Shown here in pieces: positions 1 to 46,898 of a stretch of 46,898 nucleotides of DNA. Below the pieces are notes generated by a model. That model ran no database searches and had not been told where the DNA came from. It saw nothing but the letters and a program-made list of their open reading frames with translations. Each line of letters begins with the position of its first letter. The stretch's first letter is position 1. The translations under genes were made by a program, and so were the position numbers. The DNA is from Campylobacterales bacterium (GTDB lineage: Bacteria > Campylobacterota > Campylobacteria > Campylobacterales > QNZT01), in the NCBI GenBank assembly GCA_027068765.1, contig JAMOMC010000034.1, positions 1-46,898 of the forward strand, read 5' to 3'.

Positions 1-143
1 AATGGGTTTTCTATATCAATAGAAGTAGCATCTTTAATATAAAAAAACTTTAATAATGATCCAATAATCGGTAATGCTGTAAAAACTATCAATAATCTAC
101 CATTGTTTATAGTAGCTTTCGCTTTTTGTATCTTTAAATCCAT
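1..143 (-). CDS. Partial membrane protein (N-terminus only)
   Basis: The gene starts at an ATG at 141-143, behind an AAAGGTG ribosome site and an extended -10 box, and runs off the left edge after 47 codons. The visible N-terminus is basic (MDLKIQKAKATINNGR) and is followed by one hydrophobic stretch (about residues 17-34), so it looks like a membrane anchor or uncleaved signal. Product not recognised. It lies 57 bases downstream of the DUF3570/DUF4266/thioredoxin trio on the same strand, so a role in the same exported redox function is possible, but it appears to have its own promoter. Confidence 0.6.
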   Translation of the reverse strand, partial: MDLKIQKAKATINNGRLLIVFTALPIIGSLLKFFYIKDATSIDIENP

Positions 144-160
144 TATACACCTTTTTCAAA

Positions 161-169
161 ATTATACCA
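161..169 (-). promoter_or_regulatory. Extended -10 promoter for the left-edge gene
   Basis: The minus strand reads TGGTATAAT, a perfect TGn-TATAAT extended -10 element, 17 bases upstream of the ATG at 143. No clear -35 box is seen, as is common in this phylum. It lies in the gap after the DUF3570 stop codon, so the edge gene is probably transcribed separately or additionally. Confidence 0.5.
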
Positions 170-200
170 GAACTATCTTCAACACTTTTAAAAATATAAT

Positions 201-1340
201 TTAGAATCTATATTTTGCTCCAATATTATAATAAAAAGCATCAAAATAATCAGGCTGACTATAGTATGTCAACCCTCCATTAATGGAAATCTTATTATTG
301 ATTTTATAATCACTACTCAATTTATAATTTATTGAAGTGAAATCACTCATCCGTCTATCACTTGACGCATATAACTGCTCAGTAAAATAATCCTTTTTAG
401 CACTATAAAACTTGGCCTCACTTTGAATATAGTATCTAAGCCCTACTCCAGTTGTTAACTTGTCTGTAACTTCATAATATAAATCTCCACTAATTGTATG
501 AGAAGTTATATCCCAATCATCACTATACAAACGGTATGATGATGTTGTTGAAATTTTACTATTTAATGCTTTTGAGTACTGAATTAAAGTACCATACGCT
601 ACTCTTGTATCTGGTTTACTCTCTTGAGTAATTTCACTACTTGTATTATAGTTTCTAACAATTCGCATATAAGGATTATCTAAATAACCATCTTCATTAA
701 TATAAAAGATAGAGGCTTTCACAAGAGATGTTTTATCAATAACTTGGGTAAAACCAACTTCAGCACTAACTACATCAAGATTTTTTACCTCACTTGCGCC
801 ACTTGAACTATCACACTCATCATTACCTAATTTACAATCTATTAAAATCTCATTTTTTTGATATGAAGCCCCAAATGAAATTGATTGATTTTTACTTTGA
901 TCAAGATAGTGCAAATATTCACCTGATACTTCATTAGCATAATAGTCTCTCTCTCTAGAGACATTAACTCCAACTGTAAGTTCGTCACGAGATGCAAATC
1001 TTTTGGTTAATAAAATACCACCAGCATTTCTATTATCATCATAATCTATATCACCATATTTTATATTTTCTATCTCTGTTTCCCCTTTAGAAGAGGCTGA
1101 AGCACCACTAGATGCATCAAAATATGTAGGACTTGCTCCACTTAAACTATCAATTGTAAAAAAAAGATTTAAAGCATAATCAGCTCCAAAATCTTTATTT
1201 ATCTCAATAGATGGAGAATAAATAGTTGTTCTTCCACTATCTTCATCATAGCCAACATACTGGACATTAACATAATCTTCTGCATACAATGAAGAGAAAC
1301 AAAGTAATGAACAAGTAAGAATTGATAATTTTAATTGCAT
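201..1340 (-). CDS. DUF3570 family outer-membrane beta-barrel protein
   Basis: About 379 residues: a signal peptide (MQLKLSILTCSLLCFSSLYA) and then alternating beta-strand-like segments ending in YNIGAKYRF, a terminal aromatic typical of outer-membrane barrels. Assigned to DUF3570 by overall sequence feel; function unknown. The ATG at 1338-1340 is preferred over a TTG six bases upstream because it directly follows the signal peptide core. This start lies inside the last codons of the DUF4266 gene (10-base overlap), and the GGTGG bases encoding that protein's glycine tail appear to serve as its ribosome site. Third gene of a coupled trio with the DUF4266 lipoprotein and a thioredoxin; probably an outer-membrane partner of those exported proteins. 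Confidence 0.75.
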   Translation of the reverse strand: MQLKLSILTCSLLCFSSLYAEDYVNVQYVGYDEDSGRTTIYSPSIEINKDFGADYALNLFFTIDSLSGASPTYFDASSGASASSKGETEIENIKYGDIDYDDNRNAGGILLTKRFASRDELTVGVNVSRERDYYANEVSGEYLHYLDQSKNQSISFGASYQKNEILIDCKLGNDECDSSSGASEVKNLDVVSAEVGFTQVIDKTSLVKASIFYINEDGYLDNPYMRIVRNYNTSSEITQESKPDTRVAYGTLIQYSKALNSKISTTSSYRLYSDDWDITSHTISGDLYYEVTDKLTTGVGLRYYIQSEAKFYSAKKDYFTEQLYASSDRRMSDFTSINYKLSSDYKINNKISINGGLTYYSQPDYFDAFYYNIGAKYRF

Positions 1341-1546
1341 CCGCAACCACCCCCTGCTACTCCACCACCACCTTTACTAGCTTCTTTAGAAAAATAGACA
1401 TGATTTTCAAATTTTTTTAAAAGAGTATTTACTCCACCAGTTTTCATAGTATTTTTAGCAAGAGTCTCTTTTTCCCAAGCTTTTACATTTTTAATAGCAC
1501 ATCCATTAAATATAAAAAGTGCTCCTATTAAAATTAAAACTCTCAT
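1331..1546 (-). CDS. DUF4266 small lipoprotein with Gly/Cys tail
   Basis: A 71-residue protein with a lipoprotein signal (LILIGALFIFNGC, lipobox Cys about residue 16), a short KAWEKETLAK segment and a striking C-terminus GGGGVAGGGCGCN. This layout fits DUF4266 proteins, which are tiny lipoproteins ending in a Gly/Cys motif and often found beside DUF3570 genes. The tail cysteines could bind metal or cofactor, or be a thiol-exchange target; this is inference. The start overlaps the thioredoxin stop by 4 bases (ATGA) and its own stop overlaps the DUF3570 start, so all three are translationally coupled. Confidence 0.75.
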   Translation of the reverse strand: MRVLILIGALFIFNGCAIKNVKAWEKETLAKNTMKTGGVNTLLKKFENHVYFSKEASKGGGGVAGGGCGCN

Positions 1547-1989
1547 TTTAAATCTTTAAGTTTATTTAAAATTATCTTATCAATATCATCTTTTGCTCCA
1601 ATGATTGAAGCTACCACTACATCTTTTTTTATAAAATATAGAGCTGGCATACCAATTGGGTCAAATTTTTTGATAATATTACTTTTTGGATCATTTACTA
1701 TTTTGAAGTTTGCTTTTACTCTTTTAACAAACTCCTCTCCTTTTTTAACATCCTCATCAACCCCAACACCAATAATTTCTACCTTATCTTTATCAATCAA
1801 CTCATTTACTTTCGAAATATATGGCATCTCTTTTTCACATGAGGGACACCAAGATGCAAAAAAATCAATTATATAGATTTTATCATCTTCGATGCTTAGT
1901 TTCTCTTTTATATCTGAATCTATTTTATCTCCTATCTGATAACCAAAAAGTAGAGATGAAAAGAGTAAAATAGTTGCTAAAATTTTCAT
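1543..1989 (-). CDS. TlpA/ResA-type exported thioredoxin
   Basis: 148 residues: an N-terminal signal or anchor (MKILATILLFSSLLFG) and a thioredoxin fold with the active site FFASWCPSCEKEMP (CPSC, about residues 49-52) and the cis-proline region GMPALYFI near residue 114. This is the pattern of periplasmic TlpA/ResA/DsbE-type disulfide oxidoreductases. It is the first gene of a coupled trio with the Cys-tailed DUF4266 lipoprotein and the DUF3570 barrel, so its substrate may be the GCGC tail of its neighbour. It sits 24 bases downstream of slyD and is probably co-transcribed with it. Confidence 0.85.
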   Translation of the reverse strand: MKILATILLFSSLLFGYQIGDKIDSDIKEKLSIEDDKIYIIDFFASWCPSCEKEMPYISKVNELIDKDKVEIIGVGVDEDVKKGEEFVKRVKANFKIVNDPKSNIIKKFDPIGMPALYFIKKDVVVASIIGAKDDIDKIILNKLKDLK

Positions 1990-2013
1990 TAATATCCTTC
2001 TTTGTGGATGTAT

Positions 2014-2520
2014 CTATTTACAACCACATCCTTCACCACTTTCATCACTACAAGCTCCACCAATTTGACCACTTATAAGCTCATCATCAGTAGCTTCTCT
2101 TACATCAATAACTGAGACTGAAAACATTAAATCTTTTCCAGCTAAAGGATGATTATAGTCTATTGTTACATTTGCATCGTCAAACTCAGCTACAGTTACA
2201 GCAACACTCTCACCATTTTCACTCTGCCCATAAAGTTGCATCCCAACATCCAGTTCAATATCAGCAAATTGCTCACGCGGAAGAGTATCTAATGCTTCAG
2301 GTTTAACCTCGCCATATGCATCTGCTGAGTTTACTTTAATATCCGCACTCTCACCTTTTTCTAAATTCAAAAGCTGACTTTCAAGCCCAGGTATAATATG
2401 CTCTTTACCAACTATAAAATCCAACGGTGCTTGCCCCTTATTTGAGTCCAATATATCAGATCCTCCAACTTCGATTAACTCATACTCAATTGAGACTACA
2501 CAATTTTTTTCTATTTTCAT
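2014..2520 (-). CDS. slyD: FKBP-type peptidyl-prolyl isomerase SlyD
   Basis: 168 residues. The FKBP domain has the SlyD layout: an N-terminal strand (VVSIEYELIE), GQAPLDFIVG and IIPGLESQLL, an inserted IF chaperone domain (about residues 70-128), and return to the FKBP fold with NHPLAGKDLMFSVSV. SlyD is a cytoplasmic prolyl isomerase and chaperone with a metal-binding tail. Here the tail is not His-rich as in E. coli but short and Cys-rich (ACSDESGEGCGCK). The position after pal/cpoB matches C. jejuni, where slyD follows this cluster. Confidence 0.93.
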   Translation of the reverse strand: MKIEKNCVVSIEYELIEVGGSDILDSNKGQAPLDFIVGKEHIIPGLESQLLNLEKGESADIKVNSADAYGEVKPEALDTLPREQFADIELDVGMQLYGQSENGESVAVTVAEFDDANVTIDYNHPLAGKDLMFSVSVIDVREATDDELISGQIGGACSDESGEGCGCK

Positions 2521-2540
2521 TTTACTACCTTATAATTTTT

Positions 2541-3374
2541 TTAATTTAAATATTTTTCTGCAATTTTTGCTTCATTACTATTAGGATATGAAGATAAGAG
2601 AGCTTGTAAAAATTTCTCTTTATTTTCATCATCATCTAGCTTATGAAACGATATGCCTGTATGAAGAAGAAGTGTTGGCATAAATGAGGCTTTATCATAA
2701 TAACCTACACTCTTTTTATAATAAACTATCGCATCTGAATATCTTTTTTTATAATAAGATATTTCACCTAAATAGTAGTTTGTAGTTGCAGGTTTATAAC
2801 TTCTTTCTGCAAGTTCTACAAAAATTGGGAAAGCTTTTGTATAGTACTTTTTTCTATAAAGTGCAACTGCTTTTTTAAGCTTATCTCCACTACTTAACTT
2901 TGCTGGTCTATTTTGATTAGTTGGCTTTTTTTTTACACTAAGAGATTTTAACTCATCTTTTGTAACATAACTACCATCAATCTCATCAATCATTGAGCTT
3001 AATTTTTTCAAAACTGCATTTATCTTTTCATAATTTTCACTTTGAACTCTTTTAAGCTCTTCAATATCAGCCCTAAAATCTTCTAAATCGTCGTTATTTG
3101 TCTGAGTATTTAACTCATTTAATTTTTGACCAGTTTTTCCAATCTTTGAACTCATAGACTCAACAACACTTCGCATTCCATCTAGTTTTTCAGTTAAATC
3201 AGAAATTTGTCGATTTTGAACTCGTATCTGTTTTTTGTTTTCAAAAATTATCTTCTCACTCTCACTCAATCCATATGGATTATCACTATCTAGTGAACCT
3301 GCACCAAAAGATGATACCTCTCTTGCCTCAAGAGTAAAAAATAAAGCTAGTATTATTAAAAAATATCTCATCAT
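2541..3374 (-). CDS. cpoB: Tol-Pal accessory protein CpoB (YbgF)
   Basis: 277 residues: signal peptide (to about residue 17), a predicted coiled-coil segment (about 45-125, heptad-like and rich in L/I/K/E), a basic linker, and C-terminal TPR-like repeats (about 165-277; LYRKKYYTKAFPIFVELAE, YYLGEISYYKKRYSDAIVYYKKS). This is the CpoB/YbgF architecture, a periplasmic protein linking the Tol system to peptidoglycan synthesis in E. coli. It overlaps pal by 4 bases (3371-3374), so it is translationally coupled to it. Two adjacent ATGs are possible starts; the first is used. Confidence 0.88.
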   Translation of the reverse strand: MMRYFLIILALFFTLEAREVSSFGAGSLDSDNPYGLSESEKIIFENKKQIRVQNRQISDLTEKLDGMRSVVESMSSKIGKTGQKLNELNTQTNNDDLEDFRADIEELKRVQSENYEKINAVLKKLSSMIDEIDGSYVTKDELKSLSVKKKPTNQNRPAKLSSGDKLKKAVALYRKKYYTKAFPIFVELAERSYKPATTNYYLGEISYYKKRYSDAIVYYKKSVGYYDKASFMPTLLLHTGISFHKLDDDENKEKFLQALLSSYPNSNEAKIAEKYLN

Positions 3375-3925
3375 GGTAAAAGTTTAAAATCAACTCTTCT
3401 ATTTTGTTGCCAACATCCAGTATTATGTTCAGCACATATTGGTTTACTCTCACCATAACTAATTAGTGCCATGCGACTCTCATCAACACCTAAACTTGAT
3501 AGTGTATCTTTAACACTTTTAGCACGCTTTAAACCTAAAGCATAATTATATTCATCAGTTCCCCACTCATCACAATTTCCCTCAATTTTTATAGATAAAT
3601 CATTTGCCAAATCACCATTAAAGATATTTGTATTTTGATCTATTTTTTGCATCTCATTATCTGATAACCTATAGCTATCCGTTGCAAAATATACTGTTTG
3701 AACTTCATTTTGAATAGCAACAATTCTCTCTTCTTGTGAAGCAAAAGATGAGCTATTGTCCATTGAAGCCATACCATCTATCTGTGAATCATTTGATATA
3801 GTATCTGAATTATCATACCCTGAATTCACACTAACTCCACCTGTATCTATCTCTGGTATCTTTTTTGAACAACCTGTAATTAATACTACAGACATTACAA
3901 AAGATAAAATTGTACTCTTTCTCAT
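3371..3925 (-). CDS. pal: Peptidoglycan-associated lipoprotein Pal
   Basis: 184 residues. A lipoprotein signal with lipobox ITGC (Cys about residue 19), a Ser/Asp-rich linker, and a C-terminal OmpA-like peptidoglycan-binding domain (about 72-184) with the signatures IEGNCDEWGTDEYNYALG and LKRAKSVKDTLSSLGV and ending NRRVDFKLLP. Pal anchors the outer membrane to the cell wall and binds TolB. The gene follows tolB after a 69-base gap that contains its own possible promoter, and it overlaps cpoB. Confidence 0.95.
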   Translation of the reverse strand: MRKSTILSFVMSVVLITGCSKKIPEIDTGGVSVNSGYDNSDTISNDSQIDGMASMDNSSSFASQEERIVAIQNEVQTVYFATDSYRLSDNEMQKIDQNTNIFNGDLANDLSIKIEGNCDEWGTDEYNYALGLKRAKSVKDTLSSLGVDESRMALISYGESKPICAEHNTGCWQQNRRVDFKLLP

Positions 3926-3953
3926 TAATATTCCTTAATATAGAGTTTTAAAA

Positions 3954-3962
3954 ATTCTAGCA
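3954..3962 (-). promoter_or_regulatory. Possible internal promoter for pal-cpoB-slyD
   Basis: The minus strand reads TGCTAGAAT (TGn plus TAGAAT, one mismatch to TATAAT) 29 bases upstream of the pal ATG, in the only sizeable gap of the tol cluster (3926-3994). T-rich sequence lies upstream. No convincing -35 box. Confidence 0.4.
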
Positions 3963-3994
3963 TTATTAACTTAAATATACTAAAAAAAATGATT

Positions 3995-5263
3995 TTACCA
4001 ATCAATTGATTGAATTTTCCCTGCATTTAAAGGGAATAAAAAACTCTTATTTGCATTAAGTCTTAAAACCCCTAATGCACTTTTGTTGCCAATATACTTT
4101 ATAAATATAACAGTCTCACCATCATCTGCAAACCTTGGATACATATTTTTTCCATTTGTTGTCAGTTTTCTTATAAAATCTGTCTGTGTTGAAATAAGAT
4201 AAAGATTAAAAACATTTTTACCAAATGAGTTTTTACTCTCTCTACTTGAATACACGATATATTTTCCAAAACTAGAACAAGAGCTGTTATTTTTACCATG
4301 ATATATCATCTGTTCAACACTTCCGCCATTTATACTCTTTTGAAAGATATTTGGATACCCTAACCTCTCTGAGACAAAAACTATATTTTCATCATTATCA
4401 ACAAAATTACCACTAACATCAATCCCTTTATATGTTGTTAATCTCTTTTTACTCTTTGAAGCAACATCAAAAAGATAGATATCAGGCTGGTCATTTGGTG
4501 CCATTGTGATTAAAATTTTTGAGCCATCACGGCTTACATCTGAACAGACAATCATACCAGAGCTTGAAGCGATTTTTGTTTTTTTACCTGTATATACATT
4601 TACAAGATAAAGTGTTGGATGCAGTTCATTATATGAAGTATAGTAGAAACTATCTTGTTTAGAGTTTGCCCACTTTGGAAATACATTTAACCCTCCACTG
4701 ATAATCTTCTTTTTAAAAGTTAAAGTATAATCAGCTACAAGTATTTCACTCTCTCCAGAAGATGTATATCTAGCAAAAATGATATAGTTCTTCATCCAAG
4801 ATATAGAAGGTGCTCCAAAATAATTATTTATATCTATTGCAATGTTATGTGCTAAAAATGGGTATCTGTTTGTTTTAGATATAGAGTAAAATTTTTCATA
4901 TAACAAATCTCCATTTTTTGCATTTATAAGTTTAACACTTGCTAGTAATTTACCACCTTGCTCTTTTTCAATTTTACTTTTTGCAATAATTTCAACACCA
5001 CTATTTGCCAAACTAGCCATACCGCTATCGCTCATATAATCCATTTTTACATATGATTTATCAACATTAAAATAGGCACTAACTTTCAAATCTCCAATGA
5101 GAAGTTTTAAAAATTTCCTTTTTGTCTTATCATCAACTCCCAAACTTCCTGCATCTGCTACAACAAGTCTAGGATGTTTTTCTAAATTTTTAACAATTTG
5201 AATAGTAGAATCAAATGCGATTAAATTAATCGCAAATATACACAAAATCAGTAATTTTTTCAT
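3995..5263 (-). CDS. tolB: Tol-Pal translocation protein TolB
   Basis: 422 residues: signal peptide (MKKLLILCIFAINLIA), an N-terminal TolB domain (to about residue 150) and a C-terminal beta-propeller with repeats such as GSKILITMAPNDQPDIYLFDV and SERLGYPNIFQKSINGGS. Periplasmic TolB links TolA in the inner membrane to Pal in the outer membrane. It begins one base after the tolA stop codon. Length is normal for the family. Confidence 0.95.
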   Translation of the reverse strand: MKKLLILCIFAINLIAFDSTIQIVKNLEKHPRLVVADAGSLGVDDKTKRKFLKLLIGDLKVSAYFNVDKSYVKMDYMSDSGMASLANSGVEIIAKSKIEKEQGGKLLASVKLINAKNGDLLYEKFYSISKTNRYPFLAHNIAIDINNYFGAPSISWMKNYIIFARYTSSGESEILVADYTLTFKKKIISGGLNVFPKWANSKQDSFYYTSYNELHPTLYLVNVYTGKKTKIASSSGMIVCSDVSRDGSKILITMAPNDQPDIYLFDVASKSKKRLTTYKGIDVSGNFVDNDENIVFVSERLGYPNIFQKSINGGSVEQMIYHGKNNSSCSSFGKYIVYSSRESKNSFGKNVFNLYLISTQTDFIRKLTTNGKNMYPRFADDGETVIFIKYIGNKSALGVLRLNANKSFLFPLNAGKIQSIDW

Positions 5264-6157
5264 CTATAAACCTTTCTCTTTATCTGTAAATTCAAATTGA
5301 GCCTCAATAAAAGAACCCTCTTTGTATGATGGAAATCTATCATACTCTAAGTTATCAAGAAATACCTTAAGCTTTGTATCAAACATAGAGTTATTTGAAG
5401 ACTCAAGATCACTATATGAGAGTTTTCCACGCTTATCAATTCTTATCACAACAGTTGCCGATAATCCATCTTGTGTAGAGATTGTTCTCTGCCACTTTGC
5501 CATTATTTTGTCAGATACAAAACTCCAAAACTCATGTTTTTCTCCACTTTTTTTAGATTGTGAAGCAGTTGAGATTTGCATCTGCTCAACTGCTTCTCTA
5601 GCTTTTTTGGCTTCTGCTCTTTTTTTCTGCTCTTTTTGTTTTTTCTCCTCGGCCTCTTTTTTTATCTTTTTAGCCTCTTGTTTCGCCAATCTACTAGCCC
5701 TAGCCTCCTCTTGTTTTTGCCTCTCTCTCATAACCTTTTTATAATCATCTGTTCTTAGAGTTGAAAATAGATCTTTTGCTGATTTCGCCTCTTTATCTCT
5801 GGCATCTTCCTCCTCCTTAGGCTCTGGATCTGGTGGCAGTATGATAGGCTCTACTTTAGGTTTTGGTTCAGGTTCAGGATCTGGAGGCAATATAATAGGC
5901 TCTACTTTATGAACAGGCTCTATTGGTTTTGAGATAGGTTTTTGAACAGGTTTTGGTATTAATTTTTCTAAAGGTTTTGGCTTTTCATCTAAAAGTGAGT
6001 CTATATTTACAACTATTGCATCTTCTACATTGTATCCATAATCTTTTTTCAATTTTGAATCATCTTTAAGATAAGTAACAAGTGAAAGTGCTATAAAAAG
6101 ATAGATAAAAATTGCGACTAAAGCAGCAATAATTCTATATAGATTTTTATCAGCCAT
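5264..6157 (-). CDS. tolA: TolA/TonB-type energy transducer
   Basis: 297 residues. One N-terminal membrane segment (about 8-29), a Pro-rich periplasmic stretch with two copies of VEPIILPPDPEP (about 85-96 and 102-113), a long Lys/Glu/Ala-rich helix (about 140-195), and a C-terminal TonB/TolA-like domain (about 205-297; WSFVSDKIMAKWQRTI, ATVVIRIDKRGKL). It transmits proton-motive force from TolQR across the periplasm to TolB-Pal. The C-terminal sequence is only moderately TolA-like, so the name rests partly on position between tolR and tolB. It overlaps tolR by 8 bases. Confidence 0.88.
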   Translation of the reverse strand: MADKNLYRIIAALVAIFIYLFIALSLVTYLKDDSKLKKDYGYNVEDAIVVNIDSLLDEKPKPLEKLIPKPVQKPISKPIEPVHKVEPIILPPDPEPEPKPKVEPIILPPDPEPKEEEDARDKEAKSAKDLFSTLRTDDYKKVMRERQKQEEARASRLAKQEAKKIKKEAEEKKQKEQKKRAEAKKAREAVEQMQISTASQSKKSGEKHEFWSFVSDKIMAKWQRTISTQDGLSATVVIRIDKRGKLSYSDLESSNNSMFDTKLKVFLDNLEYDRFPSYKEGSFIEAQFEFTDKEKGL

Positions 6158-6539
6158 GTGTTACAAGTGATACTTTTGAAAAACCTGAATCTTTAATAAC
6201 TTTTAATATAAACATAACATCATCATATTTCAGTGTTTTATCTGCTTTTATATATACAACTGTATCTTTTGGGTACTTATTTGAGCCTAAAACAAAATCA
6301 TCAGCAAAAGTTTCAAAGCTATATTTTTTATTTTTTATATATATAACCCTTTTCCCATCTACTCTAATTGATAAATCAGGTATACTTTGAGTCGCTTTTG
6401 CTGTTGAGCCTTGAGGTAGATTTATATCATCTTGATATTCCATTATAGGAGCTGATACCATCAAAATTGCCATAAGCACTAACATAATATCAACAAGCGG
6501 TGTGATATTTAGATCAGGCTCTTCATCCCAATTAATCAT
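6150..6539 (-). CDS. tolR: TolR/ExbD biopolymer transport protein
   Basis: 129 residues from the ATG at 6537-6539 (MINWDEEPDLNITPLVDIML). A longer reading frame exists upstream but would extend deep into tolQ, and ExbD/TolR proteins normally start just before this motif. One membrane segment (about 15-35) carries the functional Asp in PLVDIMLVLM; the rest is a periplasmic ExbD domain. It forms the proton-driven stator/motor with TolQ. The 8-base overlap with tolQ indicates translational coupling. Confidence 0.92.
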   Translation of the reverse strand: MINWDEEPDLNITPLVDIMLVLMAILMVSAPIMEYQDDINLPQGSTAKATQSIPDLSIRVDGKRVIYIKNKKYSFETFADDFVLGSNKYPKDTVVYIKADKTLKYDDVMFILKVIKDSGFSKVSLVTHG

Positions 6540-7122
6540 GCTTTTTATTACCACTTGTGTGTTCAAAAGATGACATTTGAAGAAGTTCAATCTCTCTATC
6601 TATAACACTCAAAAGCTCATATGCTTTTCTCTTTAAAAATACATGAGCAGTATAAGCTGGAATTGCTACAAAAATACCAGCAGCAGTAACAACCAAAGCT
6701 TCAGAAATTGCAGGAGCGATAACACTAAGAGATGCACTTTTTGCATTTCCAAGCTGTGCAAATGTTTTTAAAATAGATACTATTGTACCAAAAAGACCAA
6801 TAAAAGGAGCAGTTGAAGAGATAACAGAGAGCATAGATAAATATGCTGTTGCCTTTTTTTCAGCAACACTCTTACAAATCCCAAGAGTAGCTCTTGCATC
6901 ATCATTTTGTAAACAGTTACTTAAAATTGAGCTTCTCTTTATCTTAGGAACACCTCTCAAAAGTGACTCTAATGAAGATTTTTCACTTTTTTCCCAACTA
7001 TTTAAAGTTAGAACTCTTGAGACCCAAATCCAAATAGTTATAATAAAATATATCGACAGCCACAAAAAAACCGAAATCGCAATAATTCCGCCATCAACAA
7101 TATATGAAAATAGAATATCCAT
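6532..7122 (-). CDS. tolQ: TolQ/ExbB/MotA-type proton channel
   Basis: 196 residues from the ATG at 7120-7122, preceded by GGGG; a longer in-frame start inside atpC lacks support. Three membrane segments are visible: N-terminal (about 5-30), and two in the MotA/TolQ/ExbB domain (LSMLSVISSTAPFIGLFGTI and APAISEALVVTAAGIFVAIP). It forms the inner-membrane motor with TolR. It follows atpC by 10 bases, so the Tol motor and ATP synthase share a transcription unit, as in C. jejuni (where these genes are often called exbB/exbD). Confidence 0.92.
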   Translation of the reverse strand: MDILFSYIVDGGIIAISVFLWLSIYFIITIWIWVSRVLTLNSWEKSEKSSLESLLRGVPKIKRSSILSNCLQNDDARATLGICKSVAEKKATAYLSMLSVISSTAPFIGLFGTIVSILKTFAQLGNAKSASLSVIAPAISEALVVTAAGIFVAIPAYTAHVFLKRKAYELLSVIDREIELLQMSSFEHTSGNKKHD

Positions 7123-7132
7123 AAATCCCCTT

Positions 7133-7522
7133 TTAAAGTTTCCCTTTAGCAGCACTCTCCAACTTAGCAGTAGCAGTTGCTATAGCAACATCTGAATCAC
7201 TTAAGCTTGAAACTAACTCTTTTGCTTTCTCTAAAGCAGTTGCTATCTCAGATCCACTCCCTGAAATCGCAACCGCACCTTCAGCTAAAATTGTAATTTT
7301 ACCTTCGTCAACTTTAACATGACCCCAGTTAATAGCTATCAACTCTTTTTGTTTATCCTCTTTTTCAATCTCAATCACACCAGATGCAAGAAGTGTAACC
7401 AAAGATGCATGGTGAGGCAATACACCAAACTCTCCTTCACTTCCTGGAAGTGTTGCACTTAAAATATCTCCTGAAAAAACTAACCCATCAGGTGTAATAA
7501 TTTCACATTTCATAGTTGCCAT
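7133..7522 (-). CDS. atpC: ATP synthase F1 epsilon subunit
   Basis: 129 residues. The N-terminal beta-sandwich is clear (MKCEIITPDGLVFSGDILSATLPGSEGEFGVLPHHASLVTLL is the usual pattern, read in pieces), followed by a C-terminal helical hairpin (about 95-129) rich in Ala/Lys. Epsilon sits in the central stalk and inhibits ATP hydrolysis. The first ATG is used because AAGGA lies six bases upstream. Last gene of the atp cluster, 24 bases after atpD. Confidence 0.97.
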   Translation of the reverse strand: MATMKCEIITPDGLVFSGDILSATLPGSEGEFGVLPHHASLVTLLASGVIEIEKEDKQKELIAINWGHVKVDEGKITILAEGAVAISGSGSEIATALEKAKELVSSLSDSDVAIATATAKLESAAKGKL

Positions 7523-7546
7523 TAATTTTCCTTACAAGAAGAAGGT

Positions 7547-8962
<1,416 letters not shown>

Positions 8963-8978
8963 TTATATTTTTTTTCTT

Positions 8979-9863
8979 TTAATTTAATGCTTCCATACCA
9001 CTAATAATCTCAATCAGCTCTGTTGTAATAGCCTCTTGTCTAGCTTTATTATATTTAATTGTAAGTTCTTTTACCTTTTCTTTTGCATTATTGGTTGCAT
9101 TATCCATAGCCTGCATCCTAGCACTATGTTCACCAGCAAGAGAGTCAATTAGAGAATAGTACATATTATATTCAAAATATTTTCTGACCAACTCATCCAA
9201 TACTTTTTCTTCTTCATCACTCTCAATTTCCATCATTGAATCAGCATCTTTTGTTTCGATTTTGATAGTATCAACAGGAATAAGCCCAGTTTGTTTAACC
9301 TCTTGAGTTATCATATTTACATATCCATTATGCACTAAAATAACTTTTTCACACTCACCATTTACAAAATCATCGACAGTTTTTTTAATAACATCTTGAG
9401 CTTTCTCATATGTTGGAGCAGAGCTAATCCCTATATCTTTTTCTAAAAGATCTATTCCTTGAAATCTAAAATAATCAATCCCTTTTCGCCCAACTGCTCT
9501 AAGTCTTACTTTTGTAGAACTCCCCTCATACTCTGCCATGATAGATTTTACTCTTTTTATAGTCTGAATATTAAAGCCACCACAAAGACCTTTATCTGCT
9601 GTTACAAAAAGTATATCAACAACTTTTGGATTATCATTTGTTTCAAAAAAACGACTTGTTGAGCCACCTACTTTAAACTTGTTAATACTTTCAGATATCT
9701 CTGAGAGCATCTCATTTAATTTTTTAGCATACTCACGAGACTTTTTAGCCGCCTCTTCTGCTCGTTTTAACTTTGCAGTAGAGACAAGCTTCATAGCTTT
9801 TGTTGTCTTTTGAGTGTTTTTAACACTTTTTATGTTTCTCTTAATATCTTTTAAATTTGCCAT
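8979..9863 (-). CDS. atpG: ATP synthase F1 gamma subunit
   Basis: 294 residues. The N-terminal helix (MANLKDIKRNIKSVKNTQKT) and C-terminal helix (NATNNAKEKVKELTIKYNKA, ending ELIEIISGMEALN) form the coiled-coil rotor shaft; the central Rossmann-like part includes VTADKGLCGGFN. It rotates within the alpha3-beta3 hexamer. It sits 10 bases after atpA. Confidence 0.98.
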   Translation of the reverse strand: MANLKDIKRNIKSVKNTQKTTKAMKLVSTAKLKRAEEAAKKSREYAKKLNEMLSEISESINKFKVGGSTSRFFETNDNPKVVDILFVTADKGLCGGFNIQTIKRVKSIMAEYEGSSTKVRLRAVGRKGIDYFRFQGIDLLEKDIGISSAPTYEKAQDVIKKTVDDFVNGECEKVILVHNGYVNMITQEVKQTGLIPVDTIKIETKDADSMMEIESDEEEKVLDELVRKYFEYNMYYSLIDSLAGEHSARMQAMDNATNNAKEKVKELTIKYNKARQEAITTELIEIISGMEALN

Positions 9864-9873
9864 ATTTTAGACC

Positions 9874-11391
9874 TTATTTGACAATGAATGTCGCTTTATA
9901 TTCGCCAAGAGCTGTTTTTAACAACCCATCTGTCTCATCTGTGATTTTTTTATCTGCAACAATTGCTTCAAAAATTTTAGGATATTTTGCCTCTATAAAC
10001 GGATAAAGACCCTCTTCAAACTTCACAACATCACTTGCAGGAATATCATCTAAAATTCCATTTGCACCAGCATAGATAATAACAACTTGTTTCTCAACAG
10101 GAACAGGTGCATAAGGTCCTTGTTTTAAAACTTCAACCATTCTCTGACCACGTTCAAGTTGATTTCTACTTGACTCATCAAGATCAGATGCAAACTGTGC
10201 AAATGCTTGAAGCTCTCTATATTGTGCAAGATCAAGTCTCAAAGTTCCAGCAACTTGTTTAGTAGCTTTAATCTGAGCAGCTCCACCAACACGAGAAACT
10301 GACAAACCAACATTGATAGCAGGACGAATTCCTGAGTTAAAAAGATCAGTCTCTAAGAAAATTTGACCATCAGTGATAGAGATAACATTTGTAGGAATAT
10401 ATGCAGAAACATCACCAGCTTGTGTTTCGATGATAGGAAGAGCAGTCAATGAACCAGCACCCAATGCATCACTTAGTTTTGCAGCTCTCTCTAAAAGTCT
10501 TGAGTGAAGATAAAAAACATCTCCAGGATAAGCCTCACGACCAGGAGGTCGTCTAAGGATTAATGACATCTCTCTATAAGCAATAGCATGCTTTGTAAGA
10601 TCATCATAAACAATCAATGCATGACGAGAGCTATCTCTAAAAAATTCACCCATAGTAACACCAGTATAAGGAGCCAAAAACTGTAAAGCTGCACTATCAC
10701 TAGCACCAGCTTCAACGATGATGGTATATTCTAATGCACCGTGCTCTTCAAGTTTTTTAACAACTTGTGCAACAGTTGACTGCTTTTGTCCAATTGCAAC
10801 ATATATACAAACTACATCTTGACCTTTTTGGTTGATGATAGCATCAATAGCAACTGTAGTCTTACCAGTTTGTCTATCACCAATAATAAGCTCTCTTTGA
10901 CCTCTTCCAATTGGAACAAGTGCATCAATTGCTTTAATACCCGTTTGAAGTGGCTCATGAACTGATTTTCTAGCCATAATTCCAGGAGCTTTTTCCTCAA
11001 CAAACTTATAATCAGCTGCTTTAATATCACCTTTGCCATCAATTGGCTCACCAAGTGCATTTACAACACGACCAAGCATCGCATCTCCAACAGGAACTTT
11101 TAAAAGTCGTCCAAGTCTTTTTACAGTTGAGCCCTCTGATACTCCAACACCTTTTCCAAGGATTACAACACCAACAACAGACTCTTCAAGATTTAAAGCC
11201 ATACCTCGCTCACCGTTTTCAAACTCAACCATCTCTCCTGCCATGACATTGTTAAGTCCATAAACTCTAGCAATTCCATCTGCATACTGAATAACCTTAC
11301 CTGTCTCTTCAATATCTACATTTAATTCGAAATTATCAATTCTCTCTTGAATAAGAGTACTAATCTCATCTGCTTTCACTTTTGTGCCCAC
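9874..11391 (-). CDS. atpA: ATP synthase F1 alpha subunit
   Basis: 505 residues. Walker A GDRQTGKT (about residue 170), [12 protein letters not shown] near Walker B, and the arginine-finger region [11 protein letters not shown]. Non-catalytic nucleotide-binding subunit of F1. Translation begins at GTG (11389-11391), supported by AGGAG six bases upstream and by the standard N-terminus [14 protein letters not shown]. Gap of 39 bases from atpH. Confidence 0.98.
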
Positions 11392-11430
11392 TTAAGTCTC
11401 CTTGTTTTATTTAAATTTTTATCTCTATTT

Positions 11431-11958
11431 TTATAATGTTTTTAATATATGTTCGGCCATTTGAGCTTTTAAACGATCTTTTGAAAAACTAACTTCAACA
11501 CCCAAACTCTCAACTTCAACTTTAATACCAGGGTAATCACTAACTTTGTTTTCTAACTTTATTGTAGTGTTTAACTTTTTACTAATACTCTTTTCTAAAT
11601 CTATCATATCGCTTTGATTTACTTCAAAATTACTTATAACAACTCCATCAAATTGATTATTTAATTTTGCAATTTGATTTTTTAACTCTTTTGTAATAGT
11701 TGGAATCTCGTTTAATCTTCCATTTTTACTTAAAAGTTTTATAAAATTTGTAAGCTTCACATCTGGATTTTTAAGCAAAGAGAGTATAAACTCTCCTTTT
11801 TTCAAGCTTGTCACATCACTTGATGATAAAATATTATTAAATTTTTTATTATTAAATGCTGGTATTAAATTTTTTAAACTTTCATAAGCCAAAACAAGAG
11901 ATTTTTCATCTACACTTTCAACAAGTGCTTTAACATATTTTTTTGCTATAACACTCAT
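11431..11958 (-). CDS. atpH: ATP synthase delta subunit
   Basis: 175 residues. N-terminal helical domain (AKKYVKALVESV) and C-terminal segment GVVISNFEVNQSDMIDLEKS with the family ending KLENKVSDYPGIKVEVESLG. Part of the peripheral stalk joining F1 alpha to the b subunits. It starts directly after the atpF stop codon (no gap), so coupling is likely. Confidence 0.95.
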   Translation of the reverse strand: MSVIAKKYVKALVESVDEKSLVLAYESLKNLIPAFNNKKFNNILSSSDVTSLKKGEFILSLLKNPDVKLTNFIKLLSKNGRLNEIPTITKELKNQIAKLNNQFDGVVISNFEVNQSDMIDLEKSISKKLNTTIKLENKVSDYPGIKVEVESLGVEVSFSKDRLKAQMAEHILKTL

Positions 11959-12471
11959 CTATGCAACCTTTTTTTTGATAATATTTAAAAAATCACTATT
12001 TTTAAGTTGAACTTTTTCACCATCAAATATCTCATCAACTACTTCAGCGACAACAGATCTTGTCATCTTTTTCTCTTCAATTAAAATACGGTCATCGTAA
12101 GATTTTTTAAGATTATCCAAGTCATTTTTAAGATTATCCTCTATCTTGTTTGTAAGCAAAATAGCCTCTTTTCTTCCACTCTCAATAATATCAATAGCAC
12201 TCTCACTCGCATCTTTTAAACTCTGTTTTGCCTGCTCTTTTTTTAGCTTTGACTCTTTTAACTTATCTTGAATAGAAGTTAGTCTATTTGCTATCTCATC
12301 TGTTCTACCATTATAATAATCTTTCAAAGGTTTTGCTATGAGATAGTATAAAATTCCAGCAAAAATTATAAAGTTAATTAATCTTGGAACAATGTCTGTT
12401 TTACCAGTACCATCTCCTGCTGCTAAAAGTAGAGCTGGAAATAACAGCAATACAAAATATCTTAATTTCAA
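11959..12471 (-). CDS. atpF: ATP synthase Fo subunit b
   Basis: 170 residues. There is a signal-peptide-like first hydrophobic segment (MKLRYFVLLLFPALLLAAG), then a membrane segment (IVPRLINFIIFAGILYYLIA), then a long charged helix (about 55-150). The extra N-terminal hydrophobic segment is, as I recall, also present in Helicobacter AtpF. Peripheral-stalk subunit pairing with b'. A 14-base gap separates it from atpF'. Confidence 0.93.
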   Translation of the reverse strand: MKLRYFVLLLFPALLLAAGDGTGKTDIVPRLINFIIFAGILYYLIAKPLKDYYNGRTDEIANRLTSIQDKLKESKLKKEQAKQSLKDASESAIDIIESGRKEAILLTNKIEDNLKNDLDNLKKSYDDRILIEEKKMTRSVVAEVVDEIFDGEKVQLKNSDFLNIIKKKVA

Positions 12472-12485
12472 AAGAACTCCTTTAC

Positions 12486-12908
12486 CTAAATGTTTTTTAT
12501 TTTTGTGCTAATACCATCTTGGTAAGATGATAAATTTGAAGAAATACCCTTTTTCAAAGTAACTCGCTCTTTAGAGAGCTCTTTTACAAATGTAGCATAT
12601 TTACTATCAAATGACTCTTTAGCCTCAGCCAATGCTCTACTTGCAGCCTCTTTTGCTTTAGCCATTGCATCTTCTCTAATCTTTGAAGCCTCTGCTTTTG
12701 CAGCTATAATCTTTGCATTTGCCTCTTGCAAATCTTCCTCTATGTCACCATCATTTTTATCAGCTACCAACAAATCATCTCTGATTGATTTTTCTCTCTT
12801 ATCCATAAACGATAAAAGTGGTTTATAAAGCATCTCATTTAATAGATAAACAAGCCCCAAAAACAGCACCCCTACAAAAATTATCATTCCTAAACTAATG
12901 TCTAACAT
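12486..12908 (-). CDS. atpF': ATP synthase Fo subunit b'
   Basis: 140 residues: one N-terminal membrane segment (MIIFVGVLFLGLVYLLNEML) followed by the family motif YKPLLSFMDKREKSIRDDL and a long Ala/Lys/Glu helix. Second, diverged b-type subunit, giving a b/b' heterodimeric stalk as in other Campylobacterota and photosynthetic bacteria. First gene of the atp set and directly downstream of the promoter at 12973-13001. Confidence 0.93.
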   Translation of the reverse strand: MLDISLGMIIFVGVLFLGLVYLLNEMLYKPLLSFMDKREKSIRDDLLVADKNDGDIEEDLQEANAKIIAAKAEASKIREDAMAKAKEAASRALAEAKESFDSKYATFVKELSKERVTLKKGISSNLSSYQDGISTKIKNI

Positions 12909-12972
12909 TTACATCCTTATCATCGTGGTTTTTTTGCATCTTCTTGAAAATTTGAAAGATTTTATCATAATA

Positions 12973-13001
12973 ATTATAAAGTAAGATTAAATATCTATCA
13001 A
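12973..13001 (-). promoter_or_regulatory. Sigma70-type promoter of the atp operon
   Basis: On the minus strand: TTGATA (12996-13001), a 17-base spacer and TATAAT (12973-12978), 64 bases before the atpF' ATG. This is the best-matching promoter of the core block and lies in the 97-base gap between parB and atpF', so the ATP synthase-Tol genes can be transcribed independently of the obg-par genes. Confidence 0.65.
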
Positions 13002-13005
13002 ATTA

Positions 13006-13860
13006 CTATTGAAAGTGTGTTAAAAACTTTTGAACTTGACTTTCATCATTAAAGTTAAGTATCAACTTGTTTCCACTTTTTTTAGTTTTAAATCCCAAAT
13101 CTGTAAGTTTTTTAACTATATTTTTTATCTCTTTTATATCTTGTATCTCTTTTTTTATATCAGTTTTAAAATCTTTTGATGGTGAAGACTTTATACTTTT
13201 AATCAAATCTTCACTATCTCTAACACTAAGTTTTTGTCCAACAATTGTATCTGCTATCATTATCTCAGTTTTCTCATCAAGACCAACAATCACTTTTGCA
13301 TGACCTTGAGTGATTTTCCCCGTATTTAAAAGTTCTTGTGTATGAGATGCCAATGAAAGAAGTCTTAAAGTATTAGTTATTTGTGACCTACTTTTATAGA
13401 TAATACTGCTTAACTCTTCTTGTGTTATAGAGTACTCTTCAATAAGCTCCTTATAAGAGTTTGCAAGTTCTAATGGTGTAAGATTTTCTCTTTGAATATT
13501 TTCAATCAGAGCAAGTTCACGAAGATTTTTAGAGTTATAATTTGCTACAATTGCATCTATCTTTTTAAGACCTGCAAGTTTTGTAGCTCTATACCTTCTC
13601 TCTCCTGCAATTATCATATAGCCATTATCTTTTTGAACTACCACTATAGGCTGTAAAAGACCGTGTTTTACGATAGAATCTGAGAGATCTTTTAAAGTAT
13701 TTGAATCAAAATGTTTTCTTGGTTGATGAATATTTGGGACAATAAGTTCCAAAGATAACTCTTTTATAATTGAAGAGTCCTCTTCAACATCTTTTCTATA
13801 TGCATCTTCAACATCATCTAAAATAGAGCTTAATCCTCGTCCAAGTTTACTTTTTGCCAT
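13006..13860 (-). CDS. parB: Chromosome partitioning protein ParB (Spo0J)
   Basis: 284 residues from the ATG at 13858-13860 (a TTG just upstream is less well spaced from the AGGAG). N-terminal ParB domain with LIVPNIHQPRKHFD and the CTPase motif GERRYRATK (about 86-94), then a central HTH DNA-binding domain (ITQEELSSIIYKSRSQITNTLRLLSL, in pieces) and a C-terminal dimerisation part. It binds parS and forms a sliding CTP clamp. Ten bases after parA. I did not find a parS-like sequence nearby. Confidence 0.96.
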   Translation of the reverse strand: MAKSKLGRGLSSILDDVEDAYRKDVEEDSSIIKELSLELIVPNIHQPRKHFDSNTLKDLSDSIVKHGLLQPIVVVQKDNGYMIIAGERRYRATKLAGLKKIDAIVANYNSKNLRELALIENIQRENLTPLELANSYKELIEEYSITQEELSSIIYKSRSQITNTLRLLSLASHTQELLNTGKITQGHAKVIVGLDEKTEIMIADTIVGQKLSVRDSEDLIKSIKSSPSKDFKTDIKKEIQDIKEIKNIVKKLTDLGFKTKKSGNKLILNFNDESQVQKFLTHFQ

Positions 13861-13870
13861 CAAAACTCTC

Positions 13871-14656
13871 CTAACTTGCTAAAATTGTGTGTGCTAAATT
13901 TTGATAAGCTAATGAACCTGATGATTTTATATCATACAAAATGATAGGTTTTCCAAAACTAGGAGACTCAGCTAATTTAATATTTCTAGGAATTACAATA
14001 TAAGATGAGTTCTTTTTATCTTCAAATAACTTACTTTTAAAGTGCTGTTTCAAATCTGCAAAAACCTGCTTTGAAAGGTTATTTTGAGCTGTATACATTG
14101 TTGGTAAAAAACCTTTTATACTTAGTTTTGGATTGATTGTTTTTTTGATAAGTTTTACTGTATTTAAAAGTTGTGCCAATCCCTCTAATGCATAAAATTC
14201 ACACTGTATTGGAATTATTACAGAGTTTGCTGCACTGAGTCCATTTATAGTTATTGGTCCTAATGCTGGAGGAGAGTCTAAAATGATATAATCATAATTA
14301 TTTTTAATACCATAAAGTTTCTCTTTTAAAAGAAGTTCTTTGTTATTATTAGTACCTTCATAAAAATCTTTTTCAACACCAACTAGCCCGATATTTGCAG
14401 GGGCAAGATCGAGTGAATCGATAGAGGTTTTTAAGATAATATCACTCATCTGTTTTCTGCCAATCAAGACATGATATATGTTAAACTCAAAATCACTTCT
14501 TGCAAATCCAAGTCCTGTTGTTGCATTTGCCTGCGGATCAATATCTACAAGTAAAACTCTTTTTTCAGCAACAGCTAATGAGGCTGCTAAATTAACGGCT
14601 GTTGTTGTTTTTCCAACACCACCTTTTTGATTTGCTATCGCTATAATTTCACTCAT
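13871..14656 (-). CDS. parA: Chromosome partitioning ATPase ParA (Soj)
   Basis: 261 residues. Deviant Walker A ANQKGGVGKTTTAVNLA (about 8-24), switch I region DIDPQANATTGLG, and Walker B YIILDSPPALGP. The short N-terminus without an HTH marks the chromosomal Soj type. It forms a dynamic nucleoid-bound partition gradient with ParB. It overlaps birA by 4 bases (14653-14656). Confidence 0.97.
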   Translation of the reverse strand: MSEIIAIANQKGGVGKTTTAVNLAASLAVAEKRVLLVDIDPQANATTGLGFARSDFEFNIYHVLIGRKQMSDIILKTSIDSLDLAPANIGLVGVEKDFYEGTNNNKELLLKEKLYGIKNNYDYIILDSPPALGPITINGLSAANSVIIPIQCEFYALEGLAQLLNTVKLIKKTINPKLSIKGFLPTMYTAQNNLSKQVFADLKQHFKSKLFEDKKNSSYIVIPRNIKLAESPSFGKPIILYDIKSSGSLAYQNLAHTILAS

Positions 14657-15297
14657 CGTAAGCTATAAACCTCTCTTTTATTCAGCTCAATTGAGCCATC
14701 TTTTTTAAGCTTTGCATCTTTTAAAGAGATTTTCTTTTTTTCTCTCTTATCATAGTACAAAAAGTCTCGTGATTTCTCAAATTCTATCTTATATTTGATA
14801 AATATATACTTCCATAAAATATCTTCTTTTAGTTTTAAAAAATAAGCTTCAATCAATGCAATTTTATCAACATTTATATCAATAATTTCAAATTTTTGTG
14901 GAGAATTTTTTAAGTTTATACCTATTGAACAGACCAAAATATCGCCATTTATAACTTTTGTAATAGTCCCTCCTACCTTTTTATCCCCGATATAAAAATC
15001 ATTTGGCCATTTTAAGAAAACTTTTGAACCAAGCTCTTCTAAAAGCTCTTTTAAGATATATGAAAAATAGATAGAAAAAGAGTGTTTTGGAATATCATCA
15101 GGAAGAGTATTTAAATGTACAGAAAAGGACAAAAAGAGATTTCCATCCATTCCCTCCCAGCTATTTTCAAAACTTCCTACTCCATTTTTTTGAACATCTG
15201 CACTTAGAGCTATTGGAGGTTTCAGACTCTTATCAAGAAGTTTTTTAATTAAGACTTTATGAGTAGAACTTGTCTCTTTAAGATAGATTATCTCCAA
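14653..15297 (-). CDS. birA: Biotin--protein ligase (BirA, catalytic type)
   Basis: About 214 residues if translation starts at TTG 15295-15297 (LEIIYLKETSSTHKVL), which matches where short BirA proteins begin and has AAAAGG upstream; a GTG at 15333 would add 12 residues overlapping fmt more deeply. Visible ligase motifs are the KETSSTH substrate loop, KNGVGSFENSWE in place of the usual GRGRxGRxW biotin loop, FLKWPNDFYIGDKKVGG (KWPND), and CSIGINLKN. It attaches biotin to the acetyl-CoA/pyruvate carboxylase carrier. There is no N-terminal repressor HTH. The biotin loop is unusually diverged. Overlaps fmt by 20 bases. Confidence 0.87.
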   Translation of the reverse strand: MEIIYLKETSSTHKVLIKKLLDKSLKPPIALSADVQKNGVGSFENSWEGMDGNLFLSFSVHLNTLPDDIPKHSFSIYFSYILKELLEELGSKVFLKWPNDFYIGDKKVGGTITKVINGDILVCSIGINLKNSPQKFEIIDINVDKIALIEAYFLKLKEDILWKYIFIKYKIEFEKSRDFLYYDKREKKKISLKDAKLKKDGSIELNKREVYSLR

Positions 15298-16189
15298 CCC
15301 CAAGCCTTTTTCCACGGATATAATCAATAACACTCATCTCTTTTTTAGAAACTGGTTGAACTCTATAAATTCTCAAACTTCCAACCTTGCATCCTACCAC
15401 TATTGAGTCATCTAAAACCTCTAAAATCTCACCTTTTTTAAACTCACCCTCTTTTTCAAAAAGCAACAACTCTTTTAACTTTAATCCACTCTCTAAAAAA
15501 ACACCAGGCCAAAATATAAAAGCCCGAAATTTTGCTTCACTCTTTTTTGCATCTTCTAAATCCAAAAGCCCATCCTCTTTTGTAATCTTTTTTGCATAAG
15601 TTGCCTCACAAGAGTGCTGTTTTATTGGGGAAATTTTATCAAAATTTTTAAGGGTATCTAGAGTTAATTTTGCAGCTATAAAAGAGAGTTTTTCAAAAAG
15701 CTCTCTTGCATTTAATTTATCAATTTTTATATAAGAGAACCCAAGCATCTCTCCAGTATCAAGTCCTATATCCATAAGCATAGCAGTAACTCCCAGATAC
15801 TCCTCTTGGTGCAAAATTGCATCTTGAATAGGGCTAGCTCCTCTAAATTTTGGTAAAATTGAAGCATGTAGATTTATACAAGGAGAAATTTCTAATATAT
15901 CTTTCGGAAGTATCTGTCCAAATGCAGCAACCACAATAAAATCAGGCTTTAAATTGAAGATATAGTTATATGCATCTTCACTTTTTAGTGTTTTTGGCTG
16001 ATAAATCTCTAAATCAATATCCTCTTTTATAAGATATTTTTTCGTATCAGGAGGAGTTAATATCTGTTTTCTCCCAACTGGTTTATCAGGCTGTGTAATT
16101 AAAGATAAAACCTCTATCTCATCATCTTTCAAAAGGTATTTTAAAATTACCGTTGCATATGAAGGTGTCCCCATAAAAACAACTCTCAT
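15278..16189 (-). CDS. fmt: Methionyl-tRNA formyltransferase
   Basis: 303 residues. N-terminal formyltransferase fold beginning [12 protein letters not shown], with the folate-binding/catalytic segment CINLHASILPKFRGASPIQ (NLHAS..LP.yRG) and the catalytic Asp in MDIGLDTGEML, then a C-terminal OB-like domain. It formylates initiator Met-tRNA. The start overlaps the proB stop by 4 bases. Confidence 0.97.
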   Translation of the reverse strand: MRVVFMGTPSYATVILKYLLKDDEIEVLSLITQPDKPVGRKQILTPPDTKKYLIKEDIDLEIYQPKTLKSEDAYNYIFNLKPDFIVVAAFGQILPKDILEISPCINLHASILPKFRGASPIQDAILHQEEYLGVTAMLMDIGLDTGEMLGFSYIKIDKLNARELFEKLSFIAAKLTLDTLKNFDKISPIKQHSCEATYAKKITKEDGLLDLEDAKKSEAKFRAFIFWPGVFLESGLKLKELLLFEKEGEFKKGEILEVLDDSIVVGCKVGSLRIYRVQPVSKKEMSVIDYIRGKRLGVGDNLS

Positions 16190-16953
16190 AAAGTTCTCCC
16201 TTTAAAGTGAGTTCCTCCTAAATGCTCTCCATGTAAGAAATAACTTCTCACATCCCTAAGATCAAAACCACTCGCCATAAACATCTCTTTTTTATTATCA
16301 AGTAAAAACTTTGCTGCTTTTAGTTTTGTGACAATCCCACCCGTTGCAAAAGTACCGTTTGAAACTGCTGGAATTTCAAGCTCACTAGCTTTTATAACTT
16401 CAACTCTTTTTTTCATAACCGCATCTTCAAAAACTCTAGGATCTTTATCATAATAGCCATCAATATCTGAAAGGATAATAAGCTCTTTTGCATCAAAGTA
16501 ATGAGCAACATGAGCTGACATTTGATCATTGTCTCCAAAAACAAGCTCTGCTATATCGGTAGCATCATTTTCATTTATGATTGGAATTACTCCATTTTTT
16601 ATGAGAGTATCAATTGCACACTTTGCATGTTTTGTCCGTTTTCTTGAATCAAAATCAGATGCACTTAAAAGAATTTGAGCACTTAAAATGCCAAATGAGC
16701 TTAACTCTTTTGCATAAATACTCATAAGATAGGGTTGTCCAACAGCAGCAATTGCTTGCCTATTTCCAAGAGTATATCTATCAATTTTTAATTTTGAATA
16801 CCCAGCTGCTACTGCACCAGAAGAGACAAGTATAACTTCATATTTTTCACCAAGATCTGCCAAAAAAGAGACCAAGTTTGCAATTCTATCTCTTGCTAAC
16901 TCACCATCTTGACTCAAAACATGTGAGCCTACTTTAACTACAATCCGCTTCAT
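16186..16953 (-). CDS. proB: Glutamate 5-kinase
   Basis: 255 residues from the ATG at 16951-16953 ([14 protein letters not shown]). An upstream in-frame ATG at 16974 lies deeper inside obg and would add seven residues before the conserved strand. Amino-acid kinase fold: [59 protein letters not shown], and [12 protein letters not shown]. First step of proline synthesis. It lacks the C-terminal PUA domain of E. coli ProB, like many short forms. Overlaps obg by 20 bases. Confidence 0.95.
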
Positions 16954-18049
16954 CTCTAATCTTTTTAACTGCATCTAAAAGTGCAAACTTAAGTGGCTTA
17001 ATATTTAATTTGGTTATAGAAGAAATAGGTGCTATGAAAAATGGTTTCTGACTATCATACTCTATAAACTCATCAAGTTTTTGAACATATGTTTTATAGT
17101 TTTCATTAAAATGGTAAACATTATTATGTTCATCTTTATCTAATCCAACATATGAGATAAAAGAGTCTATCTTATTTGTTACTTCCTCTTCTAAAACACT
17201 ATCTATTCTAGTTAATGCGATTGCAAAGTTTCTTTTTTTCATAATTTCTGAAAAATTTCCAAGTTCTAACTTTAGTGTATCATACTGCTCTTCTAAAGTA
17301 CGATAATTTGCAACATCAAGCATAAAAAGCAAAAATTTAGTCCTCTCAATATGCTTTAAAAACTCCAATCCCAAGCCTTTACCCACACTAGCCCCACCTA
17401 TAATACCTGGAATATCAGCCATAACAAAAGAAGTATACTCATCAACCATAACAACTCCAAGCTTTGGTGTTAGAGTTGTAAATTCATAATTTGCCACTTC
17501 AGGAGTAGCATTTGAGAGTATAGATATGAGTGTTGATTTTCCAACATTTGGAAAGCCAACAAGCCCAACATCAGCGATAAGTTTTAACTCTAATCTAATT
17601 TTCCTAGTAATTCCAGGAAGTCCAGGTTGTGCATATGCTGGTCTTTGGTTGGTAGAGCTTCTAAAGTGCCAATTTCCAAGCCCACCTTTTCCACCCTCTA
17701 AAAACTTAACACTTTGCCCATCAGTAGTTAAATCTAAAAGTAACTCATCCGTATCTGCATCTATAACTTGTGTCCCAGGAGGTACTGACAAAGTTAATGA
17801 CTCACCCTTTTTACCATACTTTTTTCGCCCCATCCCAGGAACTCCATTTTTAGCTTTTAGCTGATTTTTACCTCTAAAATTAGAGAGAGTATGTGAATTT
17901 TTATCCACTAAAAAAAAGATATCTCCTCCACGCCCTCCATCTCCTCCATCAGGTCCACCCTTTAGCACAAACTTCTCTTGACGAAACGAAACCGACCCAG
18001 CCCCACCTTTACCAGAACTAAGAATTAACTCTACATGATCTACAAACAT
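16934..18049 (-). CDS. obg: Obg/CgtA ribosome-assembly GTPase
   Basis: 371 residues. Glycine-rich Obg fold (about 1-158; [20 protein letters not shown] and [10 protein letters not shown]), then a G domain with G1 GFPNVGKST (about 165), G3 [10 protein letters not shown], a modified G4 ALTRID and a G5-like PISS. Essential GTPase in 50S assembly and stress signalling. In many Obg proteins G4 is NKxD; here it reads TRID, as in several Campylobacterota to my recollection. AAAGGTAGAG precedes the ATG. Confidence 0.96.
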
Positions 18050-18092
18050 CTCTACCTTTATCTAAAAATTATAAAATATTATAGCCAAAAGA

Positions 18093-18980
18093 TTATTTAG
18101 CCAATAAATCTCTCAAACTATCTTCAGGATGCTTTCCATTTAACATACGATAAACCTCTACAGCTATTGGTGTATATACATCCTCTTTTTGTGCAATACG
18201 ATAAACAGCTTCACTCGTATAAACTCCCTCAGCAACCTCTCCAAGCTCTTTTAAAATAACATCTAGTTTTTTTCCAGCGGAGAGTCCAAGCCCTACTCTA
18301 TAATTTCTCGAAAGTCTGCTTGAAGCTGTCAAAAAAAGATCTCCAGAACCACTAAGACCTATAAATGTATCTTTTTTTGCACCAAAATGTCTACCAAATC
18401 TCATCATCTCTACAAGCCCTCTCGATATAAGAGATGCTCTTGCATTGTTTCCTAGTTTCAAACCATCACATATGCCACTTGCGATTGCTATGATGTTTTT
18501 ATATGCTCCACAAACTTCTGCCCCTATAACATCTTTTGAGGTGTAAGTTTTTATAAACGAGGGAAAAAGTTTTGAAAACTTTTTGGCTAGTTTCTTATCT
18601 TTTGAGCTTATAACAAGTGCTGTTGGCAAAGACTCTTTAACCTCAGATGCAAATGATGGTCCTGAGATAAAAGCTAAGTTTTTCTGTGGAATAAATTCAG
18701 AAAAAACTTCATTTAGAAACTTCCCACTATTTACCTCTATACCTTTTGAAGCGACTAAAATTTTTTGATTTTTAAAGACAAACTCATTTTCTAGCCAATG
18801 CCTTGCATTTTGAGCTGAAATTGCGAAGATAAGATACTCAAACTCCATAATCTCTTTAAAACTTATAAAATTTTTTATATCTCTTTTTGTTCGTGAACTA
18901 ATACTTGAATCGCCTCTTTGTAAAATTGCAAAATGAAGAGCCTGCCCCCACTTTCCAGCTCCAACTACTCCAACTCTCAT
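18093..18980 (-). CDS. gpsA: Glycerol-3-phosphate dehydrogenase [NAD(P)+]
   Basis: 295 residues. N-terminal nucleotide-binding motif VGVVGAGKWGQAL, ASKGIEVNSGK, SGPSFASEV, catalytic region CGAYKNIIAIASGICDGL (Lys in YKN), and C-terminal LSGSGDLFLTASSRLSRNYRVG. It makes sn-glycerol-3-phosphate for phospholipids. It heads the gpsA-obg-proB-fmt-birA-parAB series, 43 bases before obg, with an AAAGGAGAG ribosome site and the inverted-repeat promoter at 19003-19035. Confidence 0.96.
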   Translation of the reverse strand: MRVGVVGAGKWGQALHFAILQRGDSSISSRTKRDIKNFISFKEIMEFEYLIFAISAQNARHWLENEFVFKNQKILVASKGIEVNSGKFLNEVFSEFIPQKNLAFISGPSFASEVKESLPTALVISSKDKKLAKKFSKLFPSFIKTYTSKDVIGAEVCGAYKNIIAIASGICDGLKLGNNARASLISRGLVEMMRFGRHFGAKKDTFIGLSGSGDLFLTASSRLSRNYRVGLGLSAGKKLDVILKELGEVAEGVYTSEAVYRIAQKEDVYTPIAVEVYRMLNGKHPEDSLRDLLAK

Positions 18981-19002
18981 GTTATAGCTCTCCTTTTTAT
19001 GT

Positions 19003-19035
19003 AATTATAGCATAATCGTAAATTATGCTATAATT
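19003..19035. promoter_or_regulatory. 13-bp inverted repeat with bidirectional -10 boxes
   Basis: Perfect 13-base arms AATTATAGCATAA (19003-19015) and TTATGCTATAATT (19023-19035) around a 7-base spacer. Each arm carries TGCTATAAT, an extended -10 element, one for each strand. The minus-strand copy is placed to drive gpsA (about 23 bases before its ATG); the plus-strand copy points into the unexplained gap 19036-19154. It could be a repressor operator overlapping the promoter. It is not a typical terminator because no T-run follows on either strand. Confidence 0.6.
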
Positions 19036-19154
19036 TTCTAAATTTTTCGTTTTTAGACACCTTTTTCTTATCGTTAAAATAGGCGCTATTTAGTGGGAAC
19101 TGTACTAGATTGCAGAGGAACTCCTTTTGTAAAATTATTGTGAGTGAGTTTATA
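19036..19154. other. Unexplained intergenic sequence, possible small RNA
   Basis: No ORF of note on either strand. It contains a short hairpin at 19077-19091 (AAATAG-GCG-CTATTT) and a locally GC-richer patch at about 19093-19125 with two copies of GGAACT. It lies immediately downstream of the plus-strand -10 of the inverted repeat, so a short plus-strand transcript reaching into the 3' end of the HAD gene is conceivable. No match to SRP RNA, 6S or a tRNA that I could recognise. Confidence 0.3.
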
Positions 19155-19781
19155 TCAAATAGAAAAAATCAAACTCTCTAACCCATCTACATCTCTTATA
19201 GCCTCACTCTTATGATCACTAAATCCCCAATTTACCAATATAGAGTCAACACCTGCATTTTTTGCAGCCATTATATCTCTCTCTCCATCTCCTATAACTA
19301 CAAACTCATCTCTATCTCCACCATAATAATCTATGATAACCTCTATCATCTCTTTATCTGGTTTCGGTTTTTCCACTTCATCAGCACACATAACTATATC
19401 AAAATGTCTACTTATATTTTTAGCCTCAAGCATCTGTTTTGCAGAAGTTTTATAAGCATTTGTTGCAATGGAAAGTTTATGAGTTTTCTTTAGTTTTTCT
19501 AATAAATCCTCTATCCCTTCATATAAAATTGTATCTATGTGATGATACCTTTCATAATACTCACTAAACCATAGCTGATGCTCTTTTGTAAACTCTGGCA
19601 CTTCATAAAAAAAACTAGGTGCGTGAATGTTAACATTGTTAATACAAGATACAATTTGTTTTCTCTCCATAGGTGGAAGTGTTAACTGTTCTCTTACATA
19701 GTTTATAGAGTTTGCAATTACATTTGAACTATCTATCAAAGTTCCATCCATATCAAAAATTATATATTTTTTATTTTGCAA
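19155..19781 (-). CDS. HAD-family phosphatase (phosphoglycolate phosphatase-like)
   Basis: 208 residues. Motif I FDMDGTLIDSS (Asp nucleophile and acid, about 9-11), motif II SIATNAY (a Thr after the strand), motif III Lys in EKPKPDKEM, motif IV VIGDGERDIMAAKNAG. Helical cap between motifs I and II, so it belongs to the PGP/beta-phosphoglucomutase-like subfamily. The substrate cannot be told. The start is TTG at 19779-19781 with GAGGTG five bases upstream. Overlaps the antiporter gene by 22 bases, so it is co-translated with it. Confidence 0.85.
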   Translation of the reverse strand: MQNKKYIIFDMDGTLIDSSNVIANSINYVREQLTLPPMERKQIVSCINNVNIHAPSFFYEVPEFTKEHQLWFSEYYERYHHIDTILYEGIEDLLEKLKKTHKLSIATNAYKTSAKQMLEAKNISRHFDIVMCADEVEKPKPDKEMIEVIIDYYGGDRDEFVVIGDGERDIMAAKNAGVDSILVNWGFSDHKSEAIRDVDGLESLIFSI

Positions 19782-21376
19782 TTAAGCACCTCATCTATTA
19801 AAATTTTAGCTATCTCTTCACTCTCATTTATAATATGATTTATCTTAAATCCATCAATAATCTCTTGATGACTTTTATTTGCTACCTTTACTACTGTATT
19901 TATATCACTATCAATAGAGCTTATAGCTTCACAAATAAGGCGAAGTTTTGAAGCATTATCAATTGCAACAATTACAGCAACTGATTCTCTAATTCCAACA
20001 GCTTCAAGAGTATCTACTCTTGAAGCATTTGCCAATATAATAGGCTCATTTCTCTCTCGCCCAAGATTTACAAAATTCATAGAGTGTTCTAATATAATAT
20101 AATTTATACCTATCTTTTTAAAATGTTTAGCAATTTTTTGTCCAAGTGCTCCATATCCGCATATAATTATATGATTTTTATAACCTCCTGAAGATATATT
20201 CTCATACTCTGTCTCTGTTTCTGGAGAGAATTTATCTGCAATTTTTGTGATATTTTTTAAAACAAATGGTGTTAAAATCATAGATGCCACAATAGTTATA
20301 ATTAAAACTTGATTGTAAGTGCTACTTAGTAATCCATTATTATGAGCAAGAGCTAATATAGCTAGTGAAAACTCTCCAACTTGAAATAGTGCAAGTGCTG
20401 TTTTAAGACTTATTCGTCTTTGCAACGATTTATATAAAATTGCAAAAATTACAAGAGCTTTAATTAACATAATAGAGACTAACAAGACAAATATAATATG
20501 ACCATAACTTAAAATCGTACTAAGATCAATCTGCATACCAATAGTTACAAAAAATACACCAAGAAGTATATCTCGAAATGGCACAAGATCAGACTCCACT
20601 CGATACTTAAACTTAGTCTCAGCGATAGCCATACCTGCTATAAAAGCTCCAAGAGTGTATGAAAATCCAAACACATGAGCTATAAAAGATGCACTCATAA
20701 CAACAAAAAGAACAGATGCTAAAAATATCTCTTCAGAATTTACAGAAGTAACCCAACCAAAAAATTTATCTAAAACTACTCTTCCACCCATAAAAAGTAT
20801 GGCAAAAACAATTATGGCAGAACCAATAGTTTGTAAAATCAATAATCCAACAGAGTCACTATCTTTAGCAAAAATAGAAACCATTAGCAAAATCGGAATA
20901 ACAGCTAAATCTTGAAAGATTAAGATACCAAGAGTTGTTCGACCATAACCAGTATGAATTTGATTTTTTTCATTTAAAACCTTTAGTACAATTGCCGTTG
21001 AAGATAAAGAGAGAGCAAAACCTAAAATGATGGCAGTTTTTGTCCCTACATCTAAAAGAAAAAGGGCAAGTGCTGTAAAAAGAAGCCCAGAAAATATCAC
21101 CTGAAACGAACCAAATAGAAAAACTTCTCTCTTCATGGCATTTAAATGCTTGATTGAAAACTCCAATCCAATTGTAAACATCAAAAATACTATTCCAAAC
21201 TCTGCTATAAGAGTAAGTGCTTCACTATCTGTATGAAATAAATCAAATGTATAATTTATAATAAGACCCGCAAATATATATCCAATAATTGTCGGAATAT
21301 CGAGTTTTTTTAAAAATACATTTAATATTGTTGATATTAAAATAGTTGATATTATAATTAAAAAAAGATTTTCCAT
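19760..21376 (-). CDS. Kef/CPA2-type cation:proton antiporter with TrkA-N domain
   Basis: 538 residues. About 12 membrane segments in the first 380 residues, with CPA2 features GYIFAGLIIN, LMFTIGLEFS, LSLSSTAIVLKVL, GILIFQDLAVIP (ion-binding Asp) and GAFIAGMAIAET. A cytoplasmic TrkA-N/RCK domain follows (about 405-525), with the nucleotide-binding start HIIICGYGALGQKIAKHF. Likely K+ or Na+/H+ exchange gated by NAD(H). No TrkA-C domain is evident. GGGG precedes the ATG. The overlapping HAD gene may be a functional or merely a transcriptional partner. Confidence 0.9.
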   Translation of the reverse strand: MENLFLIIISTILISTILNVFLKKLDIPTIIGYIFAGLIINYTFDLFHTDSEALTLIAEFGIVFLMFTIGLEFSIKHLNAMKREVFLFGSFQVIFSGLLFTALALFLLDVGTKTAIILGFALSLSSTAIVLKVLNEKNQIHTGYGRTTLGILIFQDLAVIPILLMVSIFAKDSDSVGLLILQTIGSAIIVFAILFMGGRVVLDKFFGWVTSVNSEEIFLASVLFVVMSASFIAHVFGFSYTLGAFIAGMAIAETKFKYRVESDLVPFRDILLGVFFVTIGMQIDLSTILSYGHIIFVLLVSIMLIKALVIFAILYKSLQRRISLKTALALFQVGEFSLAILALAHNNGLLSSTYNQVLIITIVASMILTPFVLKNITKIADKFSPETETEYENISSGGYKNHIIICGYGALGQKIAKHFKKIGINYIILEHSMNFVNLGRERNEPIILANASRVDTLEAVGIRESVAVIVAIDNASKLRLICEAISSIDSDINTVVKVANKSHQEIIDGFKINHIINESEEIAKILIDEVLNCKIKNI

Positions 21377-21457
21377 AAAACCCCGATTATGTTTTTTATA
21401 TATTTCTATTTTAACATAAAAATTTAAAGAAAAGATTAGAGTAGAACTATTTTAACT

Positions 21458-21480
21458 TCTTCGGTCTTTAAAACCGAAGA
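21458..21480 (-). terminator. Hairpin after the repeat-protein gene
   Basis: An 8-bp stem TCTTCGGT / ACCGAAGA (21458-21465 and 21473-21480) with a 7-base loop begins 6 bases after the stop codon of the 592-residue gene. It is GC-richer than its surroundings. On the minus strand the following bases are AGTTAAAATAG, a weak T-tract, so it may be an inefficient terminator or a 3'-end stabilising hairpin. Confidence 0.45.
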
Positions 21481-21486
21481 TTTGTT

Positions 21487-23265
21487 TTAATGTGAAGAGA
21501 GTTTTATATTGTCTAAAAAACCACCTGTTGCCATAAATTTTTCAACATAAATTAACTCATTGTCTGGCTCTAGCTGTTTGAGTGCTCTTTTTAAATCTAC
21601 TCTAAAATGTCTCCAAACATCTTTTTGATCAAACTGCCATCCTCTGACATGCTCAACTGGTGAAGGGTAATATAGCCAGATATGCTCACCACCATAATCT
21701 ACTTTAAATGCAGGTATATTTTCATGATTGAAAAACGAATCCCAAGCTAATACTCTTTTTCCTTTTTTAGTCTTTACATAAACAGCAACTGTAAAGTGTG
21801 GCATATTTCCGCGTCTATTTTCTCTACCATAGTAAACTGGAAGAAGATAGTTTTCCAAGCCACCCATATCCATCTCCAAAATTGTGTGTATAGAGTTGTG
21901 CATTGGAAGATGATACTCTGATTTATTTGTATAGCTATCTCCACCGTTATGTATCCACTCAGGGGTTAAAACAAGTGTGCCACGACGATCGTGACGAGGT
22001 GAAAAACTACCCAGAACATGAATCCATTCATCAGATATGCCACCTTCGGCATCTTCAAATATGATAGGAGATAACAGTTTTTCTATAACTGTAAATTGAT
22101 AAACGGCTTTCTCATCAAAACTGTTATTAAAAAATGCCCTCACCTCATACTCACCCTCTTGCAAACCAGAAAACTCTATCTCAGAAGAGGCTACACCATA
22201 AGTCCAATCAAAATGATAAGCATTTTCAAAACTGCTAATATCACCTACTTTAAAAACCCCTATCCAATCTCTTTGATTTCCCAGCATATTGTGAAAAGTT
22301 ATAGTAATCTTTTCACCATTATCATAACTATCTTTATTGGTTTTAATTGTTGTAATTATTGGTTGTTCAATAACTATAAAACTAGAAGATGACAAAAGAT
22401 TTAGAGTATTGTTTAAAAATACTCTAACCTCATACTCACCCTCTTGCATACCATCTAACTCATATGTACCATCAACAACTTCTCCATCATACTTCCAAGC
22501 TAAAGCATTTTCCCAAGCATTTGATGAATCTTTTGCAAATATACCAACCCAATCTCCAGAATTTCCTGGCATCTGTGTTAATGTTATCCCTATTTTTTCA
22601 CCAGCAAAAAACTCATCTTTAGTAGTAGTTACTACTGTATCATATACAATATCTTCTACTGTAAATGGTTTTTTTGCCAAAAGTGTATAACTATAGTGAA
22701 GAAATACTCTAACTTCATAATCACCTTTTAAAAGAGAATCTAACTCATATGTACCGTCAACAACTTCTCCATCATACTTCCAAGTCAAAACATTTGCCCA
22801 AGCATTTGATGAATTTTTTGGAAAAATTCCAACCCAATCTCCAGAATTTCCTGGCATATTTTCTAATATAATACTAATAGGCTCATTTGGTAAAAATCTA
22901 TCTTTAGTAGTTGTAACAGAAGTATTATAAACTACTTCTGTCACTACAAAGTCTGCTTTTGCCACAAGTGTAAAACTATAATTTAGAAATACTCTAACTT
23001 CATATTCGCCTTTTAAAACACCATCTAACTCATATGTCCCATCAAAAACTTCTCCATCATACTTCCAAGCCAAAACATTTTCCCAAGCATTTGATGATCC
23101 TTTTGGAAATATACCCATCCAATCTCCAGCATCTCCTGGCATCTGAGTCAATGTTACAGCTACCCTCTCGTATGGTTTATATTCACTTTTATCCACTGAT
23201 ACAGAGATAGCAAAAAGGTTTACACCAACAAATAACAATATAGATGCAAATAATTTTTTCATCAT
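21487..23265 (-). CDS. Secreted protein with four SKICH-like beta repeats
   Basis: 592 residues. Signal peptide (1-19), then four tandem repeats of about 95 residues (about 20-108, 113-204, 207-299, 303-394). Each has an extended start with K-x-x-Y/F, a GDW[VM]GIF-type core (residues 48, 143, 238, 333), SSNAWEN.L.WKYDGE, and a closing strand GEYEVRVFLN. Repeats 1-3 are near copies; repeat 4 is diverged (DWIGVFKVG). A unique C-terminal domain (about 400-592) is rich in Trp/His/Tyr and looks like a jelly-roll or carbohydrate-binding fold. No catalytic motif is recognised. Probably an exported binding protein. The start overlaps the lipoprotein stop by 4 bases. Confidence 0.75.
   Translation of the reverse strand: MMKKLFASILLFVGVNLFAISVSVDKSEYKPYERVAVTLTQMPGDAGDWMGIFPKGSSNAWENVLAWKYDGEVFDGTYELDGVLKGEYEVRVFLNYSFTLVAKADFVVTEVVYNTSVTTTKDRFLPNEPISIILENMPGNSGDWVGIFPKNSSNAWANVLTWKYDGEVVDGTYELDSLLKGDYEVRVFLHYSYTLLAKKPFTVEDIVYDTVVTTTKDEFFAGEKIGITLTQMPGNSGDWVGIFAKDSSNAWENALAWKYDGEVVDGTYELDGMQEGEYEVRVFLNNTLNLLSSSSFIVIEQPIITTIKTNKDSYDNGEKITITFHNMLGNQRDWIGVFKVGDISSFENAYHFDWTYGVASSEIEFSGLQEGEYEVRAFFNNSFDEKAVYQFTVIEKLLSPIIFEDAEGGISDEWIHVLGSFSPRHDRRGTLVLTPEWIHNGGDSYTNKSEYHLPMHNSIHTILEMDMGGLENYLLPVYYGRENRRGNMPHFTVAVYVKTKKGKRVLAWDSFFNHENIPAFKVDYGGEHIWLYYPSPVEHVRGWQFDQKDVWRHFRVDLKRALKQLEPDNELIYVEKFMATGGFLDNIKLSSH
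22084..23208 (-). repeat. Four tandem coding repeats of about 285 bp
   Basis: The DNA encoding residues 20-394 of the secreted protein is a tandem array with a 95-codon period, visible as recurrent TTCCAAGC..AAAGCATTT-type segments and repeated ATCTCCAGAATTTCC stretches on the plus strand. Copies 2 and 3 are nearly identical over long stretches, suggesting recent duplication or gene conversion. Confidence 0.7.
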
Positions 23266-23717
23266 AACATCTCTCCAATTTTTCCAAGCCCAAAGCTATT
23301 AAACTCTATCTTGTTTTTTCTATCACTTTCCAACAAAACATCTTCTTCAAAAAGAGATATAGTTACAAAATTATTATCAACTTTTAATATTACATATCTA
23401 TCTTTACTCTGCAATCTCATAGACTCTATTTTGTTAAAAGGTGCTACATATGTAACTTTTAATATAGAGCTACTATCTTGTGAGTTTGAATATGATCTAA
23501 ATTTTGAGTCATTATCTATCTTTTTACTCTCATCTTTTAAAACTATGTTTGAGCTTTTTGAAAAATGATACTTTGCTAAAGAGATATAGTTATCTTCAGA
23601 TAGAAGATATTCCTCTTTTTCAACCTCCACAACACCTCTATCATCTACTTCGCCACAACCTTGAGAAAACAGTAGAAAAACAACAAGCAATAAATAATAT
23701 AAATTTTTTACTTTCAT
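23262..23717 (-). CDS. Small lipoprotein of unknown function
   Basis: 151 residues from the ATG at 23715-23717. The longer frame upstream lacks a signal peptide layout, while this start gives a canonical lipoprotein signal MKVKNLYYLLLVVFLLFSQGC (in pieces; lipobox FSQGC, Cys about residue 21). The rest is beta-rich and charged, without recognised motifs. AGGA lies 12 bases before the ATG, a rather long spacing. It overlaps the downstream repeat-protein gene by ATGA, so the pair is one operon; the lipoprotein may anchor or escort its secreted partner. Confidence 0.65.
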   Translation of the reverse strand: MKVKNLYYLLLVVFLLFSQGCGEVDDRGVVEVEKEEYLLSEDNYISLAKYHFSKSSNIVLKDESKKIDNDSKFRSYSNSQDSSSILKVTYVAPFNKIESMRLQSKDRYVILKVDNNFVTISLFEEDVLLESDRKNKIEFNSFGLGKIGEML

Positions 23718-23860
23718 AACAATAATTTGTCCTTTTTGAATTATAATAACACAAAATATTACATTATTATATAAAAATAAAAAATTAATATATAACAGTA
23801 TTTTTTTACACATATTTAGCTAATATACCGCAAATTTTAAGGTCTAAGGCAAAACAGATT

Positions 23861-26488
23861 ATGAGTGAAAAAAGCAAACTATACAACCCAAAAGAGGTAG
23901 AAGATAAATTTTATAAAATTTGGGAGCAAAGAGGCTATTTTGAGATAGATGGAAACAAAGATATACAAAAAGCTGGTAAAAATTTCTCCATCATGATACC
24001 CCCTCCAAATGTCACAGGAAGCCTTCATATTGGTCATGCACTAACTTATACTCTTCAAGATATAATGACAAGATACAAGAGAATGGATGGGTATAAAACT
24101 CTTTGGCAACCAGGATTAGACCATGCTGGAATTGCTACACAAAATATTGTAGAGAAGCAGTTATTGGAAAAAGGTATCACAAAAGAGGAGATTGGGCGTG
24201 AAGAGTTTTTAAAAAAGATTTGGGAGTGGAAAGAGCTTAGCGGTGGAAATATCTTAAATCAAATGCGTCGTCTTGGAGCGACACCTGCTTGGAGCCGCCA
24301 AAGATTTACAATGGATGAGGGTTTACAAAATGCTGTTGCTAAAATCTTTGTAAAACTCTACAACGATGGCTTGATTGTTAGAGATAACTATATGGTTAAC
24401 TGGTGTACTCACGATGGAGCTTTAAGTGATATTGAAGTTGAACATGAGGATATTAAAGGAAAATTTTACCATATTAAATACCCTCTTGCTGATGATAGCG
24501 GTTTTGTTATAGTTGCTACTACAAGACCTGAGACATATTTTGGAGATAGTGCTGTAATGGTGCATCCAGATGATGAGAGATATAAAAATCTAATTGGAAA
24601 AAGAGTTAAACTACCTCTTATAAATAGAGAAGTTGAGATTATAGCAGATGCACATGTTGATATGTTAGTTGGAACTGGTATTGTAAAAGTAACACCATCT
24701 CATGATCCAAATGATTATGAAGTTGGAAAAAGACATAACTTAAAATTTATCACATGTTTTAATGAGAAAGGTTTTCTAAATGAACAGTGTGGAGAGTTTG
24801 AAGGTTTAGAGAGATTAGAGGCAAGAGAGCAGATTATAAACACCCTAAAGCAAAAAGGTTTTATTGAAAAGATAGAAGAACATACACATCAAGTTGGTCA
24901 CTGTTATAGATGCCACAATGTAGTTGAGCCTTATATATCTAAACAGTGGTTTGTTAAAAAAGAGATAGCCAATGAAGCGATTTCAAAGGTAGCCAAAGGA
25001 GAGACAAAATTTTATCCGCCTCACTGGATAAACTCTTTTAATGCTTGGATGAATGATCTTAGAGATTGGTGTATCTCTCGTCAGCTTTGGTGGGGACACA
25101 AAATTCCTGTTTTTTATTGTGATGATTGTGAGTTTGAGTTTGCAAGTGAAGATAAAAATCCTGCATCTTGTCCAAAATGTGGCTCTAAAAACTTACAACA
25201 AGATCCTGATGTTTTAGATACTTGGTTTAGTTCTGGGCTTTGGGCATTTTCTACTCTTGGCTGGGGAAATGGTGAGTTTGGAAAAGGTGAACTTTGGAAT
25301 GAAGATGATTTAAAAGATTTTTATCCAAACTCTATGTTAATTACAGGTTTTGATATACTTTTCTTTTGGGTAGCTAGAATGATGTTTAGCAGTGTTTATG
25401 AGATGAAGGAAGTTCCTTTTAAGGATGTATATCTTCACGCTCTTGTAAGAGATGAAAACGGAGCTAAAATGAGCAAATCAAAAGGGAATGTAATAGACCC
25501 TCTTGATATGATTGAAGAATATTCAGCCGATACCCTTCGCTTTACCTTAGCAGCCTTAGCAGCTCAAGGGAGAGATATAAAACTTAATGTAGATAGACTT
25601 GGTCAATATCGAAACTTTACAAATAAACTCTATAATGCATCTCGTTTTCTTCTGATGAATGAAGATAGATTTGATGATTTAAAAGATATTAAGATAGAGA
25701 CTGATTTAGGAAAATATATCTTAAGCAGATATGCAAATGCCACAAAATCTGTTCGTCAAAATATAGACTCTTACCGTTTCAATGATGCTGCTATGAGTAT
25801 TTACCGCTTCTTTTGGGGTGAATTTTGTGATTGGGGGATAGAGCTTAGTAAAGCTGATAAAAATAGCATAAAAGAGCTTGGAGCTATATATAAAGATTCT
25901 CTAAAACTTATTCATCCATTTATGCCTTTTATTAGTGAGTATCTATATCATCAACTAAATGCAACCACATTAGAAGATGGTGAGTCTATCATGGTGATGG
26001 AGTTTCCAGCAAATGTAGAACAAGATAAAGAGATTGAAGAGCAGTTTTCTCTCATAATGGAATCAATTGTAGGAATTAGAAGGGCAAAAGCTCTACTAGA
26101 TCTGCCTAGCTTAGCTGTTGATACAGTTTTTATAAAATTAAACAAAAAAAGAGACTTAAGCCAAGGTATTAAATATATATCCAAATTAACAAAAGTGGAA
26201 AATATAAATTTTGTAGATGAAAAAATTGAAAATTCTGTTGGTGATGTTGGGGATAATTTAGAGTGTTATATCTCTCTTAAAGGAATTGATTTAAAGCCTA
26301 TTATCGATAGATTAAATTCTCAAAAACAAAAACTTGAAAAAGAAGTGGCTAAGTTAAACGGTATGCTAAACAATGAAAAATTTGTAACAAATGCTCCAGC
26401 AAACGTTTTAGAAAAAAATAGACAACTTCTATTTAATTCACAAAATAAGCTAAAAAAAGTAGAAAATGAGCTTAAAAGTTTAAATTAA
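23861..26488 (+). CDS. valS: Valyl-tRNA synthetase
   Basis: 875 residues, standard length. Class I signatures: HIGH-type GSLHIGHAL (about residue 55), KMSKSKGNVIDP (about 535), editing domain (CP1) with TTRPETYFGDSAV, a zinc-ribbon-like CDDC...CPKC segment (about 425-445), and a C-terminal coiled coil (about 805-875). Charges tRNA-Val and hydrolyses misacylated Thr. It stands alone on the plus strand, divergent from the lipoprotein operon. Confidence 0.98.
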   Translation: MSEKSKLYNPKEVEDKFYKIWEQRGYFEIDGNKDIQKAGKNFSIMIPPPNVTGSLHIGHALTYTLQDIMTRYKRMDGYKTLWQPGLDHAGIATQNIVEKQLLEKGITKEEIGREEFLKKIWEWKELSGGNILNQMRRLGATPAWSRQRFTMDEGLQNAVAKIFVKLYNDGLIVRDNYMVNWCTHDGALSDIEVEHEDIKGKFYHIKYPLADDSGFVIVATTRPETYFGDSAVMVHPDDERYKNLIGKRVKLPLINREVEIIADAHVDMLVGTGIVKVTPSHDPNDYEVGKRHNLKFITCFNEKGFLNEQCGEFEGLERLEAREQIINTLKQKGFIEKIEEHTHQVGHCYRCHNVVEPYISKQWFVKKEIANEAISKVAKGETKFYPPHWINSFNAWMNDLRDWCISRQLWWGHKIPVFYCDDCEFEFASEDKNPASCPKCGSKNLQQDPDVLDTWFSSGLWAFSTLGWGNGEFGKGELWNEDDLKDFYPNSMLITGFDILFFWVARMMFSSVYEMKEVPFKDVYLHALVRDENGAKMSKSKGNVIDPLDMIEEYSADTLRFTLAALAAQGRDIKLNVDRLGQYRNFTNKLYNASRFLLMNEDRFDDLKDIKIETDLGKYILSRYANATKSVRQNIDSYRFNDAAMSIYRFFWGEFCDWGIELSKADKNSIKELGAIYKDSLKLIHPFMPFISEYLYHQLNATTLEDGESIMVMEFPANVEQDKEIEEQFSLIMESIVGIRRAKALLDLPSLAVDTVFIKLNKKRDLSQGIKYISKLTKVENINFVDEKIENSVGDVGDNLECYISLKGIDLKPIIDRLNSQKQKLEKEVAKLNGMLNNEKFVTNAPANVLEKNRQLLFNSQNKLKKVENELKSLN

Positions 26489-26538
26489 AGAAAATAGTTA
26501 AAGTTTACTAAGATAAAACTAAGTTAACTTTGACTAAA

Positions 26539-26554
26539 ATTAAATATATTTAAT
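26539..26554. repeat. 16-bp perfect palindrome upstream of the P-box operon
   Basis: ATTAAATATATTTAAT is a perfect palindrome ending 10 bases before the ATG of the first P-box gene. It may be an operator or part of a promoter region (a TTGACT lies at 26530-26535). Such AT-only palindromes also arise by chance in this base composition. Confidence 0.35.
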
Positions 26555-26564
26555 TATTTTATAC

Positions 26565-27362
26565 ATGAAGGAATTTATTATATTAAAGTATCTTAAAAAA
26601 ATAACTATTTTACTATTTATATCACTATTTATCTATAACCCTGCATCTGCTACTGAATTAAAAAATCTCTCTGAGGCAGTTGATATGGCAGGAAAACAGC
26701 GAATGTTCACACAAAAGATGCTTAAAAATTATGCTATGATAGGTATGAACAACACTTTTGGTAATCCTAAAGAAGACCTTAAAAACATTACAGATGAATT
26801 TGAAAATCATATAGAGCTACTTTACAATTTTACAAAAGATGAAGCGGTAAAAAAAAGCATAAAAGAGGTGAAAAAAGTTTGGACTCCTATTAAACAAACT
26901 CTAAGCCTAACACCAAATAAAGAGAGTGCAGAAAAATTACAAGAAGATTTAGAAATATTACTTAAAACTACAGATAACACAACAAAACTTTTTGCAAAAC
27001 TCACAGATAAACACTACGGAGAAATTATTAATATTTCTGGACGCCAAAGAATGCTTTCTCAAAGGATGGCAAGTCTTTACATGTTAAAAGTTTGGGGTGT
27101 AGATGATCCAAAATTTACTCAAAAAATGAAAGAGACCATGACTCTTTTTAAAACCTCTTTAGACAAACTACTCCTATATGATAAAAACACTCCCGAGATA
27201 ACTAAGCTTTTAAATAAAACTCAAAGATCTTTTAAATTCTTTGAGTTTATGAACAAATCTAGTACTAAGTTTATCCCATCACTTATATATAAAAAATCTA
27301 ATGAGATTCTTAAAGATATGAATAGAGCAACAAACTTATACACAGCAATAGAAAACAAATAA
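26565..27362 (+). CDS. Exported protein with two PilJ/NarX P-box-like domains
   Basis: 265 residues. Signal peptide (to about 29, ASA cleavage), then two all-helical modules each opening with a P-box-like motif: GKQRMFTQKM (about 43-52) and GRQRMLSQRM (about 159-168). This is the PilJ-type N-terminal sensing domain (PF13675-like), related to the nitrate-binding P-box of NarX/NarQ. There is no transmembrane or signalling domain, so it is a free periplasmic or lipid-independent binding protein. The ATG has no ribosome site upstream; the only AAGGA is inside codons 2-3, so initiation could be leaderless. First of four same-strand genes. Confidence 0.8.
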   Translation: MKEFIILKYLKKITILLFISLFIYNPASATELKNLSEAVDMAGKQRMFTQKMLKNYAMIGMNNTFGNPKEDLKNITDEFENHIELLYNFTKDEAVKKSIKEVKKVWTPIKQTLSLTPNKESAEKLQEDLEILLKTTDNTTKLFAKLTDKHYGEIINISGRQRMLSQRMASLYMLKVWGVDDPKFTQKMKETMTLFKTSLDKLLLYDKNTPEITKLLNKTQRSFKFFEFMNKSSTKFIPSLIYKKSNEILKDMNRATNLYTAIENK

Positions 27363-27375
27363 AAAGGAAATTTAA

Positions 27376-28179
27376 ATGAAAATTACAATTGTTAAAATAG
27401 GACTACTTATCTTAGCTTTAATCTCTAGTGCACATGCACTTGATGAAAATATAAACAGAGTAACTACAACAATACAATCTGATAAAATCAAAATTATAGA
27501 TATTGCAGCAAAACAGAGAATGCTCTCTCAACGAATTGTCAAAGACTACCTATACAAAGGTAAAAATATCGCAACAAATAAAGCTGATAAACAGTTAAAA
27601 GCTTCTCTTGGAGAGTTTTCAAATGCACATAAAAAACTTCTTGTCTCTATAAGTGATCCTGAGATTATAAATCTTCTCACTTTTGTTGAGATGAGTAGTG
27701 ATGATTTTAAAAGTATTGTCAACAAACCATTTGATTTAGATAACGCTCAACTAGCACTTGATCTTAGTGAGACTATGTTAGAAGGGAGTCAATTTGTTGT
27801 AGACTCGCTAACAACTGGTACTTTACATAAGAAATCTGAAATTGTAAAGAAATCTGGAAAACAGAGAATGCTCGCTCAAAGAATTGCCAAATACTATATA
27901 GCTTACCAATCAGGTATAAAAGATAAAAATACTATAGATCAGATGAAACAAGCAGTTAAAATGTTTACAAAAAATCATAATGATCTTATGAGAAATGCCA
28001 CAAACACTCCTAAAATAAACCAGAAGCTAAATGAAGTAAATAAGCTTTGGAAGATTGTTCATAAATTTTATCTAAGTATTGAAAAAGGTGGTCTACCTTT
28101 TATTGTTTTTACAACCACAGATAATATAACTAAAAAGATGAATGAGATAACCAAACTATATGTAGAGCTTTACAAATAG
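27376..28179 (+). CDS. Exported PilJ/NarX P-box-like protein (paralogue)
   Basis: 267 residues. Signal peptide ending SSAHA (about 21), then two helical modules with AKQRMLSQRI (about 45-54) and GKQRMLAQRI (about 161-170). It resembles the preceding gene in layout and is a clear paralogue, with both motifs intact. AAAGGA lies seven bases before the ATG, 13 bases after the upstream stop. Probably a periplasmic ligand-binding partner for the membrane protein encoded two genes downstream. Confidence 0.8.
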   Translation: MKITIVKIGLLILALISSAHALDENINRVTTTIQSDKIKIIDIAAKQRMLSQRIVKDYLYKGKNIATNKADKQLKASLGEFSNAHKKLLVSISDPEIINLLTFVEMSSDDFKSIVNKPFDLDNAQLALDLSETMLEGSQFVVDSLTTGTLHKKSEIVKKSGKQRMLAQRIAKYYIAYQSGIKDKNTIDQMKQAVKMFTKNHNDLMRNATNTPKINQKLNEVNKLWKIVHKFYLSIEKGGLPFIVFTTTDNITKKMNEITKLYVELYK

Positions 28180-28878
28180 ATGACCATTTTTAAAAATATC
28201 TTCTATATCACTCTTATTGTGCTTAGTACAACACTTTTTGCACATGCCCTCACAGATAAAAGCATAAATATTATTAAATCAACAAAAAACATCCAATACC
28301 TAAGTCAAAAAATTTCCAAAGATTATCTATATATCTACTATAATCCAAAAAAAATTGCAACAAAAACAGAGTTAAATAACTCTATAAAAAAACTTGAAGA
28401 GAGTTTAAGGATTGTTGCAAAAAATACTCATAACTTAGATACTAAAAATATTCTTGACTTTCTATCTTATGGTAAAGATCAGATAAAAGAGCTATTAAAT
28501 AGTGATATTTCAAAGCAAAATAGCATATTGATACTAGAATATAGTGAAACAATATTTGAAGGGGCACAATCAATTTTAAATACAAACAACTATGATTACA
28601 CCACAGATAAAGATATAAAAACTAATTTAATGAGAATTTTAAAATCTTATATGGCAATTCATACTAAAATCAACAAAGATGCAAATATAGCACAATTAGA
28701 AAGAGAGAAAATATTACTTAAAAAAAGAATGAAATTTTTAAATAGTGAGGTAAATCAATCTTGGCAACCATTAGAAAAGTTTTTAGAGACTAAAGATAAT
28801 TACTTTATCCCAGATATAGTATCTATTTTAGTAAAAAATATAGAGGACATTACTCAAGAACATGATAGAAATAATTAA
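28180..28878 (+). CDS. Degenerate P-box-like exported protein
   Basis: 232 residues. Signal peptide (to about 23) and the same helical plan as the two preceding proteins, but the P-box is eroded: NIQYLSQKISKDYL replaces the QRMLSQRI core, losing the conserved Arg, and the second motif (about NLMRILKSYMAI) is barely recognisable. Its ATG follows the previous stop codon with no gap, and its end overlaps the NIT gene by 17 bases, so it is translationally locked into the operon. It may have kept a structural role while losing ligand binding. Confidence 0.7.
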   Translation: MTIFKNIFYITLIVLSTTLFAHALTDKSINIIKSTKNIQYLSQKISKDYLYIYYNPKKIATKTELNNSIKKLEESLRIVAKNTHNLDTKNILDFLSYGKDQIKELLNSDISKQNSILILEYSETIFEGAQSILNTNNYDYTTDKDIKTNLMRILKSYMAIHTKINKDANIAQLEREKILLKKRMKFLNSEVNQSWQPLEKFLETKDNYFIPDIVSILVKNIEDITQEHDRNN

Positions 28879-30493
28879 AAAAATCCTATTTTTTACTCTA
28901 ATACTCCTTATCACTTCTCTTAGTGGTTATTTTTTTTATAAATCTTATATAGCATATCAAAACTATCAAATTGCAAAAGAGAGTGAAAAATACACTCTCT
29001 TTATCAAAAACATAAACATAGTTCTTATAAAAATCGAACAAGAGAGTTCGTTAAATGCTCTTTATTTGGGAACTGAAGGAAATTTAAATTTTAATCAGCT
29101 AGAAGATATGCGAGAAAAAACTGACAATGCCATCAAAAATATAACAACACTCATCAAAAAGAACTCAAAATTTTCCCAATATAGTGAAGATATAGTAAAA
29201 TTATCAAAGAACTTACAATATGCTCGTTCAAGAGTTGATGTATTAAGTCCAGATTATAAAGATATCCTCTTTGTGTATTATCAAGATGAGATATTCAACT
29301 CTCTTTTAAATATCATAAAAAATAGTGCAAATGAACTCTCTTTTGGAGTAGAAAGTCTAAAAAAACATCTTTTTACATATGTTGAATTTATCAATTTTAG
29401 AAATAATATCGAAAAAGAAAAGAGTTTTATAACATTTATTATTAGTCAATCAAAAAAGATGGATAAACTTGACTTAATGCTTTGGGACAAGATAATAGCA
29501 CAAGAGATAATACCTAATTTTACTAATCTAGATGAAAAAACTACGAAAGCAATTAAAACAAAATTACAACTTAAAAGCTTCTATAACCTGATTTTTAAAA
29601 TGAGAGTTGATATAGCTAAAGGAGCAAATAAAGGAAACTATTTTACAAGTATAGACATCTGGCATAAAAATATAAATGAAAAGATAAGAAGGGTTAAACA
29701 AAGCGAACAACTAATATTTAAGTACCTAAAAGATAAAAGTAATAATATAGTATCATCACCGAAAGAGATAATACTATATGCTTTCGTCTCACTCTTTTTA
29801 ATATTTTTACTGCTATCGATACTATCTATAAAAAAGAGTAAAAACTCTAAAATTACTCGAAAAAAAATTATTAAAAATATACCAATTGATGATAGAAGAG
29901 AAAGTAAAAAACATATCTCTCATACACACAACATGTTTGATACAAATATGATTCTTGATAAGAAAAATCTTAAACCTACACAACCATCTCTTCCTGTTCA
30001 AGAAGAGATTAATGAAATTGATACATTTAATGCACTTAAAGAGTTCAATTCAATTGTAGAGCTTTTTGTAAAAACCACTAAAAAAGATATAAAATTAAAC
30101 TACTATATTGACCCAACAATTCCAACATCTTGCATAGGTGATTTTTCTAAAATAAAAAAGATTCTTGAAAATATTATAAATTATGCTCTTAACTCTACAA
30201 AAGCTTATGATAGTGTTGAAATTCATATCAACACTAATGCAGAAAACAAAAAAGAGAGTGCAATTAGTTTTAAAATAACCGCTCCTAATTGTTATATAAA
30301 TAAAGAGCAAAAGCAAATAATTATGAAAGCTTTCTATCAAAAAAGCATACCTTTATCAAAGCAAATAAAATCTGATTTAGTTTCAACTAGTAAATTAATT
30401 TCTCTTATGGATGGAGTATTTGGTATAGATAGTGATTTTAAAAAAGGTACTATTTTTTCATTTACACTATCTGTTAAAAAAAGTACCTCTTAA
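28862..30493 (+). CDS. NIT-domain membrane protein with degenerate HATPase
   Basis: 543 residues. Two membrane segments (about 7-27 and 303-323) flank a periplasmic helical domain whose start, IEQESSLNALYLGTEG ... REKTDNAIKNI, matches the NIT (nitrate/nitrite sensing, PF08376-like) pattern. The cytoplasmic part has a linker and a C-terminal HATPase-like fold (about 427-540). The N-box Asn is kept (ENIINYALNST), but the phosphoacceptor His domain is missing, the G1 DxGxG motif is replaced by TAPNCY, and the G2 glycines by SDLVST. It is therefore probably a pseudokinase that cannot bind ATP normally. Fourth gene of the P-box operon. Confidence 0.75.
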   Translation: MIEIIKKILFFTLILLITSLSGYFFYKSYIAYQNYQIAKESEKYTLFIKNINIVLIKIEQESSLNALYLGTEGNLNFNQLEDMREKTDNAIKNITTLIKKNSKFSQYSEDIVKLSKNLQYARSRVDVLSPDYKDILFVYYQDEIFNSLLNIIKNSANELSFGVESLKKHLFTYVEFINFRNNIEKEKSFITFIISQSKKMDKLDLMLWDKIIAQEIIPNFTNLDEKTTKAIKTKLQLKSFYNLIFKMRVDIAKGANKGNYFTSIDIWHKNINEKIRRVKQSEQLIFKYLKDKSNNIVSSPKEIILYAFVSLFLIFLLLSILSIKKSKNSKITRKKIIKNIPIDDRRESKKHISHTHNMFDTNMILDKKNLKPTQPSLPVQEEINEIDTFNALKEFNSIVELFVKTTKKDIKLNYYIDPTIPTSCIGDFSKIKKILENIINYALNSTKAYDSVEIHINTNAENKKESAISFKITAPNCYINKEQKQIIMKAFYQKSIPLSKQIKSDLVSTSKLISLMDGVFGIDSDFKKGTIFSFTLSVKKSTS

Positions 30494-30498
30494 GAAGT

Positions 30499-30945
30499 TT
30501 AAGCTACAAAATTTGGAATCCTAATCATCTGACCTGGGTAAATTTTATCTGCATCTTTGATAACTTCTCTGTTTGCTTCAAAAATTTCACCATATCTTGA
30601 ACCATCTTTATAGTATATATCAGCAACTCTCCAAAGAGTATCTCCTTTTTGAATCTCATAATATAAATCATGAAGTTCAACCAAATCATCTTCAATTGTC
30701 AAATCTTCAAAGTTTACTTTAGTAATACCCTCTATATTTCCAGCAATTAGTGCAGCTTTTACTCTATCTTCTGCATTTTTTGCATGACCTTTTATGATAA
30801 CTGTATCCCCATCAACCACAACATCAAGGTTTTCTATCGGCATTGTGCCACTATTTTCGGCAATTAAACCTTTGACATTTTCATTATCATCACCTCTACC
30901 TAGCAGTTTTTTTCCTGCATCTTTTACGAAATCAAAAAATCCCAT
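30499..30945 (-). CDS. kbp: BON-LysM protein (Kbp/YgaU-like)
   Basis: 148 residues. An N-terminal amphipathic stretch (MGFFDFVKDAGKKLLG), a BON domain (about 20-90; VVVDGDTVIIKGHAKNAED) and a C-terminal LysM domain (about 97-146; YEIQKGDTLWRVADIYY, IYPGQMIRIP). This is the architecture of E. coli Kbp (YgaU), a cytoplasmic K+-binding protein. AAAGGAG lies before the ATG. It is convergent with the NIT gene, with only 5 bases between the stops. Confidence 0.88.
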   Translation of the reverse strand: MGFFDFVKDAGKKLLGRGDDNENVKGLIAENSGTMPIENLDVVVDGDTVIIKGHAKNAEDRVKAALIAGNIEGITKVNFEDLTIEDDLVELHDLYYEIQKGDTLWRVADIYYKDGSRYGEIFEANREVIKDADKIYPGQMIRIPNFVA

Positions 30946-31022
30946 AAATTCTCCTTTATTTTTATAAAATTATGTAGAAATAATTATATAAAGTTATACT
31001 AAAAAGAGAATTATTTTTTTAA

Positions 31023-33494
31023 CTAAATTACAGATGTATCAATAAATTTATAATCATCTATTTTTGAAATAGGAGGAGAGAAGTGATACCCTTGCATGTA
31101 GTGCAAATCAAGTTTAGTTAACACTTCTACTATCTCCCCTCTACAAACAAACTCAGATACAATTTTCATACCAGAACTTTTTGAAAACTGTGCAATTGTC
31201 TCAACAATAATTCTAAGCTGTTCACTGTTGTCAATATTTTTAATAATCGCTCCATCAATCTTTAAATAATCAGCATTAAGTTCAAACACTCTCTCAAAAC
31301 TAGAGTAACCACTACCAAAATCATCAATTGCAATTTTACATCCGAAAATTTTTATAGCATCTAAAAAACTCTTTGCAACTTCATAGTTATTTATACTCTC
31401 AGATTCTAAAACTTCCACTATAAATCTTTGTGGATTTTTACAATAAGAGAGCCTTTTTTGTAAAAGCTTTAAAACACTTTCACTTACCATATCTTCATAT
31501 GTAAAATTTATAGAAAATCTATCATCTCTGTTTTCAAAAATATCAAAAGTTTTATTTATCATAATTTTTGTCAAAGTACTATAGAGTTTAGCTTTTTTTG
31601 AAATATCTAAAAATTTAAAAGGTGAAATGATACTACCATCTTCATCAATCAATCTAATTAATGCCTCATAGTATAATACATTTTTATTTTTATTATCAAC
31701 AATTGGTTGAAAATATGGGACAATTTTATCTTTTAAAATTGCCTCTTTTAATTTTTTAAGCCAGAGAATATTATTCTCATACTCATTTGAAGCATCTATT
31801 GATTTATTAAATATAGCAAAAATTTTATTATATTTTTTGGCATGTTTTAATGCGATATTTGCTTGAACTAGCATCATTTTATTATTTACTTGAAGATGGT
31901 TTATGTAGCTTATACCACTGCTAACATTAAAAGGGATATACTCTTTAGTCTCTTTAATCTTACGACTTTGTATACTTTTTTCAATTTTATCTATAAAACT
32001 AATCGTCTCAATTGTACTTAATACTTTAGAAATTAATACTCCAAATTCATCTGCATGAAGTCTATAAACTTCAAAACTATAACTTTTATCAATATTTTTT
32101 AAGATATTTGCACACTTTTTTATAATCAAATCACCAGTTTTTATGCCGTAAAAATCATTTATCTCTTTAAATGCATCTATATTCACTAAAATCAAAGTAT
32201 ATTCACCTCTTTTTTTCAAATCTTTTAACATTTTATTTCTATTTGGCAAAGAGGTTAAACTATCAAAATAGAACCTTTTTATTATCTCTTTATTCTTTTC
32301 TAAAATTAATCTAGTTTGCTCTTTTTGTTCTGTAATATCAAGTTTTATAGACATATAATATTTTAACTCATTATTTTTATCAAAAATAGGGATAATAGAT
32401 GCTTTTTCATAAAAAACTTTTCCATCTTTTGTTATGTTTTCAAACTCACCAAACCATCTTTTACCCTCACTAATTGTTTCATGAAGCTTTTTATAAAATA
32501 ACTCATTTTTTCTACTTGAGCGTAAAACTCTAGGATTTTTACCAACTATTTCCTCTTTTTTATACCCTGTTGTTTTTTCAAAAGCTTCATTAACATAGAT
32601 AATATTTTTATTGATATCTGTTAAAATAACAGAGTTATCACTCTTGTCTACACCCTCTTTAAAATATCTAAGTTGAATTTCACTTTTTCTATTAAAATAA
32701 AAAATTAAATTTACAAAAATAGTTAGTAAAAATATCACTACAACAAGAAATTTAACAGCTCTACTAGTATTTTTTACTCTCTCATCTAAATACTCTTTCA
32801 TTACATTTGCAAAACTATCTATTTTTTGATCTAATTTTAGCTCATCTGATTTTTTTATAAGAGAAGATAATTTATTATGATTTATATAAATAATACTAAA
32901 ATGCACAAGTATCTTATCTATTTTTTTACTCAAGTCTATATCTCTCGATATATTGCTAACTCTATTTATCGATTTGCTTAATTCATAATCTACATCTTGC
33001 TTATACAAACTAAATTGTAAAATTAAACTATATAGTTTACTAATCTCTAAATTAATCTTTGTATTATCTGATTCATTTATCTCATCATATAAAGTTGGAA
33101 TATACCTTAATGAATTATTTACAACTGCTGTATATGATTTGTATTTTTCAATAAACTCTCTCTTTTTTAGAAAACTACTCTCTATATTTAGAAAAATTTT
33201 TAATATTTTCTCTTGTTTAAGTGGACTATCATATAAACTATTTAGAGAAGTTTTTTCTAATATATCTTTAAACTTATCTAAAGTTATCTCCACATTATCA
33301 TAATTTAATTGATTTATTTTACTTCCCATCAACAGTTCTAAATCTTTATTTAAAATCTTTAAATATGCAATCTTTTTATTAAACTCAACCTGATTTAAAA
33401 TTTTATTCTTTGTAGTATTAAAATAGTAGATAAACGAAGGAACTATAACTATCAATAGAGCATACAAAAGATAATTTTTAAGATATTTTTTCAA
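31023..33494 (-). CDS. Membrane PAS-GGDEF-EAL c-di-GMP phosphodiesterase
   Basis: 823 residues. Membrane segments at about 9-25 and 247-268 enclose an all-helical periplasmic sensor (DAHL-like). Then come PAS (about 275-392), GGDEF (408-565) and EAL (575-815). The GGDEF signature is RLHADEF, with both glycines lost, so cyclase activity is unlikely. The EAL set looks intact: YEALIRL, SINFT, EVLES, DDFGSGYSS (724 on), DYLKIDG, VSEFV, MQGYHFS. Predicted c-di-GMP phosphodiesterase. The start is TTG (33492-33494) with GGAG upstream, overlapping the peroxidase stop by 4 bases. Confidence 0.88.
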   Translation of the reverse strand: MKKYLKNYLLYALLIVIVPSFIYYFNTTKNKILNQVEFNKKIAYLKILNKDLELLMGSKINQLNYDNVEITLDKFKDILEKTSLNSLYDSPLKQEKILKIFLNIESSFLKKREFIEKYKSYTAVVNNSLRYIPTLYDEINESDNTKINLEISKLYSLILQFSLYKQDVDYELSKSINRVSNISRDIDLSKKIDKILVHFSIIYINHNKLSSLIKKSDELKLDQKIDSFANVMKEYLDERVKNTSRAVKFLVVVIFLLTIFVNLIFYFNRKSEIQLRYFKEGVDKSDNSVILTDINKNIIYVNEAFEKTTGYKKEEIVGKNPRVLRSSRKNELFYKKLHETISEGKRWFGEFENITKDGKVFYEKASIIPIFDKNNELKYYMSIKLDITEQKEQTRLILEKNKEIIKRFYFDSLTSLPNRNKMLKDLKKRGEYTLILVNIDAFKEINDFYGIKTGDLIIKKCANILKNIDKSYSFEVYRLHADEFGVLISKVLSTIETISFIDKIEKSIQSRKIKETKEYIPFNVSSGISYINHLQVNNKMMLVQANIALKHAKKYNKIFAIFNKSIDASNEYENNILWLKKLKEAILKDKIVPYFQPIVDNKNKNVLYYEALIRLIDEDGSIISPFKFLDISKKAKLYSTLTKIMINKTFDIFENRDDRFSINFTYEDMVSESVLKLLQKRLSYCKNPQRFIVEVLESESINNYEVAKSFLDAIKIFGCKIAIDDFGSGYSSFERVFELNADYLKIDGAIIKNIDNSEQLRIIVETIAQFSKSSGMKIVSEFVCRGEIVEVLTKLDLHYMQGYHFSPPISKIDDYKFIDTSVI

Positions 33495-34426
33495 AACTCT
33501 TCTCCTAAAATTTTAGCTCTTTTACCTGTTAGAGTATTTAAAAATAGTTTTAAATACTCTATATCTTCTCTACTAGCAACTCTTCCTAGTTGATACTCTA
33601 GCATTATCTCTATAGCATCTTCAAGATCTGTTGCATTTCCATCATGAAGATAAGGAGCTGTTTGTGCAATATTTCTTAATGTTGGAACTTTAAAGTAGTA
33701 CTTATCCTCATCATTTTTTGTAACATTATATCTTCCAAATTGATTTTTAGTACCCAAATAAGGCTTTATTGCTCCTAATTTTTGATAGAGATTTCCACCT
33801 ATATTTACACCATTATGGCAAGAGATACATCCATAAGATTTAAAAAGTTTATAACCTTGTTTCTCTTGCTCATTTAAAGCATTTAAATCTCCACGAAGAA
33901 ACTTATCAAACTTTGAATTTGGAGTTACAAGTGCTTTTTCAAACTCCACAATTGCATCTATTATATTTTTAATGGTAACTCCATCTGGATATAAAGTGCT
34001 AAACTCTTTTTTATAATAGATATCATTTTTTAATTTTTTAATTACCTCTATACTATCCATAGCCATAACAGTTGAACTAAAAAGAGATATCTTTGCTTGA
34101 GTTTTTAAATCTTTTGCTCTTCCATCCCAAAGTTGAGAAAAGTTAAAAACACTATTAAAAACTGTAGGAGAATTCATAGTTCCTATTTTCCCACCAACTC
34201 CATATGAAAATTTTTTATCATCTGCACCAGACTGTTTTAAAGAGTGACAAGATTCACAAGAGATGGTACCATCCAGGCTCAAAATTGGGTCTGAAAATAA
34301 TTTTTTTCCTAAAATTGCTCTATTTTTATCATATTTTATATTTTGAGGCAGAGGTGTTATAAGTTCAGTAGCCTTCATACTACTAAAAAAGAGCGAAAGA
34401 ACCAATATAGAAAAAACCGACTTCAA
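33491..34426 (-). CDS. Di-haem cytochrome c peroxidase family protein
   Basis: 311 residues. Signal peptide (to about 19), then two haem c sites: CESCH (about 57-61) and CISCH (about 200-204), with the family segments LGKKLFSDPILS, NSPTVFNSVFNFSQLWDGRA, FKVPTLRNIAQTAPYLHDG and a distal Met region. This is the bacterial CCP/MauG family, a periplasmic enzyme that usually reduces H2O2 with electrons from cytochrome c. The start is TTG at 34424-34426 behind AAAGG. Coupled to the EAL gene downstream. Confidence 0.92.
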   Translation of the reverse strand: MKSVFSILVLSLFFSSMKATELITPLPQNIKYDKNRAILGKKLFSDPILSLDGTISCESCHSLKQSGADDKKFSYGVGGKIGTMNSPTVFNSVFNFSQLWDGRAKDLKTQAKISLFSSTVMAMDSIEVIKKLKNDIYYKKEFSTLYPDGVTIKNIIDAIVEFEKALVTPNSKFDKFLRGDLNALNEQEKQGYKLFKSYGCISCHNGVNIGGNLYQKLGAIKPYLGTKNQFGRYNVTKNDEDKYYFKVPTLRNIAQTAPYLHDGNATDLEDAIEIMLEYQLGRVASREDIEYLKLFLNTLTGKRAKILGEEF

Positions 34427-34534
34427 ACTTAACCTTTAACTTTATCTTAAATATTATATCGTCATTTAAAAAAACTTCTTTATAGATAAGCAAAAAATTG
34501 GTACACTAACTATAAAAATTTATGGAGTTTGAAA

Positions 34535-37387
34535 ATGAAAATCATATTAATCTGTTTTATATCTATTTTAACCCTTCTAGCAAAGTGCGAATATAAGGTG
34601 AACATAGAGCTATTTCCAGATAAAAACTCTCTTGTCGCAGATATAGAAATTAAAAATTCTGATAAAAATATCACAGTAGATTTAGAAGGTTTCAATATTG
34701 AAAATGAGTTAAAAAAAGAGCAAGGTTATATATCTTTTTCTTATAAAAAGACTTTAAAAAATCAAATAAAAAAAGATTTTATCTTTTTAAATTCATCTTT
34801 TATTCCAAAAATAAACTCTTTATGTAGATATGAGTTAAACTTAACTCTCCCAAAAGAGTTTATAGCAATTAGTGAAAGTGAAGAGATAAGCCAAAAAAAT
34901 AGTATTGACAAAACTACCTATAGTTTTAAAATTAAAAAACCAATTGACAACATAAATATAATAGCTTCAAAAGATTTTATCATAGAGAGTGAAACTTATA
35001 ATAATATAGAAATTTCAACCTATTTTTTTAAAAAACACTCAAATTTATCACCTACATATATAAAAAAGGTAAAACATTATATTCAAATGTATGAAAAGAT
35101 GCTAGGGGAGTTTCCATACAAAAGATTTAGTGTTGTTGAAAACAGTTTTCAAACAGGCTACTCAATGCCAACTTTTACACTAATTGGAAGTCGCATCATA
35201 GATAAAGATTTTTTGATAGATATATCTTTGGGACATGAGATAGCTCATCAATGGTTTGGAAATTCAGTATTTAACGATTTCTCCAAAGGTAACTGGGTTG
35301 AGGGGCTTACTTCATATCTAGCCGATCACTACTATAAAGAGTTAGATGCAAAAGGGTGGGAGTATAGGAAAAAGATTTTAGATGATTATGCATCTTATGT
35401 AAATGAAAAAAATATATTTTTACTAAAAGATTTTACTCACCGATATGATAAGAAAAGTATGATTATAGGTTATGGAAAAGGGGCATTTGTTTTTCATGCT
35501 CTTCGAAAAAAAATTGGAGATGATCTATTTTTTGATGGGTTAAAAGCTTTTTACAAAGAGTACAAAACAAAATATGCAACATATACAGATATAGATAAGT
35601 TTTTTACAAACTTTACAAAAATAGATACAAGTGATGTTTTTCACAATGCATATGAGCATCTAGATATTATAGACTTTAACCCTGAAAATATCTCTGTTTT
35701 GTATGATGAGGGAAGTTACAACCTAACATTTGAGATACCTTTTGATAAAAATATAAGCCATGATTATAAACTCCCACTAATTGTGCAAAGTGAAGATAAA
35801 AATGAGAGTTTTTTTATAGATATAAATGATACAACCAAAGTTTCACTCTCTTTAAAAGATAGACCGCTAAAACTTATATTTGATAGAGATTATGATCTTT
35901 TTAGAACTTTAGCAGATGGTGAAAATATAGCAAATTTAGCAAAGCTTTTGGGAGATGAAAATCTCTCAATAGTTACAGACAATATAGAAGAGTTTAAAAA
36001 ACTAAAAAGAGTTTTCAAAAATGCCAATAAGATTAGAATTGATGAGTTAACTTTTAAACACATCCAGAGCAAAAATATACTATTTTTAAAAGATGCAAAA
36101 GAGTTAGCTCAAAAATCGATGACCACCTTACCAAAACAGCAAAAAGGAGTTTTCATAATCTGTGAAAAAAACCCTTGGAATGGAAGTAAAGTTGTAAGTT
36201 ATCTATATATTGAAAATGATAATGAAGCAAAAGCTTTAAGAAAACTACCACATTACTCAAAATATTCAGAACTATATTTTAAAGATGCAAAATTAGAGAA
36301 AAAATCAATAAAAAAGAGCCAAAGAGGAAAAATTTATACTATAGCAAAAAAACAACTAGCAGTAAAAACACCAAAACAGATTGGTTTAAAAGAGATTATA
36401 GAGGAGATTGAAGATAAAAAGCTAATCTTCATAGGTGAATCACACACAAACTTTGCACACCATATAAATCAATTAAACATCATAAAAGCACTCCATAAAA
36501 AAGGCAAAAAAGTTGCAATTGGGATGGAGATGTTTCAGAGAAAATTTCAAAATGTTCTTGATGATTATATAAAAGGAGAGATAGATGAAAAAACATTTTT
36601 GCAAAAAAGTGAATATTTTACAAGATGGAAATTTAACTACAATCTATATAAGCCAATTTTGGACTATGCAAAAGAGAATAAGATACCAGTTATCGCTCTA
36701 AATTTAGATAGAAAAATCATAAAAAAAGTTACAAAAAATGGTTTTTATGCTTTAAGTGACAAAGAGAAAGAGCTTCTTCCAAAAAGTATAGATTTTACAA
36801 ACCAGACATACAAAGATACTTTAAAAGCTTTTTTTAACTCCAATGTCCACTTAAATGCAGCTCATAAAAAAGGTGTAAAAAATGTAAATACAGACTTTGT
36901 CTACCAATCTCAGATAATTTGGGATGAGACGATGGCTGAGAGTATATCTTTGTATCTTGAAAAAAATCAAGATGTAGACTCATTTATAACTCTTGCAGGA
37001 GCTGGTCATTTAGAGGGTTATCACGGTATTCCAGATAGAGTTTTTAAAAGAGTCAAGCTACCTTTTGTTGTGATACTTCAAGATATGCCTGCAACTTCAA
37101 AAAGTGCTGATTTTGTACTCTTTCCACAAAAACTAAAAGTAAAAGAGCCTATGAAAATTGGAGTATTTTTAGATACTGTAAAAAATTTAAAAGTTATAAA
37201 AACTGTAAAAAACTCAATCGCATCTGAACTTGGAATAAAAAAAGGTGATGTTATTTTAGAAGTTGATGATAAAGAGGTTAAAAACTTAGATGAGATGAAG
37301 TTTATACTATTTTTTAAAAAAGAGGATGAGAAGATAAAGATAAAATTAAAAAGAGATAAAAAAACATTAACATTAGAGATTGGTTAA
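34535..37387 (+). CDS. M1 metallopeptidase-ChaN-PDZ fusion protein
   Basis: 950 residues from the ATG at 34535 (GGAG 7 bases upstream; a TTG two codons earlier is rejected). Signal peptide (to about 17). The M1-like peptidase part (about 20-460) has the zinc motif GHEIAHQWFGN (about 233 on) and the downstream Glu in NWVEGL, 17 residues after the second His rather than the usual 18; the GAMEN exopeptidase motif is replaced by GYSMPTF. Then a ChaN/haem-binding domain (about 615-860; IFIGESHTNFAHH, AGAGHLEGYHGIPDRV) and a C-terminal PDZ (about 865-950; LGIKKGDVILEVDD). Probably periplasmic. Its stop shares TTAA with the convergent gene. Confidence 0.85.
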   Translation: MKIILICFISILTLLAKCEYKVNIELFPDKNSLVADIEIKNSDKNITVDLEGFNIENELKKEQGYISFSYKKTLKNQIKKDFIFLNSSFIPKINSLCRYELNLTLPKEFIAISESEEISQKNSIDKTTYSFKIKKPIDNINIIASKDFIIESETYNNIEISTYFFKKHSNLSPTYIKKVKHYIQMYEKMLGEFPYKRFSVVENSFQTGYSMPTFTLIGSRIIDKDFLIDISLGHEIAHQWFGNSVFNDFSKGNWVEGLTSYLADHYYKELDAKGWEYRKKILDDYASYVNEKNIFLLKDFTHRYDKKSMIIGYGKGAFVFHALRKKIGDDLFFDGLKAFYKEYKTKYATYTDIDKFFTNFTKIDTSDVFHNAYEHLDIIDFNPENISVLYDEGSYNLTFEIPFDKNISHDYKLPLIVQSEDKNESFFIDINDTTKVSLSLKDRPLKLIFDRDYDLFRTLADGENIANLAKLLGDENLSIVTDNIEEFKKLKRVFKNANKIRIDELTFKHIQSKNILFLKDAKELAQKSMTTLPKQQKGVFIICEKNPWNGSKVVSYLYIENDNEAKALRKLPHYSKYSELYFKDAKLEKKSIKKSQRGKIYTIAKKQLAVKTPKQIGLKEIIEEIEDKKLIFIGESHTNFAHHINQLNIIKALHKKGKKVAIGMEMFQRKFQNVLDDYIKGEIDEKTFLQKSEYFTRWKFNYNLYKPILDYAKENKIPVIALNLDRKIIKKVTKNGFYALSDKEKELLPKSIDFTNQTYKDTLKAFFNSNVHLNAAHKKGVKNVNTDFVYQSQIIWDETMAESISLYLEKNQDVDSFITLAGAGHLEGYHGIPDRVFKRVKLPFVVILQDMPATSKSADFVLFPQKLKVKEPMKIGVFLDTVKNLKVIKTVKNSIASELGIKKGDVILEVDDKEVKNLDEMKFILFFKKEDEKIKIKLKRDKKTLTLEIG

Positions 37388-40300
37388 AACATCTCTAATG
37401 TATCTTTTATACTCTCATTATCAAATTTCATACGAAATTGCAGATATACCCCCTGCTTTGAATTGCTAAGATTAGCAAAATCACTATCATAAAATCCTAC
37501 AAAATTATAACCTAAACCAAGATAAGAATTTTTAAAGATATTGTATCCGCCAAAAACACCAAAACTTTGATCAAAATTAGAAGAGTTATAAGAATGAAGC
37601 AAAGAGAGTGTAAGACCTAAATCAACTTTTTTATTTATATCATAAATATACTCAAATCCAAGAGTATCAATCAAGCTATCAAAACTAACGGCATCTATAA
37701 AATCCTCAGAATATTTTAATCCATAATGACCTGAGAGTGTGCTATTTTTTGTAGGGTGCAAAATATATTTTAAGCTATTTATAATCTTTGCTAATTTTAT
37801 ATTTTCATCTTTTTGATATAGATAATTTAAACTATTTAAGAGCATAAAATAGTCATCTTCTCTATAAGCAAAAGATAATTTCATATCTACCTTATCACTT
37901 TTTTTATCTCCTCTCAAGAGATTTACTCTATTTGCATAAGAGAGAGCTAGATGCTCATTTACATCTGTAAAAACACCAAAATCAAAGTTTACCTTTTTCT
38001 CTTTTTCACCAGTTTTATACTCTGATTTTGCATTTGCACTCCACTTGTTCTTTTTATAGTTTGCAGATAGTGAGTATGCAGAAAAATCTCTATCTTTATC
38101 TATATCTTTTATACTTTTTTCGCTCTCATATGCAAGATTTAGCATCCAGTTATCATTTAATTTCCACATCTGATTTAATCCTAAATCTCCAAAAACTCTT
38201 GAAGAGTTTTCACTTATACCACTTTTTATACTCACCCCATCCCAAGGGGAAGTTTTTAACCCTACTCTATTTATATTTGATTTTTGAGTTTTTCCCTCTA
38301 GTGTTTCGTGATTTGCAAAAACACTTACAGTTTGATTGATACGATAATTTAACTCTAAAAATGTACGATCTTTAAAATTATCTGATTTTCCATTTAATGA
38401 ATACTCATTTGAGAGTGCAACTTTAATGCGATTATGAAAAAAACTCTTTGATAAAGATGTGAGAAGTTGAGATTTAGCATCTTTTTCTCTACTTGATTTT
38501 CCATATCTATACCCCAATACTCCCATAAATCCATCTTTATTATATTGTATATAATTTTCTAAAATATTTTTACTATCTTTATCTCTAATACTCATATCTC
38601 CATAAGCAGAGAGTTTAATAGCTATATTTTTCCAGTAATTTATCTTTGAATCTATACCATATCTTCTTTTTCCATTCTCATTTGAGTTTTGCTGCCCTAG
38701 ACCAAATCCACTCTCTTGCATATTAAGATAGAGTTTTGTTTCACTTATTGTATTGTGGTGAGATAACTCTACTAAATATGCATCTTCACCACTCTTCGCA
38801 TACTCTGCATTTATGATGATATTTTCATCTACTTTTACTCTTGCATCTATGCCATAAAGTCTGTTTTTTTCTCTCTCATTTATCAAACTCCCACCAAACT
38901 CTAACCGTCCATCAAAAAATCTTACAGAGGCTCTACCACCATAAGTATAACTTTTTTTATCTCCACTTTGAACCTCATAATCCACAACTATAAACTTCTC
39001 ATTTCCACTCTCATCACTACTAGATATACTCTCTTTAAAGTACAAAGTTCCCCCAAGATAATCTATATTATAATCATAAATAGAGCGAAGAGGTTTTTTA
39101 GATATTATAATCTGGGGTCTATATCTATCTCTAACTTCAAGATATATATTTTCACTTCCCTCTACTATATCTGTATGGCTTAATTTATAATATCCACTTG
39201 TTCCATCTCCTCTTATCTCATCTTTAAAAAAGATATTTTTACTCTGGGACACAAAAGCATTATACTCAAACACATCTGCTTTAAATTCAGACTTTACACC
39301 ATTTAAACGACGAGAGTAACTAGATAACTTATGAGTATTCAAAGCTGTATCAAAATCTCCAAAAAGTGCATAAAATCTCTCTTTTTCAATTTTTAAATAG
39401 AGCTTTTTTGAACTTTGTGCTTCATTTTTAGAGAGACTCTCATCACCATAGATAGTATATTCACTTTTTGGATTTATCTCTTCAATTAGCCCTAAATCAC
39501 CTCTTTTTCCACTATCATATGCGATACTTAAAAGAGTATCACCACTAATTGTACCTTTAGCAAAAAATGCCACATCTCCATCTTTATAGAGTGGATCTTG
39601 TTTAACTTTTTTTAAATTTTTTCTAATCTCTTCATAACCAATACTCCCTTTAGCAAACCCAACGATAAACCAATCTCTTTTTTTAGCCTTCAACCAAGCT
39701 TTTGTATACTCATTTTGGTTTTGAAAAGGAAATTGAAGCTTTACCTCTCCTGCATTTGAAGTAGCTTGTAGTTCAATGTATGCTATGCCGTTTTGAATTA
39801 CTGTGTATTTGTCATCACCTGATATTTTAGCTAGTGGATTATCTTTTAATCTATTTAAAGTATCTTGTGACATGTATGGTTTATAAACTTTAAAAGTCCC
39901 AATTTTTCCACTTCTAATTGGATAACCAAAATTATCAAAAAACTGTACAGCGATAACAGGAGAGGTTTCGCCATCTGCAACAAGATATGATTTTTCTTTT
40001 ACAATTTTTGCTTTTACAGGAGAGGTTGAGAGGTGGATTTTTCTCTTTATGACTCTCTTTATATCTCCATTTTTATCTAAGATTTTAGCTTCAAAGATAT
40101 TTGTACCATCTACTATATCAACACCTCTATATGTACTAATTACCCTTTTTTGATCTTTACTCTTTATATCTCCATCAAAATTTATCATATCTACTTTTTT
40201 ACCATTTAGATAAAGTTGCATCTTATCTTTGCTAGAGTATAAAAAAGCAACTTTTACAGATGGCATTGGTGGTACAAAATCCTCTTTTGGCCATAAAAAA

Positions 40301-41688
40301 ACCTCGTCTTCTTTATATTTATCAAAATCAAGTGAACTAAACGGGGGCATATTTTCATCAACTCTATGGGGAGTTTTAAATTTTTTTGTAATATTTTCAT
40401 CTTTTTTTAACTCATCACTTTTTAAACAAAATGTAACTTTTTGAATCTGTGAAGAGCGAGTATTTACAAAACGAGATGTTAAAGAGCCTAAACTTCTTGT
40501 ACTTTCCTCACACTTTTTTAATGAAAATTTAGTATCAATACTAACAACATAAGTCCCTGGTATCTTATCAGCAAAGTGAAACTTTCCAAATCTATCACTC
40601 AAAACCGATGTTCCATCTTGCAAATAAAATCGAACACCTTTAACCCCTACTCCATCCATCTTTACACTACCTAAAATCAGAGATTTGTTAGAAAAATCAT
40701 CTTTTATTTTAGTTTTAACTTCACTTATATTTGATTTTGTACTGTTATAAGATGCAAAGCTACTGCTTTTTATATAACCTTTTGCCCCAATATCGACAAA
40801 AGATATAAAGGTAAAACTAAAACTATCTTTAGCCTTTAGAGTTTTTATATCAAAACTAAACTCTTGTTTATCTTTTGAAAAATCTACATTTTGATTAAAT
40901 GAATTTATGTTATATTTTAAACCTTTAAAAACTCTATTTTCAACCTTCAAATTTTCAATATCTTCATCACCCCTATTTTCAACTATGATAGTATATTTTA
41001 TAAACTCTCCAATTGACGAAATAGATTTGTTTGCTACTATACTTGTCCATATCGTAGAGTTTTCTCTCTTGGCTTTAGTTTTTATAGTTGCTACGGCAAA
41101 AAGATCTTTTAAAGTTGCTTTTACTTTTGTGCCATTTTTTGCATAAATTTTACCATCTCCCTCTTTTTTGACTTCACTTTGAATCTCTATAAAACCTGTA
41201 AAGGTTTTTGAATTTTTCACTCTATATATACGAATTAACTCTTGGTCAAAATCTGAAGAGATTTTTATATCTAAAAAATTATTTTTTGTACTATTGTCAT
41301 CTATATAAGAGATTAATAAAGGCTCATTAGCTTTGAAAAAGAGTGATTTTTCAACACTTCTATTTTTTCTTAACATTGGCTTTAGCGGTGTAAAGACTCC
41401 ATTAAAAAAAAACTCTGTATGCAAAAAAGTTAAACTCTTATCCCCAAACTCACTATCTTTGTAAAATGTCAAAGATGCTGGAGCTGTTTTTTTATCTCTT
41501 ATCTTTACATTTATCTGATTTGAACTACTTCTCTGTTTTAAATCATCTAATGTAAAATTTGCAACTGCTGGTTTAAAAAGTATATCTTTATAAGAGTTTG
41601 CATTAAGTTGGTGAGTTAAAAAAAGAAGAAGAAAAGGGAGTATTACTCCCTTAACTTTTTGCCTAAATTTATGGCAATTTATAAACAT
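37384..41688 (-). CDS. Large outer-membrane protein: DUF11, Ig-like domains and beta-barrel
   Basis: 1434 residues. Signal peptide (to about 31), an N-terminal beta region, a DUF11-type domain (about 210-325; YTIIVENRGDEDIENLKVEN), a carboxypeptidase-regulatory/CnaB-like domain (about 336-425; VSVKMDG-type start, SDRFGKFHFADKIPGTY), Ig/invasin-like domains (about 480-650; LVADGETSPVIAVQFFDNFG), and a long run of amphipathic strands (about 700-1434) ending GVYLQFRMKF plus a short tail, fitting a large outer-membrane barrel. No ribosome site is obvious before the ATG; it follows the 361-residue protein gene by 20 bases. Likely the outer-membrane anchor or exporter of the surface locus. Function not known. 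Confidence 0.7.
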   Translation of the reverse strand: MFINCHKFRQKVKGVILPFLLLFLTHQLNANSYKDILFKPAVANFTLDDLKQRSSSNQINVKIRDKKTAPASLTFYKDSEFGDKSLTFLHTEFFFNGVFTPLKPMLRKNRSVEKSLFFKANEPLLISYIDDNSTKNNFLDIKISSDFDQELIRIYRVKNSKTFTGFIEIQSEVKKEGDGKIYAKNGTKVKATLKDLFAVATIKTKAKRENSTIWTSIVANKSISSIGEFIKYTIIVENRGDEDIENLKVENRVFKGLKYNINSFNQNVDFSKDKQEFSFDIKTLKAKDSFSFTFISFVDIGAKGYIKSSSFASYNSTKSNISEVKTKIKDDFSNKSLILGSVKMDGVGVKGVRFYLQDGTSVLSDRFGKFHFADKIPGTYVVSIDTKFSLKKCEESTRSLGSLTSRFVNTRSSQIQKVTFCLKSDELKKDENITKKFKTPHRVDENMPPFSSLDFDKYKEDEVFLWPKEDFVPPMPSVKVAFLYSSKDKMQLYLNGKKVDMINFDGDIKSKDQKRVISTYRGVDIVDGTNIFEAKILDKNGDIKRVIKRKIHLSTSPVKAKIVKEKSYLVADGETSPVIAVQFFDNFGYPIRSGKIGTFKVYKPYMSQDTLNRLKDNPLAKISGDDKYTVIQNGIAYIELQATSNAGEVKLQFPFQNQNEYTKAWLKAKKRDWFIVGFAKGSIGYEEIRKNLKKVKQDPLYKDGDVAFFAKGTISGDTLLSIAYDSGKRGDLGLIEEINPKSEYTIYGDESLSKNEAQSSKKLYLKIEKERFYALFGDFDTALNTHKLSSYSRRLNGVKSEFKADVFEYNAFVSQSKNIFFKDEIRGDGTSGYYKLSHTDIVEGSENIYLEVRDRYRPQIIISKKPLRSIYDYNIDYLGGTLYFKESISSSDESGNEKFIVVDYEVQSGDKKSYTYGGRASVRFFDGRLEFGGSLINEREKNRLYGIDARVKVDENIIINAEYAKSGEDAYLVELSHHNTISETKLYLNMQESGFGLGQQNSNENGKRRYGIDSKINYWKNIAIKLSAYGDMSIRDKDSKNILENYIQYNKDGFMGVLGYRYGKSSREKDAKSQLLTSLSKSFFHNRIKVALSNEYSLNGKSDNFKDRTFLELNYRINQTVSVFANHETLEGKTQKSNINRVGLKTSPWDGVSIKSGISENSSRVFGDLGLNQMWKLNDNWMLNLAYESEKSIKDIDKDRDFSAYSLSANYKKNKWSANAKSEYKTGEKEKKVNFDFGVFTDVNEHLALSYANRVNLLRGDKKSDKVDMKLSFAYREDDYFMLLNSLNYLYQKDENIKLAKIINSLKYILHPTKNSTLSGHYGLKYSEDFIDAVSFDSLIDTLGFEYIYDINKKVDLGLTLSLLHSYNSSNFDQSFGVFGGYNIFKNSYLGLGYNFVGFYDSDFANLSNSKQGVYLQFRMKFDNESIKDTLEMF

Positions 41689-41708
41689 TACAATGAAATA
41701 TGCAAAGT

Positions 41709-42794
41709 CTATTTAATAGTTACAGTTACATAAGCACACTCAGTAACACCACCACCAATTGTCTCAAAATCGAACAGTGTAAGACCTGCCGCATTTGGAT
41801 CTTGACCAGTTGGACCATTTAATCCTGTAATATCTGCTTCCACTGAGTTACAATCACAAGTTCCCGAACCATTAAACATAGCTACAGCTGAACCAGCCGC
41901 TTCAAGAGTTACAGGATTTAGAGTATCAGTTATAATCGCACCTGTTGCATCTGCACTACCTGTCGCATTTGTTACAATATAGCAATATCTAACCTCCGCT
42001 CCTGGAATTCTTTTTGGATTTGTTATACCATTTACAGGATCACTAATTACTATTGAATTTTTTGAAACAGTTAAATTTGCAGTAACAATTTTCCATGCAT
42101 CTGCACTTGAAAACATACCATCATATTGAACATCTGTAGTACCTGCACCATCAGCAAAAACTATCTGCACAGTAGCCGCATCATCCGCTACATTTCCATT
42201 ATCACTCGATATTGCTGTACCTTCACTACCTATACCTTCACCTTGTGCAGCTTGTGCTTGAAGATCATATACAGCAATTGCATCATTTGCAGCATCTGCT
42301 GGAACATCAGCAATGATAAAAACTGTAGCCTCCGCATCTGGAGCCAACTCATCTATATAAGACTCTGTATCTGTGGTTACATCATAAACACCATTATTAT
42401 TTGCATCTACAAAAACTCTTACATTATCAAGCCCATAAGTATCACTTACCTCATTTGCACCACTAAAAGCTATAGTTGATGTTTCAAGTGAAGTTAATAA
42501 AAAATCCTGCACTGTATTTCCATCATTTCTAACTGTATATGTAAGAAGTACATTAGTTGTATCTGCACCAACAGTAACAGCTTGAGTATCAACAGTTGAT
42601 ACTACTAAATCTATCTTATTATCGACTTTATAAGAGTTTGTATCAGTCAAAGTAGATGTTGTACCATTAACTGTAAAACTAAAAGATGCTGTACTAGATA
42701 TATCTGTACCTGAAAGTGTACCTGCTGCAAATGCACCTGTTGCACTTGCACTAAGTAGCAAAGCTACCGCCAATTTTTTAGATTGTTTTAACAT
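41709..42794 (-). CDS. Exported DUF11-type surface protein, Ala/Thr/Asp-rich
   Basis: 361 residues from the ATG at 42792-42794, behind a very strong GGGGG site; a longer upstream frame is rejected. Signal peptide ending GAFA. N-terminal domain SSTASFSFTVNGTT / SNSYKVDNKIDLVVST-like, a DUF11-like beta domain, a calcium-type loop DANNNGVYD, and a second DUF11-like domain with Cys residues (RYCYIV, TCDCNS, ECAYVTV). Low Lys/Arg and high Ala/Thr/Asp/Val suit an abundant surface or S-layer-like protein. Paralogous to the 311-residue protein at 43410. Preceded by the strong hairpin at 42838-42882. Confidence 0.75.
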   Translation of the reverse strand: MLKQSKKLAVALLLSASATGAFAAGTLSGTDISSTASFSFTVNGTTSTLTDTNSYKVDNKIDLVVSTVDTQAVTVGADTTNVLLTYTVRNDGNTVQDFLLTSLETSTIAFSGANEVSDTYGLDNVRVFVDANNNGVYDVTTDTESYIDELAPDAEATVFIIADVPADAANDAIAVYDLQAQAAQGEGIGSEGTAISSDNGNVADDAATVQIVFADGAGTTDVQYDGMFSSADAWKIVTANLTVSKNSIVISDPVNGITNPKRIPGAEVRYCYIVTNATGSADATGAIITDTLNPVTLEAAGSAVAMFNGSGTCDCNSVEADITGLNGPTGQDPNAAGLTLFDFETIGGGVTECAYVTVTIK

Positions 42795-42837
42795 ATAAAT
42801 TCCCCCTATGGAATATAAAAATTTATTTTCAAGTGTC

Positions 42838-42882
42838 ATGCACTTGCAAGATAGTCTCTGGGGAGCTATCTTGTAAGTGCAT
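42838..42882 (-). other. Long stem-loop between surface genes
   Basis: 17-base arms ATGCACTTGCAAGATAG (42838-42854) and CTATCTTGTAAGTGCAT (42866-42882) pair with one mismatch (A/C on the minus-strand transcript, or G-U on the other), with inner CTC/GAG extending the stem and a loop of about 4 bases. It lies in the 116-base gap between the 162- and 361-residue genes. No T-run follows directly, so it is more likely an RNA-processing, stabilising or partial-termination element than a simple terminator. Confidence 0.65.
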
Positions 42883-42910
42883 AAACACCACCTCTATCTA
42901 ATTTTACTAT

Positions 42911-43399
42911 TTACTGTAATTTTGTCTTAAAACTTACATCTGTTACTGATTTTGCTTCCAAAGATGCTGTTAAAATCCATCTTACATTTGTATACTCTTT
43001 TGGAAGTGCCAATCTCTGTTTCTCTCCAATTTTCACCATAAGCTCATCTGGTTTTTTAAAACTTTCACCATTATCTACTGAGAAAAAGATTTCACAATCA
43101 CTCTCACACTTTGCACTATCTGCTACATATTGTGTATGTTTAGGTATGGCATTGTTTAAAACCATATCTTTTACACTTGTCTTTGTATGATTTGTGATAG
43201 AATTTTTATAAACTACAACATCACCTGGAATCACTTTTTTTGCCTCTTTTAAAACAGTTTTTTTCTCTCCATTTTCTAAAACTTCAACAACCTCTTTATA
43301 AGATTTTGAACTAAGAGTCACACTTTTTTCTTTAGCTTGTAAGCTTGAAGCTACAAGAAGTGCCACGCCCATGCCTACTGTTAAAATAATTTTTTTCAT
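42911..43399 (-). CDS. Small exported DUF11-like protein
   Basis: 162 residues. Signal peptide (MKKIILTVGMGVALLVASSLQA) followed by a single DUF11-like beta domain: KKVIPGDVVVYKNSITNHTK, VKDMVLNNAIPKHTQYVADS, and a Cys pair (CESDCEIFFSVDNG). DUF11 domains are Ig-like folds common in surface proteins. GGGAGAG lies before the ATG. It follows the 311-residue gene by 10 bases and precedes the hairpin, so it is the second gene of the surface operon. Confidence 0.75.
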   Translation of the reverse strand: MKKIILTVGMGVALLVASSLQAKEKSVTLSSKSYKEVVEVLENGEKKTVLKEAKKVIPGDVVVYKNSITNHTKTSVKDMVLNNAIPKHTQYVADSAKCESDCEIFFSVDNGESFKKPDELMVKIGEKQRLALPKEYTNVRWILTASLEAKSVTDVSFKTKLQ

Positions 43400-43409
43400 A
43401 TCTCTCTCC

Positions 43410-44345
43410 CTATCTAAGTTTCAAATTATATTTAATGATATGAGAACTTCCAACTTCTAAATCTCCAAGTTCTACCTCTATCAAAGCCTTTCTTTGAAGA
43501 TACTTTCTTTTGTATCTTCCTCCATCCGTATCATCTGTATCTGTTAATGATATATCATCAAGCTCTAAAGAGTTTTTAATATATATCATCTCGTCTGGTA
43601 TCTGGTCTTCCACTTTTACACTTTCAGCCAAACCATCACCTTCTACTCTTACATCTATCAAAACTGTAAAAATATCATCAACACTTGTCACATTTTTATC
43701 TAAAATAACATTTGCTATGAGTAGCTGAAAAATACCCTCATCTTCACTTTTTCCACCACCAAGACCATCAATGGCATCTACACCACCAATGCCACGATTT
43801 AGGTGAACTCGTCCAACTTCTCCAGAGCCTCCTATTCTTGAAAAAGCCTCTAAGTTAACAAAATTTTTACTAAGAGATGAAGCATTTAAATCCTCATCTA
43901 TATTGGTTACTAAAAAAATCAAACCCTCTTCATCAGGCTCTAATGTGATAGTTTTTCTTTCATTATCATTTGAATCAAACTGAAAATTATCATTCATATC
44001 TACATAAACTTTTTTCACTTCAGTCACAAACTCAGACTTAGATATCTCCTCTTTAGCAATTAATGTATATCGATCTTTGCCATTACCATTGTTAACAATT
44101 TTAAAGGTAAGAACTCTCTTTTTATCACCCCTGCTTACTAAAACATCTGATGTATCCATCCAAGAGACACTCACATCTAAAAGTTGTTCTACTATACTTC
44201 TATCAATATTGCTCTCTATACTAAATGTCTCTCCACTCATAGTAAAATCAAGTGTTGCAGAATTTTGTATAACAGTTGCAGCACTTACACCCTTTGCATG
44301 TAGTAAACCACCAAGAGAGAGTATTAAAACAATCAATAATTTCAT
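43410..44345 (-). CDS. Exported DUF11-type protein, first gene of surface operon
   Basis: 311 residues from the ATG at 44343-44345 (GGGAG upstream; a longer frame begins without a signal peptide). Signal peptide MKLLIVLILSLGGLLHA. An N-terminal domain NSATLDFTMSGETFSIESN resembles that of the 361-residue neighbour, then DVLVSRGDKKRVLTFKIVNNGNG, the calcium-type loop DMNDNFQFDSND, a Gly-rich linker GGVDAIDGLGGGKSEDEG, and a C-terminal DUF11-like domain (VEDQIPDEMIYIKNSLELDD). Divergent from xseA. First gene of the four-gene surface locus. Confidence 0.75.
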   Translation of the reverse strand: MKLLIVLILSLGGLLHAKGVSAATVIQNSATLDFTMSGETFSIESNIDRSIVEQLLDVSVSWMDTSDVLVSRGDKKRVLTFKIVNNGNGKDRYTLIAKEEISKSEFVTEVKKVYVDMNDNFQFDSNDNERKTITLEPDEEGLIFLVTNIDEDLNASSLSKNFVNLEAFSRIGGSGEVGRVHLNRGIGGVDAIDGLGGGKSEDEGIFQLLIANVILDKNVTSVDDIFTVLIDVRVEGDGLAESVKVEDQIPDEMIYIKNSLELDDISLTDTDDTDGGRYKRKYLQRKALIEVELGDLEVGSSHIIKYNLKLR

Positions 44346-44409
44346 CTTTTCTCCCAGCTTAACTAAATGCACTTTCCTAAATCGACAGATAGAAAAAAAT
44401 ATTTAATTG

Positions 44410-44418
44410 TGTTATACT
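44410..44418 (+). promoter_or_regulatory. Extended -10 promoter for xseA
   Basis: TGTTATACT (TGn plus TATACT, one mismatch to consensus) ends 39 bases before the xseA TTG start, within the divergent gap 44346-44457. No clear -35 box. Confidence 0.45.
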
Positions 44419-44457
44419 TTCTTAACAAAAAATATATATAAATAAGGATTTTTAACC

Positions 44458-45648
44458 TTGCTTAAAGCGATTACAGTAAGCACTCTAAACAATCAGATAA
44501 AATCTCTTCTAGAGGCACATTTTCTAAATATCTTAGTTAAAGGTGAAGTCTCTCGTGTCACCTACCATAGCTCTGGTCATCTCTACTTTACACTCAAAGA
44601 TAAAAACTCTGGAATTTCAGTTGTTATGTTCAAAGGAAACAATCAAAAATTAAAATTTAGAGTTGAAGAGGGAATGGAAGTTATCATAAGTGGTGGCATC
44701 TCTGTTTATACTCCAAGAGGAAGTTATCAGATAAACTGCTCCTCACTAGAACCAGCAGGAGAAGGAGCATTGGCTCTTGCATATGAGCAATTAAAAGCAA
44801 AATTAGAAGAAAAAGGGTATTTTGATAAAAATATAAAAAAAGCTCTTCCAAAGTTTCCAAAACATATAGCAGTGGTAACTTCAAAAACAGGAGCTGCTAT
44901 TTCTGATATGCTAAATGTGGCAAATAAAAGATGGCCTTTAATTAAAATAACTCTTTTTGATACTCTAGTTCAAGGTAAAGATGCAGGCTCTTTAATTGCT
45001 AACAGTATCTCTCTTGCTGATAAAATTGGTGCCGATGTTATCATAGTTGGTAGAGGTGGTGGAAGTTTGGAAGATTTATGGGCTTTTAATGAGGAAGTTG
45101 TAGCTAAAGCTATATATGAAGCTTTAACACCCATTGTATCCGCAGTTGGTCATGAAATAGATTTTTTAATAAGTGATGAAGTTGCAGACTTAAGAGCTCC
45201 TACTCCATCAGCTGCTATAGAGTTAGTTTTGCCAGATATAAGTGAAATACTTATCTACTTAGACTCTATAACCTCCTCCTACAACACTTATATGAAAAAA
45301 ACTCTTGAAAATAAAAGCAGAGAATTACAACATCAAAAAGAGCTATTAAAGAGAAACTCTTTTGAAGAGAGAGCTCTTTTTTATAAAGATGAGATTAAAA
45401 GTATCATAAAAAACTACCAAAACTTTTTTCTACTCTCACTAAATCAAAAAGAGGGTAAATTAAAACAGCTTTTAGATGCATATTCGCTAAATAACCCAAG
45501 CAAAAAAGATAAAACTGGATATGCACAAATTAGCAAAAATGGTGATATAATAACATTAGATGAGCTTAATATCGGAGATACTTTCTCATCACAAAATTCA
45601 AAAGTAGAGATAACTTCAAAAGTTTTAGAAAAAAGAGAGTTAAAATGA
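44458..45648 (+). CDS. xseA: Exodeoxyribonuclease VII large subunit
   Basis: 396 residues, beginning at TTG (44458-44460) with AAGGA nine bases upstream; the N-terminus LKAITVSTLNNQIKSLLEAHF fits the family. OB-fold domain (about 15-105; VKGEVSRVTYHSSGHLYFTLKD), then the catalytic domain (IAVVTSKTGAAISDML, VIIVGRGGGSLEDLWAFN, PIVSAVGHEIDFLISDEVADLRAPTPS, in pieces), then a coiled-coil and a short C-terminal part. It degrades single-stranded DNA with XseB (not in the window). Overlaps the next gene by 4 bases. Confidence 0.97.
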   Translation: MLKAITVSTLNNQIKSLLEAHFLNILVKGEVSRVTYHSSGHLYFTLKDKNSGISVVMFKGNNQKLKFRVEEGMEVIISGGISVYTPRGSYQINCSSLEPAGEGALALAYEQLKAKLEEKGYFDKNIKKALPKFPKHIAVVTSKTGAAISDMLNVANKRWPLIKITLFDTLVQGKDAGSLIANSISLADKIGADVIIVGRGGGSLEDLWAFNEEVVAKAIYEALTPIVSAVGHEIDFLISDEVADLRAPTPSAAIELVLPDISEILIYLDSITSSYNTYMKKTLENKSRELQHQKELLKRNSFEERALFYKDEIKSIIKNYQNFFLLSLNQKEGKLKQLLDAYSLNNPSKKDKTGYAQISKNGDIITLDELNIGDTFSSQNSKVEITSKVLEKRELK

Positions 45649-46646
45649 CAATAGAAAAACTACTTCTAATTACAGATGGAGAGTTACTAAATGAGGCTTT
45701 AGTTAAAGAGGTGGACTCTGCAACAATCTACCCAAAAAAAGTCTCCAAAGGTGACCTTTTTATATCAGATAACAAAGATGATATAAAAGAGGCCATCAAA
45801 AACAAAGCAGTAGCCATAATCCAAGAGGATGATAAAATAACAGATGCATCTAGTGTAGCTTTTATAAAAGTTGCGTCTATTGAAATAGCGGCTTTGAAAA
45901 TTTTATCATATATTTTGAAAAAAGATAGAGATTTGCACTTTTATCTTCTCTCACCTCAAACTTTAACTTTTTTCAAAATGATACAGCTAAAATCAAAAGA
46001 TATAGAGTATCTACCAAATGATTGGAAAAAGGCATTTGAACTTATTTTAAATAGCCAAAAAGCTATATTTGCCTGCGATAATGAAGAGTTAGCTCTAAAA
46101 ATTGTCCCAAAGATAAAAAGATTTGATAAGAGTGTATTTGGCTATAACATCGAAGATACACTATTTCGCTCAACCTTTAGGGTAGATAAGTTTGTCTATC
46201 AACATAAAAAAATGACACCTTTTCACCTGCCCCACCTTCTAGAAGCTGTGGCACTGTGTCAAATACACTGCCTACCCTACTCTATAGACAAAGTTGACTA
46301 TACAAAACATTTTATTCCAATTTTTATAAATAAAGAGACATCGATAACAAAAAAGGAGAAAAATGACCATGTTGTTATAGTTGTTGATAATGTTGAAGAT
46401 ATATTTGAAGGACGAGAGTATGCAAAAGAGGCAAAAGTAACCATGTCAAAATCCATAGTCTTCACCCCTCCCAAGATAAAGATAGAGGCTTACACAAAAC
46501 CAAATATCTTTAAAACTCCAACAGAACTTGTTACAGTTGTTAAGACAACTAGTTTTAATTATGGTTTTGTCTACTCTAAAAATAGAGAAGATTTAAAAGC
46601 TTTAAGGGAGTATTTTTATAGTTTTGATCAACTAAAAAATACTTAA
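45645..46646 (+). CDS. MurE/MurF N-domain-like protein without P-loop
   Basis: 333 residues, no signal peptide. The N-terminal 80 residues resemble the substrate-binding domain of Mur ligases (VDSATIYPKKVSKGDLFIS, AIKNKAVAIIQEDD). The middle and C-terminal parts show no ATP-binding GKT motif and no known family that I recognise; they contain FKMIQLKSKDIEYLPNDW and DTLFRSTFRVDKFVYQ. Probably cytoplasmic. The start overlaps xseA (ATGA), so it is co-translated with it. It could be a diverged, non-catalytic Mur-ligase relative; this is tentative. Confidence 0.6.
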   Translation: MTIEKLLLITDGELLNEALVKEVDSATIYPKKVSKGDLFISDNKDDIKEAIKNKAVAIIQEDDKITDASSVAFIKVASIEIAALKILSYILKKDRDLHFYLLSPQTLTFFKMIQLKSKDIEYLPNDWKKAFELILNSQKAIFACDNEELALKIVPKIKRFDKSVFGYNIEDTLFRSTFRVDKFVYQHKKMTPFHLPHLLEAVALCQIHCLPYSIDKVDYTKHFIPIFINKETSITKKEKNDHVVIVVDNVEDIFEGREYAKEAKVTMSKSIVFTPPKIKIEAYTKPNIFKTPTELVTVVKTTSFNYGFVYSKNREDLKALREYFYSFDQLKNT

Positions 46647-46650
46647 TGCT

Positions 46651-46771
46651 AGGAGTTAAACATTACAAAAAGTATATACATAGGTATTTGTCAAGGTAAG
46701 ATATACTTTTCTCCACTGTTTTAAATCTATTTTAAAATCCCCTACACTTATTAATTGCATAGTTAACTCCT
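46651..46771 (-). repeat. 9-bp inverted repeat bracketing the small ORF
   Basis: AGGAGTTAA (46651-46659) and TTAACTCCT (46763-46771) are perfect inverted copies flanking the small ORF. In a minus-strand transcript the upstream copy is the ribosome site and the downstream copy covers the stop codon region, giving a possible end-to-end fold. Confidence 0.6.
46656..46760 (-). CDS. 34-residue small ORF, possible AapA-like peptide
   Basis: A 34-codon ORF starting at ATG 46758-46760, with AGGAG six bases upstream and a consensus promoter at 46785-46814. The peptide has a charged N-half (K10, K14, R17, K18) and a hydrophobic aromatic C-half (VYLTLTNTYVYTF). The segment WRKVYLTL loosely recalls WKTLYLKI of Helicobacter AapA1. 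Its ribosome site AGGAGTTAA is perfectly complementary to TTAACTCCT at 46651-46659, which overlaps the stop codon, so the mRNA ends could pair and hide the start. A T-run lies about 12 bases further on. Convergent with the 333-residue gene. It may equally be a chance short frame. Confidence 0.45.
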   Translation of the reverse strand: MQLISVGDFKIDLKQWRKVYLTLTNTYVYTFCNV

Positions 46772-46784
46772 CAAATTTTTTTAA

Positions 46785-46814
46785 ATTATATCTTAATTTT
46801 TGTCAAGTTGTCAA
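46785..46814 (-). promoter_or_regulatory. Consensus sigma70 promoter of the small ORF
   Basis: Minus strand: TTGACA (46809-46814), an 18-base spacer and TATAAT (46785-46790), followed by AGGAG and the small-ORF ATG. A second TTGACA at 46801-46806 gives a direct repeat TTGACAAC-TTGACAAA, which could be an operator or chance. Both hexamers match consensus perfectly, which is rare in this window. Confidence 0.65.
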
Positions 46815-46851
46815 AAATAATATTGACTTCATAGTCACTTTAAAGGCAAAT

Positions 46852-46898
46852 TTATTTTTTCGCTATTTGCGAAACAGCCCCCGCACTAAGACCCAAAT
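46852..46898 (-). CDS. Partial ORF end, HTH-like C-terminus
   Basis: Fifteen codons and a stop are visible at the right edge; they read LGLSAGAVSQIAKK, which looks like the turn and recognition helix of a Cro/XRE-type DNA-binding domain (compare LGxSxxAVSQ). The codons include GCG, GGG and GCT, richer in GC than the surroundings. The rest lies outside the window, so the reading frame and identity are unproven. It lies 38 bases upstream of the small-ORF promoter on the same strand. Confidence 0.3.
   Translation of the reverse strand, partial: LGLSAGAVSQIAKK

Follow-up and report, generated by a model that had tools for sequence, protein, structure and literature searches.

On balance, a four-gene operon of a Campylobacterales bacterium appears to encode a periplasmic multi-protein sensor together with its transmembrane receptor, an ancestral kinase that has turned into a pseudokinase signalling by contact. 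The window analysed is a contig of 46,898 nucleotides, in which the four open reading frames (P1 to P4) and their features are arranged as follows.

26565-27362, + strand: P1, exported tandem PilJ-domain protein, 265 aa (PF13675 twice, 71.4 bits; orthologues in two families)
26688-26720, + strand: first P-box of P1, AGKQRMFTQKM (GxxR in 33 of 37 copies of this repeat)
27036-27065, + strand: second P-box of P1, SGRQRMLSQR (GxxR in 35 of 39 copies)
27376-28179, + strand: P2, exported tandem PilJ-domain protein, 267 aa (PF13675 twice, 57.7 bits; model of two four-helix bundles)
27505-27534, + strand: first P-box of P2, AAKQRMLSQR (GxxR in 33 of 36 copies)
27853-27882, + strand: second P-box of P2, SGKQRMLAQR (GxxR in 30 of 38 copies)
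28180-28878, + strand: P3, exported diverged paralogue of P1 and P2, 232 aa (P2 profile; hhalign)
28288-28311, + strand: worn-down P-box of P3, NIQYLSQK (sequence and alignment)
28862-30493, + strand: P4, membrane receptor, 543 aa, hybrid histidine kinase remnant (aligns with full-length kinases occupying this gene slot)
28907-29737, + strand: NIT-type ectodomain of P4 with flanking helices, residues ~16-292 (orthologue profile; PF08376 in orthologues)
29768-29830, + strand: second membrane helix of P4, residues ~303-323 (hydrophobic stretch; helix 300-339 in the model)
29879-30016, + strand: disordered linker of P4 at the place of HisKA in full-length relatives (pLDDT <50 at residues 340-385; no HisKA)
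30026-30481, + strand: pseudo-HATPase of P4, residues ~389-540, lacking the N, G1 and G2 boxes (PF02518, 26.2 bits; box table; fold matches)

Organisation and recurrence of the operon

All four reading frames were found on the + strand between 26565 and 30493, which bears out the original prediction of a four-gene operon. The genes had also been described as locked together by zero-gap and overlapping junctions; this is correct for P2-P3 (gap of zero) and P3-P4 (17 bp overlap) but not for P1-P2, which are separated by a gap of 13 bp. Recurrence of the gene order was confirmed in two families of Campylobacterales, where P1-P4 form a conserved unit without conserved flanks, so that the proposed genetic coupling of soluble P-box proteins to a NIT-type membrane receptor stands. 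As in TorT/TorS-like kinases, an exported partner is co-encoded with the receptor. A scan for promoters and terminators gave no signal above chance. A response regulator was considered as a further part of the operon and rejected, given that two-component pairs lie close to some copies (L072, L105 and L106) and not to others.

P1 and P2 are exported proteins with duplicated P-boxes

PF13675 matched P1 and P2 twice each, as anticipated, with scores well above the curated cut-off of 26.6 bits. A signal peptide ending in NPASA, before TE, can be read in P1. The core QRMLSQR was originally reported twice in each protein; each does contain two P-boxes, with cores KQRMFTQK and RQRMLSQR in P1 and KQRMLSQR and KQRMLAQR in P2, but the exact string occurs only once per protein. 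When compared against the literature motif of P-box nitrate sensors (PMC6381276, PMC8199190), GxxR is present in both repeats of P1 and in the second repeat of P2. The first P-box of P2 reads AxxR in the window and GxxR (AGKQRMLSQR) in most relatives.

P2 is the most conserved member of the operon, and the soluble proteins P1-P3 evolve slowly. The P2 model (pLDDT 89.6) consists of two four-helix bundles, whose first helices carry one P-box apiece, and because the two P-boxes occupy equivalent positions, one small-anion site per protein is possible. P1 would be expected to adopt the two-bundle fold predicted for P2. The closest overall fold to the P2 model was that of NasR (TM 0.63-0.64), with a weak E-value.

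P3 is a diverged paralogue

The third protein was also expected to carry the P-box-like motif. One degenerate copy is present (IQYLSQK), which has no GxxR, but a Pfam search with P3 alone returned no match, and PF13675 was matched weakly by 8 of 32 P3 orthologues. The P2 profile finds P3 at an E-value of 7e-16, and alignment by hhalign (99.8%, E 2e-30) identifies P3 as a true paralogue of P1 and P2.

P4 combines a NIT-type sensor with the remnant of a kinase

The fourth gene had been assigned to a NIT-domain membrane protein. A NIT-type sensor is supported through orthologues: the PF08376 profile does not match P4 of the window but scores above the cut-off in L009, L028, L032 and L037, and the sensor part of the window's P4 can be aligned over its whole length to the orthologues at 352 bits, using a profile in which it is itself included. 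Because the Foldseek matches listed for full-length P4 were mainly kinase HATPase domains, the structure search gave no confirmation of the NIT fold. The protein is not a NIT sensor only, since a degenerate histidine-kinase ATPase domain follows the second membrane helix. The fold of this domain is modelled with high confidence and matches GacS, RetS and ETR1. The N, G1 and G2 boxes are not present in it; NIINYALNST and TAPNCYIN are found, and there is no glycine box. Profile searches of window P4 gave no HisKA/DHp match, and the H-box HEIRTP is absent. P4 is what remains of a hybrid histidine kinase, so that the ancestral arrangement was a multi-protein sensor kinase.

Association of the operon with nitrate reduction

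Operon carriers are enriched for nitrate reductase, which was present in 33 of the 36 carriers of the sister family (f6) and in all ten near-complete carriers of the window's family (f1). NapA was rejected as a universal companion: the window's genome and G006 lack it, but both possess NarG, and three carriers of the sister family are also without NapA. In two carriers Nap has been exchanged for Nar and the operon retained. The operon is probably a nitrate-related sensor system.

The same architecture may instead respond to another anion, a protein or an envelope signal, and we regard such a ligand as a serious contender, although somewhat improbable. At least one NIT domain, from PA4520, is known to lack nitrate binding (PMC6381276), and NIT positions that hold arginine in many family members do so inconsistently in P4. 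The operon is missing from some nitrate reducers of the window's family (G003, G012 and G021), and no nitrogen genes adjoin it at the loci inspected. Against this, GxxR is kept in about nine-tenths of the P1 and P2 P-boxes, and both the enrichment of nitrate reductase and the persistence of the operon through the Nap to Nar exchange favour nitrate or nitrite.

Reduction of P4 from a complete kinase

P4 of the sister family, to which Sulfurovum and Nitratifractor belong, has all the parts of a hybrid histidine kinase, in the arrangement NIT-HisKA-HATPase-receiver. In the window's family P4 has no HisKA or receiver, and the HATPase is without N, G1 and G2 boxes and still folded in the model. In the tree of the sensors the reduced P4 proteins group as a single clade (SH-aLRT 99%), and they have conserved motifs of their own that are absent from 23 full kinases; in P4 of the window the linker motif of this clade is missing and the domain motif weakened. 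Several kinases in which about half of NIT is deleted retain P1-P3, which, like the slow evolution of the soluble proteins, agrees with the proposed coupling of these proteins to the receptor. Loci L029 and L080 (G018) come from one contig and were counted once. The short P4 proteins of G004 and G017 were not counted as further truncations because both reach the contig end.

G006 has kept all four genes, with P4 ending just past the second membrane helix and the whole HATPase gone. The HATPase is evidently not always needed, since this genome has lost the entire domain. Together with the conservation of P2, far above that of P4, this would suit a purely periplasmic role for P1-P3 together with the membrane portion of P4, for example as a binding or scaffold complex, with P4 mainly an anchor and its cytoplasmic domain secondary. 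Such a role is unlikely, given that the cytoplasmic fold is retained in eleven relatives within the window's family, with selection acting on it in the pairs tested, and that the same gene slot encodes a complete kinase in the sister family.

Selection on the pseudo-HATPase bears on a slightly less likely explanation still, that P4 of the window's family is a decaying relic whose kinase is dead and whose operon is being lost. The disappearance of HisKA, the receiver and the catalytic boxes, the deletion in G006, and the absence of the operon from several genomes of the family are what decay would produce. However, P4 reading frames remain open across genera, the fold is predicted with high confidence, and the clade-specific motifs are conserved. 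Among relatives, the two closest pairs that could be used show purifying selection on the pseudo-HATPase: its dN/dS was 0.13 (dS 0.61) in G005/G007, where the NIT part was higher at 0.27, and 0.07 in the second pair, compared with 0.09 and 0.05 for P2. These values describe the relatives' copies, as the contig of the window's close relative ends inside P4. Based on sequence, model, tree and the dN/dS of relatives, HisKA, the receiver and the ATP-binding boxes have been lost and a folded domain retained under selection. Counted against the preferred explanation of the operon are the loss of the HATPase in G006, the missing linker motif and weakened domain motif in P4 of the window, a dN/dS of 0.26-0.47 in more distant pairs, the nitrate reducers of the window's family that have no operon, the three sister-family carriers without NapA, the lack of adjacent nitrogen genes at the loci inspected, and the weak NasR E-value.

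A part in type IV pilus chemotaxis, to which only the Pfam family name PilJ points, is highly improbable, as Pfam profiles found no MCP signalling domain in P1, P2, P3 or P4, no pil or chp gene lies near the operons inspected, and P1-P3 are free exported proteins.

Proposed mechanism and comparison with known systems

In the preferred explanation, P1 and P2 would each reproduce the NarX/McpN sensor dimer within one chain, resembling the NIT part of NasR, with one small-anion site each, most plausibly for nitrate or nitrite. P3, with its P-box worn down, may be a structural partner, and the P1-P3 complex would dock on the NIT-type ectodomain of P4. P4 was ancestrally the hybrid histidine kinase that the sister family retains; in the window's family HisKA, the receiver and the HATPase boxes were lost and the folded domain kept under selection. 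With these elements lost P4 would have to signal by contact, presumably as a pseudokinase whose target is another kinase or a regulator, which points to a rewired sensor system that signals without transferring phosphate. More tentatively, the hybrid kinase served by three free P-box proteins may have been converted a single time to a dead receptor, its periplasmic sensor left intact, its HATPase fold re-used for docking and His-Asp phosphotransfer in the receptor replaced by protein contact as the way out for the signal.

NarX/NarQ and McpN share with P1 and P2 the PF13675 fold and a P-box with the GxxR nitrate motif; however, their P-box domain lies inside a membrane receptor with the site between two subunits, whereas in P1 and P2 it is duplicated in free exported proteins. 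The NIT domain of NasR, which gave the best TM-score, has two four-helix bundles per chain like the P2 model, but NasR is cytoplasmic with an ANTAR RNA-binding output, and P1-P3 have no output domain. By analogy, the ancestral form would fit the accessory-protein-dependent sensor kinases: in TorT/TorS and QseG/QseE a separate extracytoplasmic protein likewise feeds the kinase, although there a single accessory that is not of the PilJ type serves an intact kinase, compared with three PilJ-type accessories here. RetS and DivL re-use a kinase fold for contact regulation, as proposed for P4, and searches by sequence and by fold both place the RetS HATPase with the best matches of the pseudo-HATPase. 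The RetS kinase region (PDB 7n0e, 6dk7) keeps the DHp for GacS contact, unlike P4, which has no HisKA/DHp. Conservon CvnA with CvnE/CvnF of Actinomycetota is a NIT-type kinase-like family, some members of which have a co-encoded accessory sensor; CvnA8 autophosphorylates on histidine, and its accessory, a GAF protein of the cytoplasm, occurs where NIT is missing (PMC13343842).

No description of such a system was found in the open-access papers searched, and the operon is a candidate for a nitrate-related sensor in Campylobacterota. One set of three sensor proteins occurs with a hybrid kinase in the sister family, a pseudokinase in the window's family and no cytoplasmic domain in G006, a natural series in which one can examine how signalling persists in a bacterial pseudokinase. 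As soluble counterparts of the NarX-type sensor with two bundles per chain, P1 and P2 should be easier to study than the membrane proteins. The preferred explanation is also supported by a separate operon of G005, in which a P1-like protein is paired with a hybrid kinase, an Hpt protein and a REC-GGDEF-EAL protein.

Organization of the P1–P4 operon

Four consecutive open reading frames on the plus strand of the window (26565–30493) encode three exported proteins (P1–P3) and a membrane receptor (P4), as described in the original prediction. The operon is flanked by valS and a convergent LysM-BON gene, and its genes are spaced by 13 bp, then 0 bp, then a 17 bp overlap. Clear signal peptides were read from the sequence for P1 (..NPASA, followed by TE) and P2 (..SAHA, followed by LD), and PF13675 was matched twice in each protein, far above the cut-off. 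P3, to which the NarX/PilJ-type P-box motif had also been attributed, has a signal peptide (..FAHA, followed by LT), but the window protein returned no Pfam match, PF13675 included. Given that a P2 profile search recovers P3 (E 7e-16) and that profile–profile comparison yields 99.8%, P3 is a diverged paralogue, with its P-box altered to NIQYLSQK. The copy number of P1 varies from one to three.

The gene order P1-P2-P3-P4, whose recurrence had been proposed as a check, was found again in MAGs labelled Sulfurovum, Nitratifractor and Campylobacteraceae, and also in genomes from two families within the order: f1, to which the window belongs, and its sister family f6 (Sulfurovaceae, going by record labels). 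Of 299 genomes from the order, 26 carried a P2 homologue (E 1e-20 or better), every one of them from f1 or f6; within a set of 175 f6 genomes, 76 did. No conserved flanking genes were observed in the P1–P4 loci inspected, and the four genes are therefore the unit.

P4 is a reduced histidine kinase

P4 consists of a helical ectodomain between two membrane helices, followed by a domain that had been overlooked when the protein was described simply as a NIT-domain membrane protein. The NIT assignment itself holds for the orthologues L009, L028, L032 and L037, which score above the cut-off, but the window copy gave no match. The additional domain, a histidine-kinase ATPase domain at residues 389–540, scores 26.2 bits against PF02518 (cut-off 26.4) and 57.6 bits against the BarA model. 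In the predicted model it lies mostly at pLDDT near 90, and its closest folds are GacS, RetS and ETR1. Neither a HisKA domain nor a receiver was found in the window P4; its box positions read NIINYALNST and TAPNCYIN, and the glycine box is absent.

In all f6 operons fetched whose P4 bears a NIT domain, this protein is a 909–1150 aa NIT-HisKA-HATPase-REC hybrid kinase. In f1, every P4 from the primary operon that is not cut off by a contig end is 330–600 aa and is devoid of HisKA and receiver. All four boxes (H, N, G1 and G2) are preserved in 23 full relatives; in the reduced copies they are broken or gone, although part of G1 survives in some (KDSGKYIS). The P4 of G006 ends shortly after the second membrane helix, with a yebC-like gene next and no HATPase remnant in six frames. 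G010, a member of f1, has a reduced operon and, on a separate contig (L075, C126), a diverged full-length NIT hybrid kinase operon with P2-, P3- and P1-like neighbours. In a sensor-domain tree the reduced P4 proteins form one clade (99 SH-aLRT); the P2 tree is less resolved, and two reduction events are not forced.

In the two closest pairs of relatives compared, the pseudo-HATPase is under purifying selection. Between G005 and G007 (dS 0.61, unsaturated), it had a dN/dS of 0.13, compared with 0.27 in the NIT part and 0.37 in the linker; P2 of the same pair had 0.09 (dS 0.43). The pseudo-HATPase of G009/G015 gave 0.07, with dS near saturation, and more distant pairs gave 0.26–0.47. The reduced clade has acquired two motifs that none of the 23 full kinases has: N[IV]A[QE] inside the pseudo-HATPase (10/11) and a DLPLxN-type motif in the linker (9/11). 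As the window P4 has only a weakened form of the first (NTNAENKKESA) and is missing the second, the case for selection applies to the clade and carries less weight for the window copy.

Putative ligand site and signalling

In its predicted model (pLDDT 89.6, pTM 0.84), P2 folds as two tandem four-helix bundles, each with a P-box (residues 44–53 and 160–169) in its first helix (23–62 and 151–178). Among solved structures, the top TM-scores were to NasR (0.63–0.64) with a weak E-value, as is usual in structure matches of all-helical folds. McpN and NarX bind one nitrate at the meeting point of two P-boxes via a GxxR motif, which is partly common to NasR (PMC6381276, PMC8199190). GxxR is kept in 33/36 first and 30/38 second P-boxes of P2, and in 33/37 and 35/39, respectively, of P1. 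In the NIT domain of P4, the positions occupied by arginine in many members are variable, and four full kinases (L031, L033, L034 and L036) have about half of the NIT ectodomain deleted with P1–P3 kept. Together these observations suggest that the ligand site resides in P1 and P2, with the P4 ectodomain as the docking surface.

Nitrate reductase is present in nearly all operon carriers. Among f6 genomes at least 90% complete, NapA was found in 33/36 carriers versus 33/58 genomes lacking the operon (Fisher p 0.0004, kinship ignored), and all ten near-complete f1 carriers have NapA or NarG. The gene narG is rare (2/22 f1 genomes and 1/94 near-complete f6 genomes). The window's genome and G006 carry it, have no NapA and keep the operon, which is thus not tied to one enzyme. 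In the window's genome narG, narH and narI, by NCBIfam models, form a membrane nitrate reductase cluster with a NarK-like transporter ORF (L131, contig C57, 8955–18478); the narG-related loci of G006 are L132 and L133 (contig C174). G003, G012 and G021 have NapA but not the operon. This co-occurrence is suggestive of a link to nitrate, with other ligands remaining as rivals.

The anatomy and evolutionary history of the system are well supported. The mechanism we infer as best supported is one in which P1 and P2 would sense an anion, the exported proteins would dock on P4, and the P4 pseudokinase would signal by contact. No earlier description of the system was found in open-access literature on PilJ/PF13675, NIT, Sulfurovum or Campylobacterota nitrate sensing. 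Its closest counterparts are QseG-QseE (PMC12691602) and TorT-TorS, both accessory-dependent kinases; the NIT-type CvnA with its accessory CvnF in Actinomycetota (PMC13343842); and RetS and DivL, two degenerate kinases (PMC4211667).

Other PilJ proteins and neighbouring genes

In G005, a P1-like PilJ gene is the first of a separate operon (L082, contig C181) that includes a hybrid histidine kinase, an Hpt protein and a REC-GGDEF-EAL regulator. This is a complete phosphorelay towards c-di-GMP, and free PilJ proteins have therefore been paired with kinases more than once. Stand-alone exported PilJ proteins also occur outside the operon, as 557–576 aa ORFs at L083, L084, L085 and L087 (four repeats confirmed for L083) and with two repeats in the window's genome (L001, contig C92). 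The four-repeat PilJ gene of G006 is flanked by genes for two related proteins of ~215 aa with no NCBIfam name, and narG is about 11.5 kb away. Three further genes were observed in the window:

31023–33494, convergent neighbour, membrane protein with DAHL, PAS, GGDEF and EAL domains
33491–34426, MauG/cytochrome c peroxidase-like gene adjoining the preceding one
34529–37387, one 952-aa protein combining peptidase M1, ChaN-type haem-binding and C-terminal PDZ domains, with no NCBIfam name
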